From assembly GCA_026196615.1 (NCBI GenBank), contig JAPHSW010000183.1:1-53420 (forward strand): DNA of 53,420 nt. The letters are read 5' to 3'. The notes under the pieces were generated by a model. It was not told the DNA's origin. It saw only the letters and a program-made list of their open reading frames with translations, and did no database searches. The stretch is from Gammaproteobacteria bacterium (lineage in GTDB: Bacteria; Pseudomonadota; Gammaproteobacteria; GRL18). Below are positions 1 to 53,420 of this stretch, one piece after another. The translations under genes and the position numbers were made by a program. The first letter of the stretch is position 1. Each line of letters starts with the position of its first letter.

Positions 1-98
1 ATTGTTGAAAATAAATATAATAGGTCTGTCTACATTGTTTTTATTGATACATTATGTAGAAAGCACACAATTTTTGAGCAAAAAAGCAGACAACCCCT

Positions 99-128
99 TT
101 TAGGTAAAGAAAGTTTAGGTAAAGAAAG
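99..128 (+). repeat. 15-bp exact tandem duplication over the zapB-like ribosome binding site
   Basis: The unit tttaggtaaagaaag occurs twice in direct succession (99-113 and 114-128) and ends one base before the ATG at 130. Each copy carries an AGG core, so the Shine-Dalgarno-like sequence is duplicated. Only the second copy is at a plausible distance from the start. Confidence 0.85.
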
Positions 129-129
129 C

Positions 130-363
130 ATGGTAGAAAATTCAATTACCACTGAAACTGATATTGAGTTAAAACGTCTGGACGAAAGTGTTGATGTTTT
201 ACTTGGAACCATCAATGAACTAAAACAAGAAAATGTTCAGTTACGCTCACAACAAGAATTCTTACAAGTAGAGCGTTCCAGACTCATGGAAAAAACTGAA
301 ACAGCACGAACACGAGTTGAAGCTATCATCAATCGTTTAAAGGCAATGGAGGCTAACGGATGA
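130..363 (+). CDS. ZapB-like coiled-coil protein (TIGR02449/DUF904 type)
   Basis: A 77-residue protein that looks like one continuous helical coiled coil, rich in Glu, Lys, Arg and Leu, with heptad-like spacing from about residue 12 to 72. It has no signal peptide or membrane segment. Small coiled-coil proteins of this kind sit directly upstream of zapA in many gammaproteobacteria and resemble ZapB, which helps organise the FtsZ ring. The stop overlaps the zapA start as ATGA (360-363), so the two are probably translationally coupled. The ATG at 130 follows a duplicated AGG-containing leader. The family call rests on coiled-coil character plus context; the link to division is inferred. Confidence 0.85.
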   Translation: MVENSITTETDIELKRLDESVDVLLGTINELKQENVQLRSQQEFLQVERSRLMEKTETARTRVEAIINRLKAMEANG

Positions 364-674
364 AAGACGAAACAGTACCCGTTACAGTCAAAATTCTTGA
401 AAAAGACTATCGCATTGCCTGTGCTCCAAATCATAAGGACAGTCTGGAAGACTCTGCTGCACTCTTAAACGACAAAATGCTGGAAATTCGAACTTCAGGA
501 AAAGTTATTGGAAGTGATCGAATTGCTGTTATGGCAGCATTAAATCTAGCTCATGATTTATTACAGCAACAACAGCAAACCGCCAGTGATTGCCAGCTCA
601 AACAACACTTACGCGAGCTACGAGAAAAAATTGATTGTGCAGTGAATGAAAGCAAACAAATGGAGCTTTCATAG
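360..674 (+). CDS. zapA: Cell division protein ZapA
   Basis: A 104-residue cytoplasmic protein with the ZapA layout: an N-terminal alpha/beta domain (VTVKILEKDYRIACAP, about residues 8-23), the conserved stretch with IRTSGKVIGSDRIAVMAALN in the middle, and a long C-terminal helix rich in Gln and Glu that forms the tetramer coiled coil. ZapA binds FtsZ and bundles protofilaments at the division site. Its length matches the family. It overlaps the preceding coiled-coil gene by 4 bp and is followed by 6S RNA, the same order as in Pseudomonas and the enterics. The neighbourhood makes the assignment firm. Confidence 0.93.
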   Translation: MKDETVPVTVKILEKDYRIACAPNHKDSLEDSAALLNDKMLEIRTSGKVIGSDRIAVMAALNLAHDLLQQQQQTASDCQLKQHLRELREKIDCAVNESKQMELS

Positions 675-717
675 AACTCAAAAAGTTCACCAATCACTAT
701 TTCAAAGCAGTTCAGTT

Positions 718-745
718 TTGTCCTAACTGTAAGAGATGTTATAAT
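718..745 (+). promoter_or_regulatory. Sigma70-type promoter of 6S RNA
   Basis: A perfect -10 hexamer TATAAT lies at 740-745 and a -35-like TTGTCC at 718-723, 16 bp apart. It sits 6-8 bases upstream of the expected 5' end of the 6S RNA. The promoter is predicted from sequence only. Confidence 0.6.
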
Positions 746-751
746 TAATTT

Positions 752-961
752 GTGTGGAAGTTCTGTTTGAACACGTTAGCTAACTGGGTACTTCTTGAGC
801 CGTAATCTTTTACCCCGGAGATACGCTCCTGGTAATGTGTGCATGCCTGTCCTTTACTTATGTAAAGAGAGCAGAAAGCCTAATTTGTTAGTCATATCTC
901 CACTTGAACCGATAGGTTCAAGAGCGAAAGTTAACAACGGTCTATATGGTTCTTCCACCAT
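752..961 (+). ncRNA. ssrS: 6S RNA (SsrS)
   Basis: This stretch between zapA and the 5-FTHF cyclo-ligase gene has no good ORF and carries the hallmarks of 6S RNA. A conserved hairpin CTTGAACC...GGTTCAAG lies at about 903-921. A central GCATGCCTGTCC segment is followed by AAGCCTAATTT. The two ends can pair (GTGGAAG near 754-760 with CTTCCACC near 952-959), giving the long rod with a central bubble. 6S RNA binds sigma70 RNA polymerase in stationary phase and mimics an open promoter. Location between zapA and ygfA is the classic gammaproteobacterial one. The exact ends are estimated from the promoter and closing stem. Confidence 0.9.
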
Positions 962-1102
962 TTCATTTTAAGCAACAAGAAATATTCTCTTAGGTATAGA
1001 TAATTATTCTGGCCATTAATCATTAACGCTCAATCAACTCCTACAACAGTTTCAACACTAGCACTCCGTAAAAGTTTACGTGAAAAACGTCGATGTCTAT
1101 CA

Positions 1103-1672
1103 TTGATGGAACAACGCCAACATGCCAGAATAATTACCCAGAAAATTATTCACTCCTCACTGTACAAACATTCTCAACATATTGCCTTATATTTATCCGG
1201 TGATGGAGAAGTTAACCTTGCCCATTTGATAAAGCAATTACACATCCATGCAAAAAAATGCTATTTACCTGTTATTATTTCCCAACAACAAGGTATTATC
1301 GCTTTTGCCCCCTATGAAATGGGCACTCATTTGAAGAAAAATTGTTTTGGTATTCTTGAACCCGTATTTCAGAAAAAAAATCTAAAAATAGCCAAGCAAC
1401 TGGATTTGGTACTGACACCACTGGTGGGATTTGATGAACAGGGAAACAGGATAGGTATGGGAGGCGGCTTTTACGATAGAGCACTACAACACTTAAATAC
1501 TGTCAATCAAACAAACACATTAAGACCTAAACAACGCCCATTGAAACCTAAAGTTTTGGGTATTGCTCATGAATTACAAAAAGTGCCACAACTACAAGCA
1601 CAAAATTGGGATATCAGACTTAATGCCATTGTTACAGAAAAACGATTAACTTATTTTCATGGAGTAGAGTAA
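1103..1672 (+). CDS. 5-formyltetrahydrofolate cyclo-ligase
   Basis: Converts 5-formyl-THF to 5,10-methenyl-THF with ATP, salvaging a folate storage form. The catalytic/ATP-binding motif RIGMGGGFYDR is clear, preceded by LDLVLTPLVGFDEQGN and followed by a KPKVLGIAHELQ strand. The C-terminus matches the family, whose usual length is 180-200. The start is a problem. The first ordinary starts are TTG 1103 and ATG 1106, but the frame stays open back to 1004, and codons just upstream (about 1052-1102) encode STLALRKSLREKRRCLSL, the family's conserved basic N-terminal helix. No ATG, GTG or TTG precedes that helix in frame; only ATC 1019 and ATT 1022 do. It lies downstream of 6S RNA, as ygfA does in E. 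coli, and is often co-transcribed with it. Confidence 0.9.
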   Translation: MMEQRQHARIITQKIIHSSLYKHSQHIALYLSGDGEVNLAHLIKQLHIHAKKCYLPVIISQQQGIIAFAPYEMGTHLKKNCFGILEPVFQKKNLKIAKQLDLVLTPLVGFDEQGNRIGMGGGFYDRALQHLNTVNQTNTLRPKQRPLKPKVLGIAHELQKVPQLQAQNWDIRLNAIVTEKRLTYFHGVE

Positions 1673-1702
1673 TCGCATAAACTTCATATAGTTATGCGAT
1701 TA
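1670..1702. other. Inverted repeat after the 5-FTHF cyclo-ligase gene
   Basis: Arms taatcgcataa (1670-1680) and ttatgcgatta (1692-1702) pair perfectly over 11 bp with an 11-nt loop, starting on the stop codon. No T-run follows on either strand, so it is only a weak candidate for an intrinsic terminator or an mRNA 3'-end stabiliser. Confidence 0.45.
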
Positions 1703-1718
1703 ATTAAAACGATAGGAC

Positions 1719-1895
1719 TTATAAACCGAAAGAAGCAAACCCGCTGACGAGCACACCAATAAAAACAAAATAGGTTAAAACAAGAATAGGGTCAGCTCTA
1801 AAGCTTCCCTTTCTACGTAACAAAGGCTTACGAGATAAACGCTTACTACCAAGGCGACACAAACCAAAAGAATTACTGGAACTAAAACTACTCAC
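1719..1895 (-). CDS. Small basic single-span membrane protein, function unknown
   Basis: A 58-residue protein. It starts at GTG 1895, which has a strong GAGGGG ribosome binding site at 1902-1907, in preference to the in-frame TTG at 1919. The N-terminal half is Ser- and Arg/Lys-rich (CRLGSKRLSRKPLLRRKG). The C-terminal 25 residues form one hydrophobic helix (PILVLTYFVFIGVLVSGFAS). A TATAAT-like -10 sequence lies upstream in the AT-rich stretch near 1925-1935. The positive-inside rule would place the N-terminus in the cytoplasm. I do not recognise a family. The ribosome binding site and coherent topology support a real gene; function is open. Confidence 0.55.
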   Translation of the reverse strand: MSSFSSSNSFGLCRLGSKRLSRKPLLRRKGSFRADPILVLTYFVFIGVLVSGFASFGL

Positions 1896-2015
1896 CTGAA
1901 ACCCCTCTAAAATTCTCAAACTTTTTTATTATATAATAGGGATACACCTATATCTTATGGGGTATATTGCCTATTAATAATGGGGAATGCAAGAGCTTTC
2001 CTACAAATTTGTGAA

Positions 2016-3530
2016 TTATATCAAAAATTCTTTATAAGCCAGGTTTTCTGTCTCATCCCAATAGTTGTAACCCAGCTCATCCAGGAACTGGTGAAATGCA
2101 TCTATGTCACTTTCAGGTACTTGTATTCCAGCAAGCACTCGGCCAAATGCAGCACCATGATTTCGATAGTGAAACAAACTGATATTCCAGTTCTGCCCCA
2201 TCCCCCGAAGAAAACGCAACAATGCACCAGGTCGCTCAGGGAATTCAAAGCGATAGAGATGCTCATTTTTCAAGTCAGGAGCATGTCCTCCAACCATATG
2301 TCGTAAATGCAATTTAGCAATTTCGTTATCACTAAAGTCAATGACTGGATAACCTTTAGCGGTTAGTGCATCAAATAAAATTTCTTTTTCTTCTTCAGCA
2401 TTACTTGTTTTAACACCCACAAAAACACGAGCTAACTCATCATGTGAGTATCGATAATTAAATTCAGTGATACCTCGAGTACCTACAATTTTGCAAAACT
2501 TTAGAAAGCTACCAGGTTGCTCATCGATGGTAGCAGAAAAAAGGACTTCACGATGTTCTCCTAATTCAGCACGCTCAGCCACATGACGTAAACGATCAAA
2601 GTTAATATTGGCACCACTATTAATCGCAACAAAATGTTCATTCCTGACATCGTTGTCTTTAATGTATTTTTTTAACCCTGCAACAGCTAATGCACCTGCG
2701 GGTTCAGTCACAGTCCGAGTATCATCAAAGATATCTTTTATCGCTGCACATATCTCATCTGCAGAAACAAGAATAACATCATCAACACATTTCTGTGCAA
2801 CTCGGAAAGTTTCTTCTCCGACTTGTTTGACGGCAACACCATCAGCAAAAATACCTACCTGATCTAAAATAACACGCTCACCTGCTTTTAACGCGTCATG
2901 CAATGATGCAGCATCATCTGGCTCAACACCAATAACTTTAACATCAGGATAAAGATATTTAACATAAGCAGAAATACCGGCAATCAAACCTCCACCACCA
3001 ACAGGAATGAAAATTGCGGCAGGTTCGTGCTCACATTGCTGCATGATTTCCATAGCAATTGTACCCTGTCCGGCAATCACATCAGGATCATCATAAGGAT
3101 GAATAAAGGTTAAACCTCTTACTTCTTCCAAATTTTTAGCATGTTGATACGCTTCATCATAACTATTTCCATAAAGATCGACTTCACCACCCAGGCGTCT
3201 CACAGCAGTCACCTTAATATCAGGTGTTGTTTTAGGCATAACAATTAATGCTTTAACCCCAATTTTACTGGCAGACAAAGCAACACCCTGAGCATGATTC
3301 CCAGCAGATGCGGCAATAACCCCTTTGTTTTTTTCTTCTTCAGTCAGCTGTACCATTTTGTTATAGGCACCGCGAATTTTAAAAGAGAATACAGGTTGTA
3401 AATCTTCTCTTTTTAACTGAATATGATTACCTGTGCGTATTGATAAATTGACCGCATAATCCAACGGCACTTTTTCAACAATATCGTAAACACGAGCTTT
3501 GAGTATTTTCTTTACATAACTTTCTAACAT
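2016..3530 (-). CDS. ilvA: Threonine ammonia-lyase, biosynthetic (threonine deaminase)
   Basis: PLP enzyme converting L-threonine to 2-oxobutanoate and ammonia, the committed step to isoleucine. The 504-residue length equals the biosynthetic, regulated form (about 514 in E. coli). The PLP lysine is K51 in FSFKIRGAYNKM. The substrate loop SAGNHAQGVA is at about 75-84, and the phosphate-binding glycine loop PVGGGGL at about 177-183. Residues from about 325 on form the two ACT-like regulatory domains that bind isoleucine and valine. It is transcribed divergently from rpiA, an arrangement also found in Pseudomonas. No ilv leader peptide was evident in the short intergenic region. Confidence 0.96.
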   Translation of the reverse strand: MLESYVKKILKARVYDIVEKVPLDYAVNLSIRTGNHIQLKREDLQPVFSFKIRGAYNKMVQLTEEEKNKGVIAASAGNHAQGVALSASKIGVKALIVMPKTTPDIKVTAVRRLGGEVDLYGNSYDEAYQHAKNLEEVRGLTFIHPYDDPDVIAGQGTIAMEIMQQCEHEPAAIFIPVGGGGLIAGISAYVKYLYPDVKVIGVEPDDAASLHDALKAGERVILDQVGIFADGVAVKQVGEETFRVAQKCVDDVILVSADEICAAIKDIFDDTRTVTEPAGALAVAGLKKYIKDNDVRNEHFVAINSGANINFDRLRHVAERAELGEHREVLFSATIDEQPGSFLKFCKIVGTRGITEFNYRYSHDELARVFVGVKTSNAEEEKEILFDALTAKGYPVIDFSDNEIAKLHLRHMVGGHAPDLKNEHLYRFEFPERPGALLRFLRGMGQNWNISLFHYRNHGAAFGRVLAGIQVPESDIDAFHQFLDELGYNYWDETENLAYKEFLI

Positions 3531-3722
3531 AGCCGCTAAGTTACCAATATTTTTAAATATTGTCTAATGAAATATTGATGATATAGCCTGTATGCATCAT
3601 GCTTCTAACATCTCTGGCGCTTTAGGTTAAAATCAAGGATAATGTCGCACAAAAATAGAGCAAAGAAATGAAATCACTTGTTTTAAGTGATAATAAGTTA
3701 AGTGACACAGCAGGAGAAATAA

Positions 3723-4379
3723 ATGAATCAAGATGAAATGAAACAGGCAGTCGCAAGGGCGGCAATCGAACATGTTGTACCCGATACAATTATTGGTGTG
3801 GGCACAGGCTCTACAGCCAATTTTTTTATTGATGAACTGGCAAAAATAAAACATCAGATTAATGGTGCGGTCGCTAGCTCTGAAGCAACAGCAGAACGAT
3901 TAAAAGGTCATGGTATTGAAGTCTTTGATTTAAACTCTGTCAGTGAGATGTCTGTCTATATTGATGGTGCAGATGAAACCAATAAAGCTTTTCACCTGAT
4001 CAAAGGTGGTGGTGGTGCACTAACCCGTGAAAAAATTGTTGCTGCAGTGGCCGACAAGTTTGTTTGTATTGTCGATGAAACAAAGCTCGTCAGCTACATG
4101 GGTAAGTTTCCACTACCTGTTGAAGTAATACCAATGGCACGCAGTTATGTTGCACGTGAAATTGTGAAACTCGGTGGAGAGCCAGTTCTTCGTGAAGGGT
4201 TTACCACAGATAATGGTAATGTCATTTTGGATATACATGGTATGGAAATCATGGAGCCAGTGAAACTTGAAGAGCAGTTAAATGCAATTGTCGGAGTTGT
4301 AACTAATGGTTTATTTGCACAACGCCCTGCTGATGTGCTTCTTGTTGGAACACCAAATGGTGTAAAAGAAGGATTTTAA
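3723..4379 (+). CDS. rpiA: Ribose-5-phosphate isomerase A
   Basis: Interconverts ribose 5-phosphate and ribulose 5-phosphate in the pentose phosphate and Calvin pathways. The 218-residue length is typical. Family motifs are all present: [15 protein letters not shown] (about 25-39), [13 protein letters not shown] (about 52-64), YIDGADE (about 79-85), and [12 protein letters not shown] with the catalytic Glu near 103. The ATG is preceded by a good AGGAG. It is divergent from ilvA and convergent with the DUF3108 gene. Confidence 0.97.
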
Positions 4380-4399
4380 ACGAGCTCATTAGTAGAAAT

Positions 4400-4438
4400 T
4401 GAGCAATACCTGTACCTGAAATACTCAGTTATTGCTCA
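4400..4438. terminator. Possible stem between convergent rpiA and the DUF3108 gene
   Basis: Arms tgagcaata (4400-4408) and tattgctca (4430-4438) are perfectly complementary across a 21-nt loop. The right arm overlaps the stop codon of the minus-strand gene. No long T-run follows, so termination is plausible from position but not certain. Confidence 0.35.
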
Positions 4439-5439
4439 TTCCTTTCTCCATGAGACACTCCCACCAAATCAATTTCCAATTTACCCAATGGCGCATCCAT
4501 AGCTAATCGAAGCGGAACTTTTTTTTCATCATTACTTAACCAGACATAGTAAAAATTATCTTTTTTCTCATCCGTCTGAATTTTATATTTCGTTCCCTCG
4601 TGAATTTTACCATTCACAGACAGCTCCTCCAGAGCCATTTTTTTTACATGATAGAGACGAATATCATCAGAAACCACAACAGCAATTTCTTTTTCCTTAT
4701 TAAAGTCCGACTTAAAACCAGACTGTAAACCAGACTGTAAACCAGAGTTAATCTCTGACGTTGAAGCAAAATCTGTTGCTCGAAGAGTATAAATTAAAGA
4801 CAGCGGATCAAGAATTTGAGAGCGTTCAATTTTGTCTCCTGACTCTTTATGAATTAAATAAGTTTTTTGATCAGCAAGCAGGGGATAATCACCAAGAAAA
4901 TCTGGCACGGGTTCCTTTCCATCTTCTTCCCATACCTCTCTGGCATCCATTCCCAGGAAGCCAGAATTTTCTAACTCTTTTTCACGTTTCTTAAACAGTT
5001 GAGTTTCTTTATTTTCCCAATCAAGCCATAAAAAGTCATGGCTTTGATTCTTTCCAAGATCTATTTCTTCCACCAACACGGTCCTTTGTAGCTCAGTATC
5101 CACTGTTGTAGTGTAAGTGTAACGAACCGGTTGGAAAACTTCAGCTTTAGTATAATATTCAGTCGTCAAGAATAACTCAAACTGATATGCATTTCGTTGC
5201 TCTGGTGTTTTCTTATCAGTTAAATAGGTCATTTTAACATCAGCCAGATCAGCCCAGATCATAGATGTTAACAAGCCTCTATAACTGAGTTTATAGTGAA
5301 GAGTTTCACCAGAGATAAAAGGAAATTTTGTTTTTAGAGGTTCTGCAAAGACACTGCAGCTGATTAGACTTTGAAAACTGAAGGTAAAAAAAAGTAAGAC
5401 AGCCTTCCATTGGCTTCTTTTTTTATAATGATATTCCAT
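4429..5439 (-). CDS. DUF3108 domain-containing periplasmic protein
   Basis: A 336-residue exported protein. A basic N-terminus and hydrophobic core end at a likely cleavage site before EPLKTKFPF (about residue 33). The body matches the DUF3108 pattern: FISGETLHYKLSYRG near the start, a strand-rich middle, and a C-terminal KVPLRLAMDAPLGKLEIDLV. Proteins of this family are conserved in proteobacteria but have no established biochemical role; a lipocalin-like beta fold has been suggested for the group. A short in-frame repeat (SGLQ SGLQ SGFK) lies near residue 235 and looks like a recent micro-duplication. It lies 59 bp downstream of the PerM-like gene, so it may end that operon. Confidence 0.88.
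   Translation of the reverse strand: MEYHYKKRSQWKAVLLFFTFSFQSLISCSVFAEPLKTKFPFISGETLHYKLSYRGLLTSMIWADLADVKMTYLTDKKTPEQRNAYQFELFLTTEYYTKAEVFQPVRYTYTTTVDTELQRTVLVEEIDLGKNQSHDFLWLDWENKETQLFKKREKELENSGFLGMDAREVWEEDGKEPVPDFLGDYPLLADQKTYLIHKESGDKIERSQILDPLSLIYTLRATDFASTSEINSGLQSGLQSGFKSDFNKEKEIAVVVSDDIRLYHVKKMALEELSVNGKIHEGTKYKIQTDEKKDNFYYVWLSNDEKKVPLRLAMDAPLGKLEIDLVGVSHGERNEQ
4715..4749 (-). repeat. 12-bp in-frame tandem repeat in the DUF3108 gene
   Basis: The unit aaaccagactgt is present at 4715-4726 and 4727-4738, followed by a diverged third copy. On the coding strand it encodes SGLQ-SGLQ-SGFK. It keeps the frame, so length variants would be tolerated. Confidence 0.75.
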
Positions 5440-5498
5440 ACAAGATTCTATTTCTTAGTATTAATATAATAATTAGTATTGTCGATTTAAGAACTGAC

Positions 5499-6584
5499 TT
5501 ATGTATTAGAAGCCTGTGATTTTTCAGTTAATACTGAATTGGGTATCGAAGGCCATGCGGTAATAACTGAATTGACCAATGTCCCAAGAGGAATAGCAAA
5601 AAATACTCCCCAAAAACCCCATAAGCCACCAAAAAATAAAATAGCAACAATGATTGCTACAGGATGAATATTAACAACCTCTGAAAATAATAACGGTACA
5701 ATAACATTGCCATCCAATGCTTGAATAATACCATAAGCAACCATTAACCATGCAAAATCTGAGGTCCAGCCCCATTGAAAAAAGGCGATCAGGGCAACAG
5801 GAATTGTAACAACAGTGGCCCCAATATAGGGTATAACGACAGACAATCCAACCATAATTGATATCAATAAAGCATATTTAAGTCCCAGGAAAGAAAAAGT
5901 AATAAAACACATTACCGAAATAATGGTAATTTCCCAAAATTTGCCTCGAATATAATTACCTATTTGTTGATCCATATCTAACCAGACTTTAGTTGATAAC
6001 TGAGTATTTTTTGGGAAAAAATTCATAAACCATCCTAGAATCAGATCTTTATCTTTTAAAAAGAAAAAGACTAATAAAGGCGCTAAAATGAGATAAATCA
6101 TTATAGTAATACTGCCCTGAATTGAGCTTAATGAAAAGGTCAAAACATGTTTACCCATTGAAGTCACTTCAGATTGAATAAGAGAAAATAATTCCAATAC
6201 AGATTCTTCTGAAATAAAGCTGTAATTTGTTGGGAGTTGTAAAATCAGTTGACGACCTCGCTCAATGTACTTTGGGGTATCAGTAATTAAGTCAGTTATC
6301 TGTTCCCATAAAAGCGGCGTAATGACAAAGAGTGTGACCATTAGAGCCGTTAAAAAACCAACAAAGACCAGGATGACTGAAGCCATTCTGCGCTTAATCC
6401 AATGATTTAAAAGAACAACAATACCTTCTAGAAGGTAAGCAATCACAATAGCTGCAAAAACAGGCGCTAAGGTATCATTAAATGAAATAACAATAGTAAA
6501 TGAGAGTATTAAAAAAACAACGAGAAAAATCACCTGAGGATCAGAAAAATGCCTCTGAAACCAGCGGTTAAAAAGATCTATCAT
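5499..6584 (-). CDS. AI-2E family (PerM/YhhT-type) transporter
   Basis: A 361-residue inner-membrane protein with about eight hydrophobic segments: a cluster at 17-85, a long soluble insert of about 90-150, then a dense C-terminal bundle with the typical GLKYALLISIMVGLSVVIPYIG and VNIHPVAIIVAILFFGGLWGF signatures. The family includes TqsA, which affects autoinducer-2 export, and Na+/H+ antiporters; most members have unknown substrates, so the autoinducer label should not be read as function. The ATG overlaps the TAA of the upstream small gene by one base, indicating one operon with that gene and probably the GTPases. Confidence 0.92.
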   Translation of the reverse strand: MIDLFNRWFQRHFSDPQVIFLVVFLILSFTIVISFNDTLAPVFAAIVIAYLLEGIVVLLNHWIKRRMASVILVFVGFLTALMVTLFVITPLLWEQITDLITDTPKYIERGRQLILQLPTNYSFISEESVLELFSLIQSEVTSMGKHVLTFSLSSIQGSITIMIYLILAPLLVFFFLKDKDLILGWFMNFFPKNTQLSTKVWLDMDQQIGNYIRGKFWEITIISVMCFITFSFLGLKYALLISIMVGLSVVIPYIGATVVTIPVALIAFFQWGWTSDFAWLMVAYGIIQALDGNVIVPLLFSEVVNIHPVAIIVAILFFGGLWGFWGVFFAIPLGTLVNSVITAWPSIPNSVLTEKSQASNT

Positions 6585-6979
6585 TATTCAATCCCATTTT
6601 CTGAGTCATTTTCTAAATCTATATCTGGCTCACGTTGTTGACAAAATTCGTCATATCGCACTTTAAAAAGAATTTCTAATTCATCAATGACATCTTTCGC
6701 TTCACGGCCTTTAAGGATATGTTCAGACATTAGAGAAGCGGTTTCATTCAACATACTATTTTTTTTAAGCATTGGAAAAGTAGCTGATAATCGTTTGATT
6801 GCGGCCACAACTCTTTCTTCTTCTGGGCGGGGAATATCTACAGGCTTATCAACAACAATCAGGCGACCGTCTTGTTTGGCTTTATCCAGCAAAAATTCTG
6901 CGAATGATAGAACACTGCTCTGATCATTTTTATCCAGGTCAGAAAAAATATTCAGTAATTTTGTTTCAGTTTTGTTCAT
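6584..6979 (-). CDS. Conserved-type acidic cytoplasmic protein, function unknown
   Basis: 131 residues if started at ATG 6979; a TTG at 7000 would add seven residues but has no better ribosome binding site. No signal peptide or membrane segment. The N-terminal part contains LSFAEFLLDKAKQ, a short helical motif resembling small DUF2281-like or antitoxin-like proteins, then a proline-containing linker (VDIPRPEEERVVAAIKRLS) and two more predicted helices. The tail is very acidic. It is coupled to the PerM-like transporter by a one-base stop/start overlap and lies downstream of two GTPase genes. I do not recognise a named family. A cytoplasmic partner of the permease or GTPases is a guess from context. 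Confidence 0.8.
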   Translation of the reverse strand: MNKTETKLLNIFSDLDKNDQSSVLSFAEFLLDKAKQDGRLIVVDKPVDIPRPEEERVVAAIKRLSATFPMLKKNSMLNETASLMSEHILKGREAKDVIDELEILFKVRYDEFCQQREPDIDLENDSENGIE

Positions 6980-7039
6980 TTTAAGTAATTGCTTTTCCAA
7001 CGCTTATATTAATCAATCGCACAATGCTGTCATTTTAGT

Positions 7040-8500
7040 CTACATTCCAGCTTTTAACCGCTGCATTATATCACCTTTTGCCTGTTTCAAGATCGAATCT
7101 CTATCAAGAGTATCTAAAATTGAGCGCACAGCTTCTTTAGCGCCACCTTCTCCCCATGATTTTCCCTGTCGAAAATATTGCTGAGCCGCTTTTCCAACAA
7201 CAAGGGTACTGTAATAAGCAACAGCACCTTGAGCGGAAGCAGTAATCACAGTGGATAAACCACCTGTACCTAATTTTAATGCACTGGAAACAAAATGAAT
7301 TCCCCATATGGTTCCTAGTAATAGAACCATTTGTCCGGCAATCGTTTTAATCAATTCACCAGCCTCTGTCTTAGTAAGAGGAAATCCATATAATCTCGAA
7401 AGATGTATTACTAAAGTCACATCAATAATTGCTGCAGCCATTAAATCAGCAATAGGAACAGGATTGATAGCAACAGCCACCCCTTTAGAAACACAATAGC
7501 TATGGTTCAGCTTTTCAGCAACATCCTTTCTCACAGCCATTATTCGTTCACTGACCTGATCTGATAAATCGCCTGCAAACAAACTGGCATTAATTGCAGC
7601 CAGTGTTTTTCCTTCACCTTTAACAATAGACCACAAGCAAATTTTAAGTTCATTCACATCAGGAGGAAACTCTTTACAGGTTTCAGTTTCATTACCTTGC
7701 TCATCAACCAACAAATAATATTTTTCTGTACTACGAGAAGAAGCTGAAATAATATTCTCAGCATCAACTAAACCTTTAACTCTCTGTGTCAAATTGTTCC
7801 GGAGAATTTTTTGTTCTTTTTGAGTATATCGGTCAATTTTATTTAAGACCAATACCACTGGTCTGGATTCAGAGACGACCTGTTTTAATGCCTGATACTC
7901 TGTATCCGTCATATCACTATCGAGAACAAATAAAATGATATCTGAACGAGATGCCACCTCATGCGCCATCTTGGCTCTTAGCTCCCCTTCTATTTCATTG
8001 ATCCCCGGTGTATCAATAAAATACACACCACCTTCTTCATATTCATGCCAATTAGCAAAGGTATTAGTTTTAGTTTCACCATGTAAAGGACTGGTAGTAA
8101 ATTGTTCTTGCCCAATCAGAGCATTAAGTAGTGATGATTTCCCAACGCTGACACGGCCTAAAACAGAAATATGTATGTGTTCATGTTCAATTTTCTCGAG
8201 CATCTTAGCCACTTGTTGAAAATCATCATTCAAAGATTCCCGTACTTGAGAAGGAACTCGCTTATCTTTTAGTAAGTAATTTAAGCTTTCTTTAGCAATG
8301 GAAAGATGATCGTCACCTTTAGATTCAATGTGTTCACTTTCACTATTGATGGTCTGACTACTATCAAGATTTTCTTTACTTAATTTAGATTCTTGAGCTG
8401 ACGATTTAGACTTCATTTTTTTATATGCTTTATCAATCGCTGTTACGGAGCTTGAGGACCAGCTTGATAAAATCTTTTGTGCGCGATTCAATATTTTCAC
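7040..8500 (-). CDS. Era/dynamin-like GTPase with C-terminal DUF697-type membrane region
   Basis: 486 residues from GTG 8500, chosen because AAGGAG (8508-8513) lies 7 bases upstream; an upstream in-frame GTG 8524 has none. After a charged N-terminal segment the G domain shows G1 GRVSVGKS (about 115-122), G3 DTPG (163-166), G4 NKID (220-223) and a G5-like ISAS. The C-terminal third is hydrophobic and helical (VPIADLMAAAIIDVTLVIHL, then GQMVLLLGTIWGIHFV), as in YcjF/DUF697 proteins, ending in a basic tail. The start lies inside the preceding GTPase gene (68-bp overlap, different frame). Such GTPases are linked to membrane or envelope stress, but no exact function is known. Confidence 0.88.
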   Translation of the reverse strand: MKILNRAQKILSSWSSSSVTAIDKAYKKMKSKSSAQESKLSKENLDSSQTINSESEHIESKGDDHLSIAKESLNYLLKDKRVPSQVRESLNDDFQQVAKMLEKIEHEHIHISVLGRVSVGKSSLLNALIGQEQFTTSPLHGETKTNTFANWHEYEEGGVYFIDTPGINEIEGELRAKMAHEVASRSDIILFVLDSDMTDTEYQALKQVVSESRPVVLVLNKIDRYTQKEQKILRNNLTQRVKGLVDAENIISASSRSTEKYYLLVDEQGNETETCKEFPPDVNELKICLWSIVKGEGKTLAAINASLFAGDLSDQVSERIMAVRKDVAEKLNHSYCVSKGVAVAINPVPIADLMAAAIIDVTLVIHLSRLYGFPLTKTEAGELIKTIAGQMVLLLGTIWGIHFVSSALKLGTGGLSTVITASAQGAVAYYSTLVVGKAAQQYFRQGKSWGEGGAKEAVRSILDTLDRDSILKQAKGDIMQRLKAGM

Positions 8501-10130
8501 CCAGTTGCTCCTTATACAAATCACTAATTAACATGGGTGATAACTCACCTGTTACTTCTAAAGTTCTAGCGACTGAACGCCCCAGTGTATCAAAAATCAT
8601 CCCATATGCCACAGCATGCATTAATCCACCAGAAACCGTTCCAATGCCTGGAAACGCTTTAAGACCGTTTCCAGCTATAGCTAACAGCAACGGCAAAGTT
8701 TTATCCATACGAGATTGTATTAATTCAATTAACTTATTAGCATCTATATCGGTTGCACTGACCCCATAGAGTTTACATAAATCCTTAATCATCTGAATAC
8801 CTAGATAACCTTGAACTAATAGATCCGTACCAGGACTAATGGTTGCCATAGAGGCTATTACCGCTTTTTTTGTATAACCAGATATAAGTCGCTTGCTCTG
8901 TGAGTGTTTAAAGCGAGCCTCAATATCATCTAGCTTGTCATTCATCATATTTGAGACAGATTTTTCTCTCAATTGTTCAAATTGTGCAATGCTGGTGTTT
9001 TTCATTAACGTCTGTAATTGATCCTGTAATTTATTTAAGTCTGGATTAATTGCACGTTGCACCCTTTCTTCTACACCATCTGATGTTAAGCGAATAAATT
9101 CACGCACTCCTCCAGCACTGATTGTAATGATTGGTGTATCAGCAGATATTAATTCTTTACCAATTGACTGAATACGTTGCTTTATTCTATCAATAATAAG
9201 CTGCCGCTCTTCTGAACTGTATTGATCAGATTTATTCATCGCGACAATACAAGGCTTTTTGAGTAATAGTATATGTTTTAACTCACTAAACTGTGTAGCA
9301 GTCAAATCACCATCACACAGATAAATAACAATATGAGCACGCTGGACTTCTTCAATTGATAAAAGATCCAACTCAACAAACTGTTCATTTAGACCCGGCA
9401 TATCAGTTAACACCAGCTCTTGTACAAAATTATTCTGTCCCAAAAGAGAATTTTTCAGGTGCCAGTGATAATGAACCACTTCACGAGTTGTACCACCAAT
9501 AACCCCAGTTTCAATTTTATTTGAGTCAGCATAAGCATTTGATGTCTGTTCCTCAGAAGGTTTTAGCTCATCATGAGTTTGAGATATTAATGCCTTTATA
9601 ACGGTGCTTTTACCACAACTGATATCACCAAATAAAGCTATGTACAGTATTTTTTCAGATTTTCTTTGAGCATAATCTTTCAGTTCACCCTGTAATAACT
9701 GCAACTCTGGTGATGATTTAAAATCAATTTCATCTATGTTACCTAAATCACTCATTGTCTTTTTAGAAGGTGTTTCTTTGGAAGAGAGATCAGAGGCCCT
9801 ATGCTCTTGAGTAGAAATTTTCTGGCTTATTTCATCAAATCGTTGCGCTGTCGTTTCAATACTTCTAATAGATTCTTTTTTTGAAACATTTGAAGTTTGT
9901 ACAGTTTTGGAAAGAGGCATTAACAAACGCCAGATCATTCGTCCAAAAAAAGCTGACACAACAATAATGCCAATAGCATAACCCCATATAACCCATTCAG
10001 ATTGTTGTTGAAGTTGTTGCCAAACTGAAAAAGATAAATTGGTAATAAAGAGAATAGCAACAATAAAAACAAAAAATAAAACCAGCAAGGCAAAGGTTAT
10101 TAAAATGCGTGATGATGGCAATCGTTTCAT
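8433..10130 (-). CDS. Membrane-anchored Era-like GTPase with DUF697-type C-terminus
   Basis: 565 residues. Two N-terminal transmembrane helices (about 8-31 and 46-68) are followed by a Ser/Lys-rich linker. The G domain has G1 GDISCGKS (168-175), a G2-like GGTTRE (212-217), G3 DMPG (243-246) and G4 NKSD (299-302). The C-terminal region (about 420-560) is helical and partly hydrophobic (LLLAIAGNGLKAFPGIGTVSG), a DUF697-like pattern shared with the next gene. It is the first of two tandem, diverged GTPases and overlaps the second by 68 bp, so translation is probably coupled. The N-terminal anchors are absent from the second protein, so the pair may act as a membrane-bound and a peripheral partner; that is inference. 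Confidence 0.9.
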   Translation of the reverse strand: MKRLPSSRILITFALLVLFFVFIVAILFITNLSFSVWQQLQQQSEWVIWGYAIGIIVVSAFFGRMIWRLLMPLSKTVQTSNVSKKESIRSIETTAQRFDEISQKISTQEHRASDLSSKETPSKKTMSDLGNIDEIDFKSSPELQLLQGELKDYAQRKSEKILYIALFGDISCGKSTVIKALISQTHDELKPSEEQTSNAYADSNKIETGVIGGTTREVVHYHWHLKNSLLGQNNFVQELVLTDMPGLNEQFVELDLLSIEEVQRAHIVIYLCDGDLTATQFSELKHILLLKKPCIVAMNKSDQYSSEERQLIIDRIKQRIQSIGKELISADTPIITISAGGVREFIRLTSDGVEERVQRAINPDLNKLQDQLQTLMKNTSIAQFEQLREKSVSNMMNDKLDDIEARFKHSQSKRLISGYTKKAVIASMATISPGTDLLVQGYLGIQMIKDLCKLYGVSATDIDANKLIELIQSRMDKTLPLLLAIAGNGLKAFPGIGTVSGGLMHAVAYGMIFDTLGRSVARTLEVTGELSPMLISDLYKEQLGENIESRTKDFIKLVLKLRNSD

Positions 10131-10223
10131 AAAATGAATGTCATGGAATGAAAATAAAAGGAAAAAATATTATAGAACAAAAAATATGTGAAAAGTAAAT
10201 TTTGGGAGCATCTATGAATTAGC

Positions 10224-10260
10224 TAAACTCACCCTTAAAAAAGTGATAAGAGTGAGTTTA
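10224..10260 (-). terminator. Stem-loop after the secreted-protein gene
   Basis: Arms at 10224-10237 and 10247-10260 (taaactcac / gtgagttta at the base) form a near-perfect 13-14 bp stem in the 160-bp gap between the secreted-protein gene and the first GTPase gene. On the plus strand TTTT follows; on the minus strand the tail is not T-rich. Intrinsic termination is possible, not certain. Confidence 0.4.
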
Positions 10261-10290
10261 TTTTGGTTTAGGTGAAAATTATTATAACCA

Positions 10291-11250
10291 TTAAAAATCA
10301 AACTCTCCTGCAGATTCAGTTTCTAACTTACCACCTGAAGCCAAAGTTAATGCTTTTTTAATTGCATCAGGTGATGCCATAATTCCCATAAAACTATGAT
10401 CACCTGCCATTGATAAATCAGGAAAATTAATCGCTATACGAAATTTTGCACTCAAAGCATACACCTTCCCATCTTCATGAATTAACATTTCATAAGGTAA
10501 GTGAGCTGTTGCACGAATATCTTTAAAATCAACTTCCTTCATTATGGTCGTATCATTACTCATATCTGCTTCTGTCATTGCAACGCCAATAACCGTCTGT
10601 TGTTTACCCGGCAATTCCAGTTGAAAAACCTTAGAAACACCACCTTTTTGTTCAGCCAAAGCCGCCGAAACTGTTTTCACTGCTTCTTCATAACTGCCAT
10701 GTTCTGATAAAGTATCAGGTTCATCAAAATAAGGCATGCCAAACATATAATGGTAATCCTCTAAATCCTTTCCAGGGAAACCTTTTTTGGAACCATAACT
10801 TTCTTGTTCACCAAGAGTATTTTTTAGAGCAGAAGCAACATCTTCCATCTTCCCTTCCATTCGATAAGCATTGGCCATATAAACAGGGTTGGTAAATGTA
10901 ACTTGAATACTGCCTTTAACATCAGTCACAGCAACGCGTTGAATAGCACCATATCCACCGAATTTGGTAGCTTTAGCATTACTTTTTAAAGCATCATTGG
11001 TAACAACAATGATATTTGCTCCTTCATAAGGCGCATATTCACCGATGATTTCAAAGCCGCCCGCAGTGAGCTTGGACTTTGTATCTGTAACAATTTGAGC
11101 AAAATCTCCACTCGTTGAACTAGCAAGATAAAATGGTTTTAGATTTTCAGCTTGAACAACTGATGAACTTAAGAGTAAGAACAAAGCAAACATTTGCATA
11201 GAAACAAATGACTGCATAAAAATTGGTTTGGTAAAGAAAGAATTATACAT
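10291..11250 (-). CDS. Secreted protein of unknown function, weakly DUF302-like
   Basis: 319 residues with a signal peptide: a hydrophobic stretch from about 12 to 34, cleavage after VVQA. The body has two similar-sized alpha/beta halves. The first contains KSKLTAGGFEIIGEYAPYEG and a GYGAIQRVAVTD strand. The second contains a DIRATAHLPYEMLIHEDGKV segment, then an ASPDAIKKAL helix; this order of helix, strand and LP-x-x-x-LIHEDGKVY recalls DUF302 proteins. A MAGDH/FMGIM Met-rich stretch lies near the C-terminus. It stands between the GTPases and a FadL-type channel. I cannot assign a function; the DUF302 resemblance is weak and by eye. Confidence 0.82.
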   Translation of the reverse strand: MYNSFFTKPIFMQSFVSMQMFALFLLLSSSVVQAENLKPFYLASSTSGDFAQIVTDTKSKLTAGGFEIIGEYAPYEGANIIVVTNDALKSNAKATKFGGYGAIQRVAVTDVKGSIQVTFTNPVYMANAYRMEGKMEDVASALKNTLGEQESYGSKKGFPGKDLEDYHYMFGMPYFDEPDTLSEHGSYEEAVKTVSAALAEQKGGVSKVFQLELPGKQQTVIGVAMTEADMSNDTTIMKEVDFKDIRATAHLPYEMLIHEDGKVYALSAKFRIAINFPDLSMAGDHSFMGIMASPDAIKKALTLASGGKLETESAGEFDF

Positions 11251-11405
11251 TTTTTAACTATCTCCCTGACATTTTATTAATTTTTTTAATCAGTCTTTTA
11301 ATAATGTAGCTGAGTCATATTGATAAAGCAATTAGTAAAATGACTAAAGCATTAATGTCTTTTTCATCAATTTATTATCGGCCAAATTATTATAGGATAT
11401 AAAGA

Positions 11406-11440
11406 AACAAAAAAGGGGTCATAAAGACCCCTTTTTTGTT
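11406..11440 (-). terminator. Intrinsic terminator of the minus-strand fadL-like gene
   Basis: A perfect 15-bp stem (11406-11420 with 11426-11440), GC-rich at its top (ggggtc/gacccc), 5-nt loop ataaa, and flanking A6/T6 runs. It lies 16 bp beyond the stop codon of the FadL-like gene on the minus strand. Confidence 0.92.
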
Positions 11441-11456
11441 ACAAATTGTGAAATTT

Positions 11457-12773
11457 TTAGAAATTCCAACCGTAGGCAATACCCCAAGCATCTTGAGACA
11501 TTTTGATGTCAGCTTCACCAGCCGCACACATTCCATTACAACCAAACATTCCTGGTATGGAATCACTACCCTTAACTTTATTTTCAAAAGCATGCATGTA
11601 GAACATAGAAATCTCACTACCCTGTGGTAACACATAAGTCATACCAATCGTAGCGTGATCTTCAATAACAGCAGGTGCTAGTTGATTAAACATGGTTTGA
11701 TCTTTATCAATAGGCTGGTCAGCGTGGCTATAACCAGCACGTAAAGTCAGCTGTTTATTCCACTTATATTCAGCTCCAAGTTTATAGACAGTCATATCAT
11801 CCCACCCAAAGCCTGAACCATTGTTGTCTCCAAGCTGTTGACCAGGAACCATCATATTCATACCCATGTTTCCGGCTTGAAGTGTATTTCCCATTGAATC
11901 CACATCGCTATAGTTAATTTGCTGAATATCAAAACCTAACATAAGCTGTTCTGTTGCCTGAAATGCTAAACCAATACCGTAGTTCTCAGGAACATCTAAA
12001 TCACCTTGCTCTGCAAGAAGACCTTTATAATCGTCAAACTCATCCATATCAATTTTTGAATTATAGACTACACCAAGAGTTAATTGATCTGTTAGCTGCC
12101 CCTGCCAGCCAAGAGAAAGACCAAAACCCCATGCATCATCACGACCTTTATTTGTTACCTTACCGCTATCAGCTGAAAAATTAGCATTATCAAAATTTTG
12201 TAGACCATAAGCTTTAAACTGTTGGTATGCAACCTGTAAAGAAGCACCAATTGAATGTTTATCATTTATCTTATATGACAAAGTAGGTAATATACGAATT
12301 TGTTCAAGGTTGATACCTGATTGCTCTGTTGCAGCTGAAGCACCTGCCATTAAAGCAAAAAAATCATAACTTGTATTCATACCACCAGTACCAACAACCG
12401 ATACGCCAACTGACATATCATCACTCAACATGTAATTAAAACCACCTTCTGGAATGTAAAAAGGCCCATCATTGTTACCATTACCATCATAATTAAGTGA
12501 CTGTACACCTGGATTTTCATTACCAGTAATTGTTGCAGTACGATCAGGGTCAAAAACCTGGAAACCAAAATCAATACGGTTACCAACCTTAACCATGGCA
12601 GCTGGATTGTCTGCACCTGATACAGCGCTATCTGCAATAGCAATACCAACTCCGGCACGGCCATTTGCTTTTGTACCATTACCCATCATAAACGAACCAT
12701 TGGTCGCTATAGCAATATTTGGTAATACGATTGCTGCAGTCACTGCTGCGGCTAGAAGACGATTTTTAATCAT
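11457..12773 (-). CDS. FadL/TodX-family outer membrane channel (first of two)
   Basis: 438 residues. Signal peptide 1-23 (cleavage after AIA), then the FadL-like hatch region ATNGSFMMGNGTKANGRAG with the NPAAM motif, followed by beta-strand-rich sequence ending in an aromatic C-terminus (WGIAYGWNF), as in outer-membrane barrels. This family passes hydrophobic compounds such as fatty acids, alkanes or aromatics through the outer membrane. It differs from the second FadL-like protein in lacking its GFAIIENGASGMGQAFAG N-terminus, so substrates may differ. The start has AAGGAG upstream. A strong terminator follows. It is transcribed divergently from the second channel gene. Confidence 0.93.
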   Translation of the reverse strand: MIKNRLLAAAVTAAIVLPNIAIATNGSFMMGNGTKANGRAGVGIAIADSAVSGADNPAAMVKVGNRIDFGFQVFDPDRTATITGNENPGVQSLNYDGNGNNDGPFYIPEGGFNYMLSDDMSVGVSVVGTGGMNTSYDFFALMAGASAATEQSGINLEQIRILPTLSYKINDKHSIGASLQVAYQQFKAYGLQNFDNANFSADSGKVTNKGRDDAWGFGLSLGWQGQLTDQLTLGVVYNSKIDMDEFDDYKGLLAEQGDLDVPENYGIGLAFQATEQLMLGFDIQQINYSDVDSMGNTLQAGNMGMNMMVPGQQLGDNNGSGFGWDDMTVYKLGAEYKWNKQLTLRAGYSHADQPIDKDQTMFNQLAPAVIEDHATIGMTYVLPQGSEISMFYMHAFENKVKGSDSIPGMFGCNGMCAAGEADIKMSQDAWGIAYGWNF

Positions 12774-13491
12774 TACGGTTGAGCTCCTTCAAAACTGTTT
12801 TAGCGTCGGTTAATTGTTTGTCTTATTATTACCCCTAACCTAAAGTAGGCTGAGTAAAACTAAATCTGATTAAGATTTAGATCAAAAATAATGACTACAT
12901 TATAGTGTAAGACAATATCACGCTTAAGCGTTTGTTATTATTGATGTTATTCGATATTCTTTCAAAGATATTGATATTTTGAAAATCTAAAGAATACATC
13001 TCTTTTTTTTAAATTTTTCAAAAATGTTGTATATTAACAACAACATTAATTAATGTAGGACATTTTGTACAGTTTTACGACAAAAGTCAAGAGAAAACAA
13101 CATTTCACGAATTTGAACAATTGACTTAGACCTAAATTAATGCATATAGATATACTTATTGAAAAAAATTAAAACCCAATAAATAACTCAACATTAACAA
13201 TAGATTATTAGAATAACTTTATAGTAAACATGAACTTTGTCAAGTAAATCAAAATAAATTACTCGACAATTTTCTCAAAAATTGATATTTTTATTGAATA
13301 TATTATATATTTTGTTGCTTTTTTTCATTCTTTATAAATAACACTTTTTCAATCAATACGACTTTAGTGACTATATGTGTGTTAAATACAACAATTCTGA
13401 TTTTTTTAAACTAAGTCATTTTATTAAGTTAACACTAAAAAATTATTAACAACTTAATCCTTGGGTTTACAACGAAAGGGAATATCGCTCA
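12774..13491. other. 718-bp AT-rich divergent intergenic region between two fadL-like genes
   Basis: No convincing ORF or RNA gene. It must hold both fadL promoters. Visible elements are a 14-bp perfect palindrome ACATTAATTAATGT (13043-13056) and, just before it, GTTGT-N6-ACAAC (13026-13041); these could be regulator sites. The stretch from 13250 to 13450 is extremely AT-rich, as in silenced or strongly curved promoter regions. Length is unusual for this gene-dense window. Confidence 0.6.
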
Positions 13492-14808
13492 ATGAACAAA
13501 CCTCTTAAAATAGCAATTTCAGCTTCGACCTTTGCTACAGCTCTCTGCCTGACAAGCACCACTTATGCATCAGGCTTTGCAATTATCGAAAACGGTGCCA
13601 GTGGTATGGGTCAGGCTTTTGCAGGTGCTGCAGCTGTCGCTGAAGATCCTTCAACTATTTATTTTAACCCTGCTGGTATGATGTATCTTAAAGGTACACA
13701 AGTTACAACTGGTATGCACATCATTAAATCAGATGCCGAGTTTAAAGACAAAGGCAGTACCAACCTTACAGCATTCGGAGTATCTCAAGGAAATGATGGC
13801 GGGAATGCAGGTGATACGTTTTATGTTCCGAACTTTTATTATGTCCGTGATTTTGGTGAAAAATACAAAATTGGACTTGGTGTTAATGCCCCCTTTGGTT
13901 TAGGCACAGAATATAAAGATGGCTGGATGGGTCGTTATGCAGCAACAAATTCAGAGCTCACATCAATGAATTTTAACCCATCTATCGCTTTTCGAGCTAA
14001 TGAAAAGCTTTCCATAGGTCTTGGTATGAATATTCAATATCTTGACGCAACATTAGAAAAAGATATTTATCAATTTGGGTTGCCAGCTCCATTTGCAGGT
14101 ACGCCAGATGGCAGCGTTAAAGTAGAGGGAGACTCATGGGAATTCGGTTTTAATGCTGGCTTCATATACGAAATAACATCTCAAACACGACTCGGAATCC
14201 ATTATAGAAGTGAAATTTCTCATACTCTTGAAGGTGACATAAAATATGAAGGGATCTCTCAGGCTCTTACAGGAAATCCATTAACTGCACCAAAATTTAT
14301 TAATCAAGATGCCAGGGCTAATATCGATACCCCTTCAACACTATCAGTGAGTTTGACTCATCAACTCAATGATCGTCTAACTCTGCTAGGTGACATAACA
14401 CATACTAAGTGGAGTAACTTTGAAGAACTTAGCGTCGTCGGCGATAATGGTGTAGAAGTCACTCAAGTTGATGAAAAATGGGACGATAGCTACCGCATAT
14501 CAGCTGGAATAAAATACCAGTATAATTCTCAATGGATTCTCAGAACAGGCATAGCACACGATGAAACTCCGATTGATGACAAGCACCGTACAGCAAGAAT
14601 TCCTGGAGATGATAGAACCTGGTTAAGTTTTGGAGCAAGTTACTCTCCATCTAAAAGCTTAACAGTCGATGTAGGCTATTCTCACTTATGGGTAGAAGAT
14701 GCTGAGATTGATGAAGACTATCCCCTTTTAACCGCTTCTGGCACCTTAAAAGGTGAATTCGATGCAGATGTCGATATTTTAAGTGTCCAGGCCACCTGGA
14801 AATTTTAA
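13492..14808 (+). CDS. FadL-family long-chain fatty acid/hydrophobic compound transporter (second of two)
   Basis: 438 residues. Signal peptide 1-26 (ending TTYA), then the canonical FadL N-terminus SGFAIIENGASGMGQAFAG, DPSTIYFNPAGMMYL and a beta-barrel body with GVNAPFGLGTEYKDGWMGRY, a highly conserved FadL segment. The C-terminus ends in a Phe (VQATWKF), typical for BAM recognition. It likely imports long-chain fatty acids or similar lipids. Length is the family norm. It is divergent from the other FadL-like gene and convergent with tusA across a strong bidirectional terminator. Confidence 0.95.
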   Translation: MNKPLKIAISASTFATALCLTSTTYASGFAIIENGASGMGQAFAGAAAVAEDPSTIYFNPAGMMYLKGTQVTTGMHIIKSDAEFKDKGSTNLTAFGVSQGNDGGNAGDTFYVPNFYYVRDFGEKYKIGLGVNAPFGLGTEYKDGWMGRYAATNSELTSMNFNPSIAFRANEKLSIGLGMNIQYLDATLEKDIYQFGLPAPFAGTPDGSVKVEGDSWEFGFNAGFIYEITSQTRLGIHYRSEISHTLEGDIKYEGISQALTGNPLTAPKFINQDARANIDTPSTLSVSLTHQLNDRLTLLGDITHTKWSNFEELSVVGDNGVEVTQVDEKWDDSYRISAGIKYQYNSQWILRTGIAHDETPIDDKHRTARIPGDDRTWLSFGASYSPSKSLTVDVGYSHLWVEDAEIDEDYPLLTASGTLKGEFDADVDILSVQATWKF

Positions 14809-14840
14809 ACCGACGTCAACCTACAAAAAAATATAGCCAA

Positions 14841-14880
14841 AAAAAAGCCCTATATATCAATTGATATATAGGGCTTTTTT
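14841..14880. terminator. Bidirectional intrinsic terminator, 40-bp perfect palindrome
   Basis: The 20-bp arms 14841-14860 and 14861-14880 are exact reverse complements with no spacer, beginning aaaaaagccc and ending gggctttttt. In RNA the centre would open to a small loop. It lies between convergent fadL-like and tusA genes and has the A-run/T-run needed for both directions. Confidence 0.93.
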
Positions 14881-14928
14881 CTTAGCACAAATAATAATAA
14901 ACATTATTTCATGCTAAGAACGGGATAA

Positions 14929-15159
14929 TTAAGCTTTCTTGATTAAGAACTCAAATTTACCGCCATTTTCGCTGCTTTCCATCAACTCATTACCAGTTTG
15001 GTTAGCAAAAGCTTCAAAGTCTTTTACTGAACCAGGATCAGTAGCAATGATGTGAAGAACTTGACCAGCATCTAATTCAGCTAATGCTTTCTTAGCACGT
15101 AAAATTGGAAGTGGACAGTTTAATCCTGAAGCATCTAATTCTTTATCAAAATCAGCCAT
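14929..15159 (-). CDS. tusA: TusA-family sulfur carrier protein
   Basis: 76 residues. The sulfur-binding cysteine is C15 in the conserved GLNCPLPILRAKKAL motif (CPxP), and the beta-alpha-beta-alpha-beta pattern fits the family. TusA carries persulfide sulfur for tRNA thiolation; in sulfur oxidisers related TusA proteins hand sulfur to DsrEFH or sHdr systems. A rhodanese gene lies 206 bp upstream on the same strand, and sox genes are nearby, so a role in dissimilatory sulfur transfer is plausible but inferred. Confidence 0.94.
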   Translation of the reverse strand: MADFDKELDASGLNCPLPILRAKKALAELDAGQVLHIIATDPGSVKDFEAFANQTGNELMESSENGGKFEFLIKKA

Positions 15160-15365
15160 TAATATTCCCTCGTCTCGTTTTGAGTCTTATATGAGTTATA
15201 TGTTAGTTCTAAAATTAGTCAACTGAGTTTAGCCTAAAACAATGCTAACCACCAGCATATTTAGCCTAAGTATTCTAATATAGTTCATAAGAGTTTAACA
15301 AGTCTTCCAAAAGAGATAGACCGTCTGGTCAAACTCTTTTTACGAAGATAGAGTGAACCTTTGTT

Positions 15366-15689
15366 TTATACTGCAATTGGTAAACCCATTTGAGCCCAGG
15401 TCACAATACCACCGCGTAAATTGTATACATTATCAACACCTTTTGATGCCATAAAAGCACATGCTTGAGCAGAGCGCGCTCCTGTCTGACAATAAAAGAT
15501 AATTGTATCATCAGTATTTAATTCATCTACTTTCAATGGAATAACATGAAGAGGTAAGTTTTCCGAACCAGTAATTTTCCCTCTGGCCACTTCAGCAGGC
15601 GTACGAACATCAATCAGTTTAATGTTTTCTGGAAGCTCTTCCAGCTGAAGACTTAGCTCTTTTACATCAATTTCTTTTACACCATACAC
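15366..15689 (-). CDS. Single-domain rhodanese-like sulfurtransferase
   Basis: 107 residues forming one rhodanese domain with LIDVRTPAEVARGKITGSENLP (N-terminal CH2-type motif, split here as about residues 25-46) and the active-site loop CQTGARSAQ, with catalytic C67. No signal peptide, so cytoplasmic, resembling GlpE/PspE-type proteins. It would transfer sulfane sulfur from thiosulfate or persulfides to a thiol acceptor. The co-oriented tusA downstream suggests the acceptor could be TusA. Confidence 0.93.
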   Translation of the reverse strand: MYGVKEIDVKELSLQLEELPENIKLIDVRTPAEVARGKITGSENLPLHVIPLKVDELNTDDTIIFYCQTGARSAQACAFMASKGVDNVYNLRGGIVTWAQMGLPIAV

Positions 15690-16033
15690 AAAACAGTCCC
15701 CCTATACAAAGCATCAGCAAGTATTATAAAATTGGTCAAATCTATAGAACCAAAAAAGCATTTAAGTATATACTAATATTTGTTTTTTACAAGAAAATTA
15801 TATAATTTAATACGCTCTATAGGATAACAGTATTTCATGTGGGTACAAATCCACGAACAAACCTAATCAATCACAACTAAATAATCACTGAACTATTTTT
15901 AAATTTAAACATCTAAAAGATGATATTTTAAAACAACACATCATCCCTTGAGCAGAACACTTAAAAAACAAAAATTGAAGAGTGTACTAAAAAGAACCAT
16001 TCTATCAAAAACTTAATAGGTTATTTTTCACTT
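15690..16033. other. 344-bp divergent intergenic region between rhodanese and BepA-like genes
   Basis: No ORF worth calling. A TATAAT at 15801-15806 on the plus strand could be the -10 of the protease gene, with only a poor -35 upstream, implying a 5' leader of about 220 nt. A short hairpin gtgggt-acaa-atccac lies near 15839-15855. Nothing else stands out. Confidence 0.45.
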
Positions 16034-17509
16034 GTGAATAAGCATTTCATACTGACTATCAATTTATTTCTTTGTATTAGTCTACTTTATAGACCCATTT
16101 ATGCTAAAGAGATTGAATTACCTGATATGGGTGCTTCATCTAGTATTGCTCTAACACCTCATATGGAAGAGCAGATTGGTCGCGATATTGCTACTCAGCT
16201 TAGAAACTCTCACCAGATTATTGATGATCTGGAACTCAATGAATATATACAAAATCTTGGCTATTCTCTTGTTGCCAATAGTGATGATGCCTATCAAAAT
16301 TTTCATTTTTTTCTCATTGGTTCAAATCAAATCAATGCTTTTGCAACTCCTGGAGGAGTGGTAGCAGTCTATAGTGGGCTTTTTTTAACAACAGATACAG
16401 AAAGTGAACTTGCTTCTGTGATGGGCCATGAAATTGCTCATGTCACCCAACGGCATTTAGCCCGTTCATTTGAAAAGGCCAGTCAACTTAGCCTCCCCGT
16501 AATGGCTGGAATGATTGCAGGAATTCTTCTGGGTGCAGCAGGTGATAGCGGTCTTGGCGCTGCCACAGCAGTAGGACTTTCCGCAGCAGGCCAACAGGCA
16601 CAAATTAACTATACCCGTTCAAACGAAAAAGAGGCTGACAGGGTAGGAATGCGTTATTTAACCCTTTCTGGCTATGATCCATCCGGAATGCCTGGCTTTT
16701 TCCAAAAATTGGAACGTAAAAATCGTTACGTTGGCAGTAATTATCCTGAGTTTCTACGCACTCACCCCATCACCATCAACCGTATTGCAGAAGCAACTCA
16801 ACGAGCTGAACAATACAAAAGTAAGGGTCTTACATTCAAAAGCCCTCTTAACTATCATCTAATGAAGGCAAAGTTAAGAGTTATAACTGCGAATAATGCC
16901 GACAGAGCAGTTCAGTATTATCGTGCTAAAGTTGAAAAAAACACTCTATCAAATCATCCTGAATATTATTATGGTTATGGGCTCGCACTGTTTAAAAAAC
17001 AGTCCTACCAAAAAGCGATTAAGATTTTAAAAAAGCTGAATGACTCCAAGCCTCACAATACAACATATGCAATTGCTCTTGCCAAAGCTTATATCGCTAG
17101 TGAAGAAAAACCTAACATTTCACAAGGATTATCATTACTTGCTGAAGCATCCAAAAATAAGCCATATAATCTGGTACTGACAGCCAATTATGCTTACTCT
17201 CTAATACAAACAAATCAACTCACAAAAAGTATTCAACTTCTCGAAAACTATAACAAAGATAACTTCAAACACCCATCCATATATAAATTACTCTCTATGG
17301 CTTTTGGTAAAAAGAAAGAACTTGTTAAAGCACATATTGCAGAATCAAATTATTATTATCTAAGCGGTATGTTAAAACCTGCTATTGAGCAATTAGAAAT
17401 TGCCAGAAAAATTACACCTAAAAGTGATTTTTATACATTATCAAAACTAGCTGCACGAAAGCGTGCATTTGAAGAAGAAATGAATTTATACAAGCTGGAC
17501 AAAGAATAA
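16034..17509 (+). CDS. BepA-like periplasmic M48 metalloprotease with TPR region
   Basis: 491 residues (E. coli BepA is 487). Signal peptide 1-24 (ending YAKE). The M48 zinc motif HEIAH is at 132-136 and the downstream zinc ligand in EKEADRVG at about 198-205. A glycine-rich hydrophobic stretch (VMAGMIAGILLGAAGDSG) lies between them, as in BepA/YfgC. The C-terminal half holds several TPR-like helices. BepA degrades or assists stalled LptD and BAM substrates. The start is GTG 16034, the first that includes the whole signal peptide, though its ribosome binding site is weak. Confidence 0.92.
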   Translation: MNKHFILTINLFLCISLLYRPIYAKEIELPDMGASSSIALTPHMEEQIGRDIATQLRNSHQIIDDLELNEYIQNLGYSLVANSDDAYQNFHFFLIGSNQINAFATPGGVVAVYSGLFLTTDTESELASVMGHEIAHVTQRHLARSFEKASQLSLPVMAGMIAGILLGAAGDSGLGAATAVGLSAAGQQAQINYTRSNEKEADRVGMRYLTLSGYDPSGMPGFFQKLERKNRYVGSNYPEFLRTHPITINRIAEATQRAEQYKSKGLTFKSPLNYHLMKAKLRVITANNADRAVQYYRAKVEKNTLSNHPEYYYGYGLALFKKQSYQKAIKILKKLNDSKPHNTTYAIALAKAYIASEEKPNISQGLSLLAEASKNKPYNLVLTANYAYSLIQTNQLTKSIQLLENYNKDNFKHPSIYKLLSMAFGKKKELVKAHIAESNYYYLSGMLKPAIEQLEIARKITPKSDFYTLSKLAARKRAFEEEMNLYKLDKE

Positions 17510-17865
17510 ACTGTCTATTTTTTAAACATTTCAGTTGTTTTCTCTAATAACCCTACTTTTTATCAACTTTAAGAATAAACATAATAATATTAATCAAAGT
17601 AAAACAACTATTTAAGACTTTTCTAACTTACTAATTTTATTGAGACTTACTCGCTTTTTCCTTTTTATAACCCCTAGCTATTGTATTAATACTTTATTAC
17701 TGCTATTTTTACATTTGTTCACAATGAACAATCTGTAAATTAACGCCTAAAACATATACAAGTTTTTTTAATTGGTAGTTTTTTAAAATTTTATAGTGTC
17801 TGTATTAGGAAGAATTATAATAAGTCACCTTTACGGTGTGGGATAACATTTAATAGGAGGAGTCG
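17510..17865. other. 356-bp region upstream of the sox operon
   Basis: AT-rich, with no ORF of note. It holds the inverted repeat at 17715-17731 and a -10-like TATAGT at 17792-17797 preceding soxX. A strong GGAGGAG ribosome binding site is at about 17856-17862. Confidence 0.5.
17715..17731. promoter_or_regulatory. Candidate operator upstream of soxX
   Basis: Perfect inverted repeat TTGTTC-N5-GAACAA, 134 bp before the soxX start and about 60 bp before the likely -10. The form suits a dimeric helix-turn-helix regulator. No regulator gene is adjacent, so the binding protein is unknown. Confidence 0.4.
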
Positions 17866-18243
17866 ATGCGACGTTTTTCAAAAATCGTATCTACAACATC
17901 AATTCTTGCTGTTGCAATTACAGGTTTAGGCTTAGCTTCAACCACAGTAAGTGCTGCAGAAGTCAGCCAAGCAAATATCGAAAAAGGTCAAGCAATTGCC
18001 TTTAGTCGAAAAAAAGGCAACTGCCTTGCTTGTCATACTATCAAGGGAGGCAAATTAGCGGGGAATATTGCACCACCTTTAGTTGCAATGCAGCAGCGCT
18101 TTCCAGATAAAGCAAAGCTAAGAGCACAGATTTATGATTCAACAGTCGCAAATCCAGATTCAATTATGCCTCCATTTGGACGTCATAAAGTGATTAGTGA
18201 TGAAGAAATTGATTTGGTAACAGACTTTATTTATCAGCTTTAA
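17866..18243 (+). CDS. soxX: Sulfur oxidation c-type cytochrome SoxX
   Basis: 125 residues with signal peptide 1-30 (ending VSAA). One haem-binding CLACH motif (C53, C56, H57) and the distal Met ligand M101 in SIMPPFGRH, the SoxX signature. SoxX pairs with SoxA; the SoxXA complex attaches thiosulfate to the SoxY cysteine and passes electrons to a cytochrome. First gene of soxXYZA, with a strong GGAGGAG ribosome binding site. Short monohaem form, the usual length for gammaproteobacteria. Confidence 0.96.
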   Translation: MRRFSKIVSTTSILAVAITGLGLASTTVSAAEVSQANIEKGQAIAFSRKKGNCLACHTIKGGKLAGNIAPPLVAMQQRFPDKAKLRAQIYDSTVANPDSIMPPFGRHKVISDEEIDLVTDFIYQL

Positions 18244-18277
18244 TTTCTGATTTAAAGACTGGGTTCTATAATTTACA

Positions 18278-18823
18278 ATGATGCTGGAAAATAAATTTAA
18301 TACTAATGTGAGTAGAGTGATATCAGGTCGAGAACTTTTTTCGAGTAGAAGACTCTCGATAAGCCGAAGACTCTTTTTAAAAGAAACACTAAATTCTGCT
18401 GCAATATCACTTGCAGTAAGTTCAGGAATTCTTTTGCCCATGCAAGCATTTGCTTCATGGAATGAAGCTGCCTTTACGGCTAGCAACCTACAAACAGCGA
18501 TTAAATCAGCATTAGGTAGTGATTTAACAGAAGCCAGCAATAAAATCACTATCAAAGCACCTAAGACTGTTGAGAATGGCGCAATTGTGCCAATTACTGT
18601 AAGCAGCTCTCTTGAAGAGATCAGTACGATCACACTCTTTTCAGAGAACAATAGCACACCACTAGTTGCTCACTTTGAGTTAGACAAAGATTGTGATGCT
18701 TTTATTTCCACTCGGATTAAGATGGGCAAAACATCCAATGTAGTCGCTGTCGTTTCTGCAAGTAGGAAAAATTACAGTACTCGAAAACAAGTCAATGTCA
18801 CCATTGGTGGCTGTGGCAGTTAA
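18278..18823 (+). CDS. soxY: Thiosulfate oxidation carrier protein SoxY
   Basis: 181 residues. A twin-arginine motif SRRLFLK (29-35) is followed by a hydrophobic stretch ending MQAFA, so the folded protein is exported by Tat. The C-terminal swinging arm ends VTIGGCGS, with substrate-binding C179; the family consensus is GGCGG, so the last residue is Ser here. SoxY carries sulfur intermediates bound to this cysteine. The N-terminal extension before the Tat motif is long (28 residues), but no later ATG precedes the motif. 34 bp after soxX. Confidence 0.96.
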   Translation: MMLENKFNTNVSRVISGRELFSSRRLSISRRLFLKETLNSAAISLAVSSGILLPMQAFASWNEAAFTASNLQTAIKSALGSDLTEASNKITIKAPKTVENGAIVPITVSSSLEEISTITLFSENNSTPLVAHFELDKDCDAFISTRIKMGKTSNVVAVVSASRKNYSTRKQVNVTIGGCGS

Positions 18824-18836
18824 CAGGTAATTTGAT

Positions 18837-19154
18837 ATGACAAAAAGCTCGATAAAGCTCCGTGCCCAAATTAAAAATGGCGTGACAACGGTAAAAGCTC
18901 TTATCAGCCATCCGATGGAAACTGGTTTACGTTACAACAAAAAAACGGGACAACCAATTCCAGCAAAATTTATTAAAAATGTAAAATGTCTGTCAAACAA
19001 AAAAGTACTCTTGAATTCTCAATGGGGTATAGCGGTTTCAAAAAACCCCTATGTGTCTTTTAGATATTCTGGAGGCAATACAGGTGATATCATTGAGTTT
19101 TCCTGGATTGATAATACTAACCAGTCTGACAGCATTGAAGCTAAAGTAAAATAG
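18837..19154 (+). CDS. soxZ: Thiosulfate oxidation carrier complex protein SoxZ
   Basis: 105 residues, immunoglobulin-like beta fold, no signal peptide: it is co-exported with SoxY by Tat. Typical features are SSIKLRAQIKNGVTTVKALI at the N-terminus, SHPMETGLR, and FSWIDNTNQSDSIEAKV at the C-terminus. It binds SoxY and stabilises the carrier. 13 bp downstream of soxY and 17 bp upstream of soxA. Confidence 0.96.
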   Translation: MTKSSIKLRAQIKNGVTTVKALISHPMETGLRYNKKTGQPIPAKFIKNVKCLSNKKVLLNSQWGIAVSKNPYVSFRYSGGNTGDIIEFSWIDNTNQSDSIEAKVK

Positions 19155-19168
19155 CAAGGATTATATCC

Positions 19169-19198
19169 AAAATGAAACCTATTAAAATGAAACCTATT
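19169..19198 (+). repeat. 15-bp exact tandem duplication at the soxA start
   Basis: aaaatgaaacctatt occurs at 19169-19183 and 19184-19198, duplicating the start codon in frame and producing MKPIK-MKPIT. The AAGGA at 19156-19160 fits the first ATG. Confidence 0.9.
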
Positions 19199-20041
19199 AC
19201 TATAAAAAGAGCTGTAATCGCTTTAACAACCGCTGGTATGCTTGGAGGCCTGTTTAGTAGCGCAATGGCAACCACACCAGAAGATGATCTACAAAACATC
19301 CGAGAATATTTTTATAAAAAATTTCCTGGCGTACCACTCAATGAGTATGGAAATGGAGTGTATGGCATTGACCAGAAATCCAGACAAACCTGGGAAGCCA
19401 TAGAAGAATTTCCTCCTTATGAAATTGATATTGAAACAGGTGAAGAGCTTTTCAATACACCTTTTGCAAATGGCAATACCTATGCTTCCTGTTTTAAAAA
19501 CGGTGGTATTGGCATTCGTCAAAACTTTCCATTCTACAGTAAGGAAGGCAAACAGGTTAAAACTCTGGAACAGGTTATCAATGAGTGTCGAACCAAAAAT
19601 GGGGAAGAACCTCTGCCTTGGAAAAAAGGAAAAATTGCTTCCATTTCAGCCTACATGGCATATACCTCTCGCGGTAACGCAATGCATGTCAAAACACCGA
19701 CCACACCTGAAGAAATCAAATGGTATGAACGCGGCCGTAAACATTTTTATGCCAAGCGTGGCCAATTAAATATGTCTTGTGCAAACTGTCATCAGGATAA
19801 TGCTGGTAACTACATTCGTGCTGACATCTTAAGCCCTGCTCTAGGTCATGTTTCACACTTCCCAGTTTATCGAGCTAAATGGGGAAACATGGGTACAATG
19901 CACCGTCGTTATGGTGGTTGTAACAAACAGGTTCGTGCTCTGCCTTTCAAAGCTCAGAGTGATGAATACAAAGCACTTGAATATTTCCATTCTTATATAA
20001 GTAATGGTATTGAAGTGAATGGCCCTGGTTCACGTAAGTAA
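19172..20041 (+). CDS. soxA: Sulfur oxidation c-type cytochrome SoxA (monohaem type)
   Basis: 289 residues. Signal peptide about 1-33 (ending AMA). The C-terminal cytochrome domain has CANCH (C203, C206, H207), and the distal haem ligand, the reactive cysteine C250, sits in YGGCNKQVRALPF. In the N-terminal domain the first haem site is replaced by the cysteines C107 and C139, expected to form a disulfide, which marks the one-haem form. SoxXA forms the thiosulfonate bond on SoxY. Last gene of the operon, ended by a strong terminator. An in-frame duplication of the start (ATG 19172 and 19187) slightly lengthens the signal peptide. Confidence 0.96.
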   Translation: MKPIKMKPITIKRAVIALTTAGMLGGLFSSAMATTPEDDLQNIREYFYKKFPGVPLNEYGNGVYGIDQKSRQTWEAIEEFPPYEIDIETGEELFNTPFANGNTYASCFKNGGIGIRQNFPFYSKEGKQVKTLEQVINECRTKNGEEPLPWKKGKIASISAYMAYTSRGNAMHVKTPTTPEEIKWYERGRKHFYAKRGQLNMSCANCHQDNAGNYIRADILSPALGHVSHFPVYRAKWGNMGTMHRRYGGCNKQVRALPFKAQSDEYKALEYFHSYISNGIEVNGPGSRK

Positions 20042-20070
20042 ACCAACTGCCATAAGCTCTGAATAAAAAA

Positions 20071-20106
20071 AGCCCATCACCTTAAAACAGGTGATGGGCT
20101 TTTTTT
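20071..20106. terminator. Intrinsic terminator of soxXYZA
   Basis: A 12-bp perfect stem (agcccatcacct 20071-20082 with 20089-20100), 6-nt loop, T-run to 20106 and an A-run before it. It ends the sox operon and, given the A-run, could also stop transcripts from the convergent SulP gene. Confidence 0.93.
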
Positions 20107-20182
20107 AGTGTAAAAAACTTTATGGCTCTTAACCAAAAGTTAATTTACTTCTAAAGCACACTTTTCAAGCATTATGAACGAC

Positions 20183-21940
20183 TTATGCTGGCCTTGGGAA
20201 AGTCAAAGGACAGTTCGCAGAATCAAACTCTGAGGTATCACCCAGTCGCTTATAAATTGCTTCCAATGCCATATCTTCATTAGCAAAGATATTTTCCTGA
20301 CCAATTTCATCAAATAAACCTGTCTCACGCAATACAAGGATAACTTGACGTTTTAATCCACTGAAAACAATTTGAATATTATTTTCTTTCAGTCGTTCAT
20401 TCAAATGATGAAGAACTTCCTCACCAGAAGCATCTAGCTGATTGATTGCATCACCCACTACTAAAATAAACTCTGCATCAGGTTTATCACTTACAGCCTC
20501 AAGAATAGCGTCTTCAAAATAAGAAACATTAGCAAAATATAAAGAGCCATCAAAACGAATAGCAATAATTTCTTTACTGGTTTCTAAATCATTTACTTTG
20601 ACATCACGTAAAGTACCATCTTTATAACGCCCAAGAATAGCAACGCGAGGAGTCATTGTACGGTATAAATAAAGAAGAATGGCCAAACCTGCACCAACCT
20701 CAATACCTTTATCTAAATGAGGAGCAAAGCCAAGCGTTGCAACAAAAGTAACCATAGAAGCAATGCCGTCATGACGAGAAGCATGCCATGAATGTTTAAC
20801 TGCTTTAAAGTTAATCAAGCCAAAAACTGCCGTCATAATAACTGCGGCCAGTACTGCTTTAGGTAAATGATACAGTAATGGTGTTAAGAAAAGTAAAGTG
20901 ATTAATACAATAATACCCGTATAAACAGATGACATTCCAGTAATAGCACCGGCATTGATATTAACCGCTGAACGTGAAAACGAACCACTGGTAGGATAAG
21001 CAGAACTCATTGCACCCAGCATATTACCCAGTCCCTGCCCCATCAGTTCCTGACTCGGATCAATACGTTCTTTTGTCTTAGCAGCCATAGCTTTAGCAAT
21101 AGAAATGGCTTCCATAAAACCAATCAGAGAAATAACAATCGCACTACTGATAAGCGCGCCAAAAACATCCATATTAAAAGTAGGTATAGAAAGGGAGGGC
21201 AAGCCTTCAGGGATTGTACCAACAACAGCCCCTCCCATTTTCTCAAAACCAATAGCCCAACTAACAATAGTCGTACCTGCCACAGCAATTAAAACACCAG
21301 GCAATTTAGGCCATTTCTTTTTAGCAAACATAATACCAAAAACAGACACCGCACCAAATGCCAGAGTAGCTATGTGAGTATCCCCCAGATTTTGAACAAC
21401 AGCCCAGATATCACCCAGGAAAAATTCACTACGTGGTTTTTCAACACCAAAGAGCTTGTTAACCTGAGAAAGTGCAATCACCATTGCCGCAGCATTAGTA
21501 AAACCAACAATAACAGGGTGAGATAAAAAGTTAACAATAACACCCAACTTGAAAACACCCAGCAGAAATTGGAAGACACCAACCATAAAGGCCAACATAA
21601 TTGCTAAGGGCACATAAGCAGCCATCCATTCATCAGTTCCGATATCATAGCCTAATGAAACGACTAGTGGTGTAATAGCTGATGCGGTTAATAGTGAGAC
21701 AACAGCAACAGGTCCTGTACCCAACTGGCTGGAAGAACCCCATAGTGCAGCAACCATTACAGGTAAAAAAGCCGCATACAAGCCATAATAGGGTGGTAAA
21801 CCAGCTAGAGATGCGTATGCCATAGATTGCGGAATTAATACCAAAGCAACAGTGATGCCAGCAATGACATCAGCTTTGACAGTATTTCCATCCATCGGAA
21901 ACCACCTTAAAAAAGGCAAAAATCGTCTGATTGAATTCAT
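20183..21940 (-). CDS. SulP family anion transporter with STAS domain
   Basis: 585 residues, inner membrane. The N-terminal signature DVIAGITVALVLIPQSMAYASLAGLPPYYGLYAAFLP is intact (about residues 25-60), followed by some 10-12 hydrophobic segments and a cytoplasmic STAS domain from about 440. SulP proteins carry sulfate, bicarbonate or other anions. Convergence with soxXYZA suggests sulfate export or uptake linked to thiosulfate oxidation; bicarbonate uptake for carbon fixation is an equal possibility. Substrate cannot be told from sequence. Confidence 0.95.
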   Translation of the reverse strand: MNSIRRFLPFLRWFPMDGNTVKADVIAGITVALVLIPQSMAYASLAGLPPYYGLYAAFLPVMVAALWGSSSQLGTGPVAVVSLLTASAITPLVVSLGYDIGTDEWMAAYVPLAIMLAFMVGVFQFLLGVFKLGVIVNFLSHPVIVGFTNAAAMVIALSQVNKLFGVEKPRSEFFLGDIWAVVQNLGDTHIATLAFGAVSVFGIMFAKKKWPKLPGVLIAVAGTTIVSWAIGFEKMGGAVVGTIPEGLPSLSIPTFNMDVFGALISSAIVISLIGFMEAISIAKAMAAKTKERIDPSQELMGQGLGNMLGAMSSAYPTSGSFSRSAVNINAGAITGMSSVYTGIIVLITLLFLTPLLYHLPKAVLAAVIMTAVFGLINFKAVKHSWHASRHDGIASMVTFVATLGFAPHLDKGIEVGAGLAILLYLYRTMTPRVAILGRYKDGTLRDVKVNDLETSKEIIAIRFDGSLYFANVSYFEDAILEAVSDKPDAEFILVVGDAINQLDASGEEVLHHLNERLKENNIQIVFSGLKRQVILVLRETGLFDEIGQENIFANEDMALEAIYKRLGDTSEFDSANCPLTFPRPA

Positions 21941-22252
21941 TATCTTTATTTACCCGGAGCAATTAAGTTTTGGAAGATGAATATCGTTACAGGCCAAAAC
22001 CTTAATCAGAAAAGCCTAATATACCATCCTAAAAAAACTCATAAAGAGCGGCTGGCACAATAGTTATAGTCTATTTTCACGACAATCAGGTACTTCGGGG
22101 ACATGAATAAAGCCATAAAGCACAAAAAACGTCATAGTTCTCTGGGTTGGTTTTAGCGAGAAGCTGATATTCTCGAAAATTTTAGAAGCGACATTTTATG
22201 CTATTTTTAGTATAAAATCAATGAGTTTAAGAGTGTTAGCGATTACTTATTT
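21941..22252. other. 312-bp intergenic region upstream of the SulP gene
   Basis: No clear gene. On the minus strand a 23-codon ORF (22064-22135) encodes MTFFVLYGFIHVPEVPDCRE... with a weak AGAGA ribosome binding site. The FIHVPEVPDCRENR stretch recalls the N-terminal motif of some transposases, so it may be a decayed scrap or chance. A small hairpin cgagaa-N7-ttctcg lies near 22158-22176. SulP promoter signals must lie here. Confidence 0.4.
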
Positions 22253-22732
22253 CTACTCTTTTTTAGTCCGCACAGCGAGTACATCGCAAGGAGCATGATG
22301 TAAAACTGCATTCGCAGTTGATCCTAGCAAAAGCTCAAACCCACTACGACCATGAGAACCACAAACAATAAGATCAATGTCTTTTTCTTCAGCCAGGCGC
22401 AATATTTCAGTTTTAGGAATACCTGAAATAACTTCAGACTTAATCTGAAAAACACCATCACGATCCAATTCTTTTATCAATTTAGACATCTTTTGTTCAC
22501 TGACTTTTATGAGTTCTTCTTCATTTTTAGATAAGTCTTCAAATGCTGGGTAAAACATTGGTTCATAGGCAACACTGACTTGATACACAAATTCAACCAC
22601 ATGAAGAAAAAGAATGCTAACAGGCTTTCCGGAAGAATTATTACCAACAATTTCCAGAGCCTTTTGACAAACCTGTTGCGAATCTTCAGTAAAATCAATA
22701 GCAACCAAAACCTGCTTGTATGAATTCATCAT
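22253..22732 (-). CDS. Universal stress protein UspA family
   Basis: 159 residues, single Usp domain. The N-terminal strand YKQVLVAIDFTEDS and the C-terminal nucleotide loop GSHGRSGFELLLGSTANAVL carry the G-2x-G-9x-G(S/T) pattern of the ATP-binding subgroup. Usp proteins respond to starvation and oxidative or respiratory stress; exact role unknown. It stands alone between SulP and rnd, co-oriented with SulP but 312 bp from it. Confidence 0.94.
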   Translation of the reverse strand: MMNSYKQVLVAIDFTEDSQQVCQKALEIVGNNSSGKPVSILFLHVVEFVYQVSVAYEPMFYPAFEDLSKNEEELIKVSEQKMSKLIKELDRDGVFQIKSEVISGIPKTEILRLAEEKDIDLIVCGSHGRSGFELLLGSTANAVLHHAPCDVLAVRTKKE

Positions 22733-22876
22733 ATTGCTCCTTACTCAATAAAATTAAAAAGCCTCACAGTCTTTTTTAAACTTAGACATAAATTAATTAT
22801 CTTACAAGTTTGAATTAAGTTAAAATGTCTCATTGAAATATCACACTGTTTTATATCACAAAGAAATAGGCCTTAG

Positions 22877-24022
22877 ATGCATATCCATTTTATTGACAAT
22901 CAAGAAAGCCTGACAGAAATCTGTCAACATTTTGCACAAAGTGATTTTCTAGCACTGGACACTGAGTTTGTCCGACAGACAACCTACTATCCAATTCTAG
23001 CTTTGATTCAAATTTGTGATGCGAAACAAATAGCTATTATTGACCCTGTAGCCATTAAAGACTTAAGTCCTTTAATGACAGTTTTGTACAATAAAGAGGT
23101 TCCCAAAGTCATACATTCAGCTCGTCAAGATATGGAAATTTTTTATTACTTGAATCAGTCTGTTCCTGAAGGAATTTTTGATACACAAGTCAGTGCTGCA
23201 TTACTTGGCTATGGTGAACAAATTGGCTATGCTGCACTGGTCAAACAATTATTAAATGTTGACTTAGACAAATCTCAAACTCGCACTGACTGGTTAAAAC
23301 GCCCTCTCACTCAAAAACAAATTGATTATGCTGCTGATGACGTTCGTTATCTTGCACAACTTTATCCAATTCAAAAGAAAAAACTGCATGAATTGGGTCG
23401 ACTCAACTGGTTAGAAAAAGATTTTCAATTTTTATCAAATAGTTCAACTTATGCTCCTTCACCAGAGAACATTTGGAAAAAAACAAAGGGCTTGAATAAA
23501 TTAAAAAAACAAAAACTAGCCATATTAAGAAACCTTGCCGCTTTTCGTGAAAAACTGGCAATTAAGCAAAATAGACCAAGACGAAGAGTTATTACAGATG
23601 AAACTTTGGTTGAACTGTCTCTCAATCCACCGTCAAACATAGCAGAACTCAATGAATGTAAAGGCCTGAGTCATAAATTTCTTCAATATAATGGGGAAAC
23701 AATACATTCACTTATTATAGAGGGGCTCAACACTTCTGATAGTGATTGCCCTAAATTACCTCTTTATGAAAAATTAACACAAAATGAAGAGGCTTTAGCA
23801 GATTGCCTTATGGCGATTGTTCATCTTTCAGCCCAGAACAACAATATTAGCCCACGTTGCTTATGTTCTCGGAAAGATCTGGATTCACTAATTAAGGGAC
23901 GACGTGATATGGCCATGTTATCTGGCTGGCGGAATGAGCTCATTGGCAAACATCTGCTTCAATTTTTATCTGGAGATGCCCAGTTAAGCTATCAATCCGG
24001 ACAACTATTGTTTAATAGCTAA
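22877..24022 (+). CDS. rnd: Ribonuclease D
   Basis: 381 residues (E. coli 375). A 3'-5' exoribonuclease trimming tRNA precursors. The DEDD exonuclease domain shows FLALDTEFVRQTTYYP (first Asp and Glu), HSARQDMEIFYYL and QIDYAADDVRYLAQLYP (later Asp and Tyr). An HRDC domain follows around residues 210-290, with its LRNLAAFREKLAIKQNRPRR entry. Start ATG 22877. Monocistronic, or read with the following DUF3549 gene 64 bp downstream. Confidence 0.95.
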   Translation: MHIHFIDNQESLTEICQHFAQSDFLALDTEFVRQTTYYPILALIQICDAKQIAIIDPVAIKDLSPLMTVLYNKEVPKVIHSARQDMEIFYYLNQSVPEGIFDTQVSAALLGYGEQIGYAALVKQLLNVDLDKSQTRTDWLKRPLTQKQIDYAADDVRYLAQLYPIQKKKLHELGRLNWLEKDFQFLSNSSTYAPSPENIWKKTKGLNKLKKQKLAILRNLAAFREKLAIKQNRPRRRVITDETLVELSLNPPSNIAELNECKGLSHKFLQYNGETIHSLIIEGLNTSDSDCPKLPLYEKLTQNEEALADCLMAIVHLSAQNNNISPRCLCSRKDLDSLIKGRRDMAMLSGWRNELIGKHLLQFLSGDAQLSYQSGQLLFNS

Positions 24023-24086
24023 GCTTTTTTGTTTAATTGCAAAAAATATTTTTCACTATAATAGAATTTTAACGAGTATAACAATT

Positions 24087-25211
24087 ATGAAAGGGATGAA
24101 TAGTCTCAACCAGTTTTTTTCTGAAATTGATTGTCACTATCAGTGCTATAACATGGGACGTCGTATTTACCCAATCAAACATCAAGCATTTGTTGACTTT
24201 GAAGAGACTATATCCCCTTGCAAAATGCCTTTTTTACAACACGCCTGGCTAGCAATCGTCTTTTGGAAAAACAATAATTTAACTAAGGATCAGAATGATA
24301 CCAGAGAACAGGAACAACACGTCTGGTTCCTGAAATTACCTCTTGACGAACAGGCTAAACTTAATTTGGCTGCTCGTGACGATTTCTTACGTCGTCTATT
24401 TGAAGCACTAGGTGATTATCTTAGTGAATCCTCAAATGGGTCATCAGATAAACTTCACTCATTAGAGAAAGCCATGAAAGATAACCCCTATGGCTTTCAA
24501 CCCAAACCAGAACAAATGGCAAACTTTCATGCTATCGTTCATAAACATTTTTCTCTGCCAGCTTCAACCTTTTATCAAACCACTCAAGAATATCTTTTAA
24601 GTGATACTGGTTTTAATGAATGGAATGAACTTGGTTTTCAAGGTTTTGCAGATATTGCAGCACGTCTTGATGAACATATTTTAAACAGTAAGAACAAAAC
24701 AAATGAACAACTCATTATTGAAGCAATTCCTCATTTACCAATTGAGCCATTTCAAGTTCTGAGCTCCTGCCTGGAAAACCATATTGTCTCGCAAAAAATG
24801 ACTCAAACAGTATACAACCGCTTAACTACAGAGTTAAAAGAGGATGATACAACAAGTTATTCAGCACAATGGTGCATCGCCGCCATACGCGCAAGTTCAC
24901 AAACTATTACTCCAGAGCTACAAGTTAAACTACTAAGTATAATTTTAACTTCAACTTGGAAAACCGATATTGAAGTATTAGCAACACTCTCAGGCCGTAG
25001 CTGGACATCAATATCACACCCCGAAATACTACCTGAATTTCTGGAAGCACTGGCAATAACTGATGTCCATCATCAAGGTGCATTTAAAGCTATTTTGTCT
25101 GACTTAATGTTTATACCAGGCATGCGTGCTACTATCTTGCAGGCATTTCGTTCACCAGAACGTTCACAACAACTGGCTCAGGCCATTGGCACCTTTTTTA
25201 ATTCACTATAG
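24087..25211 (+). CDS. DUF3549 family protein
   Basis: 374 residues, cytoplasmic, without signal peptide. The N-terminal pattern CYNMGRRIYPIKHQAFVDFE followed by PFLQHAWLAIVFW matches DUF3549, a family restricted to gammaproteobacteria and of unknown function. The C-terminal half is predicted helical, with repeat-like segments. An in-frame ATG at 24096 is an alternative start. In Pseudomonas-type genomes DUF3549 lies close to DUF3301 and SrkA genes, as here. No catalytic motif was recognised. Confidence 0.88.
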   Translation: MKGMNSLNQFFSEIDCHYQCYNMGRRIYPIKHQAFVDFEETISPCKMPFLQHAWLAIVFWKNNNLTKDQNDTREQEQHVWFLKLPLDEQAKLNLAARDDFLRRLFEALGDYLSESSNGSSDKLHSLEKAMKDNPYGFQPKPEQMANFHAIVHKHFSLPASTFYQTTQEYLLSDTGFNEWNELGFQGFADIAARLDEHILNSKNKTNEQLIIEAIPHLPIEPFQVLSSCLENHIVSQKMTQTVYNRLTTELKEDDTTSYSAQWCIAAIRASSQTITPELQVKLLSIILTSTWKTDIEVLATLSGRSWTSISHPEILPEFLEALAITDVHHQGAFKAILSDLMFIPGMRATILQAFRSPERSQQLAQAIGTFFNSL

Positions 25212-25228
25212 GCTAATATCATTAATAT

Positions 25229-26296
25229 ATGACTGAAAATACTGAAACAACCCAAGAAGACTATTCCAGACTAGACCCTGATACAGTAATTAATGCAGTA
25301 GAAACTAAAGGTTTTTTGTCTGATGCCAGAGTACTCGCTTTGAATAGTTATGAGAATAGAGTCTATCAAATTGGTATTGAAGATGAGCAACCTATTATTG
25401 CCAAATTTTATCGCCCCGGTCGTTGGAGCAATGAGCAAATTTTAGAAGAGCATGTTTTTTCAAAAGAATTGCATGAACTGGATATCCCAGCTATTCCCCC
25501 AATTTACTTAACAAAAGAAATACAGCCTGGTTCTCAAGCAACTATCACACATGAAGGAAAGGAATCTGAAGGTAAATTAGAAAAAGAAAGCCTGTTTAAC
25601 TATAAAGGTTATCGTTTTGCTCTTTATCAACGTCGAGGTGGACGAGCTCCAGAGCTAACCGATCTGGATCAACTTTATTGGCTAGGAAAATTAATGGGCC
25701 GTATTCATGCCATTGGCCAGACATCACAATTTACACACCGCCCAACACTTTCCATTGATTCCTTTATTCGTAAACCTTTTGACTATATTTTAGAGCATAA
25801 TTTTATGCCATCACTCTTCATTGAATCCTACAAAGCCATTGTCAGTGATATTCTTCATCATGTTGAATCTAACTATCAGCGTTTTCCACCAAAGTTAATC
25901 AGATTACATGGTGACTGCCACCCAGGAAATATTTTATGGACTGACGATGGCCCTCATTTTGTGGATTTTGATGACAGCAGAAATGGTCCAGCAGTACAAG
26001 ATCTCTGGATGTTGCTTTCTGGCGAACGCCATGAACAAGAAAAACAGTTACGGGAAATAATTGAAGGTTACGAAGAGTTTTGTGATTTTGATCGAACAGA
26101 ACTCAACCTCATTGAATCGTTGAGAAGCATGAGGATAATACATTATGCTGGCTGGTTAGCAAAACGCTGGGATGATCCTGCATTTCCCCGAGCATTTCCC
26201 TGGTTTAATACAGAACAATTTTGGGGGGAGCATATTTTACAATTAAAGGAACAGCTGGCAATTTTGCAGGAACCACCACTACAGATTTATCCTTAA
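25229..26296 (+). CDS. srkA: Stress response serine/threonine protein kinase SrkA (YihE)
   Basis: 355 residues with the aminoglycoside-phosphotransferase/choline-kinase fold. The catalytic loop LHGDCHPGN is at about 226-234 and the metal-binding FVDFDDSRNGP at 244-254. The N-lobe begins YENRVYQIGIED and IIAKFYRPGRW with the ATP lysine. E. coli YihE is 328 residues; the extra length is mostly a charged insertion at about 97-122. SrkA counters stress-induced death pathways in E. coli. It follows the DUF3549 gene by 17 bp. Confidence 0.94.
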   Translation: MTENTETTQEDYSRLDPDTVINAVETKGFLSDARVLALNSYENRVYQIGIEDEQPIIAKFYRPGRWSNEQILEEHVFSKELHELDIPAIPPIYLTKEIQPGSQATITHEGKESEGKLEKESLFNYKGYRFALYQRRGGRAPELTDLDQLYWLGKLMGRIHAIGQTSQFTHRPTLSIDSFIRKPFDYILEHNFMPSLFIESYKAIVSDILHHVESNYQRFPPKLIRLHGDCHPGNILWTDDGPHFVDFDDSRNGPAVQDLWMLLSGERHEQEKQLREIIEGYEEFCDFDRTELNLIESLRSMRIIHYAGWLAKRWDDPAFPRAFPWFNTEQFWGEHILQLKEQLAILQEPPLQIYP

Positions 26297-26341
26297 ACCA
26301 ATCTATCGATAAAGTTAAACAGCTTATTATTAACTCTAGAG

Positions 26342-26653
26342 TCATGGGTCTATTTTATACGCATCCATATCAATACTTTCATACTTCAAGCCACTCAACG
26401 TGACATAGCCTTTATAACGATTATCACCATCACTACTAAATTCAAACTCATAGACACGACAAAATTGCATATAACCATGAGGATGTCGACATAAACGTAA
26501 CTTGATCACATCCAAAGTATCATCTAGAAACTGTAATTCTAAACGAGCACATGCAGCTTTTGCCTGTTTATAAGCAACTTCATAAGCACTCACAGAATTC
26601 CACCAGTGCCAGACTAGTCCTACAATTGTAAAAAAAACAATATAATTAAGCAT
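26342..26653 (-). CDS. DUF3301 domain-containing membrane-anchored protein
   Basis: 103 residues. One N-terminal membrane helix (LNYIVFFTIVGLVWHWW) is followed by a small soluble domain with ACARLELQFLDDTLDVIKLR, CRVYEFEFSSDGDNRYKGYV and LSGLKYESIDMD, the DUF3301 pattern. Function unknown; in many gammaproteobacteria it lies next to DUF3549 and srkA-like genes, and that context is kept here. Convergent with srkA. Confidence 0.87.
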   Translation of the reverse strand: MLNYIVFFTIVGLVWHWWNSVSAYEVAYKQAKAACARLELQFLDDTLDVIKLRLCRHPHGYMQFCRVYEFEFSSDGDNRYKGYVTLSGLKYESIDMDAYKIDP

Positions 26654-26759
26654 TAATATTTTATAAAAACTCTAAAATCTCAAGATTTCACTTGCATCAT
26701 CTTAATACGCAAGCTATCCTTGAACATGATAAATCATTTTTAAAAGAAAAGGGATCATT

Positions 26760-27404
26760 ATGTCTATAAAAAAACTATTCGCTGTGTCAGCTATTGGCGT
26801 AGCTATGGGTATTATTTCAGCTTCAGCCACTGCTGAAGGTGATGGTTTTGTTGAAAGTTATGTGACCAATTCTTCTGGTCAAGTATGGAAAAATAGCTTT
26901 GGTGAGTGCTGGCGTGATCGCTTTGCAGCAACTGATGAAAAACTAGAAGAATGTGGTTACGAAAAAGAAATGGGTGTTTCTGAAGTTATCGTTACTGACG
27001 GTGTAAAAGAAGTTGTTATGACTGAAAATGCACCAGCATGTCCAGAAATCATTGTTCTTAAAAACTTACACTTCGCATTTGACAGTACTGTAGTTAGTGA
27101 TGAAGATAAGGGTAAGCTAGAAGCTGCAAGAGATTTCATTCGTGCAGAAGTCCCAGCAGGTTGTGCTAAAACTGATGAAGTTTCAGTTACAGGCCATACC
27201 GACAGTACTGGTCCTGCAGAATATAACGAAGGACTTTCTATGAGACGTGCAGATGCAGTTGTTAACTATCTTCGCTCAATTGGCGTAACTGCTAACTTAG
27301 TACCATATGGTGCAGGTGAGAACGACCCTATTGCTGATAACTCAACAAAAGAAGGTCGTGCTGAAAACCGTCGTGTTGTTATTGATATAGATACTAGTAA
27401 CTAA
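26760..27404 (+). CDS. OmpA-family outer membrane/peptidoglycan-associated protein
   Basis: 214 residues. Signal peptide 1-25 (cleavage after SATA). A short N-terminal region with GQVWKNSFGECWRD and a paired Cys (ECGYE) precedes an OmpA-like C-terminal domain: LHFAFDSTVVSDEDKGKLEA, VTGHTDSTGPAEYNEGLSMR and EGRAENRRVVIDI, with the Asp and Arg that bind diaminopimelate of peptidoglycan. There is no beta barrel, so it is a periplasmic or lipid-independent anchor, similar to OmpA-type proteins of Thiotrichales and Methylococcales. AAAAGGGA precedes the ATG, and a terminator follows. Confidence 0.94.
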   Translation: MSIKKLFAVSAIGVAMGIISASATAEGDGFVESYVTNSSGQVWKNSFGECWRDRFAATDEKLEECGYEKEMGVSEVIVTDGVKEVVMTENAPACPEIIVLKNLHFAFDSTVVSDEDKGKLEAARDFIRAEVPAGCAKTDEVSVTGHTDSTGPAEYNEGLSMRRADAVVNYLRSIGVTANLVPYGAGENDPIADNSTKEGRAENRRVVIDIDTSN

Positions 27405-27451
27405 ATTATTAGTTCTACTTATATCTAATTTCTATTAATTAGAAATTGATG

Positions 27452-27486
27452 AGCTGTAACAGGATATCCTGTTGCAGCTTTTTTTT
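27452..27486 (+). terminator. Intrinsic terminator of the OmpA-like gene
   Basis: Stem agctgtaacagg (27452-27463) with cctgttgcagct (27468-27479), one G-U pair, 4-nt loop, followed by seven Ts. Confidence 0.92.
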
Positions 27487-27531
27487 GCTCATATCCATTT
27501 GACATAAGCCAATCATACCTGCTTCCAATTA

Positions 27532-28335
27532 ATGATATCTATTACAACTTCTGATAAACAACTAACCCAACAAGCAAAAGAGCTTGCACAGCACTGGGGA
27601 TTCAATTTTTCAGAAAGCCTGCAAACTCAAGATCAATTTTTCCTGGAACTTACACCACAACATCTTCAGTTAATACAATCAGGCAAACACTCTCCTGGCC
27701 CTATATATATTGACTTTTCTTCGGGGCAAGTTGCTCATAGAAGACTTTTTGGCGGAGGAAAAGGCCAGACAATGGCTAAAGCCGTTGGTTTAAATAAACA
27801 TTTCGACTTGACAATACTCGATGCGACCGCAGGCATGGGTAAAGATGCCTTTGTTTTTGCCTCTCTGGGAGCAAAAGTAATACTAATGGAACGCTCGCCT
27901 ATTTCTGCAGCCTTATTAACGGATGCTCTTCAAAGAGCATCCATGGAAGACACAATATCTGATATCATCAGCCGAATGAACTTTATTTTTGGTGATGCCA
28001 GGAAATTGACTACAGAAAAACAACCTCAAATAGAGGATGAAATATCGTTAGATAACAGCATTCCTCAACTAAAAGAAGAACCTGATGTTGTTTATCTCGA
28101 TCCGATGTTTCCTCATAGAAAAAAATCAGCATTAGTGAAAAAAGAAATGCTAGCCTTTCAGAGCCTTATTGGTGATGATAAAGACAGCGATGAACTACTC
28201 AGTGTTTGCCTTCACCTGGCAAAAAAAAGAGTTGTGGTTAAACGTCCCATTAAAGCACCCTACCTCAATGCTCAAAAACCATCACTTTCGATGAACATGA
28301 AAAAACACCGCTTTGATATATATTTAAAATTATAA
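27532..28335 (+). CDS. rsmJ: 16S rRNA (guanine1516-N2)-methyltransferase RsmJ
   Basis: 267 residues (E. coli 250). The SAM-binding motif LDATAGMGKDAFVFASLG is at about 96-113, and the catalytic DPMFPHRKKSALVKKEM at about 190-206. HRRLFGGGKGQTMAKAVG upstream is the family signature. An acidic insertion around 161-183 accounts for the extra length. It methylates G1516 of 16S rRNA. No strong ribosome binding site was seen before the ATG at 27532, but it covers the whole domain. Confidence 0.95.
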   Translation: MISITTSDKQLTQQAKELAQHWGFNFSESLQTQDQFFLELTPQHLQLIQSGKHSPGPIYIDFSSGQVAHRRLFGGGKGQTMAKAVGLNKHFDLTILDATAGMGKDAFVFASLGAKVILMERSPISAALLTDALQRASMEDTISDIISRMNFIFGDARKLTTEKQPQIEDEISLDNSIPQLKEEPDVVYLDPMFPHRKKSALVKKEMLAFQSLIGDDKDSDELLSVCLHLAKKRVVVKRPIKAPYLNAQKPSLSMNMKKHRFDIYLKL

Positions 28336-28407
28336 GTCAAAGTTTCTCATACTGTTTTATATCACCTCTAGACTTTTTCTTTTCCAATGATTTGACTGAC
28401 GAATTTT

Positions 28408-28824
28408 TTATCCTTCCACCATTTCATAATCATGAGTAATATCAACTGTCTGAGCTAACATAATTGAAGCAGAACAATACTTCGTAGCCGATAGTTCAAC
28501 TGCTCTTTGTACCATTTTTTCTTTTAAATTTTTACCTGTAACAACAAAATGAATATGAATTTTAGTAAATACTTTGGGGTCGGTTTCTGCTCTTTCTGCA
28601 CTTAATTCTGCAACACAATCAGTGACACCCTGACGGGAGCGCTGAAGGATTAGCATAACATCAAAAGAGGTACATCCCCCCAGTCCCATCAACATCATCT
28701 CCATAGGTCGAATTCCCATGTTTTTTCCACCAAGATCAGGAGGGCCGTCCATAACGACAGCATGTCCGCTTCCAGACTGTCCCATAAACATCATATCTTC
28801 AATCCATTTAATTTTTGCTTTCAT
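28408..28824 (-). CDS. OsmC family (YhfA-like) protein
   Basis: 138 residues with the two conserved thiols of the OsmC/Ohr fold: C51 in GLGGCTSFDV and C117 in SATKYCSAS. The MGQSGSGHAVVMDG and GIRPMEMMLMGLGGC segments match the YhfA branch rather than Ohr. OsmC proteins reduce organic hydroperoxides; YhfA itself is not well characterised. A 9-bp inverted repeat lies 25 bp upstream and may be a thiol-stress operator. Convergent with rsmJ. Confidence 0.93.
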   Translation of the reverse strand: MKAKIKWIEDMMFMGQSGSGHAVVMDGPPDLGGKNMGIRPMEMMLMGLGGCTSFDVMLILQRSRQGVTDCVAELSAERAETDPKVFTKIHIHFVVTGKNLKEKMVQRAVELSATKYCSASIMLAQTVDITHDYEMVEG

Positions 28825-28848
28825 TTATTCAACCTTCAGTTTTAAGAC

Positions 28849-28871
28849 TTTAAGGAACTTGATTCCTTAAA
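28849..28871 (-). promoter_or_regulatory. Candidate operator upstream of the OsmC-family gene
   Basis: Perfect inverted repeat TTTAAGGAA-N5-TTCCTTAAA, centred 36 bp upstream of the start codon. Position and symmetry suit a dimeric repressor such as a MarR/OhrR-type protein, though no such gene is adjacent. A regulator link is inferred only. Confidence 0.45.
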
Positions 28872-29217
28872 AGTTATTATTCTTGTAATTAGGTATTTGT
28901 ATTAAAATTTAACAGTCAATAAAACGCTCTTACTATCTCTTTTATTAATAGCAAGACAGGAATATTACTTTATGTTGAATAAAGAATATAGACTGAAAAA
29001 ATAGTATATTTATGCTTTAAATTCACCATTATTTCATGAGTTCAGTCAAAATATCTACTTATATGAGCATGTAAATGTGAAATCACTTGAAGATTTCCAT
29101 GAAAAATATCGCACTTTTCTTTTTTCATGCTATTCTAGTACTTATAAGAGTATTTGCATGCTTTAGGTTAAGGGATAAAGCTCATCCTATTTTATATTAC
29201 CTACTCGTGTATTACTG

Positions 29218-29258
29218 AGACAAAACCAATAGTATGACTATTACTGTTTGTCTTTTTA
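29218..29258 (+). terminator. Orphan terminator-like hairpin upstream of crp
   Basis: The sequence from gagacaaaacc to gtttgtct pairs over about 14 bp with minor mismatches around an atg loop and is followed by TTTTTATT. No gene ends upstream on the plus strand, so it terminates either a small RNA or an attenuated crp leader transcript. Confidence 0.6.
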
Positions 29259-29338
29259 TTGTAGTTAAAGGAACACTATATCAAGTAAGCCTTTTTAATA
29301 ACTCTTTCTAAGCAACCAATTAATTTAAGCAGATTTGT

Positions 29339-29974
29339 ATGTCAATAATAAACTTAAAAGAAGAAAATCCTGCAATTACTGATTTCCTTACTCATTGCCA
29401 CAAGAGAAAGTATCCAGCAAAGAAAACAATCATTCATGCAGGAACAGAATCAGATACTTTATACTATATTGTTAAGGGCTCTGTATCCGTTTTATTAGAG
29501 GATAAGGATGATCATGAAATCGTACTTGCCTACCTAAATGACGGAGATTTTTTTGGTGAAATGGGTTTGTTTTCACAACCCGCTAATCGTAGTGCCTGGG
29601 TTAAGGCAAGAAGTGATTGTGAAATTGCTGAAATCAGCTATACAAAATTTAACACTTTACGTCAAAATATCCCTGATGTTCTATTTGAAATATCCACCCA
29701 AATAGCAAATCGCTTACGCAAAACAAGCCGTAAAGTTGGAGATCTCGCCTTTTTAGATGTCACTGGACGAATTGCCGGCACATTACTGGAGCTTGCAAAA
29801 CAACCTGACGCAATGACTCACCCTGATGGAATGCAAATTAAAATTACTCGCCAGGAACTAGGGAAAATTGTGGGCTGTTCTCGTGAAATGGCAGGAAGAG
29901 TGTTAAAAATTCTTGAAGAACAAGAACTGATTCATGTAAAGGGTAAAACAATTGTTATTTTTGGAACACGCTAA
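29339..29974 (+). CDS. crp: cAMP-activated global regulator CRP
   Basis: 211 residues, aligning with E. coli CRP at a constant +2 offset from about residue 17. cAMP contacts are all kept: G73, E74, R84, S85, T129 and S130. The hinge region [20 protein letters not shown] is nearly identical to E. coli. The helix-turn-helix has R182, E183 and R187 in the recognition helix (SREMAGR), matching R180, E181 and R185, so it should read the same TGTGA half-sites. It probably is a true CRP/Vfr orthologue rather than an FNR, since it lacks FNR cysteines. No adenylate cyclase is in the window. Its own ~100-nt leader carries a terminator-like hairpin. Confidence 0.97.
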
Positions 29975-30106
29975 ATCCATCTATTAACAGCTAGTAAGCA
30001 AACACCAATAATGATAGCTCTTATAGATTTTTACCAAAAAAATCGAAGCTTAAAAATTTCATAACGATTGTGTAAAATACTCTTTTGGTAAAATACAGGA
30101 AAAATA

Positions 30107-30790
30107 ATGAGTCTTACAATTACTTACTATTCTGATGTCCTATGTATCTGGGGATATTCTGCAAAGATAAAAATTGATGAAATGAAGAAGCAATTTGGAA
30201 ACAAAATTGCTCTTGAATACCGCTATACACCATTATTTGTTGATATGCATAACATGTTGGAAAAAAACTGGGCTGATAAAGGAGGCTTGCAGGGATACAA
30301 CAAAATGATGCATAAACTCAACGGCATGTTCCCATATGTTGAAATTCATCCTGAAATTGGTTTAAAAAATCTGCCTCGTTCTTCTGCATCTTGTCATCAA
30401 TTTTTAAAAGCAATTGATCTTCTTGAGCAACGCGGTGAAATTACATCCTCAGATCCCCAAGATACTTTATTAGAACAAGCTGATTGGCAGATACGCTTAG
30501 CTTATTTTCGTGATGCTCAGGATGTTTCAAAAACCAGTCAGCTCATGTCAATTGCAGAACAGCTTAATATACCTCCAACATCAATAGAGACCTTACTCTC
30601 CAGCGGTGAAGCAATGGCCGCTTTAGCCTCTTGTACAACAGATGATAAACAAAAGTTAATTGAGGGCAGTCCATCCTTTGTGCTTAATGAAGGCAGACAA
30701 AAGCTCTATGGAAATGTTGGCTATCACATTATTGAAGCTAATATCCAGGCTTTATTGGAAACACCAGAAAACAAACCCTCCTGGTATTAG
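30107..30790 (+). CDS. DsbA-fold (FrnE/HCCA isomerase-like) protein with a CxxG site
   Basis: 227 residues, cytoplasmic. Thioredoxin-like start TITYYSDVLCIWGYSAKIKI, helical insertion, and the cis-Pro loop GSPSFVLNEGR near residue 185. The active site reads C13-I-W-G16, lacking the second cysteine of FrnE-type CxxC oxidoreductases. It is therefore nearer to the 2-hydroxychromene-2-carboxylate isomerase/GST-kappa type or a monothiol variant. Substrate is unknown. SD-like AGGA precedes the ATG. Stands alone after crp. Confidence 0.88.
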   Translation: MSLTITYYSDVLCIWGYSAKIKIDEMKKQFGNKIALEYRYTPLFVDMHNMLEKNWADKGGLQGYNKMMHKLNGMFPYVEIHPEIGLKNLPRSSASCHQFLKAIDLLEQRGEITSSDPQDTLLEQADWQIRLAYFRDAQDVSKTSQLMSIAEQLNIPPTSIETLLSSGEAMAALASCTTDDKQKLIEGSPSFVLNEGRQKLYGNVGYHIIEANIQALLETPENKPSWY

Positions 30791-30893
30791 CTTGTTATTT
30801 CATAAATGCACCGCCCCTTCAGGAGGCAGTCATTATAGTAGTGATTAAGGCCATAAAATAGAAAAACCGCCTTTTTGACTCTCAGGGACACAA

Positions 30894-32168
30894 ATGAAAA
30901 AAATAGTCATTGCTTTATTTATCATGAGTATCACTTGTTTTGCCATATTAAAAGGTAGCTTATGGTATTTCACCCAACAATTTGTAGACAACCAAGTTAT
31001 TCAAGCAAAATCTTATGCTCAAATTACGTATAAAGAAATAAAATCATCCTTCACTGGCAGTGCGACAGTAAGTGGTATAAAGGTTTATATTCCGCTTCTT
31101 GATGAAAGTATTTTCATTGAATCTATTCAATTCATGGCACCTGATCTCATAACATTGTTAACCCTTGATAATCAATTAAAAAACAATGAATTACCTGAAT
31201 CTTTAAAACTTATAATTACTGGAGCTGCTCTAGATTTAAACGGTAATTTAATGAAGATGATTGATAACCCAGACATACCACCTACTCAACTTGAGGTTTT
31301 TTCTACTTTAGCCTGTGGAGATATTCACCGAATTGGTAGTAAGGCATTAAATGCTATGGGATATGACTCATTTACCAGTGACATTGTGTTAAGTTACAAC
31401 TATGACGCACGTAAAAAAACATTGGTATACCATTTGAAAGATAGTATCCGTGATATAACCCATTTAAATTTTTCAGGGAAACTTAAGAATGTAACAGATC
31501 TTAATTCATTTAAAAATAATAATGTAAAGTCTGGCCCTATTACTCTTGAAATCATAGATGACTCCTATATTGAACGTAAAAACCGCTTTTGTGCGAATCA
31601 AGGAGGCCGTAAGACAAACGAATACATCAAAGAACACACACTTCAAGTAGAAGAATACCTTTTATCCTATGGTGTTGAACCAGAAGAAGGTTTACTCAGT
31701 GCTTACAAGACTGTCCTGGAAACTTCTGGTGCAATACGACTGGAAGCTGATTTAAGTAACCTAACAGGCACACAAGAATTGGTCTCATTTGAACCCAATG
31801 ATATTATTCAATTTGTTCGTCTAAAACTATTTGTCAATAACAAACGAATCAATGAAATTTCAATCAACATTGATAAAGAAAAACTCGTACAAACAGCAAC
31901 CAATACTGAAGTAGAGCTCGAAACACCAGATGAAGTTAAGAAAAAACAAGCAATTATTATCAAAAAATATCGCCCGGTTTCTATCGCTAATTTGAAAAAT
32001 TTTAATGGTTTCAGAGTTAAAATTAAAACGGATAAAGGTAAGCAGTTTAAAGGTACTTTGAAGGTAAGTAATCCCAAAATATATGAGATAGTCTCTCGTT
32101 TACGTTCAGGGAATATTAGCTATCACGTGCCTGTAAAAACAATAACAAAAGCAGAAGTTTTTAACTAA
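30894..32168 (+). CDS. Membrane-anchored protein of unknown function
   Basis: 424 residues. One N-terminal hydrophobic helix (about 4-27) without a clear cleavage site, so probably a signal anchor with the remainder in the periplasm. The body is strand-rich and resembles YdgA/DUF945- or AsmA-like bacterial anchored proteins in general style (a SSFTGSATVSGIKVYIPL segment after the anchor), but I could not match a defined family. The C-terminal part is Lys-rich. No repeats or catalytic motifs. Preceded by a short region with AGGGACACAA before ATG 30894; followed by convergent bioA. Confidence 0.8.
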   Translation: MKKIVIALFIMSITCFAILKGSLWYFTQQFVDNQVIQAKSYAQITYKEIKSSFTGSATVSGIKVYIPLLDESIFIESIQFMAPDLITLLTLDNQLKNNELPESLKLIITGAALDLNGNLMKMIDNPDIPPTQLEVFSTLACGDIHRIGSKALNAMGYDSFTSDIVLSYNYDARKKTLVYHLKDSIRDITHLNFSGKLKNVTDLNSFKNNNVKSGPITLEIIDDSYIERKNRFCANQGGRKTNEYIKEHTLQVEEYLLSYGVEPEEGLLSAYKTVLETSGAIRLEADLSNLTGTQELVSFEPNDIIQFVRLKLFVNNKRINEISINIDKEKLVQTATNTEVELETPDEVKKKQAIIIKKYRPVSIANLKNFNGFRVKIKTDKGKQFKGTLKVSNPKIYEIVSRLRSGNISYHVPVKTITKAEVFN

Positions 32169-32241
32169 ATGAGCCACCTATTTTTAGATGCTACCTTCAA
32201 GTCCGAGTAAAAAAATAGTATGACTTCTCAAACTATTATTT

Positions 32242-33528
32242 TTAGGCCGCTAACCTTTTTAAGACTTTATACATTGCACCGGTAAGTGTTGTTAAGTCAT
32301 TTGCCTGAATAATATAAGGCGGCATTATGTAGACAAGTTTGTTAAACGGTCGAATCCAGACACCCTCTTTAACAAAAGAAGCCTGCATGGCTTTCATATC
32401 TACCGATTCTTTAAGCTCAACAACACCGATAGCGCCTTTAATACGCACCTCTTCAACAATAGATAACTCCTGACAAATAGATAACTCATCCTGCAATTGT
32501 GCTTCAATTTTTTTGATCATCTTTTCCCAGGGAGATGCCAGTAACAAGTCAATACTGGCATTGGCAACCTGACAAGCCAGTGGATTAGCCATAAATGTTG
32601 GACCATGCATTAGAACACCCACACCATCTGCACTGATACCTTGAACAACTTTGGCTGTTGTCATGGTTGCTGCTAACGTCATATAACCGCCAGTAAGAGC
32701 TTTACCTAGACAAAGTATATCAGGCACAATATCAGCCTGCTCATAGGCAAATAAAGTCCCTGTTCGACCAAATCCTGTGGCTATTTCATCCAGGATTAGT
32801 AAAACATCATATTCATCACAGAGTACCCTCAGTTGTTGCAAGTATTCAATGCAGTAAAAACGCATCCCACCCGCACCTTGAACTAGAGGTTCAATGATAA
32901 TGGCAGCAATCTCATGCTGATGCAATTTAAGCTGTTCTTCAACTGCATTAATATTATTTGAACCATCTATAGAACAGGTAGGTGCGTCTACAAAAAAATG
33001 CTCGGGCAAAACCCCTTGAAACATTTTGTGCATACCGTTAACAGGATCACAAACAGACATGCCTCCAAGAGTATCACCATGATAACCATTACGTACGGTT
33101 AGTAACTTTTGTTTCTGCACTTTTCCTTGAGCATACCAGTACTGGATAGCCATTTTTATGGCAACTTCAACAGCAACCGATCCCGAATCAGCAAGAAAAA
33201 CATGCTGCAATGGTTCAGCAGCCATATCGATTAATTTCTTAGCTAAGGTCACAGCAGGAAGATGAGTAAGACCTCCAAACATAATATGAGACATTAATTG
33301 TAGTTGGTGTTGAACTGCTGCATTTAAGACGGGATGATTATAGCCATGAATTGCAGCCCACCAGGATGACATACCATCAATCAACTCACGGCCATCTGCT
33401 AATTTTAATTTAACACCATGAGCAGATTCAACAGGGTATGTTGGTAAAGGCTCTGTCATACTGGTATAAGGATGCCAGAGATGATTTTTATCAAACTCCA
33501 GCCAGTCAGATGTATTTTGAAAAAACAT
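32242..33528 (-). CDS. bioA: Adenosylmethionine-8-amino-7-oxononanoate aminotransferase
   Basis: 428 residues. Class III PLP aminotransferase that makes 7,8-diaminopelargonate in biotin synthesis using S-adenosylmethionine as amino donor. HLWHPYTSM at 16-24 and MSSWWAAIHGYNHP at 53-66 are BioA-specific. PLP Asp in LILDEIATGFGRTG (D247) and the Schiff-base lysine K276 in LGKALTGGYM are present. The other bio genes are not in this window. Minus strand, convergent with the anchored protein, and separate from trpC by 108 bp. Confidence 0.96.
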   Translation of the reverse strand: MFFQNTSDWLEFDKNHLWHPYTSMTEPLPTYPVESAHGVKLKLADGRELIDGMSSWWAAIHGYNHPVLNAAVQHQLQLMSHIMFGGLTHLPAVTLAKKLIDMAAEPLQHVFLADSGSVAVEVAIKMAIQYWYAQGKVQKQKLLTVRNGYHGDTLGGMSVCDPVNGMHKMFQGVLPEHFFVDAPTCSIDGSNNINAVEEQLKLHQHEIAAIIIEPLVQGAGGMRFYCIEYLQQLRVLCDEYDVLLILDEIATGFGRTGTLFAYEQADIVPDILCLGKALTGGYMTLAATMTTAKVVQGISADGVGVLMHGPTFMANPLACQVANASIDLLLASPWEKMIKKIEAQLQDELSICQELSIVEEVRIKGAIGVVELKESVDMKAMQASFVKEGVWIRPFNKLVYIMPPYIIQANDLTTLTGAMYKVLKRLAA

Positions 33529-33636
33529 TTTACTCGTCTGGCTACTATGATTAATTAGAAATTCATTTATTAAAAAAACTATTTCCCCAGTCTACTGGTC
33601 TTATATGGATAGTGAAAATAGTTTTACCTAAAGAAA

Positions 33637-34443
33637 TTAACTAAAGAAAAGTTCAGCTAATTTTTCACCAGGTTGCTCTGCACGCATAAATGACTCACCA
33701 ACCAGAAAAGCATTCACTTTGTGCTTTCTCATTAATGCGACATCTTCAGGCAAATGAATTGCGCTTTCAGTCACAACAATACGATCATCAGGAATTTTAT
33801 CTAATAATTCTATGGTCGTATTCAGTGTAGTTTCAAAGGTTCTTAAATTTCGATTATTAATGCCCATTAACCGAGTGGGGAGTTTTAAAGCTCGTTCTAA
33901 TTCTTCTAAATCGTGAACTTCAACTAAAACATCTAGTTTCAATTCATGGGCTAATGCAGTAAATTCACTCAATTGACGATCGGTTAAACAAGCGACTATT
34001 AATAAAATTGCATCTGCACCAATTAAGCGAGCTTCATAGATCTGATAAGGATCGATAACAAAGTCCTTACGTAAAACAGGCAGTTGACATGAATTTCTAG
34101 CTTGTTGCAGATAAGAATCACTGCCCTGGAAAAAATCAATGTCGGTTAAAACAGATAAACAAGCAGCTCCACCTTTTTCATAGGATTGTGCTATTTCAGA
34201 AGGATTAAAATTTTCTCGAATAAGTCCCTTGCTTGGTGAAGCTTTTTTTATTTCTGAAATAACTGCAGATTGGCCAGAGCTTATTTTATTTTCAATTGCC
34301 TGTACAAATCCACGTACTTCTTGAGCATCACTAAGAGCGTCAATAACAGACTGCAAAGATCGAGTTGAACATAATGCATCGACTTCTTCACGCTTGCGAT
34401 TTAAAATTTTAACTAAAATATCAGGAGGATTGGCTTTGTTCAT
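33637..34443 (-). CDS. trpC: Indole-3-glycerol phosphate synthase
   Basis: 268 residues from ATG 34443, which gives the usual N-terminus [16 protein letters not shown]; the TTG at 34482 would overlap trpD and adds residues foreign to the family. TIM barrel with [39 protein letters not shown] split by conserved LLIVACL, LVEVHD, GINNRNL and VTESAI. It closes the indole ring from CdRP. Single-function enzyme with no TrpF fusion. 28 bp after trpD, last gene of the trp cluster here. Confidence 0.96.
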
Positions 34444-34471
34444 ATATTCCAAATTTATTTTTTCGTTAGAT

Positions 34472-35494
34472 TTAACTGGCAAATGATTGAGTAAAACTAG
34501 CCAGTTTATTCATTTTTTCTTTAGCTGCGCCTGATTTTATAGCCTGACGTGCTTTCTCAATTCCTTCTTCAAAGGAATTTGTCAAACCAGCGCAATAAAT
34601 AGCTGCACCTGAATTAAGTGTCACAATATCTCTGGCCGCACCAGGTTTATCAGCTAAAACATCTTGCACCATTGCCAAGGACTCTTCTGCACCATTGACA
34701 ATAATGTCATCAATCTTAGCACGCGTCATTCCAAATTGTTCTGGAGTAATTGTGTATTGTTTCAACTCACCCTGCTTTAACTCACAAACATAAGTTTCAT
34801 CAGCCATGCTGATTTCATCCATACCATCAGCTGAATTGACCACCATAACATGATCACTACCCAAATTTTTAAGGACATTGGCCAATGGTTCAAGCCAATG
34901 TTTGTCAAAAACACCAAGTAATTGATTAGGTGCTCCTGCAGGGTTTGTTAATGGTCCTAATAAGTTAAACATCGTTCTGATAGCCATTTCTTTACGCGGT
35001 CCAATGGCATGTTTCATAGCACTATGGTGTAGTGGTGCAAACATAAAACCAATGCCCAATTCTTTAATACATTGTTCAACCTGATGCGAGCTAATATTAA
35101 GATTAATTCCTGCTGCTTCAAGAATATCAGCACTGCCAGAGGTACTACTCACGGAACGACTCCCATGTTTAGCAACAATCCCACCTGCAGCCGCAACAAC
35201 AAAACAAGAGGTTGTTGATACATTAAAAGTATGTAACCCATCACCTCCAGTACCAACAATATCAATGATGTGTTCACCTTCAACATTAACTGGGGTCACT
35301 AATTCACGCATCACGCTCGCAGAAGCAGTTAATTCATCAACCGTTTCCCCTTTCATGCGCAAAGCAACCAATAGTGCAGCAATTTGTGCAGAAGTCGTTT
35401 CACCCGTCATAATTTGACGCATAACGTTTTCCATATCCAGGATATTAAGATCCTGATTTTCAACTGCATGTGCAATGGCTGTTTTAATATCCAT
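34472..35494 (-). CDS. trpD: Anthranilate phosphoribosyltransferase
   Basis: 340 residues. PRPP-binding motif [16 protein letters not shown] (about 79-94) and [21 protein letters not shown] (anthranilate/PRPP loop, about 109-129) are complete; the C-terminus keeps LNSGAAIY. Transfers phosphoribosyl to anthranilate. Stand-alone TrpD (not fused to TrpG), as in Pseudomonas-type genomes. 40 bp after trpG. Confidence 0.97.
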
Positions 35495-35534
35495 TTATTA
35501 ATCCTTTACTTTGAGAGGCTAAAGTTTTATACAT

Positions 35535-36113
35535 TTAACTTTCCAGAAACGTTTGTAGCATTTTATGACCGTGCTGACTCAGAATAGATTCAGGATGAAA
35601 TTGTACACCTTCAATTAACAGTTCTTTATGACGAACTCCCATAATTTCATCCATATTACCCTGTTCATCTTCAGTCCATGCCGTGATCTCTAAACAATCT
35701 GGAATAGTGCTTTTATCTATCACTAAAGAATGATATCGAGTGGCTTCAAAAGGTGACTCTAAAGAATTAAAAACACCTTTGTCATTGTGATGCATCATTG
35801 ATGTCTTACCATGCATAATTTCTTTAGCATGAACAATTTTTCCACCAAACGCCTGACCAATACTTTGATGCCCTAAACAAACACCGAGTATTGGAATTTG
35901 GCCAGAGAAATATTGAATTGCTTCAATAGAAATTCCAGCTTCATTCGGTGTGCAAGGTCCTGGAGAAATCATTAAATGATCAGGAGCCATTTTTTCAATA
36001 TCTGTCACAGTGATTTCATCATTGCGAAAGACTTTAACATCTGCTTTTAACTCACCAAGATATTGCACCAGGTTATACGTAAAGGAGTCATAATTATCAA
36101 TCATAATTAACAT
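35535..36113 (-). CDS. trpG: Anthranilate synthase component II (glutamine amidotransferase)
   Basis: 192 residues from ATG 36113. The GGGGAG ribosome binding site lies inside the end of trpE, and only one base separates the trpE TGA from this ATG, so translation is coupled. Class I amidotransferase motifs: [17 protein letters not shown], the nucleophile C79 in [11 protein letters not shown], and the His-Glu pair in VQFHPESIL. May also serve as the amidotransferase of 4-amino-4-deoxychorismate synthase (PabA), as in several bacteria with a single copy; that is inferred. Confidence 0.96.
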
Positions 36114-36114
36114 A

Positions 36115-37686
36115 TCACTTCTCCCCAGTACACTGATTATTAGCATTTGAGTCTAGCCCACACTCAGCCATAGCAACTGCTCTAAAGACACCCCGTCCTT
36201 TATTCATTGTCTCATCCCATTCATTTTGAGGCACTGAATCAGCAACAATTCCAGCGCCTGCCTGAATATGCAATTGTTTATCTTTAATAACAGCTGTTCG
36301 AATGGCAATCGCAGTGTCCATATTTCCAGACCATGAAATATAACCAACAGCACCAGAATAAATACCTCGCTTTACAGGCTCTAATTCATCAATGATTTCC
36401 ATAGCACGAATTTTGGGTGCACCACTAACAGTTCCTGCGGGGAATGTTGCTTTCAATGCATCCATAGTTGTCATTTTTTTGTTCAACTCACCTTCCACAT
36501 TTGAAACAATGTGCATCACATGAGAGTAACGTTCGATGATCATTTTATCAGTGAGTTTCACCGTACCAATTTCAGATACCCGGCCAGCATCATTGCGTCC
36601 AAGATCAATCAACATCAAATGTTCAGCCAGTTCTTTAGGATCAGACAATAAATCTTCTTCTAGCTGTTTATCTTCTTCTTCAGTCTTCCCTCTTGGCCTG
36701 GTTCCAGCAATAGGACGCACAGTAATTTTTCCGTCTTCAACACGAGTTAAAATTTCTGGGGATGAGCCAACGATATGAAACTCACCTAAATCCAGAAAAT
36801 ACATGTAGGGTGATGGATTAAGGCTTCGCAATGCTCGATAAAGATCCAGTGGTGGCGCATTAAATGGGATAGACATGCGTTGTGAAACCACAACCTGCAT
36901 GGCATCCCCTTCAACAATGTAATCCTTAATTCGAGCCACAGCATTTTTAAAGCCATCTTCAGTAAAGCCAGAAACAAAATCACTTTCCTTAACTTTAGTT
37001 ACCGTAGAATGCGCTTGATAAGCCGTGTCAGATTGGCGTAATTTATTGGCCAGTTCTTTTAGTCGTTGAGTCGCTTTTTCCCACTCAGATTCAGCGATAG
37101 AAATATTTAATTGCGCTTCATTTTCAGCAACAGGCTGATCAAAGTGAGCATGAACAATCAGATATAATTTACCACTAAGATTATCAAAGACCAGGACTTC
37201 TTCTGAAACCATTAGTAAAATATCTGGCGTTCCAAGTGGATCATCTTTACCTTTTGATTTTAGCCTCGGTTCAATATAACCAATCGTTTCATATCCAAAA
37301 TACCCAACAAGCCCTCCAGTAAAACGAGGTAGGTTTGTTTGTTCCGAAAGGTGCTCTGGAATATTATATTGCTGTTGATATTCTTCAATCCAGCTCAGAG
37401 GATCTGAGTGGTTTAACTCATCAATAAGCTGACCATCATGGGTCACTTTAATTAAACTATCTTCAACAGTAATAATGGTTTTACAGGGAAGGCCAATAAT
37501 AGAATAGCGACCCCATTTTTCTCCGCCCTGGACTGATTCCAATAAATACGAATAGGGACCTGAAGCTAATTTCAGGTAAGCGCTCAGAGGGGTATCTAAA
37601 TCGGCAAGAATTTCATGAACAACTGGAATTCGGTTATACCCTTCTCCAGCAAGTTTAACAAATTGTTCTTTAGTAACAATAGACAT
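36115..37686 (-). CDS. trpE: Anthranilate synthase component I
   Basis: 523 residues from ATG 37686, which has GAGTG at a suitable distance; the GTG at 37695 adds three residues. The N-terminal domain contains the tryptophan-feedback site ([17 protein letters not shown]). The chorismate-binding domain shows [57 protein letters not shown] and GAVGYISW. Makes anthranilate with TrpG. Head of trpE-G-D-C. A possible leader peptide with a Trp codon lies in the 274-bp gap upstream. Confidence 0.97.
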
Positions 37687-37960
37687 AATAATCACTCAAA
37701 AAATAACAAATGAATTTTGTTTTTGTGACAAACCAACAACTAAAATAAAAATAGATATCGACTCACAAAAATAGAGAGACAGCTTAAACTATAAGCTTTA
37801 AATTCCAGAAATAAACTCAGATACTTAATTTTCTGATTCAGTTTTGGAGATTAAAGCAAGCGTATTAGCGTGACCATCGCTCTTTCATTTGTTTTTTATT
37901 GAGTAATTGCATATCTTTCTCTACAAATTAAGGTTATCTATATTAAGAGTTTTAAACGGA
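37687..37960 (-). promoter_or_regulatory. trpE upstream region with candidate leader peptide
   Basis: A 15-codon ORF (37912 down to 37865) reads MQLLNKKQMKERWSR, with one Trp codon at position 13 and a GAGAAAGAT sequence before its ATG. Two stems follow: one pairing AAACT/CAGA with TCTG/AGTTT at about 37812-37846, and AGCTTA-N5-TAAGCT at about 37780-37797. A classic trp attenuator has tandem Trp codons and a U-rich terminator, neither clear here. Candidate only. Confidence 0.35.
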
Positions 37961-38644
37961 TTATAAAAGCTCTTTTAACTCAGCCATCGAGTCAATAACA
38001 ACATCAGGATTTGACTCTCTAATATCCACACCATGATTATAACCATAACTCATGCAAATAATTTGAAAACCTGCCGCACGAGCCGCCTTTACATCACTGA
38101 TTGAATCACCTAGCATTAAAGAATCTTCTGGTAAAACACCCAGTTTTTCAGCGGAATAAACTAATGGCATTGGATCAGGTTTTTTCTTCTCCAGTGAATC
38201 GCCACTCACAATCGATTCAAAATAATCAAACAAACCCAGATCTTTTAACAATGGATGTGTAAAAGCTTCTGCTTTATTCGTCACACAGCCTAGCTTATAT
38301 CCAGCTTGTTTAAGATATTCAACACCTTCTTTGACCCCAGGATAAAGACAACTGCGTTTTGATGTATTCTCTGCATACAAATCCATAAAGATTGGATATG
38401 CCTTATTAAATAGTGCTTCATCTGGTTCACCGTCTAATTTTCCAATCAGAGCACGACGAACTAAACGTTCCACACCATTACCAACCCAATGACGAACCTC
38501 TGCTTCACCATGGGGTGCCATATCAATGGCTTTAAGCATTTCATCAACACAAAAAGCCAAGTCTGGCACACTGTCAACCAATGTACCATCAACATCAATA
38601 AGCACCATCTTGGGCTTTTTAACTGCATTATTAATGGTAGCCAA
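37961..38644 (-). CDS. gph: Phosphoglycolate phosphatase
   Basis: 227 residues, HAD superfamily. Motif I is VLIDVDGTLVDS with D17 nucleophile and D19; motif III/IV KKKPDPMPLV and MLGDSISDVKAARAAG are present. Dephosphorylates 2-phosphoglycolate from DNA repair or, in autotrophs, RuBisCO oxygenation. The start appears to be TTG 38644, two bases after the rpe stop; the next ATG (38608) would still leave the DxD motif but has no ribosome binding site. Between rpe and trpE, a standard gammaproteobacterial order. Confidence 0.95.
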   Translation of the reverse strand: MATINNAVKKPKMVLIDVDGTLVDSVPDLAFCVDEMLKAIDMAPHGEAEVRHWVGNGVERLVRRALIGKLDGEPDEALFNKAYPIFMDLYAENTSKRSCLYPGVKEGVEYLKQAGYKLGCVTNKAEAFTHPLLKDLGLFDYFESIVSGDSLEKKKPDPMPLVYSAEKLGVLPEDSLMLGDSISDVKAARAAGFQIICMSYGYNHGVDIRESNPDVVIDSMAELKELL

Positions 38645-38646
38645 AA

Positions 38647-39321
38647 TTATTTACCAACTTTAGCAAGTTCTGCACGCATCTGATCAATGGTGTCTTTGTA
38701 ATCATCAGTATTGAATATTGCAGAACCTGCAACAAACATATCAGCACCAGCTTCAGCAATTTCAGCAATGTTATTAACTTTAACACCACCATCAATTTCT
38801 AAACGAATGTCATAACCACTTTCATCAATCATTTTACGTGCTTCACGTAATTTATTCAGAGTCTCTGGAATAAAACTTTGACCACCAAAACCAGGATTAA
38901 CAGACATAAGTAATACCACATCAACTTTATCCATAACATGCTTCAATAAAGACAAAGGCGTCGCAGGATTAAAAACCAAACCAGACTTACAGCCAGACTC
39001 ACGAATTAATGACAAACTACGGTCAATATGCTCTGAAGCTTCCGGGTGAAAAGTAATATAACTTGCACCAGCTTTCGCAAACTCAGGAATAATCGCATCA
39101 ACAGGTTTAACCATCAAGTGAACATCAATTTCCTGTTTAATACCATGATTTCTCAATGCTTCACAAATCATTGGTCCAATTGTCAAAACAGGCACATAGT
39201 GATTGTCCATGACATCAAAGTGGATAACATCAGCACCGCTGTCCAAAACGTTAACACACTCTTCACCAAGACGAGCGAAATCAGCAGATAAAATAGATGG
39301 TGCAATTAAAGACTTTGCCAT
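38647..39321 (-). CDS. rpe: Ribulose-phosphate 3-epimerase
   Basis: 224 residues, TIM barrel. [16 protein letters not shown] at the N-terminus, [41 protein letters not shown] and [11 protein letters not shown] cover the phosphate and metal-binding residues. Interconverts ribulose 5-phosphate and xylulose 5-phosphate in the pentose phosphate and Calvin cycles. First gene of rpe-gph-trpEGDC on this strand. Confidence 0.97.
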
Positions 39322-39431
39322 GACAAATCCTCATAAAGTTATTAAACTGTGAGAAGTGTTGTCCTTTGTGTATATTAAAGAGACAAAAACCCACATCCAA
39401 AAAATATAAACGACCATTTTAAACGATTATT

Positions 39432-40307
39432 ATGAATATTTCAGCAATTAATCCTCGATTTACGCTTAAAAAAAGATTTTTAGGCATTCTCACCAGCCTT
39501 ATATTCCTTATGGTTGATGGGGTTTTTGCTGAGAATATCAGCAGTGAAAAACGCTGGGCTGAACAACTTCGCGATAATATTGTCATCGGTGAACCCATCG
39601 ATCTTCCTCTTACCGGAGCAAAGTCGGGTGCGACAAGTTCAGCCACTGAAAATACTTTTTTTAGTATATTTACACCTCATACTACTGCAGCACCTAAAGG
39701 TGCAGTCATTTTAATGCACGGTACCGGAGCTCATCCTGATTGGAGTGATATTATTCACCCATTGCGTTCAGAACTGCCTGATAAAGGCTGGGCTACTTTA
39801 TCAATACAATTACCTTTAGCTTTACCTGAGAGAAAAGACGATGAGAGTTTAAAAAAAGTTATTGAATCATCCACTCCAAGAATAGAAGCAGCAATCAATT
39901 ATCTGTCATCACAAAAATATGGTCGTATTATTATAATTTCTCATAGTTTTGGCAGTTTAATGGCGCTTAATTTCTTACAGCTTAAAGTAGATGCAGTAAG
40001 TCCGGAAGGCATTCCTCTTATAAGCGCAGCAGTGATCATTGGTACACCATCATCAGGTTCTGAAGCACCATTCAATAGCCCTGCTATGATTGAAAAAATT
40101 AAAATACCTTTACTTGACCTGTATGGCAGCAATGATTTAGACAAAGTGCTACGCTCTGCTAAAGCAAGAAAAGTAGCTGCTAATAAAGCTAAAAATAAAA
40201 AATACAGACAATCACAAACCATTGGTGCAAATCATTTTTATAATGGACTAGACAGTGAACTGATTATCTATATTGCTAACTGGCTTAATAAAACATTTTC
40301 ACCCTAA
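39432..40307 (+). CDS. DUF3530 family alpha/beta hydrolase, exported
   Basis: 291 residues. A hydrophobic N-terminal segment (about 15-34, ending VFAE) indicates export. The alpha/beta-hydrolase core has the oxyanion strand AVILMHGTGAHPDW, the nucleophile elbow SHSFGS, a late LLDLYGSNDLD with the probable catalytic Asp, and GANHFYNG with the His. This order is that of DUF3530, whose members lack a known substrate. Divergent from rpe. Confidence 0.88.
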   Translation: MNISAINPRFTLKKRFLGILTSLIFLMVDGVFAENISSEKRWAEQLRDNIVIGEPIDLPLTGAKSGATSSATENTFFSIFTPHTTAAPKGAVILMHGTGAHPDWSDIIHPLRSELPDKGWATLSIQLPLALPERKDDESLKKVIESSTPRIEAAINYLSSQKYGRIIIISHSFGSLMALNFLQLKVDAVSPEGIPLISAAVIIGTPSSGSEAPFNSPAMIEKIKIPLLDLYGSNDLDKVLRSAKARKVAANKAKNKKYRQSQTIGANHFYNGLDSELIIYIANWLNKTFSP

Positions 40308-40406
40308 TCCTTTTCAAAGATAATATTAGACTCATTTCTTATTTGGCTGTAAGCTCTTATCCAGATATAATACGCCAAGTTTATTTTATTATTTTTGGGG
40401 CTTCAT

Positions 40407-40877
40407 ATGAGTTATTCTCTTCCATTTACACTTCATTTACTTGGGGCAACTATCTGGGTAGGCGGTATGTTTTTCGCACACATGATACTTAGACCGTCCG
40501 CAGTTGAAAAACTTGAACCTCCCCATCGTTTACCACTTTGGGTCGCAGTTTTTGGACGATTTTTCTTCTGGGTCTGGATTGCTGTAGCAACAATTCTTAT
40601 CACTGGCTACTGGATGGTTTTTGATGTTTTCGGCGGACTACTTGGTTTAAAAGCACTCTATATACAGATCATGCACGTTATTGGGCTGATTATGTCAGGT
40701 ATTTTTGTTTATATTTTCTTTGTCCCTTACCAGAAATTAAAACTTGCTGTGGCAAATAAAGAATATCCTGTTGGCGGAGCACTAATGAATCAAATACGTC
40801 AGCTGGTAACAACAAATCTTGTTTTGGGTTTGATTACAGTTATTGTGGCAAGTGGCGGGAAATATATTAACTTTTAA
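40407..40877 (+). CDS. CopD-family integral membrane protein
   Basis: 156 residues from ATG 40407, which has GGGG six bases upstream; the in-frame TTG at 40395 is less likely. Four hydrophobic helices. The first, FTLHLLGATIWVGGMFFAHM, has the conserved His and the W-x-GG motif of CopD-like domains; FWVWIAVATILITGYWMV follows. The fold is shared with copper-resistance CopD and cytochrome-like membrane proteins with His ligands. True function unknown. Confidence 0.87.
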   Translation: MSYSLPFTLHLLGATIWVGGMFFAHMILRPSAVEKLEPPHRLPLWVAVFGRFFFWVWIAVATILITGYWMVFDVFGGLLGLKALYIQIMHVIGLIMSGIFVYIFFVPYQKLKLAVANKEYPVGGALMNQIRQLVTTNLVLGLITVIVASGGKYINF

Positions 40878-40951
40878 AGAAGTCTGTAGTTCACTACCGA
40901 AGTAATTGCGTAATAAAGAATGCTTCGGTAATAGAGCTGACAAAATATTAT

Positions 40952-41752
40952 CTACTTTTTACGGCTATCCTTTACCATTTCATAAGCAGCTTTAATTTGC
41001 TGTGTTTTTTCCGTCGCCATCTGAATCATTTCTTCAGGTAAGCCCTTAGAAACCAGTTTGTCTGGATGATGTTGATTCATTAAACGCCGATAAGCTTTTT
41101 TTACTTCTGCATCAGTAGAGGAAGCAGCAACACCTAACATATCATAAGATTCTTTAAGTAACTCAGACTGGCTCTTGTGTGTATCACCTTGTCCATAATG
41201 ATATCGATTACCACCCAGACCAAGGTTTGAACTCACTAAAGTAATAAGTTGTTCAACATGTCGTGTAGTGAACCCCAAACGTTGAGCTATTTTATTAATA
41301 ATCAGACGTTCTTCAGAATCGATCTTACCATCAGCCAGAGCAGCATGAAGCTGAATTTCAAGAAACATCTGTAGCAGAGTTGTCTTTCGATGTGCGACTT
41401 GTTTAAATTGAAATAAGACACCTTCCAGATCAAAATCAGACTGCTTCCCTTTATTAAATAGATCGATGGCTGCTTTCTTTTGTTCAGCATCCAGCTTCAT
41501 ATGATCCATGATCTGCTTTGCCATGGCAATTTCATCTTTGCTCACTACACCATCAGCTTTCGCAATATGCCCCATGATAGAAAAAGTAGCTGAGAAAAAA
41601 GCAGCCTGAGTCAATTCATTATTATTTTCTAAACCATCTTGCATTGGTTTATCAACTAATTTATGACCAATCACACCACCAATTAATAATCCAAGTGGTC
41701 CGCCCATGGAAAAACCCACAGCTCCACCTAAAAATTTACCCCACCAACTCAT
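40952..41752 (-). CDS. djlA: DjlA-like co-chaperone (TerB + J domain)
   Basis: 266 residues from ATG 41752 (GAGG upstream; GTG 41770 is the alternative). N-terminal Gly-rich hydrophobic segment (WWGKFLGGAVGFSMGGPLGLLIGGVIGH) as in DjlA, a TerB-like helical domain (about 45-170), then a C-terminal J domain with HHPDKLVSKG. The HPD tripeptide should stimulate DnaK at the inner membrane. E. coli DjlA is 271 residues, the same layout. Convergent with the CopD-like gene. Confidence 0.92.
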   Translation of the reverse strand: MSWWGKFLGGAVGFSMGGPLGLLIGGVIGHKLVDKPMQDGLENNNELTQAAFFSATFSIMGHIAKADGVVSKDEIAMAKQIMDHMKLDAEQKKAAIDLFNKGKQSDFDLEGVLFQFKQVAHRKTTLLQMFLEIQLHAALADGKIDSEERLIINKIAQRLGFTTRHVEQLITLVSSNLGLGGNRYHYGQGDTHKSQSELLKESYDMLGVAASSTDAEVKKAYRRLMNQHHPDKLVSKGLPEEMIQMATEKTQQIKAAYEMVKDSRKK

Positions 41753-41890
41753 TTCATTATCCTCATGCACTTCTCTATTTGGTCTAGAAATTTAAAAACG
41801 GTTAAATCATACCAAAAACAACCCACTTATTGAATTTTATGTTAGCGTATTGTTCAATATATTATAAACACTCATAAAAGAACTGAAAAA

Positions 41891-42241
41891 ATGACTCAAT
41901 CAAATTGTCTATTTTGTAAAATAGTCGAAAAAACAATACCTGCAAAAATTGCCTATGAAGACGAACAAATTATTGCCTTTCATGATATTGCTCCACAGGC
42001 CCCAATTCATATTCTTATCATTCCAAAAACACATATTGCAACACTCAATGATTTTACTGAAGCACAATCCCAACTTCTTGGACATATGATGTTAACAGCC
42101 AAAAGTTTAGCCCATGAAATGGGTGTCGCAGAAGATGGCTATCGTTTAAATATGAACTGTAATCACCATGGAGGACAAACTGTTTTTCATACTCATTTGC
42201 ACCTTCTTGCAGGAAGACAGTTTGGGTGGCCTCCTGGTTAG
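41891..42241 (+). CDS. HIT family protein (HinT-type)
   Basis: 116 residues. The histidine triad HTHLHLLAG near the C-terminus, plus N-terminal CLFCKIVEKTIPAKIAYED and HILIIPKTHI, are typical for HinT-like purine nucleoside phosphoramidases. N-terminal cysteines C6 and C9 could bind zinc, as in many homologues. Divergent from djlA. Confidence 0.95.
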   Translation: MTQSNCLFCKIVEKTIPAKIAYEDEQIIAFHDIAPQAPIHILIIPKTHIATLNDFTEAQSQLLGHMMLTAKSLAHEMGVAEDGYRLNMNCNHHGGQTVFHTHLHLLAGRQFGWPPG

Positions 42242-42391
42242 GTTAAAACATATTTGAATGTACACAAAATAAATAACCCGGAGAAATTAAAATTATTACA
42301 ACATAGCAATTTATTTTAATCATTTGTAGTTAAGTTAAAAAAAACTCATCATCAGGATAATGCTTTCTAAGAAATAGAATTTCAAAAAAGC

Positions 42392-42799
42392 CTAATCACT
42401 TAAATGAATAATAACGGTTCTTTGGCCACTGTTTTTTCGATGCTCCCATAAATACAAACCTTGCCAGGTACCTAATGCCATTTTATGTTGCATAACAGGA
42501 ATCGCAATTGAAGTTGCAGTTATAGCTGATTTAATATGAGCAGGCATATCATCAGCACCTTCAAAGGTATGTGTATAGAGTGGATCATTTTCACAAACCA
42601 AACGATTCAACCAGTTTTCTAGATCACGTCGTGCAGAAGGGTCTGCATTTTCCTGAATAATTAAACTGGCAGATGTATGTTGCACAAACACCGTACATAA
42701 ACCTTCTTTCACATTTGAACGACCTACAACCTGATTAACCTGTTCTGTTATTTCATGTAAGCCTTGAGCTGAAACCCCTATTTTTATCGATTCAATCAC
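42392..42799 (-). CDS. YjbQ/UPF0047 family protein
   Basis: 135 residues, single-domain beta-rich enzyme-like protein. FVQHTSASLIIQENADPSA and MPAHIKSAITATS motifs, then LGTWQGLYLWEHR, all conserved in the YjbQ family, with His and Glu residues forming a putative active site. Some members show weak thiamine-phosphate synthase activity; biological role unsettled. Length is the family norm. Confidence 0.94.
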   Translation of the reverse strand: MIESIKIGVSAQGLHEITEQVNQVVGRSNVKEGLCTVFVQHTSASLIIQENADPSARRDLENWLNRLVCENDPLYTHTFEGADDMPAHIKSAITATSIAIPVMQHKMALGTWQGLYLWEHRKNSGQRTVIIHLSD

Positions 42800-43012
42800 A
42801 TTTTTTCCTTTTTTATGGCTTTTATTAATGGAAAAAGCTAAATAAATGCTTTTTTTTTAATATTTTGCTATTTTTATCATAAAAAAACTATACATATCTT
42901 ATATCTATGATTATGCTTACATCATAGATTAATATTTAGTCTATTTTATTTGAGCCTACGCATTAAGTCTTTAAACGTTATTAAATTAAATTGAAAAAAA
43001 GTGGAGTCCATC

Positions 43013-43513
43013 ATGGCCGTTAAAAAGAAAGCTGCAACCAAAAAGAAAGTTGTTGCAAAGAAAAAAGTTGCCGCAAAAAAGAAAGTAGTCGCTAAGAAAA
43101 AAGTAGTTGCTAAAAAGAAAGTAGCTGTTAAGAAAAAAGCTGCACCAGCTAAAAAAGCAGTGAAAAAAGCAGCGCCTGCTGCTAAAAAAGCAAAAACAAC
43201 TGCGATTCAAAATAAAATGACTAAATCTCAAATCTTAACTGAAATTGCAGAGAACACAGACATTAGTAAAAAAGATGTTGCAACTGTTCTAGCAGAGTTA
43301 GATTTACTCATTGAACGTCATATCAAAAAACGTGCATGTGGTGAATTCTTATTACCAGGACTTTTAAAAATTGTTACTGTTAAAAAGCCTGCAGTTAAAG
43401 CAAGAAAAGGTGTAAATCCTTTCACTGGTGAAGAAATGATGTTCAAAGCGAAAAAAGCAACGACAGTTGTCAAAGTCCGTGCGCTTAAAAAATTAAAAGA
43501 AATGGCCATCTAG
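43013..43513 (+). CDS. Histone H1-like tailed HU-family DNA-binding protein
   Basis: 166 residues from ATG 43013 (GGAG six to seven bases upstream; GTG 43001 is in frame but not favoured). Residues 2-62 are an almost pure Lys/Ala/Val tail of repeated VVAKKK-type units, ending in Pro-Ala-Lys blocks (APAKKAVKKAAPAAKKA), like histone H1 C-terminal tails. The rest is an HU/IHF domain: MTKSQILTEIAENTDISKK, then GEFLLPGLLKIVTVKKPAV and ARKGVNPFTGEEMMFKAKKA, which contains the DNA-minor-groove arm with its conserved Pro. Probably a nucleoid protein compacting DNA. The tail is at the N-terminus, unlike mycobacterial HupB. A strong terminator follows. Confidence 0.93.
   Translation: MAVKKKAATKKKVVAKKKVAAKKKVVAKKKVVAKKKVAVKKKAAPAKKAVKKAAPAAKKAKTTAIQNKMTKSQILTEIAENTDISKKDVATVLAELDLLIERHIKKRACGEFLLPGLLKIVTVKKPAVKARKGVNPFTGEEMMFKAKKATTVVKVRALKKLKEMAI
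43020..43200 (+). repeat. Degenerate Lys/Ala-codon tandem repeats in the HU tail
   Basis: Tandem units of about 15-18 bp of the kind gttgctaaaaagaaagta, repeated some eight to ten times with variation, encode the Lys-rich tail. The unit length is a multiple of three, so slippage would alter tail length without breaking the frame. Confidence 0.75.
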
Positions 43514-43521
43514 TTCATTCC

Positions 43522-43573
43522 CCTTTAACTCAATATTTCAAACACACTTTGAAACATTGAGTTAAAGGAATTT
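43522..43573 (+). terminator. Intrinsic terminator of the HU-like gene
   Basis: A long stem from cctttaactcaat (43522 on) to attgagttaaagg (43556-43568) with few mismatches, small loop, and TTTTT at 43571-43575. Ends the HU-like transcript strongly. Confidence 0.85.
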
Positions 43574-43784
43574 TTCCCCTTCCATGACTATTATATTTAA
43601 GTCTAAATATTCACCTTATAAGCATCTCATCATTTTTTTTTAGTTTACATTGAATTTCACAGTTTTTTTGTCTACATTTTACTTCAATGGTGAATTTTTC
43701 AATTGACTCATTAATTGATTAAGTCATTTTATTAAACACCAGGTAATACCAGACTATGAAAATCGACCCTAAGGGAGATATAGA

Positions 43785-44384
43785 ATGCCTTGTAACTATC
43801 AAGAGCTAGAAATAAAATCACTGGAGGTTGCTGCAACCTTATGTGAACCAAAAGGTTTTCCAGGAGGCACTGTCAGCCTAGAAGATCCTGCAATAAAAGT
43901 AATGACAGACTTAAAAATTGTCTCTGCAGTCACAATTTCACCCTCATGTACTTTAGATGAAGCAACGGATCGCATGCTGAAACTAAAGGTCAAATTATTA
44001 TTTGTTACTGATTCAAAAAATAGAATTATTGGGCTCATTACTTATAGTGATATACAAGGTGAAAGACCCATACAGTTTCAACAAGCTAATGGCGTTTCCA
44101 GAAGCGAAATATGCGTCCTGGATATTATGACAGGAATCGAAACAATTGATGCAATAGACTGGTCTGTCATTGAAAAATCACGCGTAGGTGATATTGCAAT
44201 GACCATGAGAAAACTCAACCGCCAGCATGCTTTAGTTTTGGAACACCCCAGTGAAGACATCTACCAAATTCGCGGAATTTTCTCCATTAGCCTACTGAGT
44301 AAATCATTAGGTATCAATATTGAAACAACAGAAGTTGCTCAAACCTTTGCCGAGTTCGAACGAGTTTTAGGGTGTGGTACTTAA
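43785..44384 (+). CDS. CBS-pair domain protein
   Basis: 199 residues, cytoplasmic. Two CBS motifs: SAVTISPSCTLDEATDRMLKLKVKLLFVTDSKNRIIGLITYSDI (first, about 45-90), and a second with VGDIAMTMRKLNRQHALVLE and the closing FSISLLSKSLG. An N-terminal helix-bearing extension (residues 1-40) is not part of the CBS pair. Such proteins sense adenine nucleotides. The partner is unknown. AAGGGAG precedes the ATG. Confidence 0.9.
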   Translation: MPCNYQELEIKSLEVAATLCEPKGFPGGTVSLEDPAIKVMTDLKIVSAVTISPSCTLDEATDRMLKLKVKLLFVTDSKNRIIGLITYSDIQGERPIQFQQANGVSRSEICVLDIMTGIETIDAIDWSVIEKSRVGDIAMTMRKLNRQHALVLEHPSEDIYQIRGIFSISLLSKSLGINIETTEVAQTFAEFERVLGCGT

Positions 44385-44400
44385 GAAACAACCGAAAATA

Positions 44401-44757
44401 TTACCCAGAGTCTTTTTCTAACTGTTCAATAATATCTAGATATTGTTTTTCTTTCTTGCTCCAGGAATTCATTATAAAAGCAATTAGGATAATGACTAGA
44501 AACAATGCCGATATCGCAGTAGCACCAGTGACTGCCAGCACTGCGATATCTGTTAATTGTGTTAAATCAATACCACTATCACTTTTTGCTTTTAAAAGTG
44601 CTAAAACAGTCTTAGGATTAACAAGCTCTGGTTTAAAAAAATACGTCAGTCCCCATGCTACAGCGGTTGAAAATCCAATGCTCCAGGTGATATAACCTGA
44701 AATTTTTTGAAACAACGACCTTTTGAAGATAAATTGTTTTTGAGTCTCTGTAAGCAT
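44401..44757 (-). CDS. Two-helix membrane protein, function unknown
   Basis: 118 residues. Two hydrophobic helices (about 22-40 and 74-98) flank a polar loop with NPKTVLALLKAKSDSGIDLT; short cytoplasmic ends carry Lys/Glu-rich sequence including a possible coiled-coil tail. No family recognised. Convergent with the CBS gene, 16 bp apart. Real-gene support is its coherent topology and gene-like codon use; no ribosome binding site stands out. Confidence 0.72.
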   Translation of the reverse strand: MLTETQKQFIFKRSLFQKISGYITWSIGFSTAVAWGLTYFFKPELVNPKTVLALLKAKSDSGIDLTQLTDIAVLAVTGATAISALFLVIILIAFIMNSWSKKEKQYLDIIEQLEKDSG

Positions 44758-44970
44758 AAAATACCTTTAAATCCAAACATAACCATTCAAAACATGAAAT
44801 TTTTTTCATAAAACACTTATTTTTTGAATGTCCAAGCCCCATATTATAGCCTAACAATCACTGTGATAAGGGATAGTAAGACAAAAATTTTTCAATAATC
44901 TCTTCACTTTAAAGAGAACACTAGCTAACACCTTAATCTTAAATTTAGAAAATAAACACTTTACAAACTT

Positions 44971-45900
44971 ATGTCAAAAAAAGATTTTTATAAAATACTT
45001 GGTGTCAATCGTAATGCCAGTGATGCCGATATAAAAAAACAATACCGTAGACTTGCCAGAAAATATCATCCGGATGTCAGCAAAATTAATGATTCTGAGT
45101 CTAAATTTAAAGAAGTGAGTGAGGCTTATGATGTTCTAAAAGACAAAGAGAAACGAGCAAACTATGATCGTTTTGGCTCTGCAGATGGAAATCCTTTTCA
45201 AGGTGGAGGCGGTGGTGGCTTTACTCCCCCTCCTGGTGGTGCCAACTTTGGTGGGTTTGGACAAGGCAGTTTCAGTGATATATTTGACAATATGTTCTCA
45301 AACTCACGTGGCGGTCAGTTTAATGGTCAAGAAGATACCTATAACAGACAAAGACAACAACGACGACCTCAAAAAGGACAGGATCAAACCGTATCAATAT
45401 CCGTTGATCTTGATGACTCTTATCATGGAGCCCATCGTTCTTTAAATGTCCATATACCTGGCACAACAGGCACCAAGAAGTTGAAAGTGAAGATCCCAAA
45501 AGGGATAAAAGAAGGCCAAAAAATCCGCCTAAGCGGACAAGGTGGCCCAGGACAAATAAAAGGTGATCTCTTTTTAGAAGTTAAATTCAATCGCCATAAA
45601 CATTTTACCTGTGATGGTAAGGATATTAACCTTATTTTGCCAATCTCACCATGGGAAGCTGCTTTAGGAACAAAATTATCTATCCCAACTTTAGGGGGAA
45701 CGGTAGAAATGAAACTATCACCTGGAACTAAAGGTGGTAAAAAGTTGCGCCTCAAAGGTCGAGGACTTCCTGGTAAAAACGCTGGAGATCAATACGTTGT
45801 TCTACAGATTATGACACCTGAAGCCAATACTGATGAACTCAAGGTACTCTACGAAAAAATGCAGGAAATAAGCCACTTTAACCCTAGAGAAAATTTTTAG
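44971..45900 (+). CDS. cbpA: Curved DNA-binding protein/DnaJ homologue CbpA
   Basis: 309 residues. J domain at 1-70 with HPD at 33-35, a Gly/Phe-rich linker (about 77-120), no zinc-finger cysteines, then two C-terminal beta domains ([24 protein letters not shown] and the [30 protein letters not shown] repeat region, split by about 60 residues). This is the CbpA/DnaJ-class B layout. A co-chaperone of DnaK and, in E. coli, also a nucleoid protein. 68-nt gap to degQ, so perhaps one stress operon. Confidence 0.93.
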
Positions 45901-45974
45901 AAAGAGCAGTGAACTAAATAATTATGGAGCAGTCAGATTAAATAACTCACTACAAATAAAAGATAATATTGATT

Positions 45975-47426
45975 ATGACCCTTATATCCTTAACAAAAAA
46001 AATAAGCAAAAACCAATATTTGTTCTCTGGCATATTGATTATACTATTCTCAACGTTTTTTATTAATCATTTATACGCATTACCAACACACGACAGCCAA
46101 AATAAACAACTTCCCACACTGGCTCCCATGCTGGAAAAAATAACGCCTGCCGTGGTGAATATATCAACAAAAGGGAAGTTAAAGTCTCGTAATCAAAACT
46201 ACAATCAATTACCTGATATTCTCAACGATCCTTTTTTTAAACATTTTTTTAAGTTTAACGAGCCTCGTCATCAACAAAGACCTCAGCAACAAATACAGGC
46301 ACTTGGTTCAGGCGTTATTGTTAATGCCCAAAAGGGATACATTCTCACTAACAACCATGTTATTGATAATGCGAGCGAAATTCTTGTCACCCTGAGTGAC
46401 GGACGCAAACTGGTAGCAGAACTGATAGGAACAGATCCACAAACAGATATTGCAGTATTAAAAGTCAATAGCAACAATTTGACGGAAGTTAAATTTTCTA
46501 ACTCTGATCACTTACGAGTGGGGGATTTTACATTAGCTATAGGACATCCATTCGGTTTAGGGCAAACCGTCACCTCTGGTATTGTTAGCGGCCTTGGACG
46601 AAGTGGACTTGGTATAGAAGCTTATGAAAATTTTATTCAGACAGATGCTTCTATAAATCCAGGCAACTCTGGTGGCGCATTAGTCAACTTACATGGTGAA
46701 CTCATCGGTATCAATACCGCCATTTTTTCTCAAAGTGGCGGCAACATTGGTATTGGCTTTGCCATCCCTGTCAATATGGCAAAATCAGTCATGAATCAAC
46801 TTATCAAGCACGGAACAATTCAACGAGGACTCCTTGGAGTACAGGTACAAGATCTCACTCCTGAACTTGCCTCTGCCTTTGGTGTCGATGTTACCGAAGG
46901 TGCAATTGTTGCACAGGTCATACCAAATTCTGCCGCCAGTCAGGCTGGTGTTAAAGCAGGAGATATTATTATCAAAGTAAATAATAGAGAGATTAATAAC
47001 TCATCAGCTCTACGCAATTTTATTGGCTTAAAGCGTCCTGGAGAGTCAGCTAAGCTCACAATTATTCGAGGTAAAAAAACCTTAAAAATAAAAGCAATCA
47101 TTGGAGGAGAAAAGATTATATCTACCAATAAACCATCGACTCTCTCTCCAGCCCAGACCTCAAATGGCCAGCAATTACACCCCGCTTTAGAAGGTGCACA
47201 GTTTGCTCAAAATGGTAAAAACAAAGAGGTTCAGGTAGTAAATGTAACTCAGGCTTCACCAGCCTGGCAAGCTGGCTTACGGAATGGTGATGTCATTTTA
47301 GCCATTAATCGCAAATTAATTCACTCTATCAATGATCTCAAAAAGCAAGCTATTGTCAAACAAAATCAAGCAATTGCTTTGAATATACGACGAGGTAATT
47401 CTGCTTTGTTTCTGGTTTTGAGATAA
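45975..47426 (+). CDS. degQ: DegQ/DegP family periplasmic serine endoprotease
   Basis: 483 residues from ATG 45975 (TTG 45969 adds two). Signal segment about 1-36 (ending LYALP). Trypsin-like catalytic triad H128 (TNNHVIDN), D158 (TDIAVLKV) and S232 (GNSGGALV). Two PDZ domains follow (about 260-350 and 400-480). HtrA proteases degrade or refold damaged periplasmic proteins; the short Q-linker and absent LA-loop length fit DegQ more than DegP. It follows cbpA in the same orientation. Confidence 0.95.
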   Translation: MTLISLTKKISKNQYLFSGILIILFSTFFINHLYALPTHDSQNKQLPTLAPMLEKITPAVVNISTKGKLKSRNQNYNQLPDILNDPFFKHFFKFNEPRHQQRPQQQIQALGSGVIVNAQKGYILTNNHVIDNASEILVTLSDGRKLVAELIGTDPQTDIAVLKVNSNNLTEVKFSNSDHLRVGDFTLAIGHPFGLGQTVTSGIVSGLGRSGLGIEAYENFIQTDASINPGNSGGALVNLHGELIGINTAIFSQSGGNIGIGFAIPVNMAKSVMNQLIKHGTIQRGLLGVQVQDLTPELASAFGVDVTEGAIVAQVIPNSAASQAGVKAGDIIIKVNNREINNSSALRNFIGLKRPGESAKLTIIRGKKTLKIKAIIGGEKIISTNKPSTLSPAQTSNGQQLHPALEGAQFAQNGKNKEVQVVNVTQASPAWQAGLRNGDVILAINRKLIHSINDLKKQAIVKQNQAIALNIRRGNSALFLVLR

Positions 47427-47477
47427 GCAATGTGTTTGGCAGATTATTCAAACCACTTTCACTAAATAAAAGTCAGG

Positions 47478-48461
47478 CTATTGATTGTCAAGTTGTTGTG
47501 CAGCGTATTGTTTTAATTCTGAACTAATATCAATACTATTTAAGGCTTGTTTAAATGCTTTTAATGCATTATTTTCTTCACCTGTACCTCGATAAGCCAG
47601 GGCAATGCCTATCCATAGCTCACCTTTATTTGGCTCAAGCTCTAAGGCTTTTCTATAAGAAATAATTGCATTATCATATTTTTTTCTACGCTGCTGAAGA
47701 TTTGCTAGCAATGAATAATAATCTGCATCCGGCGATACACGCTTTATATTTTCCTCTAATAATTGTATTGCAGCACTTTGATTTGAAACCATTAACTGCC
47801 CGGCCTGATAGACAATATCTTCAGAAGATTTCTTTTGAGTTGATTTGATAGGCGCTTTTACTTTGACATTCGATGCCTTTACTTTAACAAGAGGTTTTTT
47901 TTCTAGTTTTATCGATTCTATATTTTTAGTCTTGACTTTAACCACTTCCATTTTCTTGGCTGATTCTTTTTTCTCTAACTTTTGCTCAGCTTTTTCATAG
48001 GTTTCAATCTTGACCGAGGGCTGCTTATAAACTTTTTTCGCATTTACTTTTTCAATAGCTACAATGTTCTTATCAGCCTGCAGTTTTTCTTTTTGTTGCT
48101 GAACACTCTTTTTAATCTCTTCAGTCTGGATTGCATCAATCATAGGAGCAGCCACTGTTTCAATTTCAGAGAGCTCCTTTGGTAAATCAGGAAAGACAAC
48201 TTCCTGTGTTTTTGTCGTGTGCTTTTCATCTAACGGATATAAATTCTTAATCAAAGTATTTTCATTAGTTCCCTCTTTGAAAAGTAAAGGGCTGTATAAA
48301 TAAATCATTAGAGCAAGAGCAATAAGAACTGGCACTGTAAACCACCAGAGATTAAATTGTTTTTTGGCAACGATATTAACTTCATCAATGTAATGATTAG
48401 AAATTGAATCTTTAGCTTTACGCTGTTCCAAATCACGGAGCATTTGATTAATCACACTCAC
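47478..48461 (-). CDS. mshN: MSHA biogenesis protein MshN (TPR-type)
   Basis: 327 residues. MSVINQMLRDLEQRKAKD start is the MshN signature; a single transmembrane helix (about 38-56) is followed by a very Lys-rich region and a C-terminal TPR segment with AIISYRKALELEPNKGELWIG. Cytoplasmic N-terminus, periplasmic TPRs. It probably scaffolds pilus assembly. The ATG overlaps the mshM stop by 4 bp. It is the last gene of the msh run here; degQ is convergent downstream. Confidence 0.9.
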   Translation of the reverse strand: MSVINQMLRDLEQRKAKDSISNHYIDEVNIVAKKQFNLWWFTVPVLIALALMIYLYSPLLFKEGTNENTLIKNLYPLDEKHTTKTQEVVFPDLPKELSEIETVAAPMIDAIQTEEIKKSVQQQKEKLQADKNIVAIEKVNAKKVYKQPSVKIETYEKAEQKLEKKESAKKMEVVKVKTKNIESIKLEKKPLVKVKASNVKVKAPIKSTQKKSSEDIVYQAGQLMVSNQSAAIQLLEENIKRVSPDADYYSLLANLQQRRKKYDNAIISYRKALELEPNKGELWIGIALAYRGTGEENNALKAFKQALNSIDISSELKQYAAQQLDNQ

Positions 48462-49363
48462 AATAAAATCCTATAAGTGACTGCCAATACTCCCATGAGA
48501 ACCAATCCACTCAGAACCCACCTGTAGGAATAGGTGTGTTGTGTTTTCTCAACATAAGCATCTTCTGTGTCTGCAATAGCTTCTTTCATAATTGACCTGG
48601 TAATTTGTCTCTCACCTTTTCCATAACAAAGAATCAGAGATTTATGCACAATCACATTAACCAGTCGAGGAATACCTCTACTATGACTATGCAGTAACTT
48701 AAGTGCTGACAATTGAAACAGCTCTCCATTGGTATACCCTGCTATTGTTAATCGATAACTAATATAGGAAATCATCATATCCATATCCAGGCGTTTTAAT
48801 TCAAATGAAAAACTCACTCGTTGTCTGAACTGTCTTAGATGTCTTGATTTAAGCTTTTCATCTAATTCAGGCTGACCAAATAGGACAACCTGTAACAGCT
48901 TGCTCTTCTCCGTTTCCAAATTTGTGAGCAACCTCAAAGCTTCAAGCGTCTTATCTGGCATTGCTTGTGCTTCATCAATACAGAGAATTACTTTTTTATT
49001 ATCATTGTAATGAGACATTAATTTAGACGTGATTAATTGCTGTAAAGTATATTCATTGGCTGAGACTGGAAACTTGATATCCAACTCTTTTGCTAGAGCC
49101 AGAGTAAGAGTTTTTGATGAAATGTTTGGGTTGGGAATATAACTGGTAATGATGTCATCAGAGACGCTATTGAGCAATTTTCGACAAAGAAGAGTTTTGC
49201 CTGTGCCAACCTCTCCTGTGACTTTAATAAAACCTTCACCATTTTTAACAGCGACCATCAAAGTCTCTAAAGCATCTTTAAAGGGACCTGAATCAAGAAA
49301 AAAACTGGTATCTGGAGTCAGCGAAAAAGGTTCTTTATTCAGATTAAAAAAATCAAGATACAT
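48458..49363 (-). CDS. mshM: MSHA biogenesis ATPase MshM (ExeA/AAA type)
   Basis: 301 residues. Starts MYLDFFNLNKEPFSLTPD, the ExeA/MshM-family start. Walker A GEVGTGKT at 50-57, Walker B VILCIDEAQ at about 125-133, then an AAA lid. A C-terminal hydrophobic helix (about 281-300) anchors it in the membrane. Related to ExeA, which helps secretin assembly with energy from ATP. 30 bp after mshL. Confidence 0.93.
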   Translation of the reverse strand: MYLDFFNLNKEPFSLTPDTSFFLDSGPFKDALETLMVAVKNGEGFIKVTGEVGTGKTLLCRKLLNSVSDDIITSYIPNPNISSKTLTLALAKELDIKFPVSANEYTLQQLITSKLMSHYNDNKKVILCIDEAQAMPDKTLEALRLLTNLETEKSKLLQVVLFGQPELDEKLKSRHLRQFRQRVSFSFELKRLDMDMMISYISYRLTIAGYTNGELFQLSALKLLHSHSRGIPRLVNVIVHKSLILCYGKGERQITRSIMKEAIADTEDAYVEKTQHTYSYRWVLSGLVLMGVLAVTYRILL

Positions 49364-49393
49364 TTTAAGTCACGTAAACATGCATAAATTTTA

Positions 49394-51181
49394 CTATTTA
49401 AACCAGTTAGAAGGCTCTTTCGTTGATGGACGGCCACTGACATCATATTTTTCTAAACGTCTAAAGCGTTCTTGAGTTTCTTGTAAAGAATCATTTATCG
49501 CTTTGTTAGTATCTAAGTACGTGGCTTTAAGCATAATCACTAACTCTGATTTAACAGCCAGTTCACGTTGATGTTTAAAAGCATTACCGATTAAAGGTAA
49601 GTCACCAAAAAAAGGCACACTGGCATTATCATCTGTAGCCTTAGTACTCATTAAGCCACCGATAATTACCATCTGACCATTTTGAGCACGAATAACACTA
49701 TCTGATTCTCTAATGGTACTCTTTGCCAAAGGTAAAGTAATATTTAGATCATCAGAAAAAGACAATGAACGGGGATCATCTGTCACATTACTAATAGATG
49801 GATGAATATGTAAAACAATTTCACCTGACTCATCAATTTGTGGGGTTACATCTAAAGCCACACCTGAAAAGAAAGGCGTTAATTCAACATCGGGAATTTC
49901 ACTAGCACTACCATCCGTACCTGAAGTATTACTGGAATTGAGATCAGTCACATAATAACGATCCGTTCCTACTTTGATCACTGCTTTTTGGTTATTCATA
50001 GTTGAAATTCTAGGGCTGGATAAAACCTGAACATTACCCTGTGTACCCAAAAGCTCAATCATCGCCTGAAAATCATTTAGATCCAGTGCCAAAGCAAAAA
50101 CGCCTCCAAAGGGACTTGATAACTCCCCACCTAAAGATTTTAGTCCGCTACTCACGGCTGAAGTGTCAGAAGAGAGAGTAGAAGCAATAGTATTAACTCC
50201 TATTTGACCTGCAGTAATTGTCTTGCCATCTCCTGGCTTACCGAGTGCAGCCCAGCTGATACCTGCCTGAAAACCATCTGATAATTCCACTTCAACTATT
50301 TTTGCTTCTAATAACACCTGTCGTCCAACAATCATCTGAGTGGCTTCTAAAAATTCTTCTACTCGTAATAGTTCATCAGGCATAGCTTTGACCAAGACCA
50401 CACCCGTTTGTGGATTAACAACTATGTCACGTCCTGATTCATCACCAATAATAGTTCTCAAAGAAGTGGCTAACTCTGTCCATAAATCCACCTTAAATTC
50501 TGTTGTTAATTGTGTACCAAATTTTGTATTTGCAGTTCCACTATTAGAACTGGAAGAAGAAGATGATGATGATGAATCATCTGATGAGTCATCATCAGAT
50601 TTAGTTATTTGTCCAGAACTGACATCAATTGTTGAAGAACCAGTTCTGATCAGATTAAGATAATTTATTCGAAATAATCGTGTTTGCATCGAATTAGGAT
50701 AGATAAAATAATGGTTGCCTTTTTTCTTATAATCAAAGCCATAAATCTCTTTCACAACCATGAGAACATCAGGAACAGTCACATCTTTTAAATTCAACGT
50801 AATATTTCCGCTCACACCTGGATGAACAATAATATTAATACGAGTATCTTCTACTAATCCCATATAAAACTGTCTTGCAGGTAACTCACTGACAGCGACA
50901 TCAAAACGACTTTCTTTTCTAGTATTTTTTCTTTGAGAGCTTGGTGGCAATAAAGCATCCAGAACTATATTGTTTTCATGTTGTTGATTGGTTTTCTTTT
51001 GAGACTGTTCGGCAAGTTTTTTATTTTGTTCCAAAGCACTGGTAAAAGCATCATCAATTTCACTATTATCTCGAGCCGGGGGTAATTCTTTTTCTAAAGA
51101 ACAACTCGTCACACTCAATAACGTGATACAAATGGTAATCATAATAAGCACTTGTTGGACTAACTTAGGTTCTTTTAACAT
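49394..51181 (-). CDS. mshL: MSHA pilus secretin MshL
   Basis: 595 residues. A lipobox-like VTSC at about residues 24-27 suggests a lipoprotein signal. An STN-like domain (about 95-160), a Ser/Asp-rich linker, then the secretin domain (about 250-560) with VLLEAKIVEVELSDGFQAG, NVQVLSSPRISTMNNQKAVI, TPQIDESGEIVLHIHPSI and MVIIGGLM. It would form the outer-membrane pore for the MSHA-type pilus. The linker holds a run of ten Ser codons near 50546-50575. Preceded by mshK, 16 bp. Confidence 0.94.
   Translation of the reverse strand: MLKEPKLVQQVLIMITICITLLSVTSCSLEKELPPARDNSEIDDAFTSALEQNKKLAEQSQKKTNQQHENNIVLDALLPPSSQRKNTRKESRFDVAVSELPARQFYMGLVEDTRINIIVHPGVSGNITLNLKDVTVPDVLMVVKEIYGFDYKKKGNHYFIYPNSMQTRLFRINYLNLIRTGSSTIDVSSGQITKSDDDSSDDSSSSSSSSSSNSGTANTKFGTQLTTEFKVDLWTELATSLRTIIGDESGRDIVVNPQTGVVLVKAMPDELLRVEEFLEATQMIVGRQVLLEAKIVEVELSDGFQAGISWAALGKPGDGKTITAGQIGVNTIASTLSSDTSAVSSGLKSLGGELSSPFGGVFALALDLNDFQAMIELLGTQGNVQVLSSPRISTMNNQKAVIKVGTDRYYVTDLNSSNTSGTDGSASEIPDVELTPFFSGVALDVTPQIDESGEIVLHIHPSISNVTDDPRSLSFSDDLNITLPLAKSTIRESDSVIRAQNGQMVIIGGLMSTKATDDNASVPFFGDLPLIGNAFKHQRELAVKSELVIMLKATYLDTNKAINDSLQETQERFRRLEKYDVSGRPSTKEPSNWFK
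50546..50610 (-). repeat. Low-complexity Ser/Asp codon run in mshL
   Basis: Repeated tca/tct/gat-like triplets encode SDDDSSDDSSSSSSSSSS in the linker between the STN-like and secretin domains. The period is three, so slippage would alter linker length but keep the frame. Confidence 0.75.
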
Positions 51182-51197
51182 AAAAGTATTTCTTTTT

Positions 51198-51566
51198 TTA
51201 ATTCTTATATTGCTTAATAGAAGGCATGATATTTATTTTAGTAATACTGCCTTCAACGAGTAAATGTACACTATCAGATTGAATGGTTAGAACTTCTGCT
51301 CCATCAACGCTGTCACCCATTTTTACTTTTTGACCATTAACTATAGCTATTTGATTTTTTTTACTAATGTATATTTGTGATACTTTAAAAACACTATTTG
51401 TTTGATGATTCTCATTATCCATTACATTTTCAGATATTCTTACTGCAGGTCGTGTTGGATCCGTTAAATCATCTTCAAGTTCCTGAGCAAACAAATAAGA
51501 CGAGCTAAATCCCATAGTAATAAAAAATGCAAAAAAAGTAATTGAAAATGATGTCAGATTAAACAC
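51198..51566 (-). CDS. mshK: MSHA biogenesis protein MshK
   Basis: 122 residues. A hydrophobic N-terminal segment (about 5-27) exports it; DPTRP at 36-40, near the mature N-terminus, is a hallmark of the MshK/PilP-type proteins. The remainder is a small beta domain (QIAIVNGQKVKMGDSVDGAEVLTI). It likely links the inner-membrane platform to the secretin, as PilP does. It overlaps mshJ by 8 bp. Confidence 0.88.
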   Translation of the reverse strand: MFNLTSFSITFFAFFITMGFSSSYLFAQELEDDLTDPTRPAVRISENVMDNENHQTNSVFKVSQIYISKKNQIAIVNGQKVKMGDSVDGAEVLTIQSDSVHLLVEGSITKINIMPSIKQYKN

Positions 51567-52251
51567 TTAGCCACCCATCTTTTAGACTAAAGGTATGTAC
51601 TTTTATTTGTACTTTAACTTTAGGATATTCTAACACCTCAAGCTTGACCTGATCCCAAAAGATTTTCCATTCTAACGCTTCAAGGCTGGTGAGATAACTC
51701 AAGATATCAAGATACTTACCTTCTAATTGAAGTTCAAGAGAGTGCATAAAAATACCAGCTAGTCGAGGATCTCTTACTTCAACATTGTTATTATCTGTTT
51801 CTTTCTTTTCTGTATCCGCCTGACTAACAAAAGGAATAGCAGGCAAGTTATTAATCCTGATCAACTCTAATTGCTGATTATTTTGTAAAACATCATTCAA
51901 CAGACTTGCCATATATTGTGGTGCAACCCTGCCTTGTAACCGCTCAAGAATTTTCCCATCAAAATCCTTTATCTCATTCTCAACAACACTTATTTCATTC
52001 TGAATTTTTTTACGCTTTGAATTTTTTAACAATCCATTAGCAAGTATCCGTCGAGTTTCCAGGTTAACAATTTGTTTTTGCATATCCGTTCGTTGACTCA
52101 CCAATACTGATGTAGTCGTTTGTATTGGTGTAATTAAAAAAGTATCCCATATAACATAAATAATTGATAACACACCCAACAATACCAGTATTCTCTCTCT
52201 AGTAGAAAGATTATTTATCAAGCTTTGAAATAGGTTAAATTGTTTACTCAT
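51559..52251 (-). CDS. mshJ: MSHA biogenesis protein MshJ (PilO-like)
   Basis: 230 residues. Cytoplasmic N-terminus, one transmembrane helix (about 20-40), a periplasmic coiled coil (about 45-95) and a ferredoxin-like C-terminal domain, matching PilO-type proteins. It would form the inner-membrane alignment complex with the PilN-like gene upstream. Its 3' end overlaps mshK by 8 bp. Confidence 0.88.
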   Translation of the reverse strand: MSKQFNLFQSLINNLSTRERILVLLGVLSIIYVIWDTFLITPIQTTTSVLVSQRTDMQKQIVNLETRRILANGLLKNSKRKKIQNEISVVENEIKDFDGKILERLQGRVAPQYMASLLNDVLQNNQQLELIRINNLPAIPFVSQADTEKKETDNNNVEVRDPRLAGIFMHSLELQLEGKYLDILSYLTSLEALEWKIFWDQVKLEVLEYPKVKVQIKVHTFSLKDGWLSV

Positions 52252-52278
52252 AAATTATATGACTTCATTATCCAGTTA

Positions 52279-52896
52279 TCATGGGTTAGCTAGAGGTTCT
52301 TCTTTAAGGTTCTCTGTTTGTAAAACAAAATAAAGTGAATTATCTTTTTCTTCCTTTTTTACATTAAACAATTTAAAACTGACGCCTTTAAATGCAGACT
52401 CTTCGTTAAGAGAAGAAACAAAAACTGGAATATTTTTAGCATCTGAAGTTCGACCTTGTAGGGTAATTTGCTCCCCGCCTGAATAAACATCAATATTTTC
52501 AAACCAGATTGCTTCTATATTTTTTCTCGCTAGTGCAGAAAAATAAGTGGATAAGCCGCTATTATTTCCTCTCACCATTGTCGATAACTCATTCAAAGCA
52601 TTTTGTTTACTTGTAAAAACATTCTTAAGATGCTTCAAACGATCCTGGTCTTTTTTTGAATCAGTTAGAGTTGCCACGGTTGCTTCAAGTTTCTCAACTG
52701 TTTCAGTCGTTTGCTCAAGTTGTGATTTAAGAGCTGTTACCTCATGTTGGAGAGTATTCTTTTTCCAAAACAGCATGCCATAAAATGCCATCATTAAAAC
52801 ACAAGTGACCAGTACAATAACTATCATCATTACAGCAGAAAAAGGTTCATTCTTAGAACTAGCAACAGGTTGATATAAATTAATTTGCTGTTGCAT
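52279..52896 (-). CDS. MSHA biogenesis PilN-like protein (MshI2 type)
   Basis: 205 residues. The start QQQINLYQPV is PilN-like (short cytoplasmic motif binding the PilM-type protein). One membrane helix (about 20-45), coiled coil (about 50-100), and a ferredoxin-like domain with the motif IEAIWFENIDVYSGGEQITLQGRTSDA split at about 130-160. In Vibrio-type msh loci this gene lies between mshI and mshJ, as here. 27 bp before mshJ and 3 bp after the mshI end. Confidence 0.86.
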   Translation of the reverse strand: MQQQINLYQPVASSKNEPFSAVMMIVIVLVTCVLMMAFYGMLFWKKNTLQHEVTALKSQLEQTTETVEKLEATVATLTDSKKDQDRLKHLKNVFTSKQNALNELSTMVRGNNSGLSTYFSALARKNIEAIWFENIDVYSGGEQITLQGRTSDAKNIPVFVSSLNEESAFKGVSFKLFNVKKEEKDNSLYFVLQTENLKEEPLANP

Positions 52897-52899
52897 AAT

Positions 52900-53420
52900 T
52901 TATTCTTGCACTCCCTGTATTGCTTCACTACGTAGTGCCAGTCCTATGGCATCAAAACAATGAGCCTGTAATTCAAGACTGAGGGGTTTGGCAACATCCA
53001 AGTGCTGATTAAAATCCAAAACTTCCACTTTAACACCGAGCATATCGTATATGTATTCAATCACTCCTGGTACTGCTTCAGGAATTGGTGCTAATATAAT
53101 TTTTGCCACTGGTCGTTGATTGAAATGACTAATGTAATAATCCAATGAACGCTGAATTTCAAGAATAACTTCATCTATAATGAGCTTGCCTTGATCATTG
53201 AGTTCTGGTTTTGATTCCGTATCATTTGATAAATCAATGGAAACATCATCCATATCATGACTGTCCTCTGATTCAACAGCCTGTATTTCATCTATTGACA
53301 GTTCTATCTCTTCCTCTTGATGCTCAAATCCTGAATCTAAAACCTGAGTTAAACGATTGATACCAAAATCAATTTTTCGAGTAAGAAATAGTGTTGAATT
53401 TCGAGTTATCGTCAGTAAAC
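52900..53420 (-). CDS. mshI: MSHA biogenesis protein MshI (PilM-like), partial at right edge
   Basis: The frame is open from the stop at 52900 to the window edge, so the gene continues beyond 53420; the ATG at 53253 is internal. The visible 173 residues begin LLTITRNSTLFLTRKIDFGI, a PilM-like actin-fold strand pair, then an acidic stretch (EHQEEEIELSIDEIQAVE) and a C-terminal domain with ILEIQRSLDYYISHF and IILAPIPEAVPGVIEYI, typical for PilM/MshI. It is the cytoplasmic actin-like component of the pilus machine. Confidence 0.9.
   Translation of the reverse strand, partial: LLTITRNSTLFLTRKIDFGINRLTQVLDSGFEHQEEEIELSIDEIQAVESEDSHDMDDVSIDLSNDTESKPELNDQGKLIIDEVILEIQRSLDYYISHFNQRPVAKIILAPIPEAVPGVIEYIYDMLGVKVEVLDFNQHLDVAKPLSLELQAHCFDAIGLALRSEAIQGVQE

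Follow-up and report, generated by a model that had tools for sequence, protein, structure and literature searches.

Four consecutive genes on a contig assigned to Gammaproteobacteria bacterium (GTDB lineage GRL18; contig JAPHSW010000183.1) encode two GTPases, an acidic protein and a permease, raising the question of whether the four form a single system and, if not, which of them belong together and what they might do. The window, that is, the whole stretch of DNA analysed here, comprises 53,420 nucleotides. All four genes lie on its minus strand in the order GTPase A, GTPase B, acidic protein, permease, and both the open reading frames and their overlaps were confirmed:

8433..10130, minus strand: GTPase A, 565 aa, ATG start; N-terminal TM hairpin, helices, Era/dynamin-like G domain (~160-361) and C-terminal helical region related to DUF697
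10017..10124, minus strand: hydrophobic segment 1 of A, residues 3-38, belonging to the N-terminal membrane hairpin (Kyte-Doolittle; predicted helix 6-41)
9942..10001, minus strand: hydrophobic segment 2 of A, residues 44-63 (Kyte-Doolittle scan; predicted helix 45-70)
7040..8500, minus strand: GTPase B, 486 aa, GTG start; basic amphipathic N-terminus, G domain (~109-281) and DUF697 (309-466)
8433..8500, minus strand: A/B overlap, 68 bp read as dual-coded, A ending and B beginning here in different frames
8508..8513, minus strand: Shine-Dalgarno-like AAGGAG of B, within gene A, encoding Lys-Glu of the YKEQL motif of A
8447..8500, minus strand: predicted amphipathic membrane-binding helix of B, residues 1-18
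6584..6979, minus strand: acidic protein, 131 aa, pI 4.7
5499..6584, minus strand: PerM-like permease of the AI-2E family, its start codon sharing base 6584 with the stop codon of the acidic gene

Gene organization and the overlap between the GTPase genes

The two GTPase genes had been predicted to overlap by 68 bp out of frame, and they do so at positions 8433-8500. The longest open reading frame of B starts at 8524; since a GTG codon at 8500 is preceded, seven bases upstream, by AAGGAG and is conserved as a start in relatives, we placed the start of B at 8500. In the window, the residues Y-K-E-Q-L-G-E of A are encoded by TAT AAG GAG CAA CTG GGT GAA, of which the K-E codons provide the Shine-Dalgarno sequence of B and the G-E codons are spanned by its GTG. 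Judging from the sequences, the overlap is dual-coded, the last codons of A containing both the ribosome-binding site and the start codon of B. Among 80 related loci (see below), 67 were counted in which the start of B, recognised by this motif, lies inside A, with overlaps of 65-104 bp (median 71); the start codon is GTG in 65 of these 67, and a Shine-Dalgarno-like motif precedes it in 36 of the 67, against 38 of the 1484 other GTGs in A, although these counts include loci of the window's own family, which are close relatives and therefore not independent. The overlap is reduced to just 4 bases in one locus (L204), B begins after the stop codon of A in four others (L196, L202, L205 and L231), and a gap separates the two genes in genomes G285 and G380.

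Domain architecture and membrane association

G-domain matches were detected by Pfam scan in both proteins, and the key residues of motifs G1-G4 vary hardly at all across 81 A and 77 B sequences (the G1 lysine being present in 80 A, with one gap, and in all 77 B), so that neither family resembles a pseudo-GTPase. The P-loop mostly reads G[ED][IV]SxGKS in A and GRVSxGKS in B; that of dynamin likewise carries a serine at the position held by serine in A and B. Both GTPases had been described as DUF697-type. This stands for B, which in the window scores 120.3 bits against PF05128 (cut-off 27.7) and matches the family in 77 of 77 sequences at E 1e-4, whereas the window's A falls just below the cut-off (26.5 bits) and only 25 of 81 A sequences match at the same threshold. 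Profile-profile comparison nevertheless aligns A with B through both the G domain and the DUF697 region (probability 100%, 364 columns, 23% identity), and we therefore refer to A as DUF697-related rather than as a member.

The original prediction of an A protein anchored in the membrane and a B protein peripheral at its N-terminus agrees with the distribution of hydrophobic segments. Two N-terminal segments are found in 75 of 81 A (residues 3-38 and 44-63 in the window) and none in any of the 77 B, which instead begin with a basic amphipathic stretch: residues 1-18 of the window's B have a hydrophobic moment of 0.49 (z 2.3 relative to shuffled sequences) and a net charge of +3, and of the 72 B proteins with the motif, 54 have first 18 residues that are amphipathic at z > 1, the remaining 18 proteins having z <= 1. 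The one hydrophobic segment of the window's B lies further in (residues 340-359), and C-terminal hydrophobic segments are present in 75 of 77 B versus 8 of 81 A. TIGR01620, which we take to be of the YcjF type, matches the TM region of A (residues 17-116, E 2.7e-4) and DUF697 of B (E 9.2e-4). YcjX and YcjF of E. coli are paired, YcjF being devoid of a G domain, and they likewise constitute a two-protein unit of a GTPase and a two-TM DUF697 protein; however, DUF463 of YcjX is absent from the Pfam matches of A and B, which are both full and mutually related GTPases.

At E 1e-4, Dynamin_N is recognised in 60 of 81 A and in all 77 B, and the IIGP profile reaches 23.7 bits against B (cut-off 24). 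In the window, the G domains of both proteins score higher with MMR_HSR1 and Era/EngA-type models, and that of A also with GTP_EFTU, than with Dynamin_N or dynamin models.

Predicted structures

The model of A (pLDDT 84.9) comprises two N-terminal helices, a G domain and long C-terminal helices, while that of B is of middling quality (pLDDT 72.1, pTM 0.59, with an N-terminus at pLDDT ~50); in both, long helices, which may or may not correspond to the neck and trunk bundles and membrane paddle of dynamin-like proteins, flank the G domain on either side. Foldseek ranked LeoA, Cj-DLP, mitofusins, BDLP and IRG GTPases high, with LeoA first for A, and with IRG on top and IRG, BDLP and LeoA within the first 19 matches for B. 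Over whole models, matches to dynamin-like and IRG proteins were poor (TM by query length 0.19-0.30, rmsd at least 13 A), a good fit being confined to the G domain of both proteins and the alignments elsewhere being loose. VIA-align placed translation GTPases, Era and EngB as high as or above dynamin-like proteins: translation GTPases and Era led for A, Era and YsxC for B; SynDLP, Fzo1, IniA and Mfn1 were among the matches of B, with rmsd of at least 6 A, and no dynamin-like protein was among the 50 matches listed for A, an absence that carries no weight against such a relationship. PDB sequence matches covered only the G domain and adjoining stretches, in the best 60 of 133 for A and among the matches listed of 111 for B. 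Because the fold alignments are loose outside the G domain and other GTPases rank high, the term dynamin-like, as far as these models go, denotes a likeness of layout and not membership.

The original prediction compared the tandem, unequal pair with two-component dynamin-like systems, and the comparison is apt: Cj-DLP1/2 and LeoA/BC are, like A and B, side-by-side GTPases with long helices around the G domain and intact G1-G4. The A-B pair differs from the paired dynamins in its DUF697-type C-terminus, in the TM hairpin of one partner and in G domains nearer to Era/EngA by profile. IRG GTPases, an animal family that includes Irga6, also have N- and C-terminal helices flanking the G domain, but their TM by query length against B is only 0.23-0.29. 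According to PMC6104087, bacterial dynamin-like proteins mostly occur as neighbouring pairs, and GTP hydrolysis by Cj-DLP1/2 needs heterotypic G-dimerisation.

Co-occurrence and joint descent of the GTPase pair

In order to follow the pair across the class, 369 genomes were surveyed with profiles of A (E 1e-15) and B (E 1e-40), which matched 50 and 51 genomes, respectively. Both proteins are encoded by 49 genomes, A alone by one, B alone by one and neither by 318. The genome with A alone (G175) holds only a fragment of it, its match to the B profile being that very fragment, and the genome with B alone (G259), itself 55% complete, holds only a fragment of B. The pair occurs under 26 family labels; A and B are adjacent on the same strand in 45 of the 49 genomes, 2.1 kb apart in one (G387) and on different contigs in three (G061, G091 and G221, the latter two of one genus). 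The expectation that all four genes co-occur thus held for A and B, which are almost all-or-none even on different contigs, but not for the acidic protein and the permease, which are not tied to them.

We also kept the best 80 of 480 genome stretches encoding a relative of A. In all 80, A is followed by B on the same strand, 4 of the B genes being cut by a contig end. The names on the sequence records of these loci include Thiohalomonas, lucinid and other symbionts, Thiothrix, Thiolinea, Leucothrix, Thiolapillus, Sedimenticola, Chromatiaceae, Woeseiaceae and one member of the Magnetococcales; locus L238 is recorded as a plasmid. The prediction of two diverged GTPases in tandem was borne out, A preceding B, the two being related by profile and forming clearly separate groups (support 1.0) when 26 pairs are placed in one tree. 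The distance matrices of A and B are strongly correlated (Mantel r 0.91 over 77 pairs, and 0.90 over the 63 that lie outside the window's own family, neither value being reached in any of 1000 permutations), with a mean distance of A 1.45 times that of B over the 77 pairs. On the strength of their sequences, A and B are two related families, inherited together and each with intact nucleotide-binding motifs.

Besides the GTPases, no family was found near the pair in more than 5 of 41 stretches with a crude ORF picker. What recurs in those 5 stretches seems to consist of ORFs lying antisense to A, coordinates having been compared for L149. Two loci from genomes of one family (L156 and L157) have several neighbours in common.

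RuBisCO-family genes accompany A in 34 of 50 genomes, versus 148 of the 319 genomes without A (p 0.006, odds ratio 2.5), and the overall association with dsrA is similarly mild (odds ratio 2.9). Among RuBisCO-negative genomes, dsrA is present in 4 of 16 with the pair versus 12 of 171 others (p 0.035), the only stratum under 0.05. A general link of the pair to RuBisCO or dsrA was accordingly rejected, being mild overall and mostly not significant after stratification.

Possible functions of the GTPase pair

The open-access literature searched yielded no function for A-B, and no conserved neighbour points to a process. It is likely that A and B work together at the inner membrane. Tentatively, and with a confidence slightly short of even, we favour an obligate heterotypic pair of membrane-associated GTPases exerting a GTP-driven action on the membrane, separate from the acidic protein and the permease. 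In such a pair, the N-terminal hairpin would fix A in the inner membrane and B would dock through its basic amphipathic helix together with the hydrophobic helices of the DUF697 region; the two G domains would then form a heterodimer that depends on GTP, and the helical arms, driven by the nucleotide, might move so as to pull on, tether or remodel the inner membrane, or organise a protein patch. A bolder version is possible, if doubtful: A-B may represent an undescribed two-component class of membrane-remodelling GTPases with a DUF697-type fold, one integral and one peripheral partner and coupled production, convergent with paired dynamins and mitofusins. Coupling is proposed because the last codons of the integral partner are the ribosome-binding site of the other.

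Alternatively, without bending membranes, A-B could use GTP to switch or to assemble an inner-membrane transporter or a respiratory or carbon-uptake complex, which we regard as unlikely but worth serious attention. The best NCBIfam match of both GTPases in the window is the cyanobacterial slr1306 family (NF049994; E 1.5e-23 for A and 6.3e-42 for B), named after Slr1306 of Synechocystis; it is matched by 81 of 81 A at E 1e-5, and the match covers the G domain and extends into the C-terminal region. Scores are, however, far under the curated cut-off of 490 bits (83 for A, 144 for B and at best 154 in relatives), and none of 20 genomes exceeded it, the scores shown spanning 52-154 bits. The title of a 2008 work, as cited in PMC5472144, names slr1306 as a putative CO2-concentrating component, and the mild RuBisCO enrichment would fit such a role. 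Conversely, RuBisCO and dsrA are both lacking in 12 of the 50 genomes with A, the RuBisCO link is gone in dsrA-positive genomes (odds ratio 0.86) and not significant in dsrA-negative ones (2.1, p 0.10), and the 41 stretches show no recurrent neighbour family beside A-B.

It is improbable that A and B serve ribosome or membrane-protein biogenesis as Era/EngA-like GTPases whose membrane attachment is incidental. Der/EngA is the strongest PDB sequence match of both profiles, and Era, HydF-type and EngB models rank high; yet the Pfam matches of A and B include no RNA-binding family, a TM hairpin and a DUF697-type region being found instead, and a presence in only 50 of 369 genomes is unlike that of a ribosome factor.

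More improbable still is a LeoABC-like dynamin system for defence or vesicle release. The PADLOC LeoBC profile, for which PADLOC gives no curated cut-off, matches both A (E 8.1e-17) and B (2.8e-16), and the LeoA model of NCBIfam finds 33 of 81 A at E 1e-5, but the LeoBC matches are restricted to residues 90-339 of A and 43-235 of B, mostly the G domain and the part preceding it. The congruent distances of A and B are moreover those expected of joint descent, and searches at E 1e-20 found no counterpart of A among plasmids and none of B among phages, although L238 is recorded as a plasmid.

The acidic protein and the permease

As predicted, the acidic gene and the PerM-like permease gene overlap by one base. 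Nothing in Pfam or NCBIfam exceeds the cut-offs for the acidic protein, and no solved relative of it was found by sequence. The permease matches PF01594 (AI-2E_transport) over its full length (residues 20-344, 225.5 bits, E 1.3e-66, over the cut-off). Within the class, the acidic gene is present in 104 of 319 genomes without A and absent from 21 of 50 with A; where both occur, it lies within 10 kb of A in 4 of 29 genomes, all of the window's family. The permease is found beside it in 26 of 30 loci (the best-scoring of 133 genomes), one other being at a contig end. Its further neighbours in 23 stretches include PhoH (18), LysR (17), an RND adaptor (13), an RND pump (11) and peroxiredoxin (11). 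The acidic protein and the permease are a separate module, which stands beside A-B in one family only.

The acidic gene is present in 102 of 119 dsrA-positive genomes (112 of these 119 exceeding the dsrA family cut-off) but in only 31 of the 250 that are dsrA-negative. Of 182 genomes with a RuBisCO-family gene, a count that may take in RuBisCO-like proteins, 117 have the acidic gene, versus 16 of 187 without; each link holds after stratifying by the other. These counts are uncorrected for the tree and change largely between families, so that clade membership may explain why the acidic gene tracks dsrA.

Within the window's own order, 24 genomes were surveyed with A as the query (E 1e-10). The query matched 18, one of them (G016) through its B only, and 22 have the acidic protein. 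The complete order is seen in 14 stretches, including the window; three more (L035, L036 and L046) have A and end before the whole order can be read. In G015, whose stretch ends early, the acidic copy behind B contains three stops, and a second copy precedes a permease on another contig. Among the 13 own-family loci (L161-L173), the acidic gene is found in 12, a 75-aa piece in L164, and the permease in 11, L164 and L167 ending first. Neither gene occurs in the other 67 kept loci, some of which are short.

Five genomes (G005, G006, G007, G017 and G021) have the acidic protein and the permease without A-B. In G016 only A is missing, B, the acidic protein and the permease all being present, while G001 (79% complete) lacks both A and the acidic gene. 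Remnants of the B C-terminus (33-83 residues) were detected by tblastn upstream of the acidic gene in G005, G006, G007 and G021, and G005 also keeps part of the interior of B together with 34 residues from the beginning of A. In the permease tree, G005 groups with G007 (0.92), G006 stands beside the window (0.75) and G021 groups with G018/G019 (0.99), deeper nodes being weak. As genomes without A-B fall at three places in this tree, three or more separate in-place losses of the pair are probable within the family; that neighbouring genes disappear together says little, on its own, for a coupling between them.

The proposal that all four genes form a single unit failed, since the acidic gene is near A only in the window's family and each module often stands alone; outside that family, where the acidic and permease genes are absent beside A-B, it was rejected. 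That the four constitute one system is hardly credible, the full order in 14 own-order stretches and 11 of 13 own-family loci notwithstanding, given that they are adjacent in this family only and that A-B alone was lost in place in four genomes that kept the other two.

Biological implications

Should its tracking of dsrA not be a clade effect, the acidic protein-permease pair would be an unrecognised accessory of sulfur oxidation. The dual-coded ribosome-binding site would provide a clean case of an overlap kept for coupled expression. The GTPases themselves are presumably a new variant among paired membrane GTPases, with a putative role at the membrane; being kept together even when non-adjacent, they are a good candidate for a heterotypic membrane machine, and one that can be tested, as relatives exist in the cultured genera Thiothrix, Thiolinea and Leucothrix. 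If A-B is indeed a membrane-remodelling class, many sulfur-oxidising and related gammaproteobacteria would own an inner-membrane shaping machine.

Loss and possible disruption of the GTPase pair

5' of the acidic gene, four genomes of the window's own family retain remnants of the C-terminus of B, the second GTPase gene (loci L058, L059, L060 and L062), traces of a loss of the GTPase pair in place. The protein encoded upstream of the pair is the following:

10291-11250: 319-aa protein, upstream of the GTPase pair

It gave no match in Pfam and none over the cut-off in NCBIfam. Across the window's family it is kept 5' of the pair, and in G017 (L061), a genome devoid of the pair, it still precedes the acidic gene.

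Genome G015 possesses two copies of the acidic gene on separate contigs: the one located 3' of the GTPase pair (C85, L036) contains three stops, and the one located 5' of the permease (C69, L063) has one stop within the match. Elsewhere, B is broken into two frames in G079 (L132) and A, the first GTPase gene, in G075 (L158), reflecting either frameshifts or assembly errors.

The A-B pair is also found at a locus (L238; NZ_JAFMPM010000005.1) whose record is titled as plasmid pTfr446 of Thiothrix fructosivorans.

Association of the acidic gene with dsrA and RuBisCO-family genes

Among the 369 class genomes surveyed, dsrA is present in 102 of the 133 carriers of the acidic gene versus 17 of the 236 non-carriers, and RuBisCO-family genes in 117/133 versus 65/236, all counts ignoring kinship. 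Within the window, the acidic gene occupies 6584-6979 and the adjoining permease gene 5499-6584.
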